Position numbers and translations under genes: made by a program | Source: Chromatiales bacterium | Lineage (GTDB): Bacteria > Pseudomonadota > Gammaproteobacteria > Granulosicoccales > Granulosicoccaceae | DNA: 43,757 nucleotides | NCBI GenBank assembly: GCA_020631335.1 | Contig: JAHDHK010000010.1 | Span: 1-43,757 of the forward strand | Reading direction: 5' to 3' | Shown here: piece after piece, positions 1-43,757 of the stretch | Position numbering within the stretch: position 1 is the stretch's first letter | Layout of the letters: every line of letters starts with the position of its first letter | The notes under the pieces: generated by a model | The model's database searches: none | Told to the model about the DNA's origin: nothing | Seen by the model: the letters and a program-made list of their open reading frames with translations, nothing else

Positions 1-7
1 TTTGAGA

Positions 8-24
8 TGTCCGCTGAGCGGACA
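8..24. terminator. Hairpin downstream of MazG-like gene
   Basis: A near-perfect palindrome with 8-bp arms (8-15 and 17-24) around one base. It lies just past the stop codon of the minus-strand gene ending at 47. There is no T-run, so it may be a weak terminator or only an mRNA 3' end structure. Confidence 0.4.
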
Positions 25-46
25 CCTTGCACCGGGAATTGCTGAT

Positions 47-442
47 TTAAATGGTGTACCCGGTCAATTCCAGCGCTGAAAGGTCAGTATACTTGGCCGA
101 TGTGCCGCGAGACTTGTCCACCGGATATTTGCGTGCGTTGGCAGCAATTTTTTCTGCCGCTGCGGTTGGCAGATCAATATCGCAACGTTCGCATATCAGC
201 AGCAGATACAGTAATACATCGGCGCACTCCTCCTTGAGGCGCTGCTGCATAGGCTCTGTTTTAGCTTCCTCCTCGAATTGTTTCTCGGGTTTCCACTGTG
301 ATAATTCGAGTAGTTCCGATGCTTCAAGCGACAGTGAAAGAATCAGATCTTTCAGCGCATGAAACTGCCGCCAGTCCCGTTCATCACGAAATTTGACAAG
401 CTGTTCTGTGAGTTCTTCCAGTGTCGGGTTTTCAGTGGTCAT
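47..442 (-). CDS. MazG-like nucleotide pyrophosphohydrolase
   Basis: A 131-residue all-helical protein of the MazG/dCTPase (RS21-C6-like) superfamily, which hydrolyses nucleoside triphosphates to monophosphate and pyrophosphate and is thought to clean the nucleotide pool. The metal-binding pattern is visible as EASE followed about 35 residues later by EECAD, the ExxE...ExxD signature. The preceding segment rich in R, D and W (FRDERDW) is typical of the short single-domain family. The frame stays open upstream to 682, but that extension has no domain character. I chose the ATG at 442 because it puts the conserved helix close to the N terminus, as in homologues. The Shine-Dalgarno is weak. The true substrate is unknown. 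Confidence 0.85.
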   Translation of the reverse strand: MTTENPTLEELTEQLVKFRDERDWRQFHALKDLILSLSLEASELLELSQWKPEKQFEEEAKTEPMQQRLKEECADVLLYLLLICERCDIDLPTAAAEKIAANARKYPVDKSRGTSAKYTDLSALELTGYTI

Positions 443-799
443 GTTTTGTAAATCTGCGTGTGGCGGGTGTAAATGGTTTTCAACTAATGTCGTCTGCAGC
501 TGGGTACTGTATATCGTTATCCGGTCAGGTGCTACCGTTACAAGTCTTGAGAAGGTGGGTGTTGTATTGCGTGTGCCGGTTAGGTTGCGGGTAGTGTCGA
601 TGAGAAGAAAAATGCGGGTATCCTTTTCGATCGGAAAGCGGCCACTTTTTTGTTGCGTGGCAGCTGCCTGATAAATCTGCATCGACCACTGTTTCGTTTT
701 TCGTTATCGGAACTGCTACAGTTGGTGCGCCCGTTAGTATGCTGCTATACCCTGTGGTCGGTAGCGTTTGTTTTATCTGCTTAAGCGAACAACTCACTC
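443..799. other. Intergenic stretch, no gene supported
   Basis: This 357-bp region separates the divergent MazG-like gene and the first phosphoesterase gene and should hold both promoters. Short open frames on both strands lack ribosome binding sites and domain-like sequence. I found no convincing -35/-10 pair. Confidence 0.5.
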
Positions 800-1492
800 A
801 TGCGAATAGCACATTTTTCTGACAGCCATATTTCAATTCAACATCCTGCACGACTCGATGACTTGCGTCGTGCGGTAGATGAGGTAAACGCCAGTCAGCC
901 GGATCTGGTGATTCATACCGGTGATATCACGCACGATGCACACGTGCAGGAGTATCAGCAAGCCCATGCAATTCTTGAATCATTGCATGTGCCTTATTTT
1001 GTCATACCCGGAAACCGTGACCAGAGAGCGGTGTTGTTGCCGGTGTTTAAAAAACGCCTGTCTACTACCGGTGAATACATTCAGTATACGCTTGAAGATT
1101 TCGCAGTCAGGATTCTGTTGCTTGATACTGTGAGTACGGCCAGTAATAAAGGGCAGCTTTGCGTCGAGCGACTTGCGCATGCGATTGCAGTACTCGAACA
1201 GGAAGATCCGCGTCCTTTACTGGTGTTCATGCATCACACACCGTTTGATGTCATGGAAATCCCGGACCCCTTTCAATTTGAAGATCGTGCCGCTGTGGAA
1301 AAGCTAACCGCCGCGTTTGGTCGCTGTCGGAATTTAAGGGCGATCTACTGTGGTCATGTACATCGAAATGTGCAAGCCACAATAGGGCATTTGCCGGTCA
1401 GCGCTATTACCTGTATGGCGTGTGATCTGCGTAAAGGACAGTTGTCTGAAGAAGACAAAACCCGTCCGATGTATCGAATACTGGAGTGGTAA
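800..1492 (+). CDS. Metallophosphoesterase, CpdA/Icc-like
   Basis: A 230-residue cytoplasmic protein with the full set of calcineurin-type metal motifs: DSH (D8, H10), GD (41-42), GNRD (71-74), MHH (144-146) and GHVH (185-188). This layout matches the class III cyclic nucleotide phosphodiesterase family (CpdA/Icc), which hydrolyses 3',5'-cAMP, though many homologues have other substrates. The histidine of the usual GNHD/E motif is replaced by R73, so activity may differ from the classical enzyme. There is no signal peptide. The ATG at 800 is the first start in frame and has no obvious Shine-Dalgarno. It converges on the unrelated membrane phosphoesterase downstream. cAMP as substrate is an inference. 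Confidence 0.85.
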   Translation: MRIAHFSDSHISIQHPARLDDLRRAVDEVNASQPDLVIHTGDITHDAHVQEYQQAHAILESLHVPYFVIPGNRDQRAVLLPVFKKRLSTTGEYIQYTLEDFAVRILLLDTVSTASNKGQLCVERLAHAIAVLEQEDPRPLLVFMHHTPFDVMEIPDPFQFEDRAAVEKLTAAFGRCRNLRAIYCGHVHRNVQATIGHLPVSAITCMACDLRKGQLSEEDKTRPMYRILEW

Positions 1493-1553
1493 TGGTGAAG
1501 ACGAGCCGCTGCTCATAAGCTGAGCTGCCTGACTGCTGAAAAAGCAAGTGTGT

Positions 1554-2594
1554 TTATTTTGGTAGCAGTTCGATTACAGTCATTTCGCATTGAGTACCAA
1601 AGCGCATGGTCGGCCCCCAGGTGCCGGTACCCTGCGAAACAAACATATGCTGTCCACCCCTCGAAAAGTGCCCGGCCATTTGTGGAAACTGTCGCTTAAC
1701 GAGTAGGCCGAATGGCCAGATCTGGCCCGCGTGTGTATGGCCGGACAACGTGATATCTATGCCATGCTTAATAGCCGCATCCCAGCCGTCCGGACGGTGA
1801 TACAGCAATACCGAGAAACGGTTTGGTGTTAGTTGTATCGTCGATAGCTGTTTTGCTGCCTGTGCCGGATTGTCAGTGTCGTCAATTCCTATGATCTGCA
1901 GGTGTTGAAAACTCACCATACGATCACGCAGGATGGTTACGTTATGTTGTTCGATAGCGTCTATGGCGCTGTCGAGGTCAACATAGCGTTCATGGTTTCC
2001 CAGACACATCCATACCGGGCAGTCCAGTTTTGCCAGTGGCGCTAAAAAACCGGCATCAACATCACTTGAATCCAGCAGGTCTCCGGTAATGAACACCGCA
2101 TCCGGTTGGTGGGTGCGTGCCTGAGTGACTATTTTGTCGATGAACCTGCGGCTTCTGCTGCCTGCATGCAGATCGCTAAGCTGCACCAGTTTGTAGGGTT
2201 TATCCAGCTTGTCACTGGTGATTGTCAATGGCACATCTTTTATTACATGTGCTGCACGAATGGCATAAGCTGCGGCCGCCACCCAGAGAATCAGTGCGAT
2301 GACGCCGACCTGACCTGAACTCATGAAAAGATGTAGTGGCAATGCCACACACAAGATGGTGGCGAGTATTGTGGTGAGCCCGAGCAGTTGAAGCATCGGC
2401 CATTTTAGAGCGAGGTTCGACGACTGGATGGTGAACCACATAAATGCCGAGAGTGGTATCGCACAGATGAAGCTCATCAGCAGCGTTGTTGTCAGCGAAG
2501 TAGAGAATAGCCAGCTGATCAATATGCCCAGCGGAAAACATATGGTCAGACAGATCACCAGAGCGGCGATCAAAAGGAATGAGATACGTGGCAA
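1554..2594 (-). CDS. Membrane-anchored metallophosphoesterase, YaeI-like
   Basis: The N-terminal third has about four hydrophobic segments. A calcineurin-type domain follows with SDLHAG, GDLLD, GNHE, YHRPD and SGHTHAG motifs. This architecture matches the YaeI/YkuE-like membrane phosphoesterases, some of which act on phospholipids such as UDP-diacylglucosamine or on peptidoglycan-linked lipids; substrate here is unknown. The frame is open to 2675, but that start is also a TTG and has no binding site. The TTG at 2594 has GGAG seven bases upstream (2602-2605 on the plus strand as ctcc) and begins right before the first hydrophobic segment, so I prefer it. It gives about 346 residues. It is not closely related to the phosphoesterase encoded opposite it. 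Confidence 0.82.
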   Translation of the reverse strand: MPRISFLLIAALVICLTICFPLGILISWLFSTSLTTTLLMSFICAIPLSAFMWFTIQSSNLALKWPMLQLLGLTTILATILCVALPLHLFMSSGQVGVIALILWVAAAAYAIRAAHVIKDVPLTITSDKLDKPYKLVQLSDLHAGSRSRRFIDKIVTQARTHQPDAVFITGDLLDSSDVDAGFLAPLAKLDCPVWMCLGNHERYVDLDSAIDAIEQHNVTILRDRMVSFQHLQIIGIDDTDNPAQAAKQLSTIQLTPNRFSVLLYHRPDGWDAAIKHGIDITLSGHTHAGQIWPFGLLVKRQFPQMAGHFSRGGQHMFVSQGTGTWGPTMRFGTQCEMTVIELLPK

Positions 2595-2768
2595 GGGAGA
2601 GCTCCGCGGATAGAGAGGCTTATGATAGCCAGACGCGGTGGTGGCGGGTAGCCCCGGGTGCAGATATACATACAACCCGGTTTCCGGGGAATGTCAGTTG
2701 ACTGAACTACTGTGTCGCGTCAGCCGTGAATACCGATGTGACGACCCTGGTGAGGGTTGTTGCATTAT

Positions 2769-3536
2769 TTAATGCCGGTCCTGGCTGGAAGGAAGTGCCT
2801 GCTGAGGTTTGGCTTGCGCTTTACGTCGGCGTAAAGCCGCTAACAGGGGTACTGCCAACAGGCCAAAGGCTGACGGGGCGAATGAACCGGTTCCGCTGAA
2901 GTTCAGTGACAGCGACGTTGCAATGCCGCGATGGTAATCGTGAGGTGTACTTTCAATCGGTAAACCATGCAGCGTGTGGCTGTCCTGCGGGCCGTATCCG
3001 GCCAGTAGTTCATGAGAATACGCGTCGTATATTTCGATGTAGTGATCGTAGTACCCTGTCTGATAACCCGAGTCCAGTGTGGTATGTATGGTATACGCGT
3101 CGCCTGCTATTGCACCTTGAACGGAGAAGATTCCGGTGACTGCATACTCTACAAGCGGACCGTTATCTTTGCTGACATACAGAACAGCATAGACATTGGC
3201 AGAGGATAAATAAGTATCGAAGTCGAAGGAAATCGAAAAATTTGAATAGAACCCGTCGTTGTCGTAGTCCTGCTGAAGTGAAATGCTGATGTCGTACAGC
3301 CAAAGTACAGATGAGGCATGCTTCGTTGTTCTGTTTTCGGAAAGTGGCTGCCGTTTGTTTGTGTTGTTGTCGTAAACATGATGTGAGACACCGTGTGGTT
3401 CATGCAGTGTCACTGATCTTGCGGTAGCCGGTTCACTGGCGGTGGCAACAGATAGTGTGCTGAACATGCAGGTACTGATGAACCATTGCAGCAAAGTCGC
3501 TGTATATTTGCTTGTTAATTCACGTTTTATTGCCAT
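2769..3536 (-). CDS. Choice-of-anchor H family surface protein
   Basis: A 255-residue exported protein. The N terminus is basic then hydrophobic (residues ~1-35, ending near ATAS), a signal peptide. The middle holds the acidic, aromatic repeats typical of the choice-of-anchor H family (DNDGFYSNFSISFDFD, then a YxxYIEIYDA segment). The C terminus has a sorting-signal layout: a GSGSF motif, a hydrophobic stretch and an RRRK cluster, as in GlyGly-CTERM and related anchors recognised by rhombosortase-type or similar proteases. The start at 3536 has GAAGG a suitable distance upstream, and the longer open frame to 3800 lacks a signal peptide. Function is unknown; cell-surface attachment is inferred. 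No processing protease is encoded in this window. Confidence 0.78.
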   Translation of the reverse strand: MAIKRELTSKYTATLLQWFISTCMFSTLSVATASEPATARSVTLHEPHGVSHHVYDNNTNKRQPLSENRTTKHASSVLWLYDISISLQQDYDNDGFYSNFSISFDFDTYLSSANVYAVLYVSKDNGPLVEYAVTGIFSVQGAIAGDAYTIHTTLDSGYQTGYYDHYIEIYDAYSHELLAGYGPQDSHTLHGLPIESTPHDYHRGIATSLSLNFSGTGSFAPSAFGLLAVPLLAALRRRKAQAKPQQALPSSQDRH

Positions 3537-3654
3537 TGTATTGCCTTCAGTGATTTGATGCAGCGCCGATACTATCGCTGTTTCGCACTGAATAAGCTCT
3601 GAATCAGCCGCTGCGAAATGATGGAGAGCTAACCCAATCGAACTTAGTGTGTTA

Positions 3655-4386
3655 ATGAGATATTTTTCTAAGTTGGTGATTACTGTTTTATGCGGCGTTT
3701 TGCCGCTGTCGCATGCTTCGGAACGGCATGACCTGCTGCGGCATGGTGCTGTTGCCAGCGCGCGTGCCTTGCCCCATGAATCAGGTGTTGCCGGGTACAC
3801 AGAGTACTATCTCGATGAGCCGCAGGAGAAAGTGGTACGCGCTCACTACTATGCGGTAGATGGCCGGCCCATCGCACACAAGCGCTTACGTTACCTTGAG
3901 CCTGGCGCGCAACCGCACTTTGAACTGCATGATTATCGCAATTCGACCGGATATCGAGTTATTCCTTCAAATGGCAGCTTGAGAATCCAGAAACTGAGAC
4001 TGCTCGAGAATAACTACCAGGCAGTCGTCGATGTTCACGACATGGCGGTCGTAGAGCCGACAGTCATCGATGCCGGAATTCATCGTTTTATACTACAGCA
4101 CTGGCAGCCAATTGCGGCGGGCGAAAAAATTGATTTTAATTTTTTGCAGATCGAAAAAGCGCGCCTGATACCGATGCACATGGAGCGCGTGGATTGTGTT
4201 GAGTCGCGGTATTTATGTGTGCGGGTCAGGTTAAACAATCCTGTCTACCGGTTATTCGTGCCACCTGTTCTGCTGACTTACGACAAACGATCAAAGCGTT
4301 TGCTGAACTACGCCGGGTTCGGTCCGTTGCCTGCCGAGAATGGTGAGGCGTTAGCAGTAACGCTGAATTATCAGTATAAAAAATAG
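3655..4386 (+). CDS. Secreted protein of unknown function
   Basis: I do not recognise a family. The 243-residue product starts with a clear signal peptide (hydrophobic VITVLCGVLPL ending at HAS, cleavage near residue 22) and should be periplasmic or secreted. The mature part is mixed alpha/beta and rich in Y, R, V and L, with two cysteines close together (DCVESRYLC), which could form a disulfide. It is divergent from the choice-of-anchor H gene with a short shared intergenic region, so the two could be co-regulated. A GTG six bases earlier (3649) is the alternative start; neither has a strong Shine-Dalgarno. Confidence 0.7.
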   Translation: MRYFSKLVITVLCGVLPLSHASERHDLLRHGAVASARALPHESGVAGYTEYYLDEPQEKVVRAHYYAVDGRPIAHKRLRYLEPGAQPHFELHDYRNSTGYRVIPSNGSLRIQKLRLLENNYQAVVDVHDMAVVEPTVIDAGIHRFILQHWQPIAAGEKIDFNFLQIEKARLIPMHMERVDCVESRYLCVRVRLNNPVYRLFVPPVLLTYDKRSKRLLNYAGFGPLPAENGEALAVTLNYQYKK

Positions 4387-4510
4387 CTCGATCAGTCCCG
4401 GGCTTTAAGGCGTGCCTGGCAACAGTCAGGTATTGGTGAGCAGCTCACTCGCGTCGATGATGCGCTTATAATATTCTGTGATTGTCCCGTCGCGCAGGCT
4501 GTAAGGATTG

Positions 4511-5254
4511 ATGAAGATTATTTCGTGGAATATACGCGCCGGCGGTGGTACGCGTGCACATCACATTACACAGTACCTGATTGCGGAGCAGCCCGATGTT
4601 ATCGCTCTATGCGAGTTTCGCGGCACCTCGGCGAGTGTGTCGATAGCGCAGGGACTTGCGCGCGCGGGGTACTGTTATCAGCGAACGACTGTGGATCATG
4701 CAAACCCGGCTTTGAACAGTCTGCTGGTAGCATCGGTATACCCTCTAAGACGGTTGAGTTTAACTAAAGCGCCGGATGTTGCGGCGAGATGGCTTGCGCT
4801 TAATGTATTTGCACCTCGCCCCTTTTGCCTGATGGCGTTACATGTGCCCAACCGATCAAGCGGTAATAAATATGAGTTTCTGGAGGCGGTGTCTGCTGTG
4901 GTGTCAGGCTGGCGCGGACTGCCCGCTGTGATCGTGGGGGATACCAATTCCGGTAGAATCTCAGTTGATGAGGAGTCGCGGGCATTCAATCGAATAGAAG
5001 ATCGATGGATGGCATCTATGGATTCGTCCGGCTGGAAAGACGCATTCCGGTGGTTATATCCGGATGCCCGTGAATATACCTGGTATTCACCTAACGGCAG
5101 AAATGGTTTCCGGCTGGATCAGATGTTTGTGCATCCGAAGCTGGTGTCGACGATTCAACACTTTTCGCATGAGTGGGTGGGTGCGACGGATGTGAGGCGT
5201 GAGGAGGTCAGCGATCACGCGGCATTGTGTTTAACGCTTGAAGATGCCCGATAG
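4511..5254 (+). CDS. Endonuclease/exonuclease/phosphatase family protein
   Basis: A 247-residue protein with the EEP (DNase I/exonuclease III-like) motifs: WNIRAGG at the N terminus, the metal-binding glutamate in ALCEFRG, GDTN in the middle, LDQMF and the C-terminal SDHA. The family cleaves phosphodiester bonds in DNA, RNA, phosphoinositides or sphingomyelin. Without a signal peptide, and with SDHAAL close to exonuclease III, a nucleic acid substrate is most likely. The ATG at 4511 follows AAGGA (4503-4507), with short spacing. A strong terminator lies just after the stop. It has no operon partner. Confidence 0.85.
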   Translation: MKIISWNIRAGGGTRAHHITQYLIAEQPDVIALCEFRGTSASVSIAQGLARAGYCYQRTTVDHANPALNSLLVASVYPLRRLSLTKAPDVAARWLALNVFAPRPFCLMALHVPNRSSGNKYEFLEAVSAVVSGWRGLPAVIVGDTNSGRISVDEESRAFNRIEDRWMASMDSSGWKDAFRWLYPDAREYTWYSPNGRNGFRLDQMFVHPKLVSTIQHFSHEWVGATDVRREEVSDHAALCLTLEDAR

Positions 5255-5258
5255 TGTC

Positions 5259-5283
5259 GCGCGCTTTCTATCCGAAAGCGCGC
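5259..5283 (+). terminator. Rho-independent terminator between convergent genes
   Basis: A perfect 10-bp GC-rich stem (5259-5268 with 5274-5283) closes a 5-base loop and is followed by TGTTTAA. It starts five bases after the stop of the upstream plus-strand gene and also separates it from the minus-strand cysNC gene. Confidence 0.8.
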
Positions 5284-5318
5284 TGTTTAAGTGCTGATCG
5301 CGCGGTGCGGATTCTTTA

Positions 5319-7230
5319 TCAGTCGTCAGGATTACCGATAACGCCGCGTTGCTTGAGAATGCTGATCACCTTCTCGGCACACTGTTCAGCGGACATGTTG
5401 GATGTGTCTACCAGAATCTCGGGAGACTCCGGCCTTTCATACGGTGAATCAATACCGGTGAAGTTTTTCAGTTCTCCGCGTCGTGCCTTTTTGTAGAGAC
5501 CTTTGGGGTCTCTTTCTTCGGCGACCGATAGCGGCGTCTCTACGTAGACTTCCATAAATTCACCGTCATCGAGCAGGTCTCGCGCCATTTTCCGCTCGGC
5601 GATAAACGGAGATATAAATGCGGTTAATACGATTAGACCACTGTCTACCATAAGACGTGATACTTCGCCGATACGTCGGATATTCTCGACACGATCAGCG
5701 TCGGTAAATCCCAGATCTTTGTTCAGCCCGTGTCTGACGTTGTCGCCGTCGAGCAGGTAGGTATGTCGCTTCGGTGAGTTTGCGTTCGACAATATTGGCG
5801 ATAGTCGACTTGCCGGAGCCGGAGAGTCCGGTAAACCAGACAACACAGGACTGTTGCTTTTTAAGTTCTGAGCGTTTTTTCTTGTCAACGTCTACCGCCT
5901 GCATATGTATGTTCTGCGAGCGCCGTAGTGCGAAGTTCAATATGCCGGCGGCAGCAGTCGCATTGGTCAGGCGGTCGATCAGAATAAAACTGCCGGTAGT
6001 GCGATTATCAGCAAAGGCGTCAAAAGCAATCTGACGATCGAGGTTCAGATTGCACAGTCCGATGGCATTGAGTTCCAGTTTTTTAGATGCCACATGCTCG
6101 AGTGTATCTACATTAACTTCATATTTTATGTCTGTTACTGTCGCCACAGCGGTGGCGGTGCCGCATTGAATGTTGTACTCGCGACCCGGTAGTAACGGTT
6201 CCTCGTCCATCCATATGAGCGTGCTCTCGAACTGGTTGGCGGTACTGGCCGGTGTTTCTGTGGTGGAGATGATATCGCCACGTGAAACATCTATTTCATC
6301 GGCCAGTGTGACAGTAACCGCCTGTCCCGCAATGGCTTCTTCAATATCTCCATCGTAGGTGACGATTCTGTCGATGTTGCTTGTTTTGCCGGAAGGCTGG
6401 ATTCGGACATTATCTCCCGTTTTGATTTTTCCACTGGCTACTGTGCCGGCGAAGCCACGGAAGTCGAGATTCGGTCTGTTGACCCATTGCACTGGGAGCC
6501 GGAATGGCTGATCCAGTGAGTCAACAACATCGAATGGCAAAGTTTCCAGGCAGGATAGCAAGGTAGTGCCATGATACCAGGGCGTGTTTGTACTGGGTGC
6601 GATGATATTGTCGCCCTGTAGTGCAGACAGCGGAATAGCGGTGATCTGTGTGATCCCCTGTGCTGATGCAAACTCTTTGAAAGTATCAACTATGGTGTTG
6701 AACTTGTCTTCTGAGTACCCGATCAGATCCATTTTGTTCACAGCCAGAACAACGTTCTCAATACCGATAAGCGACACAAGATAGAGGTGGCGTTTGGTTT
6801 GCGTTAGTACTCCCTTGCGCGCATCAATCAGAATAACGGCGGCATCGACATTGGACGCGCCCGTGATCATGTTGCGCGTGTATTGTTCATGCCCCGGGGT
6901 GTCGGCAATAATGAATTTGCGCTTTGCGGTGTTGAAGTAACGATAGGCCACATCAATGGTGATGCCCTGCTCACGTTCCGCGCTTAAGCCATCTACCAGC
7001 AGCGCGTAGTCGAGATCATTCCCTTGAGTGCCATGCTTGATCGATGCCTGTTTTGCGCTTTCGAGTTGGTCTTCTGGTAGTGCATTGGTTTCAAATAGAA
7101 GCCGTCCAACCAGCGTGCTTTTACCATCGTCAACGCTGCCGCAGGTAATGAACCTGAGCATGTCTTTGTTTTCATCGTCTGCCAGGTAGGTGTCGATGTC
7201 TGCTTTGATCTGTGTGTCTGCAACTGCCAT
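5319..7230 (-). pseudogene. cysNC: Bifunctional CysN/CysC, frameshifted in APS kinase domain
   Basis: The first 486 codons encode the sulfate adenylyltransferase GTPase subunit CysN: P-loop GSVDDGKS (31-38), DTPGH (110-114), NKMD (165-168), the EF-Tu-like beta barrels, then the start of APS kinase with its P-loop GLSGSGKST (468-476). Just after the ERKLT segment the frame shifts near 5769-5776. The rest of CysC ([13 protein letters not shown], the FISPF segment, [24 protein letters not shown]) continues in another frame to 5319. Joined, the product would be about 637 residues, the usual CysNC length. As read, the 511-residue product keeps all of CysN but loses APS kinase. The start overlaps the cysD stop (TAATG), so the two are translationally coupled. 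A sequencing error cannot be excluded. Confidence 0.85.
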
Positions 7231-8939
7231 TAGAAGTATCCTTCCTGCTTTTTGCGCTCCATAGAGCCTGCGCTGTCGTGATCTATCATCCGTCCCTGTC
7301 TTTCAGAGCCGGCGGTATTTAATGTTTCCCGGATGACTTCCGGTACTGTTGTCGCGGTTGATTCGATGGCTGCACTGAGCGGGTAGCAACCCAGTGTTCT
7401 AAAGCGGACGCTTTTCATAATGGGGGCTTCGCCTGGGTTCATTGGCAGGCGTTCGTCATCTACCATTATCAGCTGCCCGTCGCGTAGTACGACTGGTCGC
7501 TTTGCAGCGAAGTACAGGGGTACCACCGGTATGTTTTCGCGGTGGATGTATTGCCATACATCGAGCTCTGTCCAGTTGGAAATCGGAAAGGCCCGTATGC
7601 TCTCACCTTGCGCTTTGCGTGCGTTGTAGAGGTTCCATAGCTCCGGTCGCTGGTTTTTCGGATCCCATCGGTGATCTGTCGTTCTGAACGAAAACACCCG
7701 TTCTTTCGCGCGAGAGGCTTCCTCGTCGCGACGTGCGCCGCCAAACGCGACGTCAAAGCCGTGTTTGTCGAGGGCCTGCCGAAGTGCCTGGGTTTTCATA
7801 ATGTCGGTATGCAGTGCCGAACCATGTGTGAATGGATTGACGCCTTTATCAACGCCTTGCTTGTTTGTGTGAACAAGCAGTTCCAGGCCGAGCTTTTTAG
7901 CGGTGCTGTCCCGGAATGTGTACATGTCTTTGAATTTCCATCCGGTGTCGACATGAAGTAAGGCAAAGGGTGGTTTGGCCGGATAGAAAGCTTTCATCGC
8001 CAGGTGCAGCATAACGGCGCTGTCCTTGCCGATTGAGTACAACATGACCGGTTTGTCAGCACTGGCGACAACCTCTCTCATGATGTGAATGCTCTCCGCT
8101 TCCAGTCTTTGGAGATGGGTAAGCGATGTCATTGTTGACGGATTCCTGATAGGTGAGTTTGAAACGGTTTCTGTTGAGCGTGTGTCACACTCGGCTTTCG
8201 GTGATCGATCCGGCAGCGCAATGACGCTGATCAGCGGTTGCCCGCTGAGGAACGTTTGAAAGTGGTCATTGCGCAGCATGTTTTGATCGGAAAACACCAG
8301 TGCAAGTGGTGCGTTATGGTGATGCAGCAGTTTGCTGATGAAATCGCAGGCGTGTGCAATGTTGTCTGACGAGTCGTCAGCCAGCCAGAAGTACTTGCCG
8401 CGCGGGTTGTGGGCAAACATCACTGTGATGTTGTCGATCAGCGAGCGTCCCATCCATAAAAGTGTTGCGCCACTGTGATTTGCCTGTTCGCGAAAAGCTT
8501 TGTAGTCGGTGTTCAGCCAGTCGATCTCGGTCCCCGAAGTTTTGCATTGCGTGTACAGGCTGGGGTGGCTTAGACCCCATTGTTCGAGGTAGCTCCCAAT
8601 CGATCGACTGCTGATTGTTTTGCCGAACCTGCGTTTGCAAACGTCACTGAGCAGTGTCTGGGACCAGGGGTCACCATTTTCCGGACGGGTAATTGCAATA
8701 CACCGAAGTTTTTCCAGTAAATCATCAGGGGCGGCCAGATTTCCTGCCTTGCGACCCCGGGGTTTGGTATCGACCGCGGGCCACCCGCCGGCTAAAAACT
8801 GCTTGTGCGCAGCGATAATGGTGGGTGCGGATAAGTTAACTTTTCCGGATATTACGGATATTTTCTGGCCTTCCAGGCGCATTTTCACCGCAATTCGGCG
8901 CCGTTCGTTCAGTGACAGATTGGTTGTAGTGTCGCTCAT
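7230..8939 (-). CDS. cysD: CysD with transposase-derived N-terminal extension
   Basis: One uninterrupted 569-codon frame. Residues 270-569 are sulfate adenylyltransferase subunit 2 (CysD), with YSIGKDSAV (PP-loop nucleotide binding), [18 protein letters not shown] and [12 protein letters not shown] motifs and normal CysD length (about 300). With CysN it makes adenosine 5'-phosphosulfate from ATP and sulfate. Residues 1-269 look like an IS630-family transposase: a helix-turn-helix (about 8-50), a GRKAG linker, a winged-helix-like segment (about 72-125), then a DDE-fold remnant. By eye the first catalytic Asp is replaced by G164 (LLWMGRS), the second may survive as D218 (VFSDQN) and the final Glu is absent. 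No stop separates the two parts. CysD could also start separately at 8132. A regulatory role for the extension is inference. Confidence 0.85.
8132..8147 (-). promoter_or_regulatory. Possible internal translation start for plain CysD
   Basis: The ATG at 8132-8130 begins a 300-residue CysD of standard length. AGGA lies 11 bases upstream (minus strand, 8144-8147), longer than ideal but usable. If used, the cell makes both a long fusion and a normal CysD, or only the normal one. Confidence 0.5.
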
Positions 8940-9389
8940 TTACTTTCTGATTTACGGCAATAATATCTGACAATAAAATATTTAATGCGAAATTAAAAAT
9001 TTAATTGCAAGAACTGTGCAACCATTCACTCGCTTTGATAACGTGGGGTTTTTTCCAGCAGGTCGTTTGCCGTTTTTAATGGTTTGTCAGGGCAGGAGGT
9101 GCACAAGGCTGATATCTCCGAGGCTGATAACCGTGAGGCTGTTCCTCGCCCGCTCCTGTTCAGTCCGGGTGCTTCACGCACTTTTTATGGAAGGATGATT
9201 GAGAGACTGTCGGGATTAGCTCGACGGTGTGCCGGATAATGGCGGGGATCCATCCGGCAGGCCGACCGACCGGCGCCGATGGCTGAGTCTCATTGCTGAT
9301 GGCCGGGTCGCTTTACGCTGGCAACGCGCCGGTGAGCTTTTGACGTGTTATGCTGATTCGGGTGTAGCAAATCACCGCAGGAGGAGCCC
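8940..9389. other. Upstream region of cysD operon and RHH gene
   Basis: A 450-bp gene-free stretch between divergent genes. The 70 bp next to the cysD operon are strikingly AT-rich and contain an inverted repeat (8991-9006). Further in are three 15-base imperfect tandem copies sharing gaggctg (9105-9149) and a 7-bp hairpin (9231-9237 with 9252-9258). A frame open across 9229-9456 has no binding site or domain and is not called. Confidence 0.5.
8991..9006. promoter_or_regulatory. AT-rich inverted repeat upstream of cysD fusion
   Basis: Perfect 7-base arms (AATTAAA, TTTAATT) around a two-base spacer, 52 bp upstream of the fusion gene's ATG. Its position within an AT-rich promoter-like region suits an operator, perhaps for the fusion's own helix-turn-helix domain. 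Binding is not shown. Confidence 0.4.
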
Positions 9390-9728
9390 ATGTGCCAGCT
9401 TTTCGCAGGTCAGCCACGCGAGAACTACCACTCGCATACCCGTTCTATTCGTTTGAACGGGCAATGCACCAGCATTCGTCTTGAGGCGATGTTCTGGCAG
9501 ACGCTCGACCGGATTGCAGGTGCCGAGAATTTGTCGACACCTCAGTTTATTTCGAAACTTCACTCCGAGGTGATGGATATACACGGCGAGGCGAGCAACT
9601 TCACCTCTCTGCTGCGTTGCACCTGCCTGGTATACGCGGAGCGGCAGCCTTTGCCGAATGTCCGAATACCCAGGCTTTGGGAGTCAGATGATATAGATTC
9701 GTCACAGGTGGTGATGGGTGGTTGTTGA
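9390..9728 (+). CDS. Ribbon-helix-helix domain protein
   Basis: A 112-residue small protein. Residues ~17-58 match the RHH_4-type ribbon-helix-helix fold: RSIRLNGQCTSIRLE as the DNA-contacting strand, followed by helices FWQTLDRIAG and STPQFISKLHSEV. Such proteins often pair with formate dehydrogenase or arylsulfate genes, or stand alone; targets are unknown. A strong Shine-Dalgarno (AGGAGG, 9379-9384) precedes the ATG at 9390, making this start secure. The C-terminal 30 residues look unstructured. It is a single gene, followed by a 376-bp gap. Confidence 0.8.
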   Translation: MCQLFAGQPRENYHSHTRSIRLNGQCTSIRLEAMFWQTLDRIAGAENLSTPQFISKLHSEVMDIHGEASNFTSLLRCTCLVYAERQPLPNVRIPRLWESDDIDSSQVVMGGC

Positions 9729-10104
9729 CCTGCGGCCAGTCGGTGTTTGCAGTGACGGGCTTGTCTGTATTCTGAAGTTTGGGTAAGTCAGCATTCCTGT
9801 CACCTGGCTTTTCGCTCGCTGTGTGTCTCTTACCTGTCTGTTTGTTCGGCTGATCGATTCTGTTTTCGAATCAGATGGTGCGAAATATCTTAAGTAGTAT
9901 TCAGATACCACCTGTTCCTACCTGGTCTTTCTACAATTAATTTCTGCAAAAGGCGGTGGGGTAAAAGCTCATCAGTGTGCTATTTGCTGAAAGCAGCCCG
10001 CGCGTGAGAAAAGACAGTGGTGCTGCTGCCGCTTCATTTACGTGTCGGATTGTCTTGAGTGGCGCACAGTAATGATAGTTGCAGCAATTTAACAGGGGGA
10101 GGGT
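9729..10104. other. Intergenic stretch, no gene supported
   Basis: 376 bp between the RHH gene and the broken VOC gene. It is pyrimidine-rich in its first half and contains a small GATTC/GAATC stem around 9855-9871. No frame here has a ribosome binding site and recognisable domain. Confidence 0.45.
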
Positions 10105-10500
10105 ATGGCGAAGACTATCCACAGCATGATTCGCGTGTTGAATGAGCAGGCGTCCTGTGATTTCTATGAAAAAGCATTCGGGCTGGCAGTTGCAGACCGG
10201 CTGGATTTTGACTCTTTCACGTTGATTTATTTAAGTAACAGCGAAAGTGAGTTCGAGCTTGAACTGACCGTCAATAAAGATCAGTAAGTGCCTTACGATC
10301 CCGGTGATGGGTATGGGCATCTGGCAGTGAGCGTTGATGATCTCGATGCCGAGCACAAACGATTCACTCAGCTGAACCTCAATCCTCGTGACATAGTCGA
10401 TTTCAACAATAACGGAGAGTTGATTGCACGTTTCTTTTTTGTGCAGGACCCGGACGGTTATCAAATAGAAGTGCTGCAAAGGCACGGCAGATTCAAGTAG
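10105..10500 (+). pseudogene. VOC-fold (glyoxalase I-like) protein with internal stop
   Basis: Two halves of one vicinal-oxygen-chelate protein in the same frame, split only by TAA at 10285-10287. The first half holds SMIRVLNEQASCDFYEKAFG and FELELTVN; the second continues PYDPGDGYGHLAVSVDDLD and ends with FVQDPDGYQIEVLQ, the metal-ligand segment of lactoylglutathione-lyase-like proteins. A gggggaggg stretch precedes the ATG. Related proteins have a polar residue such as Glu or Thr at the stop position, so a single substitution from GAA, CAA or AAA would explain it. As read, neither half is likely to fold as a working enzyme unless the stop is suppressed. A sequencing error is possible. Confidence 0.8.
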
Positions 10501-10533
10501 CAGTATTCAATCATTCCACTGGAGGAACATTAA

Positions 10534-11082
10534 ATGACCGAACATGTGATTCGCATGCCAGTCCCGCGGATGTCTCGACGAACGCTACTGAAAAGAAGCG
10601 TCGCGGTGAGCGCCAGTATGGTCGTGGGCAGCGGTTTTCTTGCGTCCAGCAATGCTGTCTGGGCAATGGAAGTCAAGGCACTTAATCCCGAAACGATGGC
10701 AACACTGGTGCAGGTGGCACGCGATATTTATCCGCACGATCGTTTCCCTGATGAACTCTACGCGTCTGCAGTCAAAAGTCATGACGACGCGGCAGCTAAA
10801 GATCCGGATTACCAATGGATGATTGAAAGTGGTGTGACTGTGCTGAATAACCTTGCAAAGAAAAAGGGTCACAGCAGCTATGTGGGTACCGGCTGGGAAA
10901 AAGACCGTGTCAGTATTTTAGAGAGTATGAGAAACAGTGATTTTTTCCAGAAGGTTCGTGGCGGGTTGGTTGTCGGGTTGTACAACCAGCCGGCGGTGTG
11001 GGACCAATTGGGCTATGAGGGCGCCTCCTTTGATAAGGGCGGTTATATCAACCGGGGTTTTGATGACATCAACTGGCTGTAG
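10534..11082 (+). CDS. Tat-exported small subunit of GMC dehydrogenase
   Basis: A 182-residue protein with a twin-arginine signal (SRRTLLK at ~11-17, hydrophobic stretch to about residue 38, AWA cleavage region). The mature part, with LNPETMATLVQVARDIYPHD and NQPAVWDQLGYEG, resembles gluconate-2-dehydrogenase subunit 3-type small subunits that accompany and help export FAD-dependent GMC dehydrogenases. A strong ggagg lies upstream of the ATG. It precedes the GMC oxidoreductase gene by 38 bp, so both probably form one operon and one periplasmic complex. The substrate is unknown. Confidence 0.75.
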   Translation: MTEHVIRMPVPRMSRRTLLKRSVAVSASMVVGSGFLASSNAVWAMEVKALNPETMATLVQVARDIYPHDRFPDELYASAVKSHDDAAAKDPDYQWMIESGVTVLNNLAKKKGHSSYVGTGWEKDRVSILESMRNSDFFQKVRGGLVVGLYNQPAVWDQLGYEGASFDKGGYINRGFDDINWL

Positions 11083-11120
11083 CCGGCTGTGTCATAACCT
11101 GTAATTAACTGGAGAGCATA

Positions 11121-12689
11121 ATGGCAGCACCATACAAACTTGATGATGACAGTGTAATTGTTGTAATCGGCACGGGTGCCGGTGGTGGAACACTGGCGAA
11201 CGAACTGGCACAAAAGGGCATAGACGTTGTTGCGCTTGAAGCTGGTGGTCGGCATCTGCCGGAAGATTATATTAATGATGAATGGGCGAGCTTTGCACAA
11301 CTTGCCTGGACCGATATGCGCACGACATCGGGCTCCTGGCGCGTGGCGCAGGACTTCGCCAACCTGCCGGCATGGATAGTCAAGGCAGTGGGAGGTTCGA
11401 CAACTCACTGGGCCGGTGCATCACTGAGAATTCAGGAACACGAATTTAAGGCCAGAACGACCTATGGCGAAATCGACGGTGCAAGTCTGATGGATTGGCC
11501 TTTGACCCTGCAGGAACTTGAGCCTTACTACGATAAAGCCGAAGACAAAATGGGCGTAACACGCACCAATGGTATACCCGGTTTGCCGGGCAACAACAAT
11601 TTCAAGGTAATGAAAGCCGGGGCGGATAAACTCGGTTATACGCAGTGCCATACGGGTAATATGGCAATTAACTCTCAGCCTCGACAGGATCGGGCTTCCT
11701 GTCAGCAGATCGGTTTCTGTTTTCAGGGTTGTAAAATGGGCGCTAAGTGGTCAACGGCATACACTGAAATTCCACTGGGCGAGTCGACGGGGCATCTTGA
11801 AGTTCGCGAGCATGCCCATGTGCAAAAAATTGAACATGATGACAACGGTAAGGTATCGGGTGTCGTGTATGTCGATAAGGATGGCAATCAACAGTTGCAG
11901 AAAGCTCGTGCGGTTTGCGTGGCAGGGAATTCACTGGAAAGTCCGCGTTTACTGTTGAACTCTGCGTCGAGCATGTTCCCCGACGGGCTTGCCAACTCGT
12001 CAGGGCAGGTAGGTAAAAACTACATGCGTCATATGACAGGGTCGGTATACGCAGTGTTCGATAGGCCTGTGCATATGGCGCGCGGCACTACCATGGCGGG
12101 CATCATACAAGATGAATCCGGACACGATACCAGCAGAGGTTTTGCGGGTGGATATGAAATGGAAACCCTGTCTCTCGGCGTGCCGTTTATGGCGGCATTC
12201 CTCAACCCCGGGGCATGGGGGCGTGAGTTTACTGCTGCTATGGATATGTATACCAATATGGCGGGTATGTGGCTTGTTGGCGAAGATATGCCGCAGGAAT
12301 CAAATGCGGTTACTTTGTCGGAAGAGAAAGATCAGTACGGCATGCCGGTTGCCAATGTGCATTTTGATGACCATCCCAACGATATTGCTATGCGCAATCA
12401 TGCATTCCAGCAGGGGATGGCAGTTTACGATGCCGTGGGTGCGACGCAAACCTATCCAACGCCACCTTATCCATCTACCCATAATCTCGGCACAAATCGC
12501 ATGAGTGCGAAAGCATCTGAGGGTGTGGTGAATAGCTTCGGTCAAAGTCATGATATTGCTAATCTGTTTATTTCAGATGGTAGTCAGTTTACGACCGGTG
12601 CTGCAGAGAACCCAACGCTCACGATTGTGACGCTTGCCATCCGGCAGGCTGACTATATCGAAAAGCAGTTGACTGAAAAGGCGATTTGA
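11121..12689 (+). CDS. GMC family oxidoreductase
   Basis: A 522-residue FAD-dependent alcohol or sugar dehydrogenase. The FAD-binding Rossmann motif GTGAGGGTLANEL is at ~17-29, followed by the ALEAGG motif. The C-terminal part has THNLGTNRM, containing the expected active-site histidine, and the FAD-closing segment SDGSQFTTGAAENPT. It has no signal peptide, so it may be carried across the membrane by its Tat-tagged partner encoded just upstream. GGAGAG precedes the ATG. The usual third subunit, a multihaem cytochrome c that passes electrons to the respiratory chain, is not encoded downstream. Substrate class (gluconate, sorbitol, fructose, choline or other alcohols) cannot be told from sequence. 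Confidence 0.88.
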   Translation: MAAPYKLDDDSVIVVIGTGAGGGTLANELAQKGIDVVALEAGGRHLPEDYINDEWASFAQLAWTDMRTTSGSWRVAQDFANLPAWIVKAVGGSTTHWAGASLRIQEHEFKARTTYGEIDGASLMDWPLTLQELEPYYDKAEDKMGVTRTNGIPGLPGNNNFKVMKAGADKLGYTQCHTGNMAINSQPRQDRASCQQIGFCFQGCKMGAKWSTAYTEIPLGESTGHLEVREHAHVQKIEHDDNGKVSGVVYVDKDGNQQLQKARAVCVAGNSLESPRLLLNSASSMFPDGLANSSGQVGKNYMRHMTGSVYAVFDRPVHMARGTTMAGIIQDESGHDTSRGFAGGYEMETLSLGVPFMAAFLNPGAWGREFTAAMDMYTNMAGMWLVGEDMPQESNAVTLSEEKDQYGMPVANVHFDDHPNDIAMRNHAFQQGMAVYDAVGATQTYPTPPYPSTHNLGTNRMSAKASEGVVNSFGQSHDIANLFISDGSQFTTGAAENPTLTIVTLAIRQADYIEKQLTEKAI

Positions 12690-13071
12690 TTAGTTATAAA
12701 AAGTGGAGAAGTGCACAGTGGGGCAAGTTGTCCCACTGCGCAAAGGCGGATGTGGTGTCTGCCAAATCAGGGCTGGATTATTCATAAGGCGAAAAGTAAA
12801 TTCGAGCGGAACGCCAGGTATACAGTTCCCAACTAATTTCTGAGCCCCTTTTTAGCATGACAGTGTGTCTGTTCGACGCCAAAAGAATATCCGGTGTCAA
12901 ATGTTGGCCCATCCTTCCCGGCCCGTGACGGGCCACGTGTCTCAGGCGCGACTGGCCGACCCGTTTAGCAGCCCGGTGATCCATAGACGGTCTCTGAACG
13001 CCGAATGCTCATGAGTATTCCAGGGCAGGTAAAGGCCTGTTGAAGTACAGTCTGTACGTTTAAACGTTTGG
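12690..13071. other. Intergenic stretch with hairpins
   Basis: 382 bp between the GMC gene and the convergent VOC gene. It contains a hairpin after the GMC stop (12716-12738), a GGCCCG/CGGGCC stem (12920-12934) and a 12-bp palindrome (13056-13067). I see no gene. Confidence 0.5.
12716..12738 (+). terminator. Hairpin after GMC oxidoreductase gene
   Basis: The arms CAGTGGG and CCCACTG (extended by a G-T pair) form a stable stem 26 bp after the stop codon. There is no T-run, so it is a possible terminator or mRNA 3' end stabiliser. Confidence 0.45.
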
Positions 13072-13079
13072 CTAAACGT
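13056..13079. other. Palindrome overlapping VOC gene stop
   Basis: A perfect 12-bp palindrome ACGTTTAAACGT (13056-13067) overlaps a second hairpin with arms 13064-13069 and 13074-13079 that spans the TAG stop of the minus-strand VOC gene. It could be a bidirectional terminator or protein-binding site. Confidence 0.35.
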
Positions 13080-13443
13080 GTTGATCAAACAGAATCTGAT
13101 TTCCGTCAGGGTCGGTGATAACAAAACTGGCGGGCCCCGTGGCTTGCGGAAAAGATTCACTGTCCATGGTCACGCCACTTTCAGTAAATTTTTTATGCAG
13201 CTCCCTGACGTCAGTAGGTTCCTGTAACGGCCGGGCATCATTATCCCAGCCCGGGTTAAAGGTCAGAATGTTGTGTTCAAACATGCCCTGAAACAAACCG
13301 ATATTGGTCGAGCCGTTTTTCATAATCAGGTAGTTTTGAGATTCATCGCCGGCAAAGACCTGAAACCCGATTTTTTCGTAAAAAGCTTTTGATTCAGTCA
13401 GGTTGCTGACTGAAAGGCTAACTGAAAACGCACCAAGTGACAT
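13072..13443 (-). CDS. VOC family protein (glyoxalase/dioxygenase fold)
   Basis: A 123-residue single-unit VOC protein, beginning FSVSLSVSNLTESKAFYEKIGF and ending FVITDPDGNQILFDQH, the two beta-alpha-beta modules of the glyoxalase/bleomycin-resistance fold. Family members bind a metal and act in glyoxalase, dioxygenase or resistance reactions. The actual role is unknown. The ATG at 13443 has CGGAG upstream at good spacing. The open frame continues to 13695 but with no family character. It is a distinct subfamily from the broken VOC gene at 10105. Confidence 0.85.
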   Translation of the reverse strand: MSLGAFSVSLSVSNLTESKAFYEKIGFQVFAGDESQNYLIMKNGSTNIGLFQGMFEHNILTFNPGWDNDARPLQEPTDVRELHKKFTESGVTMDSESFPQATGPASFVITDPDGNQILFDQHV

Positions 13444-13936
13444 AGATATTCTCCGTTTTTCTTTGTCTGTGTGGTTGTCCGGGCAGCTACACTGCAGGGT
13501 GTAATCTAAAGTGTTTAATACCCCTGTACACCGGATCAGTATATCCGGTGGATGTGTCTCTTCCAAAAAATTATTAACGTAATTATGAAGATAGCAGCGC
13601 GGCGCCCGTCGACGGGATTGCATGGCTGCGGTTGCCACGATGCCGGCAGTCGTCTCAATCGCTACCGGCAGCGACGACTTTTTTAAACCGGGCAAGTGTC
13701 TCTCAACGGCGTAACTATTGCGTGAGATAGTGTGTTTCCAGTGTCAGATTTGCAGTGTTTTAACCCGCCAAGCACCTGTCCTCAGGGACGTCTTTTGTCG
13801 ATTGTCTGACTGCAATCCTGTGTTCGAAATCGCTGATGGCGGAGCACTGTCGTCAGGCGTACACTTGCCGCTTCGTTTTCTGGCCACCCATGCCCTGATT
13901 GGCAAAGTGCTTGAAGATCAAATCACCGGTCCGGAA
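13444..13936. other. Region between VOC protein and MFS transporter
   Basis: 493 bp between divergent genes if the MFS protein starts at 13937. The plus-strand frame is open from 13718, but its 73 extra residues are cysteine-rich and unlike a transporter N terminus. Promoters of both genes should lie here; I could not pick a clear one. Confidence 0.45.
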
Positions 13937-15121
13937 ATGTCCAGCGACAATAATATAAAAACAGCTACATCGTCTGATCTGCGTAATCTGGTGGCAGCCT
14001 GTGCGGCGATTACCGTGTTCGGCCTGGCGTTCGGTATGACTGCACCTCTGCTGTCTTTGTTGATGGCGGAGCGCGAGGTACCCTCCGATATTATTGGTTT
14101 GAATTCTGCGATGATGCCGTTGGGTATTCTGTTGTTTTCACCGGTAATTCCTTATCTGGCGGAACGTTTCGGGGCCAGGCAGGTGGCTATAGCGGCGGCA
14201 GTCACCACTGCTGTGCTGATTGTCAGCTACAAAGTGTTCGATAATCTGGGTGCGTGGTTTTTGCTCCGCACTGTGAACGGTATGTCGATAGCAACGCTTT
14301 TTGTCCTGAGTGAAGCGTGGATAGTCGGTTCTGCGGGGTCAGAGCACAGAGGCAAGGTGGTGGCGATCTATGCCAGTATTCTTTCAGCGAGCTTTGCCGC
14401 CGGTCCGTTTCTGATCGGCGTCATCGGCGTGGAAGGGTGGACGCCCTTTGTCATCGGCGCGTTGTCAATTGTGATAGGTACGTTGCCGATATTCGGTATT
14501 CGTGATCTGGCCCAGTCCCCTAAAACTGAACACTCGCTATCCGGTCCGATTTCCTTTACCCGCAAGGCACCTATTCTGGTGGCGGCGGTCGGTTGCTTTG
14601 CAATTCTGGATTCAGCGGCGATCTCTCTGTTGCCGGTATACGGAATTGAAAATAACCTGACTCAAAGCGAAGCGGCGTTCGCACTGACGGCGCTGATTGT
14701 CGGAAACATATTTCTGCAGCCTCCGATCGGCTGGCTGGCTGATCGTGTGCCTGCGCGAACGATGTTTATCATGTTGTCTGCACTGACTGTGGGGGTGGTT
14801 GCAATTTTACCCTGGGTGTTGCACACCATTTTTTTCTGGCCGGTACTCGTCATTGCAGGCTCGGCCGGGTATGGCGTTTATACGGTGTCGTTAAAGTCAC
14901 TGGGCGATCGTTTTGACGGTCAGGAACTTATCACCGGCTCGGCAACATTCTCCGTGGTCTGGGGTATCGGCGCACTGATAGGGGCGATCAGCGGTGGCTG
15001 GTCTATCAAGCTTTCTACTGTGTTCGGGCTGCCGTTTTTACTTGCCGGAGTCTATTTGTTGTTTCTGGCGGGGAACATCATGCGGGCAAAGACTCAACGC
15101 ACAACACGCGACAGCGGTTAA
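13937..15121 (+). CDS. MFS transporter
   Basis: A 394-residue integral membrane protein with about 12 hydrophobic segments. It starts with a short polar cytoplasmic N terminus and the first helix ITVFGLAFGMTAPLLSLLM. The loop after helix 2 (LAERFGARQ) and its counterpart in the second half (GWLADRVPARTM) correspond to the MFS motif A, DRxGRR-like. It resembles the sugar or drug-efflux-type MFS_1 group; substrate is unknown. I chose the ATG at 13937 because upstream sequence lacks transporter character. It stands alone, followed by a separate lipoprotein gene. Confidence 0.82.
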   Translation: MSSDNNIKTATSSDLRNLVAACAAITVFGLAFGMTAPLLSLLMAEREVPSDIIGLNSAMMPLGILLFSPVIPYLAERFGARQVAIAAAVTTAVLIVSYKVFDNLGAWFLLRTVNGMSIATLFVLSEAWIVGSAGSEHRGKVVAIYASILSASFAAGPFLIGVIGVEGWTPFVIGALSIVIGTLPIFGIRDLAQSPKTEHSLSGPISFTRKAPILVAAVGCFAILDSAAISLLPVYGIENNLTQSEAAFALTALIVGNIFLQPPIGWLADRVPARTMFIMLSALTVGVVAILPWVLHTIFFWPVLVIAGSAGYGVYTVSLKSLGDRFDGQELITGSATFSVVWGIGALIGAISGGWSIKLSTVFGLPFLLAGVYLLFLAGNIMRAKTQRTTRDSG

Positions 15122-15311
15122 TCTTTGCAGCCGGACAGAACTGCCGCAGTGCTGAGCAGTTCGATAGCAGGGTAATTATCCGTGCGCCTGTATTAAGATT
15201 TTTGCTTCCATTTCAATCGACATTCTGACATTGGTTTGGCCGGAAATTTGCTGACGTTGGCACCCGCCTGTGCGCTCAACAATCTACTCTTTCAAGCTCG
15301 TGGAGAATTCG

Positions 15312-16136
15312 ATGATCCGGCTTTCACCTGTGTTTCAGGTCTTTTTTGGTGCGGTTGCATTTACATCACTCATCGGTTGTGATTCGACACAGTTGGGCAC
15401 TGGTCTGGCGCAGAGTGATCCGAATGTCAGTCCGGAATCATTGTCAGGTTACTCAGTGGTTTGTGATTCAATTGAAATTGATATCTCGGGTACCCGCCTG
15501 CTCGGCCATACCGAAGGCGTAAACAGTACGCCTGATACCATTCTGGATAAACCGATCCCTAAAGGTGAATACCGGATCCGGCTGCACTACGAAGATATTT
15601 CGCATCCTGATCAGGCAGATCAAAACAACGAACAGTGGTATGCAGAGTTGTTGGATCAGTCCGGCAACACCGTACTGATGACACCGGAATCTCAGGACCT
15701 GCCCAGTAGTGAGGTCGTCGGTTATACCGATTTAGAGGCACAGCTGCTTACAGAAGATGTTTATCGTATTCGGGCAGTGCACGCTTACCAGAGCGACGAA
15801 TACAATTCTATCTATCCGACAATGGTCGAGTTCTACCCCAATTGCAACTCCGTCGACAGGGTGCCGCCGGTAATCTCACTGTTGGGTGAGCAGATGCTGG
15901 TGGTTTCACTGAACCAGGCGTTTGACGATCCGGGTGCGACCGCGACTGATCATGTTGATGGTGACCTGTCCGGTGTCATCGTTGTAGGGGGAGACACTGT
16001 TGATACATCGGTATTCGGCAGTTATACCGTTACTTATGATGTGCGGGATTCCTCCGGAAACAACGCGTCCCGGGTAACCAGGATTGTCGTGGTCACACTG
16101 AGTGATGAAGGCACTGCCAGTGAAGAGGAGCTCTGA
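15312..16136 (+). CDS. Lipoprotein with C-terminal Ig-like (DUF5011-type) domain
   Basis: A 274-residue lipoprotein. The N-terminal signal ends in the lipobox LIGC, so the cysteine near residue 25 becomes lipidated; the next residue is Asp, which in many Gram-negatives favours retention in the inner membrane, although rules vary. The middle region (~45-185) is unrecognised. Residues ~190-265 match a HYR/DUF5011-type bacterial Ig-like domain (PPVISLLGEQ, FDDPGATATDHVDGDLS, GSYTVTYDVRDSSGN), seen in surface and adhesion proteins. The acidic tail EEEL ends the protein. GGAG at 15302-15305 supports the ATG at 15312. The exact role is unknown. Confidence 0.78.
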   Translation: MIRLSPVFQVFFGAVAFTSLIGCDSTQLGTGLAQSDPNVSPESLSGYSVVCDSIEIDISGTRLLGHTEGVNSTPDTILDKPIPKGEYRIRLHYEDISHPDQADQNNEQWYAELLDQSGNTVLMTPESQDLPSSEVVGYTDLEAQLLTEDVYRIRAVHAYQSDEYNSIYPTMVEFYPNCNSVDRVPPVISLLGEQMLVVSLNQAFDDPGATATDHVDGDLSGVIVVGGDTVDTSVFGSYTVTYDVRDSSGNNASRVTRIVVVTLSDEGTASEEEL

Positions 16137-16177
16137 ACTCAACGCGCGGTGTGAAGTAATTGGTTATAGCGATACTA

Positions 16178-16864
16178 TTACTGCTTGCCTCGCTTGAAAA
16201 AGCCTGCAATTTTCTGAGCGATAAGCAACGATTGCGTATCACCTTCACCTAAAGATTGCTCGGCGCTAGCGGCAGTATCTGCCGGCAATACATTGCGGCG
16301 TGCCTCGAGCAACTCCATTGTGTATTCCCGTGTGAATTCCGGGTGCGGCTGTATGCTGTACGCCTTATTGCCATATTGAAGTGCAGCGTACCGGCAAAAG
16401 CCGGTCGAACCGGTGACAGTTGCCTCAGGGGGTAATTCGGTTACCTGATCCTGATGCCACGCATACAGAGGCACGTTGTTACCAATGTCGTCCAGCTGGT
16501 ATTCAACCCGTCCGACACTCCAGCCGCCCTTAAACTTTTCAACTCTGCCACCGAGTGCCTGTGCGATTATCTGATGGCCGAAACAGATACCTACCAATGG
16601 CACTTCGGCACGGTAGGCCTGCACGATGAAGGCTTCCAGGGGTTTTATCCATGGCAGGTCATCATACGCACCATATTTTGAACCGGTGATCAGCCAGCCG
16701 TCTGCGAGGTGCACAGACTCGGGGAGTTCACCCTCGAGTGCCGCCCATTGGTGAAAAGTGAACCCGTTTCCATCCAGCAACTTCATAAACGCCTGAGGGT
16801 AGGATCCGTGAGTGGCGGCAGTGCTTTCGGGTGGGTAGCCGGTTTCCAGAATGCCTATTTTCAT
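16178..16864 (-). CDS. Class I glutamine amidotransferase-like protein
   Basis: A 228-residue protein with the triad of class I amidotransferases: nucleophile Cys in GICFGHQI, and His and Glu in QPHPEF. It starts MKIGILETG and has the GWLITGSKYGAYDD oxyanion-region motif of the stand-alone GATase1 group (GuaA-N-like, YfeJ family). It removes ammonia from glutamine or hydrolyses gamma-glutamyl bonds. The ATG at 16864 aligns with the family start; the frame stays open to 16951. It is divergent from the amidohydrolase-like gene at 16968, and both act on glutamine/glutamate-type amides, which suggests a linked function. Confidence 0.85.
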   Translation of the reverse strand: MKIGILETGYPPESTAATHGSYPQAFMKLLDGNGFTFHQWAALEGELPESVHLADGWLITGSKYGAYDDLPWIKPLEAFIVQAYRAEVPLVGICFGHQIIAQALGGRVEKFKGGWSVGRVEYQLDDIGNNVPLYAWHQDQVTELPPEATVTGSTGFCRYAALQYGNKAYSIQPHPEFTREYTMELLEARRNVLPADTAASAEQSLGEGDTQSLLIAQKIAGFFKRGKQ

Positions 16865-16967
16865 TGCTCGGATATCGTATTTATATGACCAAAATTCTGG
16901 CATATTGCAGGTAGGATGTATTGTCTTCTTTGTGTCGTCATTTATCGGCAACTTTATTGGAATCTGC

Positions 16968-17744
16968 GTGGCTGAAAACCATCGCGAATTGCTTGCATTT
17001 CTGCTTGATCTGGAAAGCCGGATCTCACCATTGCGTTACCCGGAGTCCGGGCAATCATGGTTTGAAACCATTGTCGGAGACGGAGATGTTTTGTTGTCAG
17101 CACCTCATGCCTGCCGCCATATGCGTGATGGTGCAGAGAAAATGGGAGAGGAATACACCGCTGCGCTGGTGCAGTACGTAGCACACGCGACCGGTAACTC
17201 AGCAATTTTTACCTGCCGTAAGTCTGACGAGGATCCGAACTGGCTTGCAACAGGAGAGTATAAAAGCATGCTGGCACAGCTGGTCAGGGATTACGGGATC
17301 AGGCTGGTTGTCGATCTGCACGGGATGACAAATCGCCATCATATGGGGATCGCACTGGGCACCATTTATGGTGCTGCATCAAAGGATGTGGATGTGGTCC
17401 CCCCTTTTTTGCGCCACGGATTCGAGCGGGTTGCCGTCGACACTGTTGCGCCTCCACTTGAGTTACCCGGTGGCATACAACAGTCTCCCGGCACCGGTGC
17501 CGAGCGCCACGGGTTCACGCTGGTAGTCGATCATCCGCGGTTTACCGGTGGGGTACGCAACCAAACGGTCACGCGTTTTGTCAGTGAGCAACTGGGTATT
17601 GCCGCGGTGCAGGTGGAAATAGCGTCGGTAAATAGAATTGTGCATCGCGCTTCAACTACTGACTGGCCGTTCGAGTATCGCGGCAACCCGACAGGTATTT
17701 CGGCGACTGTTGATGCATTGTCCGAATTAGCGGGTGTGATATGA
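16968..17744 (+). CDS. N-formylglutamate amidohydrolase-like protein
   Basis: About 258 residues, related to N-formylglutamate deformylase/amidohydrolase. Visible motifs are the metal-binding SAPHACRH, the EEYTAALVQY helix, SDEDPNW, VVDLHGM and the C-terminal HPRFTGG and VQVEI segments. The family removes the formyl group from N-formylglutamate in histidine breakdown, but this is a divergent branch and the substrate may differ. The frame is open from 16851, overlapping the divergent gene. I favour the GTG at 16968, just before AENHRELL, though the start is uncertain. Its stop overlaps the next start (ATGA), so it is coupled to the permease. Confidence 0.75.
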   Translation: MAENHRELLAFLLDLESRISPLRYPESGQSWFETIVGDGDVLLSAPHACRHMRDGAEKMGEEYTAALVQYVAHATGNSAIFTCRKSDEDPNWLATGEYKSMLAQLVRDYGIRLVVDLHGMTNRHHMGIALGTIYGAASKDVDVVPPFLRHGFERVAVDTVAPPLELPGGIQQSPGTGAERHGFTLVVDHPRFTGGVRNQTVTRFVSEQLGIAAVQVEIASVNRIVHRASTTDWPFEYRGNPTGISATVDALSELAGVI

Positions 17745-18484
17745 CGCTGGAATTATTTTTTATTGCCTTTGCAGTTTATGTATTCGCCGGTGTGATTAAA
17801 GGCACGATAGGGATAGGGCTGCCGACCATAACGATTTCTATTCTGGCGCAGCTGGTCGACCCTCGAATAGCGATTTCGTTTTTGTTGTTACCGGCGCTGG
17901 TGACCAATAGCTGGCAGATTTATCGTGGCGGTATGTTGATGAAGTCATTGCGAACGCTGTGGCCGTTCGGACTGACGATGCTGGTGGTGCTGTACTTTGC
18001 GTCGTTGTTTGCGCCGATTGTCCCGGTGAGATGGCTGGTATTCGGAATCGGTATTATGGTGGTGTTGTGGACGGTGACGACCATGTTGAAAACACCACCA
18101 CGTTTGCCTGATCGTTATGACAGACCGGTGCAGGTGCTGGCAGGTGTGGTGGGTGGTGCGACCGGCGGATTGACTGCGATATGGTCACCATCGATGGTGG
18201 TTTATTTACACTCCCGGAACTTCAATAAAAACGAGTTCGTTGCCTTTACGGGCTTTTTGATTATGTGCGGCACCGTGCCGCTGGCACTGGGTTACATCAG
18301 TAATGGCATCCTCACTCGTGAATTACTGATTGGTTCAGCGTTAATGATTGTGCCGACATTGCTTGGTTTTTCGATTGGTGAAAGACTGCGCTCACGATTA
18401 AGCGGCCCTCAGTTCCACCGTGCAGTGCTTATTATTTTCTGCCTGACCGGGTTGAATATGATTCGCCGGGGCATAATGGGATGA
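17741..18484 (+). CDS. TauE/SafE family permease
   Basis: A 247-residue membrane protein with about 8 hydrophobic segments and the two-repeat layout of the TauE/SafE family (FAGVIKGTIGIGLPT in the first half, GGATGGLTAIWSPS in the second). Members are implicated in export of sulfite or other organosulfur and organic anions, and some in uptake. It overlaps the preceding amidohydrolase-like gene by four bases, so the two are co-translated. That coupling suggests it moves the substrate or product of the hydrolase rather than sulfite. Direction and substrate are unproven. Confidence 0.85.
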   Translation: MTLELFFIAFAVYVFAGVIKGTIGIGLPTITISILAQLVDPRIAISFLLLPALVTNSWQIYRGGMLMKSLRTLWPFGLTMLVVLYFASLFAPIVPVRWLVFGIGIMVVLWTVTTMLKTPPRLPDRYDRPVQVLAGVVGGATGGLTAIWSPSMVVYLHSRNFNKNEFVAFTGFLIMCGTVPLALGYISNGILTRELLIGSALMIVPTLLGFSIGERLRSRLSGPQFHRAVLIIFCLTGLNMIRRGIMG

Positions 18485-18608
18485 GCGATAAACAATTCCT
18501 CGATGTGATTGCAGCATGCGGGGGCTCTGCAATGAAAAGACGACATAGCCGGGGTGACGTTAATGTAAATCTCCCGTGGTGTGATTTGATACTTTACCGG
18601 GTTTGACT

Positions 18609-19271
18609 ATGTCTGAGGCCGCTTACTATATTGCCAATGAAATTGCCGCTGTTCGAGCGATACATGAAGAGGTCTTATCCCTGCCGTATGGAAGCGTGAC
18701 CATCAGGGAGCAGCTTTCTGCTCAGGCGCAAAACATGGTGGCGGCACATCGCCGTGGTAACACAGCCGTGGTTTTTCATATTGCTTGCTGGTGTCCGGGT
18801 CTGGTGGGTCGCACGGCCGAACAGATAATGAACGCTGATTTTTCACAGCTACAGGCGCAATTGTCTGTGGCTAAAGAATACGGCTATCCAAGCTGGGATA
18901 GCATACCCGCCGATGCATCGGTCGCAGCTGACTTTGAGCAGGCAGTTGACTGGTTAATGCATGGTGAACATCGCCTGCTCGCAAGCCGGTTAAAAGATAC
19001 ACCCGCACTGGCAACCCGAACATCAGCTTACGGACATCGTGCGACACTGCTGCATTATCTGGGGGCCAATGGTGTGGAGACGCAGCGTCAGGTCTGTCCA
19101 TACAATGCAGTGATGCTGGCTGAGTTACTGATTGAGCACGGGGCAGATATAAACGCCCGGGCCAATATCTATGGTGGCTCGACTGCGCTGATGCTGATCG
19201 AATCCAGCGCGCATCCGGCAGCCGCAGGGGTGACGGATGCGCTGGTAAAAACCTTAACGAATGCCAGTTAG
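18609..19271 (+). CDS. Ankyrin-repeat-like protein
   Basis: A 220-residue soluble protein. The C-terminal half has ankyrin-like helices: ATLLHYLGANG (~140), AVMLAELLIEHGADINARANIYGGSTALMLIE (~165-195). The N-terminal half is helical with AYYIANEIAAVRAIHEEV and is unrecognised. Proteins of this kind (short ankyrin domain proteins) probably bind protein partners; no enzyme motif is seen. The ATG at 18609 is chosen; a TTG two codons earlier is in frame. It converges on the flavin reductase gene with only 15 bp between the stops. Confidence 0.75.
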   Translation: MSEAAYYIANEIAAVRAIHEEVLSLPYGSVTIREQLSAQAQNMVAAHRRGNTAVVFHIACWCPGLVGRTAEQIMNADFSQLQAQLSVAKEYGYPSWDSIPADASVAADFEQAVDWLMHGEHRLLASRLKDTPALATRTSAYGHRATLLHYLGANGVETQRQVCPYNAVMLAELLIEHGADINARANIYGGSTALMLIESSAHPAAAGVTDALVKTLTNAS

Positions 19272-19286
19272 TCCAGCGGGCATCTC

Positions 19287-19958
19287 CTATTTATAAACGC
19301 CATCCCACGGGCCGCTCTTCAGCGAGGCACTGGTGCCGGTTTCATCTACTTCGGGTCGGTTGAGGCTGAACATGTTCTGCTGGTTAATCACCGCATAATC
19401 CATATAACCGAGTCTTGCCAACGGTTCCATCGCGGCCACATCGACCATGCCATCTTCAATGTAGCTGTCATCAACGTAGATTCCTTCAACCGCAACAATG
19501 ACCGTGGTATATCCGGTTCGGCCTTCGACCACTGGCAATTCAATGGTTTTCCAGAGTCGGCATTCAAATGCGGCGGGGCTCCGGGCTACCCGCGCCGGTG
19601 TCACCATCGATGAGGCGGCGGTCTGGATGTTTGCAAGATCGAACTCACTGACGCCGGACTTTACCGCCGCACTGCTCATGTTCATTTCGTCAACCAGTGC
19701 GCGTGATGCCAGCGAGCAGGTGCATTCTTTTGTTGACTGAATGTTTAGCAGCGAGTCCTTGCCGTTGGCGATGGAGAACATCAGCATCGGTGGGGAATCC
19801 GAAATCGCATTGAAGAAGCTGAACGGTGCGAGGTTGGCGCCGCCTGCTTTGTCCAGTGTAGACACCCAGCCGATGGGGCGTGGAACGACCAGCGCTTTGA
19901 ACGGGTCGTGCCGCAGGCCATGGTCGCGCTTTTCTGTGGAATAAAACAAACGGGTCAC
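19287..19958 (-). CDS. Flavin reductase family protein
   Basis: A 223-residue split-barrel FMN-binding protein. VVPRPIGWVSTLDKAGGANLAPFSFFNAI near the N terminus, FSIANGKDSLLNI and the ECTCSLAS segment match the flavin reductase-like domain (DIM6/NTAB group). Members reduce free flavin with NAD(P)H for a partner monooxygenase or bind flavin as part of an oxidase. No monooxygenase gene is adjacent. The start is a GTG at 19958; no better ATG is in frame. It is divergent from dmdA, which is 115 bp away. Confidence 0.83.
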   Translation of the reverse strand: MTRLFYSTEKRDHGLRHDPFKALVVPRPIGWVSTLDKAGGANLAPFSFFNAISDSPPMLMFSIANGKDSLLNIQSTKECTCSLASRALVDEMNMSSAAVKSGVSEFDLANIQTAASSMVTPARVARSPAAFECRLWKTIELPVVEGRTGYTTVIVAVEGIYVDDSYIEDGMVDVAAMEPLARLGYMDYAVINQQNMFSLNRPEVDETGTSASLKSGPWDGVYK

Positions 19959-20073
19959 CGTGCTGTGTATTTGTCACCTGATTGTAGTCTCGAGGTCGTT
20001 ACAGAGGAAGTTGAATCGGTTATTGTTGGGTAGATTGCCCGCCTGAATTTCGGCTTACTGTAAGGGGTGAGAG

Positions 20074-21186
20074 ATGAACCCGGTTGAATTGGTGCTGTCA
20101 CGCAGATTGCGCATGACACCTTTTGAAACACGCGTACGTGAGCAGGGCGTTAAAAGCTATACCGTATACAACCATATGGTCCTGCCGGTGAACTTCTCCA
20201 GCACTCTGGAGGAGTACCTGCATCTGTGCGAACACGTGCAGTTGTGGGATGTTGCGGCCGAGCGCCAGGTAGAGGTGGTCGGGCCGGATGCGCTTGAACT
20301 GGTTGAGCTCATTACTCCCAGGCATATCGCACCCTGCGAGGTCGGGCAGTGCGTCTATGCGCCACTGGCCGATGAAGAGGGTCTGGTTATTAATGATCCG
20401 ATTATCATCCGCCTTGCACATGATCGATTCTGGATTTCGATTGCCGACTCCGATGTGTTGCTTTGGGTCAAGGGTATTGCCTGGGGGCGTGGTCTGAATG
20501 TCCGCGTTTTCGAACCGGATGTGAGTCCACTTGCCGTGCAGGGGCCTAAGGCCGATGATGTCATGGCTGATTTGCTGGGGGAGTCGGTACGGGATATCAA
20601 ATTCTTCCGCTTCATTGAAACGACTATTGCCAACACTGACGTGGTGCTCGCCAGATCCGGCTGGAGCGGGCAGGGTGGATTTGAAATCTACCTGCAGAAA
20701 AGTGCTGATGGTGTGGCACTGTGGGATGCGGTGTGGGAGGCCGGGCAAAAGCATCACATCAGACCGGGAGCGCCTAATCTGATAGAGCGGCTTGAGACCG
20801 GTTTAAAATCCTATGGCAGTGATATGACACAGGAAGACAGCGTGCTCGAATGTGCCTTTGAGCGGTATCTGCATCTGGATAAACCGGTACCTTACATGGC
20901 TAAAGACGCGATCGAAAAACAACTTGAGCAAGGGGTAAAGCGGCGACTGAGTAACGTGATGATCGAGTCCAGTCCGCTGCCGCCGCTTCGAGGTCTGTGG
21001 GACGTCTGTTGTGACGGCCAGCTGGTCGGGCAGGTCAGTAGCTGTGCCTACTCCCCGAAGTATGAGGCCAATCTGGCATTTGCGATGCTGTCGCAGGAAG
21101 TTTCCAATGCCGGCTCACAATTGACACTGATGGTTGACGGACAGGAATATCCAGCCACGGTAAAGGATGATCGCTGGAAGTCCTGA
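20074..21186 (+). CDS. dmdA: Dimethylsulfoniopropionate demethylase DmdA
   Basis: A 370-residue member of the GcvT/aminomethyltransferase fold, the same length as known DmdA. Segments resembling DmdA are LSRRLRMTPFETRV, VKSYTVYNHM, ERQVEVVGPDAL, DEEGLVINDP, FWISIADSD, LLWVKGI, PLAVQGPKA, GGFEIYL and PNLIERLETGL. DmdA transfers a methyl from DMSP to tetrahydrofolate, giving methylmercaptopropionate and 5-methyl-THF, in the cytoplasm. This is the entry step of the DMSP demethylation pathway used by marine bacteria. A purine-rich AAGGGG lies upstream of the ATG at 20074. The other pathway genes (dmdB-D) are not adjacent. A related non-DMSP methyltransferase cannot be wholly excluded. Confidence 0.85.
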   Translation: MNPVELVLSRRLRMTPFETRVREQGVKSYTVYNHMVLPVNFSSTLEEYLHLCEHVQLWDVAAERQVEVVGPDALELVELITPRHIAPCEVGQCVYAPLADEEGLVINDPIIIRLAHDRFWISIADSDVLLWVKGIAWGRGLNVRVFEPDVSPLAVQGPKADDVMADLLGESVRDIKFFRFIETTIANTDVVLARSGWSGQGGFEIYLQKSADGVALWDAVWEAGQKHHIRPGAPNLIERLETGLKSYGSDMTQEDSVLECAFERYLHLDKPVPYMAKDAIEKQLEQGVKRRLSNVMIESSPLPPLRGLWDVCCDGQLVGQVSSCAYSPKYEANLAFAMLSQEVSNAGSQLTLMVDGQEYPATVKDDRWKS

Positions 21187-21203
21187 TCTGCAGCGGATAC
21201 TAT

Positions 21204-21222
21204 GCGGGTCGTTTTGACCCGC
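21204..21222 (+). terminator. Hairpin between dmdA and pyrC
   Basis: A 7-bp GCGGGTC/GACCCGC stem with a GTTTT loop, 17 bp after the dmdA stop. No T-run follows. It may attenuate or end transcription between dmdA and the pyrC group. Confidence 0.4.
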
Positions 21223-21288
21223 CTCACGCTCAGGCATTCAGCTGTGAGCCTTAAAACGGGTCAGCCACCAGCAGCAACTGCGATTCTA

Positions 21289-22347
21289 ATGGCTACTTCC
21301 ATGGCTCAGACCCTGACAATAAAGCAACCGGATGACTGGCATCTTCATCTTCGCGATGGTGTGGTGCTCAAGGCCGTGTTGCCCGACACCTGCCGTCACT
21401 TTGCCCGCGCGATCATTATGCCTAATCTGGTGCCGCCGGTGGTCAGGGCGACGGACGCGGCTGCCTATCGGGATCGCATTCTGGCGGCGTTGCCAGAAGG
21501 TGCGGCGTTTGAACCACTGATGACTTTGTACCTGACAGAAACGTCGGATGCCGATGATATTGCCGCCGCTGCCGAGTCCGGGCTGGTCAAGGCGGTCAAG
21601 CTCTATCCGGCCGGCGCGACCACCAACTCCGACTCCGGTGTGAAAAGCATTGATAAAGTCACTGCGGTGCTGGAGCGTATGGCTGAGATCGGGCTGCCAT
21701 TGTGTGTGCATGGTGAGGTTACCCATGCCGATGTGGATATATTTGATCGTGAGGCAGTGTTTATAGAGCAGGTACTCGAACCGCTGCGAACACGCGTGCC
21801 GCAATTGCGGGTGATAATGGAGCATGTCACTACCAGTAACGGTATCGACTATGTAAAGTCAGCTGACGCCAATCTGGCTGCCACGCTGACTACGCACCAT
21901 TTGATGATCAATCGAAACCATCTGTTCAAAGGTGGCATTCGACCGCATTACTTCTGTCTGCCAATCGCCAAGCGACGCTCGCATCAACTAGCGCTACGGG
22001 CAGCTGCCACCTCCGGTGACAAACGCTTTTTTCTGGGTACCGACAGTGCACCGCATCTCGACGGGGCCAAAGAGTCAGCCTGTGGCTGTGCCGGTGTATA
22101 CAATGCACCGAATACATTGTCTTGTCTTGCACATGTGTTCGAAGAAGAAAATGCCCTGCAGCATCTGGAGGGATTTACGTCTTTGAACGGACCGGCGTTC
22201 TACGGCCTGCCGGTCAATACTAAAACGATTACACTGGAAAAACGCCCGGAGCCTGTTGCCTGCAGCGAAAAGCTTGAAACAGCCGATGGCCCGGTGACTG
22301 TGTTCGACCCGGAATGCGAGCTGTTCTGGCATGTCGCTGCAGCGTAA
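21289..22347 (+). CDS. pyrC: Dihydroorotase (class II)
   Basis: About 352 residues. Class II dihydroorotase cyclises carbamoyl-aspartate to dihydroorotate in pyrimidine biosynthesis. The zinc motif [10 protein letters not shown] is near the N terminus; KLYPAG contains the lysine that is carboxylated to bridge the two zinc ions; HGEVTH and EHVTT supply histidines; GTDSAPH supplies the catalytic aspartate. HLMINRNHL and the SCGCAG/YNAPNTL segments are typical of E. coli-type PyrC. ATGs at 21289 and 21301 are both plausible; I chose the first, giving the N-terminal length closer to E. coli. It heads a co-directional pyrC-pyrE-hpt-bioY group. Confidence 0.92.
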
Positions 22348-22394
22348 CCAGCGTATTAATTCCCACTCAATTCAGACTGACCGGTTAGATATTC

Positions 22395-23090
22395 ATGTTC
22401 CAAAATACCTTTCCCGATGAAGAGACCATGGCCGAGCTGGCTGCGGGTATGCTGCTCGAAATTGACGCTGTTCATTTTCGTGCAGATCAGCCTTACAAGC
22501 TGACTTCAGGCCTGGCCAGCCCGGTTTATATCGATTGTCGAAAGCTGATTTCCTACCCGCGGATTCGCTCGGCTTTGATGGATTTTGCGGTTTCAAAGCT
22601 GATGCGCGATGTCGGCTTTGAAGCCTTTGATGCGGTGGCCGGTGGTGAAACCGCCGGTATACCTTTTGCCGCCTGGATCGCTGAGCGCATGGGGCTGCCA
22701 ATGCAGTATGTGCGCAAAAAGCCGAAAGGTTTCGGCCGCGATGCTCAGATAGAAGGCAATCTGGAAGAGGGGCAGCGTGTGTTGCTGGTCGAAGATCTGA
22801 CGACTGACGGTGGCTCGAAACTGGTGTTTGCCGATGCATTGCGTACCGCCGGTGCGCAGGCGGAACACACGCTGGTGATCTTCTACTACGACGTGTTTCC
22901 CGACACCAGTTCCAAACTCGCTGCACGCGGTTTGACGCTGCACCATCTGGTCACCTGGTGGGATGTATTGAAGCTGTGTAGAAACAAAGGTTACTTTGAC
23001 CCGAACACACTGGATGAAGTTGAAAAGTTTCTGAATCAGCCGTTGCAATGGTCCGCGGATCATGGCGGTTCGTATCAGCCTGCCAGCTGA
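22395..23090 (+). CDS. pyrE: Orotate phosphoribosyltransferase
   Basis: A 231-residue type I phosphoribosyltransferase that joins orotate and PRPP to form orotidine monophosphate. The PRPP loop [14 protein letters not shown] (~130-143) and the flexible loop with [15 protein letters not shown] are as in Pyr[17 protein letters not shown] near the N terminus is the orotate-site segment. It is somewhat longer than the E. coli protein. It follows pyrC by 47 bp, joining two steps of the same pathway. The ATG at 22395 is the first in frame. A type I PRTase with another base is unlikely given the SGLASPVY motif. Confidence 0.92.
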
Positions 23091-23113
23091 ACACGCACCG
23101 GATCCGCCAGGCG

Positions 23114-23653
23114 ATGCAGCACGATAATTATGTGATTGACGATATGATCTCTGCCAAGGCAATAGCCGCGCGGGTGGAGAGCATGGCGATGGAGATTCGG
23201 AATCACTTTAAAGGTTCTGAAAAGCTTGTGGTGATCGGTTTGTTGCGCGGTTCTTTTATGTTTATCGCTGATCTGGTGCGGGAACTCGATCTGCCGGTGG
23301 AGGTCGATTTTCTCGAGACGTCTTCCTACGGTGACTCTATGGAGTCATCGCGCGAGGTGCGTATACTCAAAGATCTGCGTGGCGAAATTGAAGGTCGGGA
23401 TATTCTGGTGGTGGAAGATATCGTCGACACCGGACATACGTTGCACCATGTTTTGCATCTGCTCGAATCACGCAAGCCGGCTCGCATGATGGTCTGCGCG
23501 CTGCTCGATAAGCCTTCGCGCCGGGAAGTCGAAGTCAAGGCGGACATCGTGGGTTTTGAAATAGAAGATAAATTCGTTGTCGGCTACGGCATCGACTATG
23601 CGCAACGTAACCGCAACCTGCCGTTTATCGGGTCGGTGCGTTTTACAGACTGA
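23114..23653 (+). CDS. hpt: Hypoxanthine phosphoribosyltransferase
   Basis: A 179-residue PRTase converting hypoxanthine (and guanine) plus PRPP to IMP (GMP). The PRPP motif [14 protein letters not shown] (~96-109) is clear. [18 protein letters not shown] is the first loop, [11 protein letters not shown] the flexible loop, and the C-terminal [19 protein letters not shown] segment is the hypoxanthine-binding region. The ATG at 23114, 23 bp after the pyrE stop, fits the family start; the open frame overlaps pyrE from 23048. Co-directional placement with pyrCE gathers purine salvage and pyrimidine synthesis in one transcription unit. Confidence 0.9.
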
Positions 23654-23767
23654 AACTCGTCATGACAGGTGTTGCTGCTTCAACATCGATTCAACTCGCG
23701 TAACATGGCCTGCTCGCGTTATCATAAGCCCATTCTTTTTTTGCCTTTCAGGAAGCGACACCTCCCA

Positions 23768-24361
23768 ATGACTACCTCCGCGCTTAATCATCCTACTCTT
23801 GCCAGTTCGCTCTGGAGCGACGACAACGTCAGCTTGCGTAATGTTCTGCTGGCCGTTGCCGGTTCGCTTGCGCTGTGGGTATCTGCCAAAGTGCAGATTC
23901 CTTTTTATCCTGTGCCGGTCACACTGCAAACGCTGGTGGTGTTGTTGATCGGTATGGCTTACGGGTGGCGACTGGGTGCCGCGACCGTTGGTTTGTATCT
24001 GTTGCAGGGCGCGGCTGGTTTGCCTGTGTTTGCCGGCACTCCGGAAAAAGGTATCGGGCTTGCCTATATGATGGGGCCGACCGGCGGATTTCTGATTGGT
24101 TTTGTGCTGGCGGCTGCGCTGGTCGGATACCTGGCACAACGCGGCTGGGACCGGAACATCGGCACCACTGCGCTGGCGATGCTGCTGGGCAATGCGATTA
24201 TCTATGTGCCCGGCATTCTGTGGCTCGGCAGTGTCGTGGGCTGGGACAAGCCTGTTTTCCAGTGGGGTATGACGCCGTTTCTGCTGGGTGATCTCGCCAA
24301 GCTCGTGATTGCCGCGCTGCTGATGCCGGGCATATGGAAAATGCTAAGAAAGCAGTCCTAG
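23768..24361 (+). CDS. bioY: Biotin transporter BioY
   Basis: A 197-residue S component of the energy-coupling factor biotin transporter, or a stand-alone biotin permease. It has six hydrophobic segments and the BioY signatures VSAKVQIPFYPVPVTLQTLVVLL and the GAAGLPVFAG segment, then GPTGGFLIGF. Typical length is ~190. The ATG at 23768 starts right before the N-terminal MTTSALNH segment; the open frame runs further upstream to 23669 in unrelated sequence. No ECF ATPase (bioM) or bioN gene is adjacent, which favours solitary BioY or shared energising subunits. Confidence 0.9.
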   Translation: MTTSALNHPTLASSLWSDDNVSLRNVLLAVAGSLALWVSAKVQIPFYPVPVTLQTLVVLLIGMAYGWRLGAATVGLYLLQGAAGLPVFAGTPEKGIGLAYMMGPTGGFLIGFVLAAALVGYLAQRGWDRNIGTTALAMLLGNAIIYVPGILWLGSVVGWDKPVFQWGMTPFLLGDLAKLVIAALLMPGIWKMLRKQS

Positions 24362-24400
24362 TTCGCGTTTGTCATTGCCGTCTGCGGCGATTATTTCAAT

Positions 24401-25942
24401 TCACAGGCCAGACAAATCTACAGTGTCCTGCGTGATACCTTCTTCACGCAGGATTACTTTGCGGATTTTTCCAGTGGGTGTTTTAGGAAGTGTCTTCACC
24501 ACGCGTACGTAGCGTGGAACGGCGAACACGGCCAGATCAGTCGCAGCCTGATTACACCAGCTTGCCAGCTGTGCTTTACAGGCGTTTCCGCTCACTTGTA
24601 CCGCAATCATGACTTCGTCTTCGCCGCCTTCCTGGGAGTCTGCCGGCACCGCGAAGGCAGCCGCCTCGGTGATGCCGTCTAAAGCCAGAAAGGCCTGCTC
24701 AACTTCGTAGGAAGAGATATTCTCCCCGCGCCGTCGAATGCAGTCTTTTATTCGATCGACAAACACAAACTGACCGTTCGGTTTGCGGTATCCGGCATCG
24801 CCGGTGTGAAACCAGAAGTTGCGCCAGGCGTCGATGGTTTTATCTGCCATGCCTGTATAGCCGGACATAAATCCCCACGGTAATCTGGGGCGCACCATGA
24901 TCTCACCGATCACCTCGTCTTCAAGCGCTTCGTCGGTATTGGTGTCGCGAATCGTCACTTCAAAATACTTGTCATAGACCCGGCCGCAGGTACCCGGCGC
25001 ACGCTCGTTCATGCGTCCATATAATGGAATGTTAACTTCTGTCATGCCGTAGAGTGGCAGCACGTTGTTAATGCCGAATCTTTGCCGGAAGTTTTGTTCG
25101 GCGTGTGTGGTGAGTGGGGCAGCGCCGATCACCTTTAATGCATGATCGTTGTCTTGCGGTGTTGGTGGCTGGGCGATGATAAACGCGGCTACGGCTCCCA
25201 GTGTATTGGTGTGCGTTGCCCGGTAATGGCGAATATCTTCCAGCCAGCGGGTGGCGGAAAACTTCTGTCGGATAACTGCGCGGCAGCGACACATCAGGCA
25301 GGCCAGCAGTTGCATGAATAATCCGTTTGCATGAAACAGAGGCAGACAGATATAGAAGCAGTCAGTGCTTTTGAGTTTATAGTTATCGATGGTGCCAACG
25401 GCAAACAACACACAGTGGGCATGGGGCATCTCTACACCTTTTGACGGGCCTGATGTGCCGGAGGTGAACATAATGCAGGCGGTATCCGAGGGTTTGACCG
25501 GATATATTTCAGCGGTGTTGAGTGGGTCGGCGGTTGTGTCTTCAGTAATCAGTTGCAGATTGTTTGATGCCCGGGAAAGTACCGTTGCATATTTATCGTC
25601 ACAGATTGCATACGCCGCATTGGAGACCTGCAGTTGGTGACTCAGTACCTGCCCCTGCAGGCCTGTGTTGATTGCCACCATGGTAGCGCCCAGGATTGAG
25701 ATACCCAGCCAGTAACGACAAAAGCGCTGCGGGTTATCCGCCATGATCACCACCCGGTCACCGGCCGTGACACCAGCAGCCTGCAGGAGACCTGCGGATT
25801 GAAGTGCTGCGTCACGCAACTGACGTATAGTCCAGGCACCGCCGTCCGTGAATTCTATGGCCGTAGCATGTTCATCCGTGGACGAAAACAGGATGTTGGT
25901 TATGGTCCAGTTGTCGGGTGTTGCCTGCATGGGGTTTGCCAT
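24401..25942 (-). CDS. Acyl-CoA ligase (AMP-dependent, CaiC-like)
   Basis: A 513-residue member of the acyl-adenylate-forming family that activates a carboxylate with ATP and joins it to CoA. Visible motifs are the P-loop-like MFTSGTSGPSKGVEM (~160), YGMTEVN, the WFHTGDAGY motif, DRIKDCIRRRGENISSYEVE and the C-terminal lysine segment PKTPTGKIRK. The sequence is closest by eye to crotonobetaine/carnitine-CoA ligases and related long-chain or aromatic acid ligases, but I cannot name the substrate. It could activate methylmercaptopropionate (DmdB-like), which the sequence alone does not show. It is followed (minus strand) by convergent bioY. Confidence 0.88.
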   Translation of the reverse strand: MANPMQATPDNWTITNILFSSTDEHATAIEFTDGGAWTIRQLRDAALQSAGLLQAAGVTAGDRVVIMADNPQRFCRYWLGISILGATMVAINTGLQGQVLSHQLQVSNAAYAICDDKYATVLSRASNNLQLITEDTTADPLNTAEIYPVKPSDTACIMFTSGTSGPSKGVEMPHAHCVLFAVGTIDNYKLKSTDCFYICLPLFHANGLFMQLLACLMCRCRAVIRQKFSATRWLEDIRHYRATHTNTLGAVAAFIIAQPPTPQDNDHALKVIGAAPLTTHAEQNFRQRFGINNVLPLYGMTEVNIPLYGRMNERAPGTCGRVYDKYFEVTIRDTNTDEALEDEVIGEIMVRPRLPWGFMSGYTGMADKTIDAWRNFWFHTGDAGYRKPNGQFVFVDRIKDCIRRRGENISSYEVEQAFLALDGITEAAAFAVPADSQEGGEDEVMIAVQVSGNACKAQLASWCNQAATDLAVFAVPRYVRVVKTLPKTPTGKIRKVILREEGITQDTVDLSGL

Positions 25943-26143
25943 TCGATGATTTTACGCAGCGGTGTGTTGAACACCAGTGTGCCTGCTCTTGCGCAGAAAC
26001 GTATTCTATTAATATAGATTTTTCTGTTTTATAAAGTGCGCTCTTCGGTGAAGATTTGCCCAGTTTGCACTTTACTCATAACGTACTTCAATACGGTGTG
26101 GGGGATTTGCCGGCGTTATCATACTTCACCCGGAGGCGGCTGG

Positions 26144-26494
26144 TTAACGGCCACCGGGCTTTTCAGAGAAGTGGATTCTCTTCCGGGTTACCGCTTTCCA
26201 GTTGTCGGCATCCTCGGGAACCTGTCCTTTTTCAGTGATTTCCGGCCAGATGTCAGCATATTTTCTATTTAGATCGAGCCAGTACCTCTGCTCATCTGAG
26301 AGGTCGTCGCTGGTTTCTACCGGACCTTCAATCGCGTCAACGGGGCATTCCGGCAGGCACACGCCGCAGTTAATACAGTCATCCGGGTAGATCACCAGCA
26401 TATTCTCTCCCTCTCTAAAACAATCGGTCGGGCAGAGTGATACGCAGTCCATGTGTTTGCATTTAATACAGTTTTCATTGACAACATAAGTCAC
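26144..26494 (-). CDS. fdxA: 7Fe-8S ferredoxin FdxA
   Basis: A 116-residue electron carrier, very like Azotobacter ferredoxin I. The cysteines at 9, 12, 17, 21, 25, 40, 43, 46 and 50 match its pattern shifted by one: C9, C17 and C50 would bind a 3Fe-4S cluster, and C21, C40, C43 and C46 a 4Fe-4S cluster. The long C-terminal tail (about 60 residues, with [24 protein letters not shown]) is also typical. It is a soluble protein donating low-potential electrons; its partner is unknown. AGGAG lies upstream of the ATG. HiPIP is encoded divergently. Confidence 0.92.
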
Positions 26495-26757
26495 TGCTTG
26501 CTCCTGCCAGAAGTTCAGTGTGAATGTTAGTACCTCAGGTTAACTTTAGGTCAAGCCCTTTACATACGATGCGCGCTGCAGGCTCTCATCGTGGTTGAAG
26601 TAATGGTGAATAGGGCCGGGACTGTTGTTGGATGAGTAGCTGAGTAATCCGGTGAGCGAGTTCGCGCGCAAGGCCGGCGTATTGTGGGCGTTCAGCCGGT
26701 TGATCTTGAATATCTCCATGTGCGTAAAAAGAGTATTTACTACATTGAGAGAAGATA
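26495..26757. other. Divergent promoter region of fdxA and HiPIP
   Basis: 263 bp between two divergent iron-sulfur protein genes. I see no confident -35/-10 pair or iron-sulfur regulator site by eye, and no gene. Confidence 0.4.
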
Positions 26758-27060
26758 ATGTCAAAAGTAAGCCGAAGAGACTTCACGCGATTGCTGGGCA
26801 CAGGTGCGCTTGCAATACCGGTATCCACTCTGGTTGCACAGTTGCCATCACATGCTGAGGATCTGCCGCTGGTTGATCCTGAGTCTGCAACCGCGAAACA
26901 ATTGCAGTACGTTGCGGTGACTGAAGTTGAGGGTAAACGATGTGATGGTTGCGTGCTTTACACCGCATCTGATGATGTTAACGGCAAGTGCTCGATTTTC
27001 CCTGCGAATCTGGTACCCGCCGAAGCATGGTGCAGTGCCTATGCACCGAAACCTTCGTAA
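26758..27060 (+). CDS. High-potential iron-sulfur protein (HiPIP)
   Basis: A 100-residue periplasmic electron carrier with one 4Fe-4S cluster of high potential. The twin-arginine signal SRRDFTRLL precedes a hydrophobic stretch and a cleavage region near SHA. The mature part has the cysteine spacing CDGC, then C, then C with AWCSAYAPKP at the end, the HiPIP signature. Such proteins donate electrons to cytochrome oxidases or photosynthetic reaction centres; here a respiratory role is likely. Two hairpins follow downstream. Confidence 0.92.
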   Translation: MSKVSRRDFTRLLGTGALAIPVSTLVAQLPSHAEDLPLVDPESATAKQLQYVAVTEVEGKRCDGCVLYTASDDVNGKCSIFPANLVPAEAWCSAYAPKPS

Positions 27061-27093
27061 CAGCGTTGATAATCATCAGGCGCTCGTGCTGGT

Positions 27094-27129
27094 CAGCCGG
27101 ATTACCGAGGTAACCGGCTGAGGTTTTTT
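27094..27129 (+). terminator. Strong rho-independent terminator after HiPIP
   Basis: A stem of about 12 bp with one bulged A (arms 27094-27106 and 27109-27120) with a two-base loop, followed by AGG and six T residues (27124-27129). Confidence 0.85.
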
Positions 27130-27138
27130 GAAATACAT

Positions 27139-27167
27139 ACGCTGCTGTTATTCCGGTTCAGCAGCGT
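27139..27167. terminator. Second hairpin between convergent genes
   Basis: A 9-bp stem (ACGCTGCTG, 27139-27147, with 27159-27167) and 11-base loop, between the HiPIP terminator and the minus-strand phosphoesterase end. It probably serves the minus strand. Confidence 0.55.
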
Positions 27168-27198
27168 TTCCTTTGCATCCCGGTTTAGTGACGAATTG

Positions 27199-28002
27199 CT
27201 ACTGTGCTACTACATCCGCTTGTGCGCCACTTTCAAAGCTACAGAACTGTTCGTATTGAACTGACACACCTGTCGACGTCACTGTGACAACACCCAGGTT
27301 GGGTGCTTCTGCAGCGGGTTTGAATGACTCCCAGTCCCACGCGGGTCGTGGCGGAGGTGCTTGCAGCAGTATCGATCGCATCGTCGCGTACGGTATGCCG
27401 TTGACGACACCGGTAACGGGGCGGTGAACATGACCGATGAACAGATAACTGATGCAATCGAAGCGTGCGATCAGATCAAGAAATCTCTCACCATGCTCCA
27501 TTCGGTCGATGTCCTGCATGGGGAGTCCCAGTGGCATCGGAGGATGGTGTAAAAAAAGATACACTGGTTTGTCTGTGGTGGATGACAGAGTATCTTCCAG
27601 CCACTGATAACGCGCTTCACAAAATTCGCCGGCACTGGATCCGGTTTTGTGTGTATCGAGACAGAGCAGTTCTGCCCGGGGCGTGGACACCTTATACTGA
27701 ATAAAGTCAGTCATGCAGGCAGTTGGTAGCGGTAGCGTCTGTCTCAGTAATTGTCGCTGGTCATGGTTTCCCATCAATGGAAGAAACGGTATTCGCAGTT
27801 GCTGTAGATGGTCACTGAGCCCTTCGTAGTCGGTCAGTGTGCCATGGTTGACCAGATCACCGGTGATAACGCATATGTCTGCATCAGTGTGATGCGTGTT
27901 TATGTAATCGACGGCAGCTTTGATTCTGAACCGTGGATTGTGACCGAGTACCTCACCTTGCTGTGTATAGTGAGGGTCGGACATCCAGATTATTTTATAC
28001 AT
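27199..28002 (-). CDS. Metallophosphoesterase, CpdA-like
   Basis: A 267-residue cytoplasmic phosphoesterase with all calcineurin-type motifs: MSDPH (D9, H11), GDLVNHG (48-54), GNHDQ (78-82), HHPP and GHVHRP. Unlike the one at 800 it keeps the catalytic histidine in GNHD. It belongs to the class III cyclic nucleotide phosphodiesterase group, which hydrolyses cAMP in E. coli CpdA; other 2',3'- or 3',5'-cyclic nucleotides are possible. The two CpdA-like proteins are only distantly similar, so they are not recent duplicates. It is not in an operon; the divergent neighbour is a sulfurtransferase. Confidence 0.85.
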   Translation of the reverse strand: MYKIIWMSDPHYTQQGEVLGHNPRFRIKAAVDYINTHHTDADICVITGDLVNHGTLTDYEGLSDHLQQLRIPFLPLMGNHDQRQLLRQTLPLPTACMTDFIQYKVSTPRAELLCLDTHKTGSSAGEFCEARYQWLEDTLSSTTDKPVYLFLHHPPMPLGLPMQDIDRMEHGERFLDLIARFDCISYLFIGHVHRPVTGVVNGIPYATMRSILLQAPPPRPAWDWESFKPAAEAPNLGVVTVTSTGVSVQYEQFCSFESGAQADVVAQ

Positions 28003-28265
28003 AAATTTCCATGGTCACTTTAGATTGCCCCATACACCTTTGCGTGTAATTGCAAATCGGTGATGCAGGTTATCATTATTGAATAAGACGTTAGTTGTGT
28101 ATAGAAAAGTTGTCAGTGATGACTCATGTAACAGGGTATTGCCTGTAGATTCTGCGGTGACTTCGTTAAGGATAACTGTTGATGTCTGCGGAGCAGGTTG
28201 TGCTGCTGTCTGTGAGCTCAATAGTTGTTATCATTTATCTTGGAAATGTCATAAAGGTGATAATT

Positions 28266-29084
28266 GTGAATTCGCTGGTGTCAGCTCAGTGGTTACAGGA
28301 TAATCTCGAGCAAGTGGTGGTTGTGGATGCGTCTTATTACCTGGCGACGATGGGTAAAGATGCGGATGATGAGTTTGCGAAAGCGCACATTCCCGGTGCG
28401 CAACGCTGGAACATCGACTTGATTGCAGAACCCCATGCATCTTTAAAGCACATGATGCCAACACCGCAGGTGGTGGCGGAGGCTGCTGCGGCCAGAGGTA
28501 TCAGTCGTGATAGCAAAGTAGTGATATACGATCAGCTGGGGATGTTTTCAGCTGCCCGTGTGTGGCTGACACTGAAGACCATCGGTCACCCGGAGGTGGC
28601 TCTGCTGGACGGAGGACTGCCCGCCTGGACAGGCAAGGTAGCCGCTGGTGAGGCAGGTGTGGTTAAGGCAGTGTCCTATGGTGAAATTGAAGCGACTAAG
28701 CTGACTGTAGACAGGCAGATAGTTCTCGACGCGCTGGATGCCACTGATGCCTTTATTCTCGATGCACGCTCGTCGGGGCGTTTCAACGGAATTGATCCGG
28801 AGCCGGTTGCCGGGCTGCGAAGTGGTCACATGCCCGGAGCGTTGAATGTGCCGTACACCTTATTGCTGCAACAAAACGGCTTGTTTAAACCGGTTGATGA
28901 ATTGCGAGAGATCTTTTCGCAAACCGGCCTTGCCGGCGACACACGCATTATTACCAGCTGTGGCTCGGGGGTGACGGCCTGCATTGTGTCTTTTGCGCTT
29001 CATCTGACCGGGATGGAGTCACTTGTCTATGATGGCTCATGGTCGGAGTGGGGCAGGTCTGATTTGTCTTTACCCGTGGCCTGA
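28266..29084 (+). CDS. sseA: Rhodanese-type sulfurtransferase (SseA-like)
   Basis: A 272-residue tandem rhodanese protein. The first half holds DASYYLATMGKDADDEFAKAHIPGA, the second LDARSSGRFNG and the active-site loop SCGSGVTAC, the CGSGVTA signature that distinguishes 3-mercaptopyruvate sulfurtransferase from thiosulfate sulfurtransferase (which uses CRxGx[R/T]). The reaction transfers sulfur from 3-mercaptopyruvate to cyanide or a thiol acceptor. The GTG at 28266 has AAAGGTG seven bases upstream; the open frame further upstream to 28179 encodes a hydrophobic stretch not typical of the family. The gene is alone on this strand. Confidence 0.85.
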   Translation: MNSLVSAQWLQDNLEQVVVVDASYYLATMGKDADDEFAKAHIPGAQRWNIDLIAEPHASLKHMMPTPQVVAEAAAARGISRDSKVVIYDQLGMFSAARVWLTLKTIGHPEVALLDGGLPAWTGKVAAGEAGVVKAVSYGEIEATKLTVDRQIVLDALDATDAFILDARSSGRFNGIDPEPVAGLRSGHMPGALNVPYTLLLQQNGLFKPVDELREIFSQTGLAGDTRIITSCGSGVTACIVSFALHLTGMESLVYDGSWSEWGRSDLSLPVA

Positions 29085-29536
29085 TTAGCCGGTGTGGCAG
29101 TCTGGCACTGAAATACTCGTGGCGCCTGCGGTGCAATAATTTTTGTCTGCCGGCAGTGCATATTGCATCAAACCGGCTGTTTATAATTTCTGAATTGCGG
29201 CTGTTAAACAGGCTTCGCTTTGCGTCGGGTCGTTCCCTGTTTTCTCTGCATCCTCTTAGTTGCCCTCTTTACAATAATCGAAAAGCGGCGTTATTTGCGC
29301 CGGAATCGGTCATATTCGCGCCAAGCAGTTTGTACGCGACACGGGTTCGCTCTGAAATAGACAGCGGGCAAGTCCGGGCACACGTTGGGTGTACACAACT
29401 GCGAGAATGTGTCAGGTTTTTTAACATTCCGACAAGTAGTTGTGGCAACATCTCCGTATTATTACGCGCTTGTTTAGCGCCGACGCTAACCACATATTAG
29501 TCCAATCGAATCAATACATTATTAAGTGAGGGTGGG
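29085..29536. other. Intergenic stretch with weak terminator and hairpin
   Basis: 452 bp between the sulfurtransferase and the small membrane protein. A weak terminator (29122-29144) lies at the start and a TTAGCG/CGCTAA hairpin (29474-29489) near the downstream gene. No gene is supported. Confidence 0.45.
29122..29144 (+). terminator. Weak terminator after sulfurtransferase gene
   Basis: A 5-bp GCGCC/GGTGC stem with one G-T pair and a 3-base loop, followed by AATAATTTTT. Short but properly placed. Confidence 0.45.
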
Positions 29537-29902
29537 ATGTTTACATTTATAGGATTAGCACTCGGGGCATTCGCCGGATATCTGGCCACAGGTTTTTTCA
29601 GCGGTTTGCAGCCGATGCAGGACACCGGCCGGCAAATGGTGCGTAAAGCAACCGATACCGTAGGTAGTCTGATCGCAAATCTGACCAAATCCAGTGGTTA
29701 CGGTCCGATGATCAATATTGCAATTGTGATTCTGCTGGTGCTGTTGCTGCTATGGCTTATCGGATTTTCAACCGCGCTGATAATCGGTTTTGTCGGTGGT
29801 GTGATCTATGCTGATGACGTCGGTAAACTGCCCTTTGTGGCAAGTGTTGCCGACACGATCAGAAGCAAGTTGTCGGGCAATACCACCAAAATCGGCGAAT
29901 AA
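29537..29902 (+). CDS. Small inner-membrane protein, unknown
   Basis: 121 residues with two hydrophobic regions: FIGLALGAFAGYLATGFFS at the N terminus and the long NIAIVILLVLLLLWLIGFSTALIIGFVGGVIY at ~67-97. The glycine-rich N-terminal helix and the leucine-rich hairpin are all I can describe; I do not recognise a family. A long purine-rich Shine-Dalgarno (GTGAGGGTGGG) lies immediately before the ATG. The gene ends 60 bp before the rplU promoter and is separated from it by a hairpin, so it is not part of the rplU transcript. Confidence 0.7.
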   Translation: MFTFIGLALGAFAGYLATGFFSGLQPMQDTGRQMVRKATDTVGSLIANLTKSSGYGPMINIAIVILLVLLLLWLIGFSTALIIGFVGGVIYADDVGKLPFVASVADTIRSKLSGNTTKIGE

Positions 29903-29912
29903 ATCGTTTGTT

Positions 29913-29931
29913 CCGCCACCCGGGGTGGCGG
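29913..29931 (+). terminator. Hairpin after small membrane protein gene
   Basis: An 8-bp GC-rich stem CCGCCACC/GGTGGCGG with a 3-base loop, 11 bp after the stop. No T-run, so termination may be partial. Confidence 0.6.
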
Positions 29932-29960
29932 TCTGTCCACAAAATTGGCTGCGTTAGCGT

Positions 29961-29996
29961 TTGACCTTGATCGCCGGACTGCCTACAATTGTGGGT
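29961..29996 (+). promoter_or_regulatory. Sigma-70 promoter of rplU
   Basis: TTGACC (29961-29966) and TACAAT (29984-29989) with an optimal 17-bp spacer. Transcription would start near 29996, giving a leader of about 50 bases before the rplU ATG. Confidence 0.8.
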
Positions 29997-30045
29997 TTTC
30001 TATTCATCAGGCCAATCCGGCCAGATATTCGATCGGAGAATTCCA

Positions 30046-30357
30046 ATGTACGCGGTCATCAAAACCGGCGGCAAGCAATACCGTGTCGCAGCCGGCGACA
30101 AACTGCGCGTTGAGACGCTGGACGCTGACGAGGGAGAAACCATTAACCTCGATCAGGTGTTGATGGTTGGTGACGGTGAGACAATCAACGTTGGCGCCCC
30201 GACAATCGCCGGTGCCTCAGTTGAAGCAAAAGTGGTTGAGCATGGACGACACAAGAAGATAGACATCGTCAAATTCCGTCGCCGCAAGCACTACCGTCGC
30301 CAGATGGGACATCGCCAGAACTACACTCAAATAGAAATTACAGGCATCAGCCAGTAA
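30046..30357 (+). CDS. rplU: 50S ribosomal protein L21
   Basis: A 103-residue 50S protein binding 23S r[17 protein letters not shown] at the start, then LMVGDG, and the basic C-terminal segment [25 protein letters not shown] are diagnostic. GGAGAA precedes the ATG at 30046. It has its own strong promoter. Most bacteria have rpmA (L27) and obgE immediately downstream; here a hairpin and then convergent dadA follow. Confidence 0.96.
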
Positions 30358-30442
30358 TTACCTGCGGCAACTGGCGCTGAAGGTGGCGCATCGCAGCGCC
30401 GCCGGGCCGGTATCCTGTGCGAATTTATTCAGGTAATCCACA

Positions 30443-30460
30443 CAGGGGGTAGGCCCCCTG
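30443..30460. terminator. Hairpin between rplU and dadA-like gene
   Basis: A 7-bp CAGGGGG/CCCCCTG stem with a 4-base loop, between the convergent stops. No T-run on either strand. Confidence 0.5.
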
Positions 30461-30468
30461 CGAAGTGC

Positions 30469-31725
30469 TCAGGCGAACCGGTCAACCCGATAAGGTGACA
30501 TATCTACGTCACTCGGCTGATTGGTAATCAGTCCGGCAAGCAGTTTCCCGGTAACGGCGCCGCCGGTCAGGCCGACATGTTGATGGCCGAAACCTACATA
30601 AGCGCCTGTTAACCCCGGTACCTTTCCTATCACCGGTACGGAGTCCGTGGGTGCGGGGCGGTGACCCAGCCATTCCCTGGTTTCGGTCCATTCGAGGCCG
30701 GGAATCACGCGATTGATATAGCTTTTGAGGTAATCAATCGGCGCCTTGCTGGCACCGGCGACCAGTCCGCCGAATTCCACTACCCCGGCGAATCGCAGCC
30801 GTCCATCCATCGGCGTCATCACAAATTTGCCCTCTGCAATCATGGTGGGGTATTTCGGTACTGCTGAAGGTTCATAGAGTTCGATGTGATAGCCGCGCTC
30901 GGCTTCCAGCGGTACGCTGCAACCCAGTTTCTTCATCAGTGCTTTGGACCAGGCGCCGGTGGCAACGACGGCCGCACTGCAGGCGATGGTTTCTCCACCG
31001 GCCCGGATTCCTGTTATTTTGCCTTCATGCTGCACAAAGTCTTCTACGTCGGCAGTGATAATGTGCCCGCCTTTCGCAGTGAAGTGTTCCGCCAGCGTTT
31101 TCACATAGCGTCCGGGATCACTGATGCGACCATGGTTATGCACACTGGCAGCAAAGCCCTGTTCCATTGACAGTGCTGGATCAAAATCGCGCAGCTGCTG
31201 ACCCTCGTACTCGGTCCATGTAAAGCCGTTGTCGCGTCGGACCTGCCACCCGAAGTGGTCTGAATCGAAGTGTTTGCGATTACGGTAAACGTACACGTAT
31301 TCTGCCGGGCTTATAAATTTTTCGGCGCCGGTACCTTCGGCAAGGGCCTGATGATCGGCCAGGCTGTTATTGAGAATGGGCCCCAGTGCTTTGGCTATAC
31401 GTTGTACTTTTTCCGGGTTGCAGTGTGATAGGTATCTTGCCAGCCATGGCAGCATGCGCGGTAAGTAAGACCAATTGAGAAAAAGCGGCTGAGTTTTGTC
31501 CAGAGCCATCGACGGTGCTTTACCGATGAGCCCCGGTACGGTAACGGGTACGACGGACGCACTGGCCAGTACACCGGCGTTACCGAAGCTGGTGCCGGCA
31601 GCCGGTCCGCTCCTATCGAGCAGAATGACATCAACCCCGGCGCGTTGCAGCCAGATAGCGGTAGACACACCGACAATGCCGGCACCGATAACCGCTACCG
31701 GATTTGGTTTGTTTTGATCTTGCAT
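30469..31725 (-). CDS. FAD-dependent D-amino-acid dehydrogenase-like oxidoreductase
   Basis: A 418-residue DAO-fold flavoenzyme of the DadA group. The FAD Rossmann motif VIGAGIVGVSTAIWLQRAG starts near residue 13, followed by GTSFGNAG, the loop typical of DadA. The C-terminal segment GHRPAPTDSVPVIG and VGFGHQHVGLTGG closes the FAD site. DadA oxidises D-amino acids, chiefly D-alanine, and passes electrons to the respiratory chain; related enzymes act on other amino acids such as sarcosine or hydroxyproline derivatives. No alanine racemase gene accompanies it, so substrate assignment is tentative. Confidence 0.85.
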   Translation of the reverse strand: MQDQNKPNPVAVIGAGIVGVSTAIWLQRAGVDVILLDRSGPAAGTSFGNAGVLASASVVPVTVPGLIGKAPSMALDKTQPLFLNWSYLPRMLPWLARYLSHCNPEKVQRIAKALGPILNNSLADHQALAEGTGAEKFISPAEYVYVYRNRKHFDSDHFGWQVRRDNGFTWTEYEGQQLRDFDPALSMEQGFAASVHNHGRISDPGRYVKTLAEHFTAKGGHIITADVEDFVQHEGKITGIRAGGETIACSAAVVATGAWSKALMKKLGCSVPLEAERGYHIELYEPSAVPKYPTMIAEGKFVMTPMDGRLRFAGVVEFGGLVAGASKAPIDYLKSYINRVIPGLEWTETREWLGHRPAPTDSVPVIGKVPGLTGAYVGFGHQHVGLTGGAVTGKLLAGLITNQPSDVDMSPYRVDRFA

Positions 31726-32069
31726 TCGGCTCTTGGTACACCTTTTTTAGTTGGCGGTGATTGAACCATACGATGAGCGCTGTGCTGCCCGGTGCGAACG
31801 TGCCCTCCGGTACATCGCGACTTCAGCTTTTTCGTCATGGTATTGATTGCCACGGTAACTCTGCACCGATGGTGATCGCTTGGCAAGTTGCGTATTGATC
31901 GGGGTTGATTGAATTATCCGGTGGGAATCGATTGGTCGGCAAAATAAGCGTGCGAATTAAAGGTTCGGACAGGCTCGTCGCAACGCTTCGTCTAAAAGCG
32001 GGTGTTCCTGCTTGAACTCTGCGGAAATTATTCCATTGCTGCAGAAAAACAATATAAACCGGGGGAGCT
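31726..32069. other. Divergent region upstream of dadA-like and lemA genes
   Basis: 344 bp between divergent genes. I see no gene, tRNA or clear promoter. The last 15 bp hold the strong GGGGGAG binding site of lemA. Confidence 0.4.
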
Positions 32070-32642
32070 ATGGGCGTTTTTGGAATTGTCGTGTGTGTGG
32101 TTGCGGTGGCATTGGCATTTTACTTGGTGGTTTGTTACAACAGGCTGGTGCGGCTTAAACATAATATTAAGGCAGCATGGAGTAACATTGATGTACTGCT
32201 CAAGCAGCGACATGATGAATTGCCCAAGCTGGTCACTACCTGCCGTGAGTATATGAAGTTTGAGCAGGAAACACTTGAGAAAGTTATTAAGGCACGCTCT
32301 CAGGTGTCCAACGCGATGGAAGCCGGTGATATGGCGGGATTGGGTGTCGCAGAGAATTTTATGCATAACGCGCTCGGTCGTCTGTTTGCGCTGACAGAGA
32401 GCTATCCGGAGCTCAAGGCCAATGAATCGTTTATGCGTTTGCAGTCGCGTGTGACGTCTCTTGAAAATTCTATCGCTGATCGTCGGGAGTTTTACAACGA
32501 TTCAGTCAATGTGAATAACATTACGGTTGATGCTTTTCCTACCAATCTGGTCGCCGGCTGGTTTGCATTTAAGCATGCTGATCTGTTTGAAGTTGCAGAA
32601 GAGCAGTTGCAGGATGTAGACATGGCTAAGCTGTTCGCCTGA
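32070..32642 (+). CDS. LemA family protein
   Basis: A 190-residue membrane protein: one N-terminal transmembrane helix (GIVVCVVAVALAFYLVVCY) and a long helical bundle, with YNRLVRLKHNIKAAWSNIDVLLKQRHDELPKLV, the LemA signature, and the SIADRREFYNDSVNVNN segment near the C terminus. LemA proteins are widespread, with the helical part outside or inside the cytosol depending on topology; their role is poorly known. GGGGGAG precedes the ATG. The stop is one base from the next start, so LemA and the GIDE-domain protein are translated together and likely act as partners. Confidence 0.9.
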   Translation: MGVFGIVVCVVAVALAFYLVVCYNRLVRLKHNIKAAWSNIDVLLKQRHDELPKLVTTCREYMKFEQETLEKVIKARSQVSNAMEAGDMAGLGVAENFMHNALGRLFALTESYPELKANESFMRLQSRVTSLENSIADRREFYNDSVNVNNITVDAFPTNLVAGWFAFKHADLFEVAEEQLQDVDMAKLFA

Positions 32643-32643
32643 T

Positions 32644-33570
32644 ATGAATCCCGCGGCATTACTTGCGCTGGACCAGGTGCGCAATGACTCACTGGGCTCA
32701 CCTCTAAATAATGTTTCTCCGTTCTGGATTGATGTTGTTGCACTGGCCTTGCTGCTTGGCGTAGCTGCCCATGGTGAAGTCAGTGTGTTGTCTTCACTGG
32801 GGATACTGCTGGCCTGTGTATTGATGATCTGGTGTGCGTTACGTTCGAACGCCTATTATCATTTTATTATTGATACCCCTAAGTCGAGGATTAATAGTGC
32901 ATCCCAGGGGTTTGTTGAGTTGCATGGTACCTGTGATCTGTTCGGCAACCGGCAAACGCAGGGTTTTCTTACAGGGCCTCCCTGTGTATGGCACCGGTAC
33001 TCGATCTGGAGCTCGGCACCGGTACCCTTTAAAACCGGTGCCAGCACGCTGCCGTTTTCTCTGACCGACGACAGCGGGAGTTGTGTGGTTGATCCGCGCG
33101 GTGCCAAGATTATCTCCAGCAGCCGGCGTACCTGGATAGCAGATGGTAAAAGAATATCGTCTAAATATATCCGTCCCGGTGCCAGCGTCTATATTCTCGG
33201 TGAGCTGCGCACTCAGCGCGCCGAGTCGATGCAATATAAAAAGGGTGTGGAAGTCAGTAAGTTGTTATCGCGCTGGAAGAAAGACAGGCGATGGGTGGTT
33301 GATGAATTCGACCGTAACGGTGACGGTAAGATCGACTGCGGAGAATGGGAGGTCGCACGGGAAAGGGCAGAGGAGATCAGTCTTCGATTGCATAGCGAAC
33401 GCACCGCTGATGCGGCGGATCATGTGATCGGCCGACCGTCCAACGGTATGCCCTTTATAATTGCTGATCGTGATCCGTGTGTGCTGGGCACATTTTTCCG
33501 CGTGCTGGGGTTGATTAATGTGGCGTTGGCTGTCGCTTGTTTTGCGTGGTTCTGCCTGAGGCTTCTGTAG
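32644..33570 (+). CDS. GIDE-domain membrane protein with EF-hand
   Basis: A 308-residue membrane protein: helices near the N terminus (WIDVVALALLLGVAAHG and SLGILLACVLMIWCAL) and at the C terminus (GLINVALAVACFAWFCLRLL). The middle matches the GIDE (E3-ligase-like, PF12483) region, with GFVELHGTCDLFGN, FLTGPPCVWHRYSIW and YILGELR. No RING domain is visible, so it is not a ubiquitin ligase. Residues ~221-232 hold a canonical EF-hand loop, DRNGDGKIDCGE, with Asp, Asn, Asp and a final Glu in the calcium positions. It is translated with the adjacent LemA gene. A calcium-responsive envelope role is inferred. Confidence 0.82.
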   Translation: MNPAALLALDQVRNDSLGSPLNNVSPFWIDVVALALLLGVAAHGEVSVLSSLGILLACVLMIWCALRSNAYYHFIIDTPKSRINSASQGFVELHGTCDLFGNRQTQGFLTGPPCVWHRYSIWSSAPVPFKTGASTLPFSLTDDSGSCVVDPRGAKIISSSRRTWIADGKRISSKYIRPGASVYILGELRTQRAESMQYKKGVEVSKLLSRWKKDRRWVVDEFDRNGDGKIDCGEWEVARERAEEISLRLHSERTADAADHVIGRPSNGMPFIIADRDPCVLGTFFRVLGLINVALAVACFAWFCLRLL

Positions 33571-33573
33571 GCG

Positions 33574-34788
33574 TCATTCAATGAATAGATCAAATGGATT
33601 TTCACCAGCTGCCCAGTCGATCAGCTGGTATACAAAATCAATACACGTTTTGATCTGATCTATTTCTATATATTCATCGGGCTGATGTGCCTGTTCGATG
33701 CTCCCGGGTCCGAACACCACCGCTGACATGCCGGCCTGCTGAAACAATCCTGCCTCGGTGCCGAATGAAACCACACCGGAATTGTTCAGGCCTGTGAGGT
33801 GTCTGATCAGTTGTTCTGCATCGGAATGGGTATCCGGCACCAGTGGCGGGACGACGTTGTAAAGCGTCGTTTGTGTGCCCGCAATTTCAACGGGTTGGTC
33901 GAACGCATCGACATTCTTCAACAGCGGGTCGATTTCCTGCGCGATAAAGTCTCTTACTCTGTTTTCTATAGCTTCGCCATCATCGCCCGGTACGATTCTC
34001 ATGCCCCAGCTGACGGTGGTGAATTCGGGAATGATGTTGTTTGCGGTTCCCCCCTTGATCTGTCCGAGATCGATAGTCGTGTAAGGAGGGTCGAATGGGC
34101 AGTTGGCATCTGCGTTGTCAGCCAGTTCCTGCTGTAGGGCTTCAAGATAACTGACCAGTCTTGCTGCTGCCATAATGGAGTTACTGCCAAGTCGTGGATC
34201 ACTGGAGTGAGCCGGCACGCCGCGTATGATAGTCTCCAGAGATCGTGAACCTTTATGACCACCGATAATTTTCATGGAGGTGGGCTCACCGACAATAACA
34301 GCTCGCGGTAGTGGCAGGTTGTCGGCGACATCGTTGATCAGACCGCGAACCCCGACGCAACCGACTTCTTCATCGTAGGAGAAGGCAAAGTGAATGGGCG
34401 TTTTTAAATTCTGTTGCAGCATTTGCGGCACCAGTGCCAGTGCGATCGCAACAAACCCTTTCATGTCCACCACACCACGACCGAAAAGTTTATCGTCGCT
34501 TTGCCACATGGTGAAAGGTGGTCTGGACCAGTTCTGTCCGTCAACCGGTACAACATCAATATGACCGGATAATACAACGCCGCCTGCTATATCGGGGCCG
34601 ACAGTTGCCCACAGATTTGCCTTGGTGCCTGTGTCGTTATGTGTCAGTCGTGACTCGATCCCGAAGTTATCAAGGTAGGACTGAATATGTTCTATCAGCT
34701 TGAGATTGGATTCTCGCGACGTCGTATCGAATGCAGTGATTTCAGCAAGAATGGAAATGGCGGTTTGCAGGGCATCATTTTTTTTCAT
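33574..34788 (-). CDS. argE: Acetylornithine deacetylase-like M20 peptidase
   Basis: A 404-residue metallohydrolase of the M20 family. Motifs are SGHIDVVPVDG (first zinc His and catalytic Asp), LFGRGVVDMKGF, YDEEVGCVG (Glu general base), the dimerisation lid, and SFGTEAGLFQ with the C-terminal GSIEQAHQPDE (last zinc His). This pattern is that of ArgE, which hydrolyses N-acetylornithine in arginine biosynthesis, although related M20 enzymes act on other N-acyl amino acids or dipeptides. No other arg gene is present here. It runs convergent to the GIDE-domain gene with only three bases between the stops. Confidence 0.8.
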   Translation of the reverse strand: MKKNDALQTAISILAEITAFDTTSRESNLKLIEHIQSYLDNFGIESRLTHNDTGTKANLWATVGPDIAGGVVLSGHIDVVPVDGQNWSRPPFTMWQSDDKLFGRGVVDMKGFVAIALALVPQMLQQNLKTPIHFAFSYDEEVGCVGVRGLINDVADNLPLPRAVIVGEPTSMKIIGGHKGSRSLETIIRGVPAHSSDPRLGSNSIMAAARLVSYLEALQQELADNADANCPFDPPYTTIDLGQIKGGTANNIIPEFTTVSWGMRIVPGDDGEAIENRVRDFIAQEIDPLLKNVDAFDQPVEIAGTQTTLYNVVPPLVPDTHSDAEQLIRHLTGLNNSGVVSFGTEAGLFQQAGMSAVVFGPGSIEQAHQPDEYIEIDQIKTCIDFVYQLIDWAAGENPFDLFIE

Positions 34789-34843
34789 GCAGGCATCAGC
34801 TGTAGGTAAGTTATAGGACCAGAGACAGGGTAATGAATGATGC

Positions 34844-35998
34844 TTAACTATCCAGTGCGGCAGATCTGCTGATCAGTTCTTTCATGATCTCGGAGGTGCC
34901 GCCGTAAATGCGCTGCACACGTGAGTCTGCGTAGCGTCTGGTAATAGGGTATTCCCACATGTAGCCATAACCGCCGTGTAATTGAACGCACGCATCAACG
35001 ACGCGATCCTGCATTTCAGTGAGCCACAGCTTGCACATGGAGGCCTGTTCGGTTGACAGCTGACCATTGTCATGTGCTTCTACGCAGCGATCGACAAACG
35101 CTTCTCCCACTTCAATGTCTGTGCGCAGCTCTGCCAGTTTGTAGCGTGTATTCTGAAAGCTTGCCACGGGCTGCCCGAAGGCTTTGCGCTCGTTAACATA
35201 GGCGACAGTTTCAGCGTAGGCGCCTTTGGCTCCGCCCAATGCCACTACTCCGATCAGTAACCGCTCAAAAGGCAGTTCTGCCATCAACAGGTTCAGCCCG
35301 CGGTTTTCATCGCCGATCGTATTGCTGACAGGCACACGGACGTTATCGAAAAATAGCTCGGCGGTGTCCTGAGATTTCTGCCCCATTTTGTTGAGGTTTT
35401 TTCCGCGTTTGAATCCTTCTCGGTCGGTTTCCACCAGCACAATGCTGATACCGCCGCGTTCAGCGGTCGGGTCGGTTCGACATACCACCGCAATGGCGTC
35501 AGCCATCATGCCGTTGGTGATAAAGATTTTCGAACCGTTGATAATGTAGTCATCGCCTTCGCGGCGTGCAGATGTTTTGATGCCGCGCAGATCAGAGCCG
35601 GCGCCTGGCTCTGTCATTGCCACTGCAAACAGGGCCTCGCCACTCGCGGCTTTCGGAAGCCAGGTTTCGCACAGTGCGTCAGAGGCATTGTTTTGCATGT
35701 AGTAGGCAACAATATCGTGAACGCCGATACCGCCGAGTCCTGCAACTCCACAGCGACCGATTTCTTCATAGATCACGCAGGCTGCCCGCATATCACCACC
35801 CGGGCCGCCGTATTTTTCATCGACCATACAGGACATGGCTCCGAGTGCACCCAGTTGATTCCATATTTCCCGATCCGCATATCCCTGAGATTCCCATGCA
35901 TCGAGTTTGGGTACGGCTTCGCTGTCGAAAAATTTCTTTAACTCACCGCGAAGCAGTTCGTGTTCCTGAGAGTAGATGGTTCTTTTCATAGTGGTCAT
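34844..35998 (-). CDS. Acyl-CoA dehydrogenase
   Basis: A 384-residue FAD acyl-CoA dehydrogenase. AMTEPGAGSDL binds FAD, DDYIINGSKIFITNG is the adjacent motif, and YGGTSEIMKELI closes the C terminus. The YxGT position of short- and medium-chain enzymes has Gly rather than Glu, so the catalytic base is likely the Glu of LPFERLLIG, as in isovaleryl-CoA and long-chain enzymes. Substrate is unknown; branched-chain acyl-CoA oxidation fits with mmsA nearby, but methylmercaptopropionyl-CoA (DmdC) is also possible. The ATG at 35998 is preferred over 36040; neither has a strong Shine-Dalgarno. It is divergent from the MetF-like gene. Confidence 0.85.
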   Translation of the reverse strand: MTTMKRTIYSQEHELLRGELKKFFDSEAVPKLDAWESQGYADREIWNQLGALGAMSCMVDEKYGGPGGDMRAACVIYEEIGRCGVAGLGGIGVHDIVAYYMQNNASDALCETWLPKAASGEALFAVAMTEPGAGSDLRGIKTSARREGDDYIINGSKIFITNGMMADAIAVVCRTDPTAERGGISIVLVETDREGFKRGKNLNKMGQKSQDTAELFFDNVRVPVSNTIGDENRGLNLLMAELPFERLLIGVVALGGAKGAYAETVAYVNERKAFGQPVASFQNTRYKLAELRTDIEVGEAFVDRCVEAHDNGQLSTEQASMCKLWLTEMQDRVVDACVQLHGGYGYMWEYPITRRYADSRVQRIYGGTSEIMKELISRSAALDS

Positions 35999-36116
35999 TA
36001 TGGCTGGCCTGTTCCGGCATTGACTGCGCCGTGCTGGCACTTGTTCGTCGTCGTGTCACAATAACAAAACAACGAGACATTGTATTCTCGATTAAATGCT
36101 AATTTTCCGGTGATTT

Positions 36117-37007
36117 ATGACCGCATTATCCTCCAAAATTTCTAATCGTGAATTTGCCATCACAGCTGAAATAGTGCCTCCGGCATCGGCTTCAGCGGAG
36201 TCTTTACTGGCTGAAGCAAGCCACCTGAAAGATCTGGTTGATGCGATCAACGTCACCGACGGTGCCGGTGCCACCACTACCATGAGCAGTTTTTCAGCCG
36301 CAGCACTGCTGGCAGGGGCCGGCTATGAGCCGGTGCTGCAGGTCACCTGTCGCGACAGAAACCGGATTGCACTGACGGCGGATCTTCTGGGGGCGGCGGC
36401 ACAGGGTTGCCACAATCTATTGATACTCATGGGGGACGATCCGGCCAAGGGTGATCAGCCGGAAGCCAAACCCGTGTTTGACCTCGACTCGCGCCAGGTG
36501 ATGCAGTTGTCGCGGCAATTGCGAGATGATGCGGTGCTGCCGTCCGGGAAGCCGCTGCAGGCAGCGCCACCCTTTTATATCGGTGCCGCCGATATGCCCT
36601 TTGATCCGCCTGCAGACTGGAAGCCCGATGCGTTGCAGTCGAAAATTGACTGTGGCGCGCAGTTTACGCAAACCCAGTTCTGCTTTGAGCCGGCTGTTGC
36701 CCGGCGATTTATCGGCCGCCTGCAGGATGCGGGAATTACCGAACAAGTAGGGGTACTACTCGGGATAGGTCCGATTGTGTCGGCAAAATCCGCCCAGTGG
36801 ATGAACGATAATCTTTACGGGGTGACCATACCCGAAGAAACCATTAAGCGGCTTGAGCAGGCTGCTGATGCGAAGGCGGAAGGTCGTGCCATATGCGCTG
36901 AATTGATTCAGCAGTACCGCGAGATACCCGGGCTTGCCGGTGTGCATATCATGGCGCCGGCGCAAAAACCTGATGCTATTGCCGATGCGATTAAGCTGGC
37001 CGGCTAG
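36117..37007 (+). CDS. Methylenetetrahydrofolate reductase-like protein
   Basis: A 296-residue protein of the MetF family (PF02219), a TIM barrel that interconverts 5,10-methylene- and 5-methyl-tetrahydrofolate with FAD. ITAEIVPP near the start contains the conserved Glu, VTDGAGAT is the next conserved turn, then LILMGDDP (substrate/FAD site), IGAADMP and FTQTQFCFE, the last two typical of MetF. It may be a second MetF copy rather than the biosynthetic one. Placed between acyl-CoA dehydrogenase and mmsA, it may handle methyl-THF from demethylation reactions such as DmdA's; this link is inferred. Confidence 0.85.
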   Translation: MTALSSKISNREFAITAEIVPPASASAESLLAEASHLKDLVDAINVTDGAGATTTMSSFSAAALLAGAGYEPVLQVTCRDRNRIALTADLLGAAAQGCHNLLILMGDDPAKGDQPEAKPVFDLDSRQVMQLSRQLRDDAVLPSGKPLQAAPPFYIGAADMPFDPPADWKPDALQSKIDCGAQFTQTQFCFEPAVARRFIGRLQDAGITEQVGVLLGIGPIVSAKSAQWMNDNLYGVTIPEETIKRLEQAADAKAEGRAICAELIQQYREIPGLAGVHIMAPAQKPDAIADAIKLAG

Positions 37008-37122
37008 CGGTTTCAACGCGCTGCAGGCCGGAGGCACCGAGACATTCATGGTGTGATTTGAATAATGCAGCGTTGGCGCGGGTGGGTGTACACTAGGGGC
37101 TTTGTCAACGCCGAGAGTGCAC

Positions 37123-38649
37123 ATGTCTGCCAAGCCACAAGATCTGCCAAGCCCGTTGCCCCATTTTGTTGATGGCGAAGCATTTGCCGGACAGGGCGCC
37201 CGAAGCGGCGATATCCTGAACCCCGCGACCGGACAGGTCAGTAAACAGGTTGCGTTTGCCAGCGGCGATGACGTGCGTGCAGCCATCGCCAGTGCCCATG
37301 CCGCATTTCCCGGCTGGGCGGGGACTGCACCTGCAAAGCGTGCACAGGTGATGTTCAAATTCCGTGAGTTGCTGCATCAGCACATGGAAGAGCTCGCGGT
37401 CATTGTTTCCAGCGAGCACGGCAAAACCATAGACGATGCGAAAGGCTCAATTACGCGCGGGCTGGAGGTTGTCGAATTTGCCTGCGGCATTCCTCAAATG
37501 CTCAAAGGCGAATACAGTGAAGCTGTAGCGACCAGCGTCGAAAGCTATTCGATGCGACAACCGCTGGGTGTCTGTGCCGGTATTACACCATTTAACTTCC
37601 CTGCAATGGTGCCTATGTGGATGTTTCCGGTCGCGATTGCCTGTGGCAACACCTTTGTTCTGAAGCCGTCCGAAAAAGATCCGTCGTGCAGCTATCGACT
37701 GGCAGAATTGATGATAGAAGCCGGTCTGCCCAAAGGGGTGCTTAATGTTGTCAACGGAGACAAGGAAGCGGTAGATACCCTGTTAACCGATGATCGTGTG
37801 CAGGGTGTGAGTTTTGTCGGTTCTACTGCTATCGGTCAGTATATCTATGAAACCGGCTGTGCCAATGGCAAGCGTGTACAGGCATTATGCGGTGCCAAGA
37901 ATCATATGGTAGTGATGCCTGATGCCGACCTGGATCAGGCCGCCGATGCCGTCATGGGTGCAGCCTACGGGTCTGCCGGTGAGCGATGTATGGCGGTAAG
38001 TGTGGTAGTGACTGTTGATGACAGTACTGCCGACGCACTGATCGAAAAACTTGCGCCACGGGTGAAGGGCTTGCGGGTCGGGCCTTACACTGATGCCACC
38101 GCAGAGATGGGGCCGGTCATCACTCCTGAAGCAAAAGATCGAATCAATGGCTATATTGATCGTGGTGTTGAGTCGGGAGCGCGTTTAGTGGTGGATGGTC
38201 GTGAGGTGACAGTGTCCGGCCATGAGGACGGCTGCTTTGTCGGTGGATGTATCTTCGATAACGTGACCAAAGAGATGGATATTTATAAAGATGAAATTTT
38301 TGGTCCGGTGTTGAGCATCGTCAGGGCGGGCTCCTATGAAGAGGCGCTCGGGCTGGTGAACGATCACGAGTATGGCAATGGCACGGCAATCTTTACGCGC
38401 GATGGAGATGCCGCACGTGATTTTGTCGGCCGTGTACAGATTGGCATGGTCGGGGTTAACGTTCCGATTCCTGTGCCAGTGGCTTATCACAGCTTTGGCG
38501 GTTGGAAGCGCTCACTGTTCGGTGATCACTCTATTCACGGTCCTGAAGGTGTCAGGTTTTATACCCGATTGAAAACAGTGACCACTCGCTGGCCATCGGG
38601 GATCAGAGAAGGCGCTGTATTTAACTTTAAAGCAGGTGGTGAACATTAA
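37123..38649 (+). CDS. mmsA: Methylmalonate-semialdehyde dehydrogenase (acylating)
   Basis: A 508-residue aldehyde dehydrogenase superfamily enzyme, CoA-acylating, that converts methylmalonate or malonate semialdehyde to propionyl- or acetyl-CoA in valine, inositol and pyrimidine breakdown. GVCAGITPFNFPAMVPMWM is the nucleotide-site segment, SFVGSTAIGQYIYE the NAD motif, and GERCMAVSV holds the catalytic Cys; the ERCMA form is characteristic of MmsA. PLFGDHSIHGPEGVRFYTR-like segment near the C terminus also fits. The ATG at 37123 is preferred over the TTG at 37102. Two hairpins follow the stop. Confidence 0.92.
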   Translation: MSAKPQDLPSPLPHFVDGEAFAGQGARSGDILNPATGQVSKQVAFASGDDVRAAIASAHAAFPGWAGTAPAKRAQVMFKFRELLHQHMEELAVIVSSEHGKTIDDAKGSITRGLEVVEFACGIPQMLKGEYSEAVATSVESYSMRQPLGVCAGITPFNFPAMVPMWMFPVAIACGNTFVLKPSEKDPSCSYRLAELMIEAGLPKGVLNVVNGDKEAVDTLLTDDRVQGVSFVGSTAIGQYIYETGCANGKRVQALCGAKNHMVVMPDADLDQAADAVMGAAYGSAGERCMAVSVVVTVDDSTADALIEKLAPRVKGLRVGPYTDATAEMGPVITPEAKDRINGYIDRGVESGARLVVDGREVTVSGHEDGCFVGGCIFDNVTKEMDIYKDEIFGPVLSIVRAGSYEEALGLVNDHEYGNGTAIFTRDGDAARDFVGRVQIGMVGVNVPIPVPVAYHSFGGWKRSLFGDHSIHGPEGVRFYTRLKTVTTRWPSGIREGAVFNFKAGGEH

Positions 38650-38674
38650 TTTTGCGTTGAAAAACGTGATAAAC

Positions 38675-38703
38675 GCAGGTGCATCAGTGTTGCACTGACC
38701 TGC
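38675..38703 (+). other. Bulged hairpin after mmsA
   Basis: A TCAGTG/CACTGA stem (38684-38689 with 38693-38698) extended by an outer GCAGG/CCTGC stem with a 4-base bulge. It lies 25 bp after the mmsA stop and probably shapes the transcript end. Confidence 0.45.
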
Positions 38704-38715
38704 ACAACGATAATA

Positions 38716-38742
38716 GGTGCGCTGCTGTCGCACCGTTCTTTC
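38716..38742 (+). terminator. Terminator candidate after mmsA
   Basis: A 6-bp GGTGCG/CGCACC stem with a 7-base loop, followed by GTTCTTTC. It lies between the mmsA stop and the next gene. Confidence 0.55.
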
Positions 38743-38791
38743 AATGCCCCGCAAAGATGGATCGAGTCGGGGTGTAAGCCGGAGGCATTGA

Positions 38792-39997
38792 ATGGACAGA
38801 GCCGGGAGTCAGCGTTACACGCTGTCAAAAAGCACCAGATCAATACTGGCAGCCGGTCTGTCCTGCGTTGCGATTGCGCTGTTTCATTTTACTATTGGCG
38901 ATTCTTCTGAAGAGTCCACTGGCTCGCTACACGGGCAGCGAACTCTTGATTCAGGCGCAACGCAGGGCGATGGTAGCGCAACGACACCGGACGCCGGTGT
39001 GGCAGCGGTATCTGAACCGGAAGTGGAATATGAAACACTGCCGCGTCTGCCGCTTCCGGCGGTGGCGTTGTCTGCCGAAACACAAAACCTGCTTGATCGC
39101 GGAGGGATAGAGTGGGCAAGGCAGCAGTTGCTCGAACAGGCGACACAGGCGGTGATTGCCGGCGACGACAACAAACTGGCGAACATACTGGCTGAGCTTG
39201 GCGAATTATCTTTGATTGAAGCCGACATAGACACGGCTGAAATGTATCTGGCCGAATCACTGGATCTGTTTGAACAGCAAGGCAACGAGCTGGCGCAGGC
39301 TGGTGTTTATATGCAGCTTGGGCGGCTGCATCTGCTGGTGCGAAAGCGCGCCCGGGTGGCCTCTAATGCCTACGATACGTTGCTCGTTTCACGCTGGAAA
39401 ATCAGCCATGGACAGTTCTATTCGGCTGAATCCGATCTCTTGCGTGTGGCCGACAATAACTTGAAGCTCGAACGCTATGGCGCAGCGGCCAGTACCTATG
39501 CAACTCTGTATCGTGGCTACATGGGCTCCGGCAATTCAATGCAGGCACAGGAGGCGGGCATCGAAGCTATAAAGCTTTATGCATCATCGGGGCGAATGTT
39601 TGATGCGCGGGCATTGCAACAGAAAATGATCGAACAGGGTACCGACCGCGCCGTCTTCGATACGCTGGCCAGTGAACTTGAACAATTACAACGGCAGTTC
39701 GAAGACAGCGTACAGGCGATGGGCGCTGCGCGTGATCAGGAGCAACTATATAACCAGTTGCAGGCGCGCGGTGATGTAGTCAACGCTTGGCGCTTCAGAC
39801 AAAAGGCGCACGCGACAATAGCCAGAGCATCGAAACGCGCACAATACCGGAGCCAGCCGGATGTGCTGGCTGAGCTTTACCGGTCAAACAGAAGTATGAA
39901 AAATGCTTCGGAGTCTTTGTCGCGTGCCAATGCGCTGTATTACGAGTATGGCTTCGATACCACTGATTTGCTGCATTTACAAAGTGAGGTTTATTAG
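38792..39997 (+). CDS. TPR-like helical protein, membrane-anchored
   Basis: A 401-residue protein I cannot assign to a named family. It begins with a basic N terminus and one hydrophobic segment (SILAAGLSCVAIALFHFTIG), probably a membrane anchor, then a low-complexity Ser/Thr/Gly/Glu-rich linker (~35-85). The rest is all-helical with TPR-like spacing, e.g. ILAELGELSLIEADIDTAEMYLAESLDLFEQQG and RYGAAASTYATLYRGYMGSGNSMQAQEAG. Such domains bind other proteins, so a scaffold role in the envelope is likely. GGAGG precedes the ATG at good spacing. No neighbouring gene suggests a partner. Confidence 0.75.
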   Translation: MDRAGSQRYTLSKSTRSILAAGLSCVAIALFHFTIGDSSEESTGSLHGQRTLDSGATQGDGSATTPDAGVAAVSEPEVEYETLPRLPLPAVALSAETQNLLDRGGIEWARQQLLEQATQAVIAGDDNKLANILAELGELSLIEADIDTAEMYLAESLDLFEQQGNELAQAGVYMQLGRLHLLVRKRARVASNAYDTLLVSRWKISHGQFYSAESDLLRVADNNLKLERYGAAASTYATLYRGYMGSGNSMQAQEAGIEAIKLYASSGRMFDARALQQKMIEQGTDRAVFDTLASELEQLQRQFEDSVQAMGAARDQEQLYNQLQARGDVVNAWRFRQKAHATIARASKRAQYRSQPDVLAELYRSNRSMKNASESLSRANALYYEYGFDTTDLLHLQSEVY

Positions 39998-40032
39998 CAG
40001 GCAACCGATGAGCAGCCTATCCGGGTAACCGA

Positions 40033-40069
40033 CTGGCGTATTACGTGTTATGCGCCCGGTATACGCCAG
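40033..40069. terminator. Hairpin between convergent genes
   Basis: A 9-bp CTGGCGTAT/ATACGCCAG stem with a 19-base loop between the stops of the TPR-like gene and the flavoenzyme gene. No T-run, so a modest terminator at best. Confidence 0.5.
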
Positions 40070-40079
40070 GTATGTGTAA

Positions 40080-41219
40080 TCATTCAGCCAGCCAGGAGTC
40101 GTCCAGTTGCGCAAAACTCTCACAGCCCAGCTGTTGTAGTGTACGACGAATTTCATCGCGATAAATTTCGATTACCTGATTGGCGCCGGCAGTGCCCATG
40201 GCACCCATCCCCCAGAAGAAACTTCGACCGGAGAACGCCATCTGTGCGCCCAGGGCTTTACTTCGCACAACATCAAGCCCGGTGCGGATACCACTGTCGA
40301 CCGTAATGGTCATGCCCTGCTCGCTATAATGATTCAGAGCCTTCAGGCTTTGCATGCTGGAAGGTGCGGCATCGAGCTGTCTGCCACCATGGTTGGAGAT
40401 GATGACGCCATCGACACCGATTTCCTGAGCGGTTTTCATGTCTTGCTCGTACTGCACACCTTTGAGCATAAGAGGGCCCGACCAGAGCTGCCGGATCATT
40501 TCAATGCGTTCTTTAGTCACGCCTTTCATGGCGAAACTGGTGATGAAATCAGCCAGCCCCTGATCCGGTGTGGTTTTGTAACGCAGTACGTTGACAAAGT
40601 CCGGTCGGCCGGCTTTCAGTGTGTTGAGCGCCCAGACCGGGTGTGTGGCAGCCTGCCAGATGATGTCGGGTGTCATGCTGAAAGGCAGTTTGAGGCCGTT
40701 TTTCAGCTCGCGGTTTCGTTTTGCGCCGACCGGTATGTCCAATGTGACTACCAGCGTGTGGTAACCGGCCGCAGTGACCCGGCTGAGCAGATCCTTCATC
40801 ACTTCAACATCGTTGGGTACGTACATCTGAAACCAGCACACATCTTTGGCCGCTTTAGCTATTTCATCGAGATCAGTTGTGCTCAGCGTGCTCAGAATGT
40901 AGGGAATGTTTGCTGCCTGAGCGGCTTTTGCCAGTGCCAGTTCCGCGCCCGGCCACATCATATTACCCAGACCAACCGGTGGCACACCGAATGGCATTGC
41001 GTAAGTCTTACCGAACAAAGTAGTCTGCAGGTCGGCATCGGAAGCGTCTCTCAGGTAACGCGGTGTGAGCAATACGTCGTGCCAGTCGGCACGGTTACGT
41101 ATCTTGCCGGCTTCGTCGTCGATGCCGCCATCGACATAGTCGAACGCAAAAGAAGGCATGCGTCGCTTAGCTCGGACTTTCAGATCGGTGATTGACGGTA
41201 ATGCGGTATCGTAGCTCAT
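40080..41219 (-). CDS. FMN-dependent alpha-hydroxy acid oxidase, LldD-like
   Basis: A 379-residue TIM-barrel flavoenzyme of the L-lactate dehydrogenase/glycolate oxidase family. FAFDYVDGG near the start, WFQMYVPND, TLDIPVGAKRNRE and the catalytic-base segment IISNHGGRQLD match the family; VDSGIRTGLDVVRSKALGA binds the FMN phosphate. These enzymes oxidise L-lactate or other 2-hydroxy acids, passing electrons to quinones or oxygen. The TAMAYLG-type loop that separates oxidases from dehydrogenases is not clear to me, so I leave the acceptor open. No lactate permease gene is adjacent. Confidence 0.88.
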   Translation of the reverse strand: MSYDTALPSITDLKVRAKRRMPSFAFDYVDGGIDDEAGKIRNRADWHDVLLTPRYLRDASDADLQTTLFGKTYAMPFGVPPVGLGNMMWPGAELALAKAAQAANIPYILSTLSTTDLDEIAKAAKDVCWFQMYVPNDVEVMKDLLSRVTAAGYHTLVVTLDIPVGAKRNRELKNGLKLPFSMTPDIIWQAATHPVWALNTLKAGRPDFVNVLRYKTTPDQGLADFITSFAMKGVTKERIEMIRQLWSGPLMLKGVQYEQDMKTAQEIGVDGVIISNHGGRQLDAAPSSMQSLKALNHYSEQGMTITVDSGIRTGLDVVRSKALGAQMAFSGRSFFWGMGAMGTAGANQVIEIYRDEIRRTLQQLGCESFAQLDDSWLAE

Positions 41220-41369
41220 GATAAACTTACGGTTAGAGTTGTAGCCAGTTTACACCAGACACAAGGATTGTTGTGTGCTGGTAGAAGAGGTCGGCTGCCG
41301 ACCCGGTAATTTCACTATAAATTTTTTTTGCCTGACCTGCGCAAATGGCGATGGGTGATGAGAGGGCTG

Positions 41370-42143
41370 GTGGCTAAACAAAAATTCTATGTAGTCTGGT
41401 CTGGAAAGCAACCTGGCATCTATACCGACTGGAATACCTGCAAAGCACAGGTAGAGGGGGTGGGTGGTGCCCGGTATAAATCTTTTCCTACGCGTGATCA
41501 GGCAGAGGCGGCGTTCAAAGACGGAGCGGGTGCACCGGGCGCTAAACCCGCGGCATCTGCCAAAAAAGCGAAGCGTACGGATACCAGCGTGAAAACCTAC
41601 AATGCTGCCGAGGTCGCGGCAGTATCAGCATATACAAAAATTTTTACTGACGGTGGCTGTGAGCCCAATCCGGGAGAGGCGGGCACCGGGGTCGTCATTT
41701 ACCGGGATTCCAGTCTCAGCGAGCTCTGGTATGGTATGTACAACGCGAATGGAACCAACAACACCGCCGAATTGAATGGTTTACTGCACGGACTTCTGTT
41801 TGCAAAAGAAGAAGTAGATCGCAATCGTGAGGTGGCCGTGTTCAGCGATTCTCGTTATGCCATTCAATGCATTACACAATGGGCAGCCGGCTGGCAGAAG
41901 CGCGGCTGGACACGACCTTCAGGTGAAATTAAAAATCTGGAGCTGATTAAAGAAATTTTTGCTGTTTATCAGGCTCTGGATAATCAGGTGAAGATTCTGC
42001 ACGTCAACGGACACGTCGGGGTTGAAGGAAATGAGCTTGCCGATCGGATGTCAATCGTCGCAATCAGCCGGCAGATGGAAGAATTACAACAGTGGCAGGA
42101 CACTGCAGACGTCGATGAAATTCTGGCGCTGCGGGCCGGGTAG
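41370..42143 (+). CDS. rnhA: Ribonuclease HI with N-terminal hybrid-binding domain
   Basis: A 257-residue RNase H that cleaves the RNA strand of RNA-DNA hybrids. Residues 1-45 form the viroplasmin-like hybrid-binding domain (KFYVVWSGKQPGIYTDW, ARYKSFPTRDQAEAAF), known from eukaryotic RNase H1 and some bacteria. A Lys/Ala-rich linker follows, then the catalytic domain with D of FTDGG, E of AELNG, D of FSDSRYA and D of ELADRMS, the full four-residue active site. The GTG at 41370 gives the standard start for the family (M-A-K-x-KFYVVW) and has AGAGGG four bases upstream. Most bacterial RNase HI proteins lack the extra domain. Confidence 0.9.
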   Translation: MAKQKFYVVWSGKQPGIYTDWNTCKAQVEGVGGARYKSFPTRDQAEAAFKDGAGAPGAKPAASAKKAKRTDTSVKTYNAAEVAAVSAYTKIFTDGGCEPNPGEAGTGVVIYRDSSLSELWYGMYNANGTNNTAELNGLLHGLLFAKEEVDRNREVAVFSDSRYAIQCITQWAAGWQKRGWTRPSGEIKNLELIKEIFAVYQALDNQVKILHVNGHVGVEGNELADRMSIVAISRQMEELQQWQDTADVDEILALRAG

Positions 42144-42348
42144 GCAGGACTGACGGTATTCTGATTTTCACAATGGATGTTTGAACAGCATCCTGCTGTA
42201 CACTTTGCATTGTGTATTGGCGGATGAATACGCTGGCGTTGCCGTTAACCGCTTTTGCTTGAGTCGTGAGCTTTGCAGGTTAACCGGCGCGGATATATTG
42301 TCCTTTACATTTCCCGCTCAGTGATGGGCACGATATCGGGATGTCATT

Positions 42349-43757
42349 TTGACGCAATCGCATCAGGCGACTTACACGCAGGGTTCAGTTTTCCGCCATC
42401 TGGTGACGCTGTCGGGGACGTCGGCTGTCGGGCTGTTTGCGATATTCATCGTCGATCTGGTGGATGTGTTCTTTATATCAATACTGGGCGCACCTGAGCT
42501 GGCCGCGGCTGTTGGCTTTGCCGGTATCGGTTTGTTTTTCGGTGCATCTGTCTGTATCGGTATATCTATTGGTATTTCAACGCTGGTTGCACAGGCAATT
42601 GGCGCTAACCGTGAAGAAGAAGCCCGACGACTCGCCACCCATGGTTTGTTATATACCTTGCTGTGGACAATACCGGTTACAGCAGCAATGTTGTTCTATG
42701 CGCCACAACTGATGTCATTGATGGGGGCCGGTGGTGAAACGCTCGAGCTGGCGGTGGGTTATTTTCGTATCGTTGGTTGTTCTTTGCCGCTGCTTGGATT
42801 TGCCATGGCCGGGACTTCACTGTTGCGTTCGGTGGGTGATCCGCGGCAATCCATGTGGGCAACTATCGCCGGTGGTCTTGTTAATGCGGTACTGGACCCG
42901 ATTTTTATTTTCACGCTGTCCATGGGGCTGACCGGTGCCGCGGTTGCATCAGTGTTGTCAAGAATCACGGTAGCGGGTGTGGCAGTGTACTCGATATATA
43001 AAAAGCATCAGTTGCTTGTGCCTGTGCAACCGCGATTGATAGTGTCAGATTTCAAAGCACTATCCGGCATAGCGTTGCCATCATTGGTCACCAATTTGTC
43101 TGCACCTGTCGGGTCGGCTTATGCCACAGCACAAATGGCCCGCTTCGGTACCGACGCGGTAGCAGCGGCCTCCGTTATAGGTAGAATTACACCGGTGGCT
43201 TTTGCAGGTTTGTATGGTTTGTCGGGGGCTGTCGGCCCGATAGCCTCGCAAAATTTCGGCGCAGGGCTGTACGATCGCATTGAAGAGACGCTGATAGCAA
43301 GTCTGAAGTTTTGCTTCGCCTATGTAATACCGGTGAGCATTGTGATATTTCTGTTGCAGGGCTGGCTGGTCAGTATTTTTGATCTGCAGGGTGAGGCGGC
43401 GGCGCTATTGAAATTCTATGCGACCTTTATTGTGTTCAGTTATACCCTGTTCGGTCTGCAGCTTGCGGCAAACCCGGTGATGAACGCATTGCGACACCCG
43501 GGTCTGTCGACCATAAGTAATGTTGGCCGTGACCTCGTACTGGCGGTACCTATGGTTGGACTATTCGCGGGCTGGTTCGGAGCCCGTGGTGTACTGGCGG
43601 GGCAGGCAACGGCAAACGCGATTGCCGGTGTGCTGGCATTCAGTGTTGCTTTGTGGCTGGTCAGGCGTGTGGCACGTGGTAAGTCACTCACGTTCTCCTG
43701 GGTGCAACAACGACTTTGCCAGCAACGCGCACTGGCACCCGGTGTACAGCATCGCGG
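42349..43757 (+). CDS. MATE family efflux transporter, 3' end off window
   Basis: At least 469 residues of a multidrug and toxic compound extrusion transporter, continuing past the window end. The N-terminal segment HLVTLSGTSAVGLFAIFIVDLVDVFFI and later STLVAQAIGAN, then the matching second-half copy PSLVTNLSAPVGSAYATAQMARFG and GPIASQNFGAGLYDR show the two-fold repeat of MATE proteins, with about 12 helices. It exports cationic drugs in exchange for Na+ or H+. The only plausible start is a TTG at 42349: a stop (TGA, 42322) lies just upstream, and no ATG or GTG precedes the first helix in this frame. Confidence 0.85.
   Translation, partial: MTQSHQATYTQGSVFRHLVTLSGTSAVGLFAIFIVDLVDVFFISILGAPELAAAVGFAGIGLFFGASVCIGISIGISTLVAQAIGANREEEARRLATHGLLYTLLWTIPVTAAMLFYAPQLMSLMGAGGETLELAVGYFRIVGCSLPLLGFAMAGTSLLRSVGDPRQSMWATIAGGLVNAVLDPIFIFTLSMGLTGAAVASVLSRITVAGVAVYSIYKKHQLLVPVQPRLIVSDFKALSGIALPSLVTNLSAPVGSAYATAQMARFGTDAVAAASVIGRITPVAFAGLYGLSGAVGPIASQNFGAGLYDRIEETLIASLKFCFAYVIPVSIVIFLLQGWLVSIFDLQGEAAALLKFYATFIVFSYTLFGLQLAANPVMNALRHPGLSTISNVGRDLVLAVPMVGLFAGWFGARGVLAGQATANAIAGVLAFSVALWLVRRVARGKSLTFSWVQQRLCQQRALAPGVQHR

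Follow-up and report, generated by a model that had tools for sequence, protein, structure and literature searches.

Enzymes such as BirA, PutA and NadR are joined to a DNA-binding domain and regulate their own pathway. Control of sulfate activation usually falls to separate factors, an example being CysB, which normally regulates cysDN. The locus described here resembles BirA, PutA and NadR in joining an enzyme to a DNA-binding domain, but the enzyme is a different one, the domain is derived from a transposase, and its binding to DNA is a prediction. Within sulfur assimilation, PAPS reductase A of the fungus Tuber melanosporum is an enzyme with a transcription role (PMC4848566); it is reported to carry a C-terminal activating peptide and no helix-turn-helix (HTH), whereas the CysD fusion has an HTH. 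A literature search, with coverage that lacked most subscription journals and preprints, found no paper on a fusion of a transposase module to CysD.

The window, a 43,757-nt stretch of a Chromatiales bacterium genome (contig JAHDHK010000010.1), contains a fused gene of 569 codons at positions 7230–8939 of the minus strand, reading from 8939 to 7230, which encodes an IS630-derived module (hereafter the extension), a linker and CysD, the small subunit of ATP sulfurylase, and which is found in the same form in relatives. As the initial annotation had stated, this is a single open frame with zero stop codons between the N-terminal part and CysD; the plus strand of the same interval is interrupted by stops. 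Within the extension, and likewise on the minus strand, a first HTH (approximately residues 5–66, positions 8742–8927) is the best conserved part, followed by a second, winged-helix-like segment (approximately residues 67–156, 8472–8741) with a weak HTH_33 match at residues 92–124 and helices in the structural model, and by a degenerate DDE, or RNase H-like, remnant whose catalytic residues are lost (approximately residues 157–245, 8205–8471). A low-confidence and probably flexible linker (approximately residues 246–272, 8124–8204) leads into a complete CysD domain, for which residues 267–569 match NF009214 at 539 bits (cut-off 413) and the usual start corresponds to Met270, the internal ATG at 8132, just where the complete CysD had been said to begin (8132 down to 7233, where its codons end). 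Both the full-length match above the cut-off and the adjoining cysN (5695–7230, minus strand), whose ATG overlaps the cysD stop codon, are as in a standard CysD; the difference lies in the roughly 245-residue N-terminal module and its linker. The genome of the window (5.58 Mb in 368 contigs) holds one extension and one CysD. Downstream, within 5319–7230 on the minus strand, the cysN frame breaks inside the APS-kinase domain and the remaining cysC lies in a different frame, shifted relative to cysN (5319–5888, minus strand), unlike the single continuous cysNC frame of relatives; this may be an assembly error or a genuine break.

The proposed resemblance of the extension to an IS630-family transposase held up: the NCBIfam model transpos_IS630 (NF033545) matches residues 14–125 with E 2.4e-11 and 43.6 bits, well under its 100-bit cut-off, HTH_23 matches along with HTH_33, HTH_29 and HTH_32, all below their Pfam gathering scores, and the Pfam search returned no DDE_3 match in the window's fused protein. 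Against 11 full-length IS630 transposases, a profile of 28 related extensions gave an alignment of 254 columns with a probability of 99.9% and E 9.4e-33, a relation that at the level of sequence far exceeds chance. Because the 28-row alignment was trimmed at approximately residue 250, the end of this match is uninformative on the last catalytic residue, and the catalytic residues were counted in an untrimmed alignment, two rows of which lack the region, of 10 transposases with 66 extensions, 65 of them fused and one the separate gene of genome G397. The first catalytic Asp is present in 10 of 10 transposases versus 3 of 66 extensions, 39 of which have Gly; G164 of the window's protein falls in this column, in agreement with the replacement noted initially. 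For the second Asp the counts are 10 of 10 versus 0 of 66, and for the Glu 10 of 10 versus 2 of 66, the Glu column lying in a poorly aligned linker. The NPxE motif that carries the final Glu occurs in none of the 65 fused sequences, in line with the initially reported absence of this residue. Compared with an active IS630 transposase (a Tc1/mariner-like family), the extension shows homology over the HTH and DDE fold and the same order of HTH, winged helix and DDE fold across the 254 columns, but falls below the curated cut-off, lacks the catalytic Asp, Asp and Glu, occurs once in the window's genome, and is fused to CysD. From these alignments, the approximately 245 N-terminal residues are the descendant of an IS630-family transposase that lost catalysis. 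Since the catalytic residues are lost, the first HTH is conserved, the fusion is kept across families and the genome has one copy, the view of the initial annotation that the extension is a domesticated transposase, not an active element, is well supported.

An AlphaFold2 model built from a 30-row alignment (mean pLDDT 80.8, pTM 0.50) gave pLDDT values of 83–97 for the extension, except at residues 1–10, 61–70 and 241–250, with HTH helices, an RNase H-like strand order, and a linker of low confidence (pLDDT below 50 at residues 248–271). How the two halves interact is not shown by this model because of its pTM of 0.50. With the model as query, the best Foldseek match was CysD of Pseudomonas syringae (1zun_A), and the transposases TnsB and Mos1 were found at E 2e-4 and 4e-4, respectively. 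A search of solved structures with the extension profile produced weak matches only, mostly to the DNA-binding tail of sigma-54.

Among 57 genomes near that of the window, 32 match the extension, 30 of them in one frame with CysD; of the remaining two, G031 is cut by a contig end and G056 has a plain IS630 transposase. Considering the window's family specifically (36 genomes, G000–G035), the fusion occurs in 30, which account for all 30 CysD genes found there. The family genome search matched neither extension nor CysD in G003, G017 and G030, and G018 and G021 lack the extension and have weak CysD matches that are PAPS reductases. A scan of named genomes, which used a 12-row HTH alignment and could detect only things resembling its two peptide patterns, yielded 52 loci, some from the same genomes as the near-relative set. 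Fifty of these encode both parts in a single frame, the contig ending inside CysD in three of them, and in the other two the contig ends after the extension. The loci include Granulosicoccaceae (home of the window's nearest relatives), Methyloversatilis, Azohydromonas, Amphritea, Marinobacterium, Guyparkeria, Halothiobacillus, Pusillimonas, Advenella, Achromobacter, Comamonas, Limnohabitans, Sterolibacterium and Rhodocyclaceae. Run on 369 sampled genomes of the class, the extension profile gave matches in 31; five of these carry the fusion (G000, G016, G020, G192 and G395) and one has a separate gene (G397), and of the others ten were read individually and are IS630 transposases. The fusion is widespread yet not common. 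Comparison of cysD loci in relatives had been suggested as a check, and the occurrence of the fusion in 30 of 36 family genomes and 50 of 52 named-genome loci rules out a fresh insertion or misassembly confined to this strain, the first of two objections raised in advance. A 597-codon cysD frame in G160 was rejected as a further fusion; its arginine-rich stretch has no match to the extension profile, and because this long frame arose by chance, frame length alone was not taken as evidence.

Both the sequence and the model place an enzyme domain next to a DNA-binding domain, a feature of autoregulatory (trigger) enzymes. The reading we favor, and consider rather probable, is that the fusion, an enzyme subunit, also controls the cysD-cysN(C) operon that encodes it, through the transposase-derived HTH. 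The HTH, probably dimeric, would recognize a palindrome near ATTAAnnnnTTAAT at this operon's promoter, and the CysD half would be the working small subunit of ATP sulfurylase, whose state (whether it is assembled with CysN or has substrate or product bound) would alter DNA binding and thereby exert feedback on sulfate activation. Repression would be the likelier direction, a guess from the position of the site because a simple scan detected no sigma-70-like promoter upstream of the fused gene on the minus strand. Where the CysD boundary carries a ribosome site and an ATG, as it does in the window, free CysD would be made beside the fusion, and where no start codon is nearby CysD would be made only as the fusion. 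Our opinion is evenly balanced on a fuller version, in which a domesticated transposase joined to ATP sulfurylase has become a single-target transcription factor that senses its own state and represses its own operon via one genomic palindrome, with an internal start in some lineages setting the ratio of regulator-enzyme to plain enzyme. If true, this conserved enzyme-regulator fusion would represent a self-contained second circuit for sulfate activation with a short predicted operator that is often unique in the genome, could explain cysDN control in a genus without detectable CysB, and would offer a clear example of a bacterial transposase that became a transcription factor attached to a metabolic enzyme.

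The role of CysB as the usual regulator, named in the initial annotation, stands outside the family, where 17 of 18 genomes (17 fusion hosts plus G397) keep CysB and only G192 lacks it; in the window's genus none of 14 genomes matched the E. coli CysB query at E 1e-50. CysB, a LysR-type protein unrelated to the fusion, is also present in the family members G016, G020 and G023 (54–56% identity). Another regulator may therefore act in these 17 genomes and three family members, a point against the favored reading, and replacement of CysB by the fusion as a general rule was rejected on the count of 17 in 18. A physiological variant, which we hold tentatively and rate somewhat below an even chance, is that PAPS for sulfation comes from the fused operon, separately from the sulfate reduction that CysB controls. 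None of the 21 fusion-bearing family genomes searched has a CysH over the NCBIfam cut-off, as this variant would have it, but nine of them contain a weaker PAPS-reductase-like frame, which speaks against it; in G009 and G002 that PAPS-reductase-like gene adjoins a Sat-like gene (named by eye), which again speaks in its favor. The 18 genomes outside the family are similarly divided, with more than one CysD match in 12, in favor of the variant, and the fused CysD as the sole match in 6, against it. By eye, the extended cysD of G192 and G095 sits among polysaccharide-looking genes, yet no sulfation gene was recognized in a scan of 20 proteins encoded around the operon in the window, and Sulfotransfer_3 matches in the window's genome were weak (best E 1e-6). 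Control of the PAPS supply apart from CysB-regulated assimilation is a possible function. As separate observations made by eye, extended cysD genes lie among capsule- or polysaccharide-looking genes in G192, G395 and G095 (loci L097, L098 and L180), surroundings that hint at a sulfated polysaccharide, and a Sat-like ATP sulfurylase stands with a PAPS-reductase-like gene in genus relatives without an over-cut-off CysH (L216, 3257–5215; L218, 217–2208).

Under the favored reading of an autoregulating enzyme subunit, an operator would be expected at the promoter, and an A+T palindrome was first suggested by reading the upstream regions of seven groups. With patterns picked with part of the data in view, and among related genomes that are not independent, 29 of 64 fused genes have TTAAnnnnTTAA within 200 bases upstream (shuffle mean 1.0, maximum 4 in 200 shuffles), and 41 of the 64 upstream regions have either TTAAnnnnTTAA or the half-site TGTTTAAY (shuffle mean 2.6, maximum 7); the 23 regions with neither count against the favored reading. 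As controls, TTAAnnnnTTAA was found in 2 of 2,713 other 200-base windows of the same loci, in 5 of 837 overlapping GC-matched windows, and in 0 of 24 regions upstream of unfused cysD (27 loci, 24 usable, whose upstream 250 bases are not always promoters). Less open to this bias is the looser TTAA-N2-6-TTAA, which was fixed between the seven-group reading and the inspection of the 18 Granulosicoccaceae outside the genus, of which 11 have it (shuffle mean 2.1, maximum 6). Eight other Gammaproteobacteria showed the palindrome in one and the half-site in four, and both were absent from the three Guyparkeria/Halothiobacillus loci checked. Within the genus, 11 of 14 genomes have TTGCAATTAAATATTTAAT with at most 2 mismatches; all 11 have one such match directly before the fused gene, and nine have no further match anywhere in the genome; G003, which lacks cysD, has no TTGCAATTAAATATTTAAT match at this threshold. 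The candidate operator of the window, TTGCAATTAAATTTTTAAT (8992–9010, minus strand), with its palindromic core TTAAATTTTTAA at 8993–9004, is its genome's sole match at up to 2 mismatches. Among the matches listed, CATTAAnnnnTTAATG occurs without mismatch once per genome, at the fused-gene promoter, in at least four of eight genomes searched, these four being Azohydromonas. A regulator with its own promoter as sole target would be expected to have just such a unique site there, and the association of the palindrome with the fusion gives the proposed regulation indirect support.

The same data bear on an unlikely alternative, that the module is functional otherwise, regulating other genes or tethering ATP sulfurylase to DNA or a partner, while the palindrome is bound by a different regulator. 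The 23 of 64 fused genes preceded by neither palindrome nor half-site would fit this, as would the CysB and further regulators of most hosts outside the family and the conservation of the HTH in these lineages as well; the way the palindrome tracks the fusion, being absent before every usable unfused cysD and often unique in the genome, argues against it.

Start codons near the CysD boundary were surveyed in 66 non-redundant sequences, one of them from G037. An ATG lies within 6 codons before the conserved CysD start in 29; in 21, the window's among them, an AGGA-like sequence precedes an ATG or GTG located within 16 codons (a raw count). Because the window has a Shine-Dalgarno-like AGGA (8147–8144, minus strand) ahead of the ATG at 8132–8130, two products are likely there, and free CysD is probably also made from this gene beside the fusion. 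Within the 25 codons before CysD, by comparison, 9 of the 66 sequences have no ATG or GTG and 5 have no start codon of any kind, which argues that the fusion is needed in some lineages and disposes of the second advance objection, that all CysD starts at the boundary. CysD thus comes only with the extension in some lineages and probably in both forms in others. These counts cut both ways for the proposal that free CysD, translated from the internal ATG, does the enzymatic work, with the extension being in effect a separate upstream regulator gene with a lost stop codon and the full fusion mattering little: the frequent ATGs and AGGA-like sequences agree with it, as does the separate module gene of G397, but the start-less sequences do not, and we consider it improbable.

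Selection on the two halves was compared in 21 pairs of related sequences, with no value taken from pairs with saturated synonymous sites. Where defined, dN/dS was 0.02–0.19 for the first HTH, 0.12–0.66 for the extension beyond it, and 0–0.13 for CysD, and all 12 invariant columns among 30 diverse sequences fall within residues 14–63. Purifying selection, for which a check had been suggested, is thus strong on the first HTH and looser on the rest: the HTH behaves as a working domain and the remnant as a loosely constrained one. It is very improbable that the extension rides along as a neutral transposase scar on the N terminus, since the fast evolution of the remnant and its loss in G016 and G029 would suit it but the low dN/dS and invariant columns of the HTH and the intact frame in 30 of 30 family CysD genes do not.

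Several variants of the fusion occur, two of which, the HTH without the remnant and the separate module gene, count in favor of autoregulation. G016 and G029 have lost the rest of the extension and retain the first HTH, joined by a short linker to CysD. In G397 (L096, 5073–6837) the module forms a gene of its own, ending 55 bases upstream of the likely ATG of cysD, which is followed by frames resembling cysNC and cysQ (named by eye); this arrangement of module then cysD is a two-gene version of the fusion, in a genome with a second cysD elsewhere. No copy of the module was found near any of 29 other unfused or otherwise extended cysD loci (27 distinct genes, many with only 1.5 kb per side). 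A different N-terminal extension of cysD, with no Pfam match and no recognizable HTH, is present in G037 (L050) and G095 (L177), and its middle matches the DDE remnant (hhalign probability 91.5%). In a quickly built tree of 86 CysD cores, of which 56 are fused, 28 unfused and 2 of the G037 kind, 39 of 83 inner branches are unresolved; on it the fused state requires 6 changes compared to 24.9 in shuffles, and the starred branches force at least 3. On a few occasions the fusion has been gained, lost or passed between lineages, alternatives among which the tree cannot choose. Relatives of the extension also occur on plasmids, where 15 of 24 records listed comprise 9 on annotated IS630 transposases and 6 on unannotated sequence. 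On a Cupriavidus oxalaticus plasmid (L219, 6001–6624), an unannotated extension-like stretch lies between copper-resistance genes.
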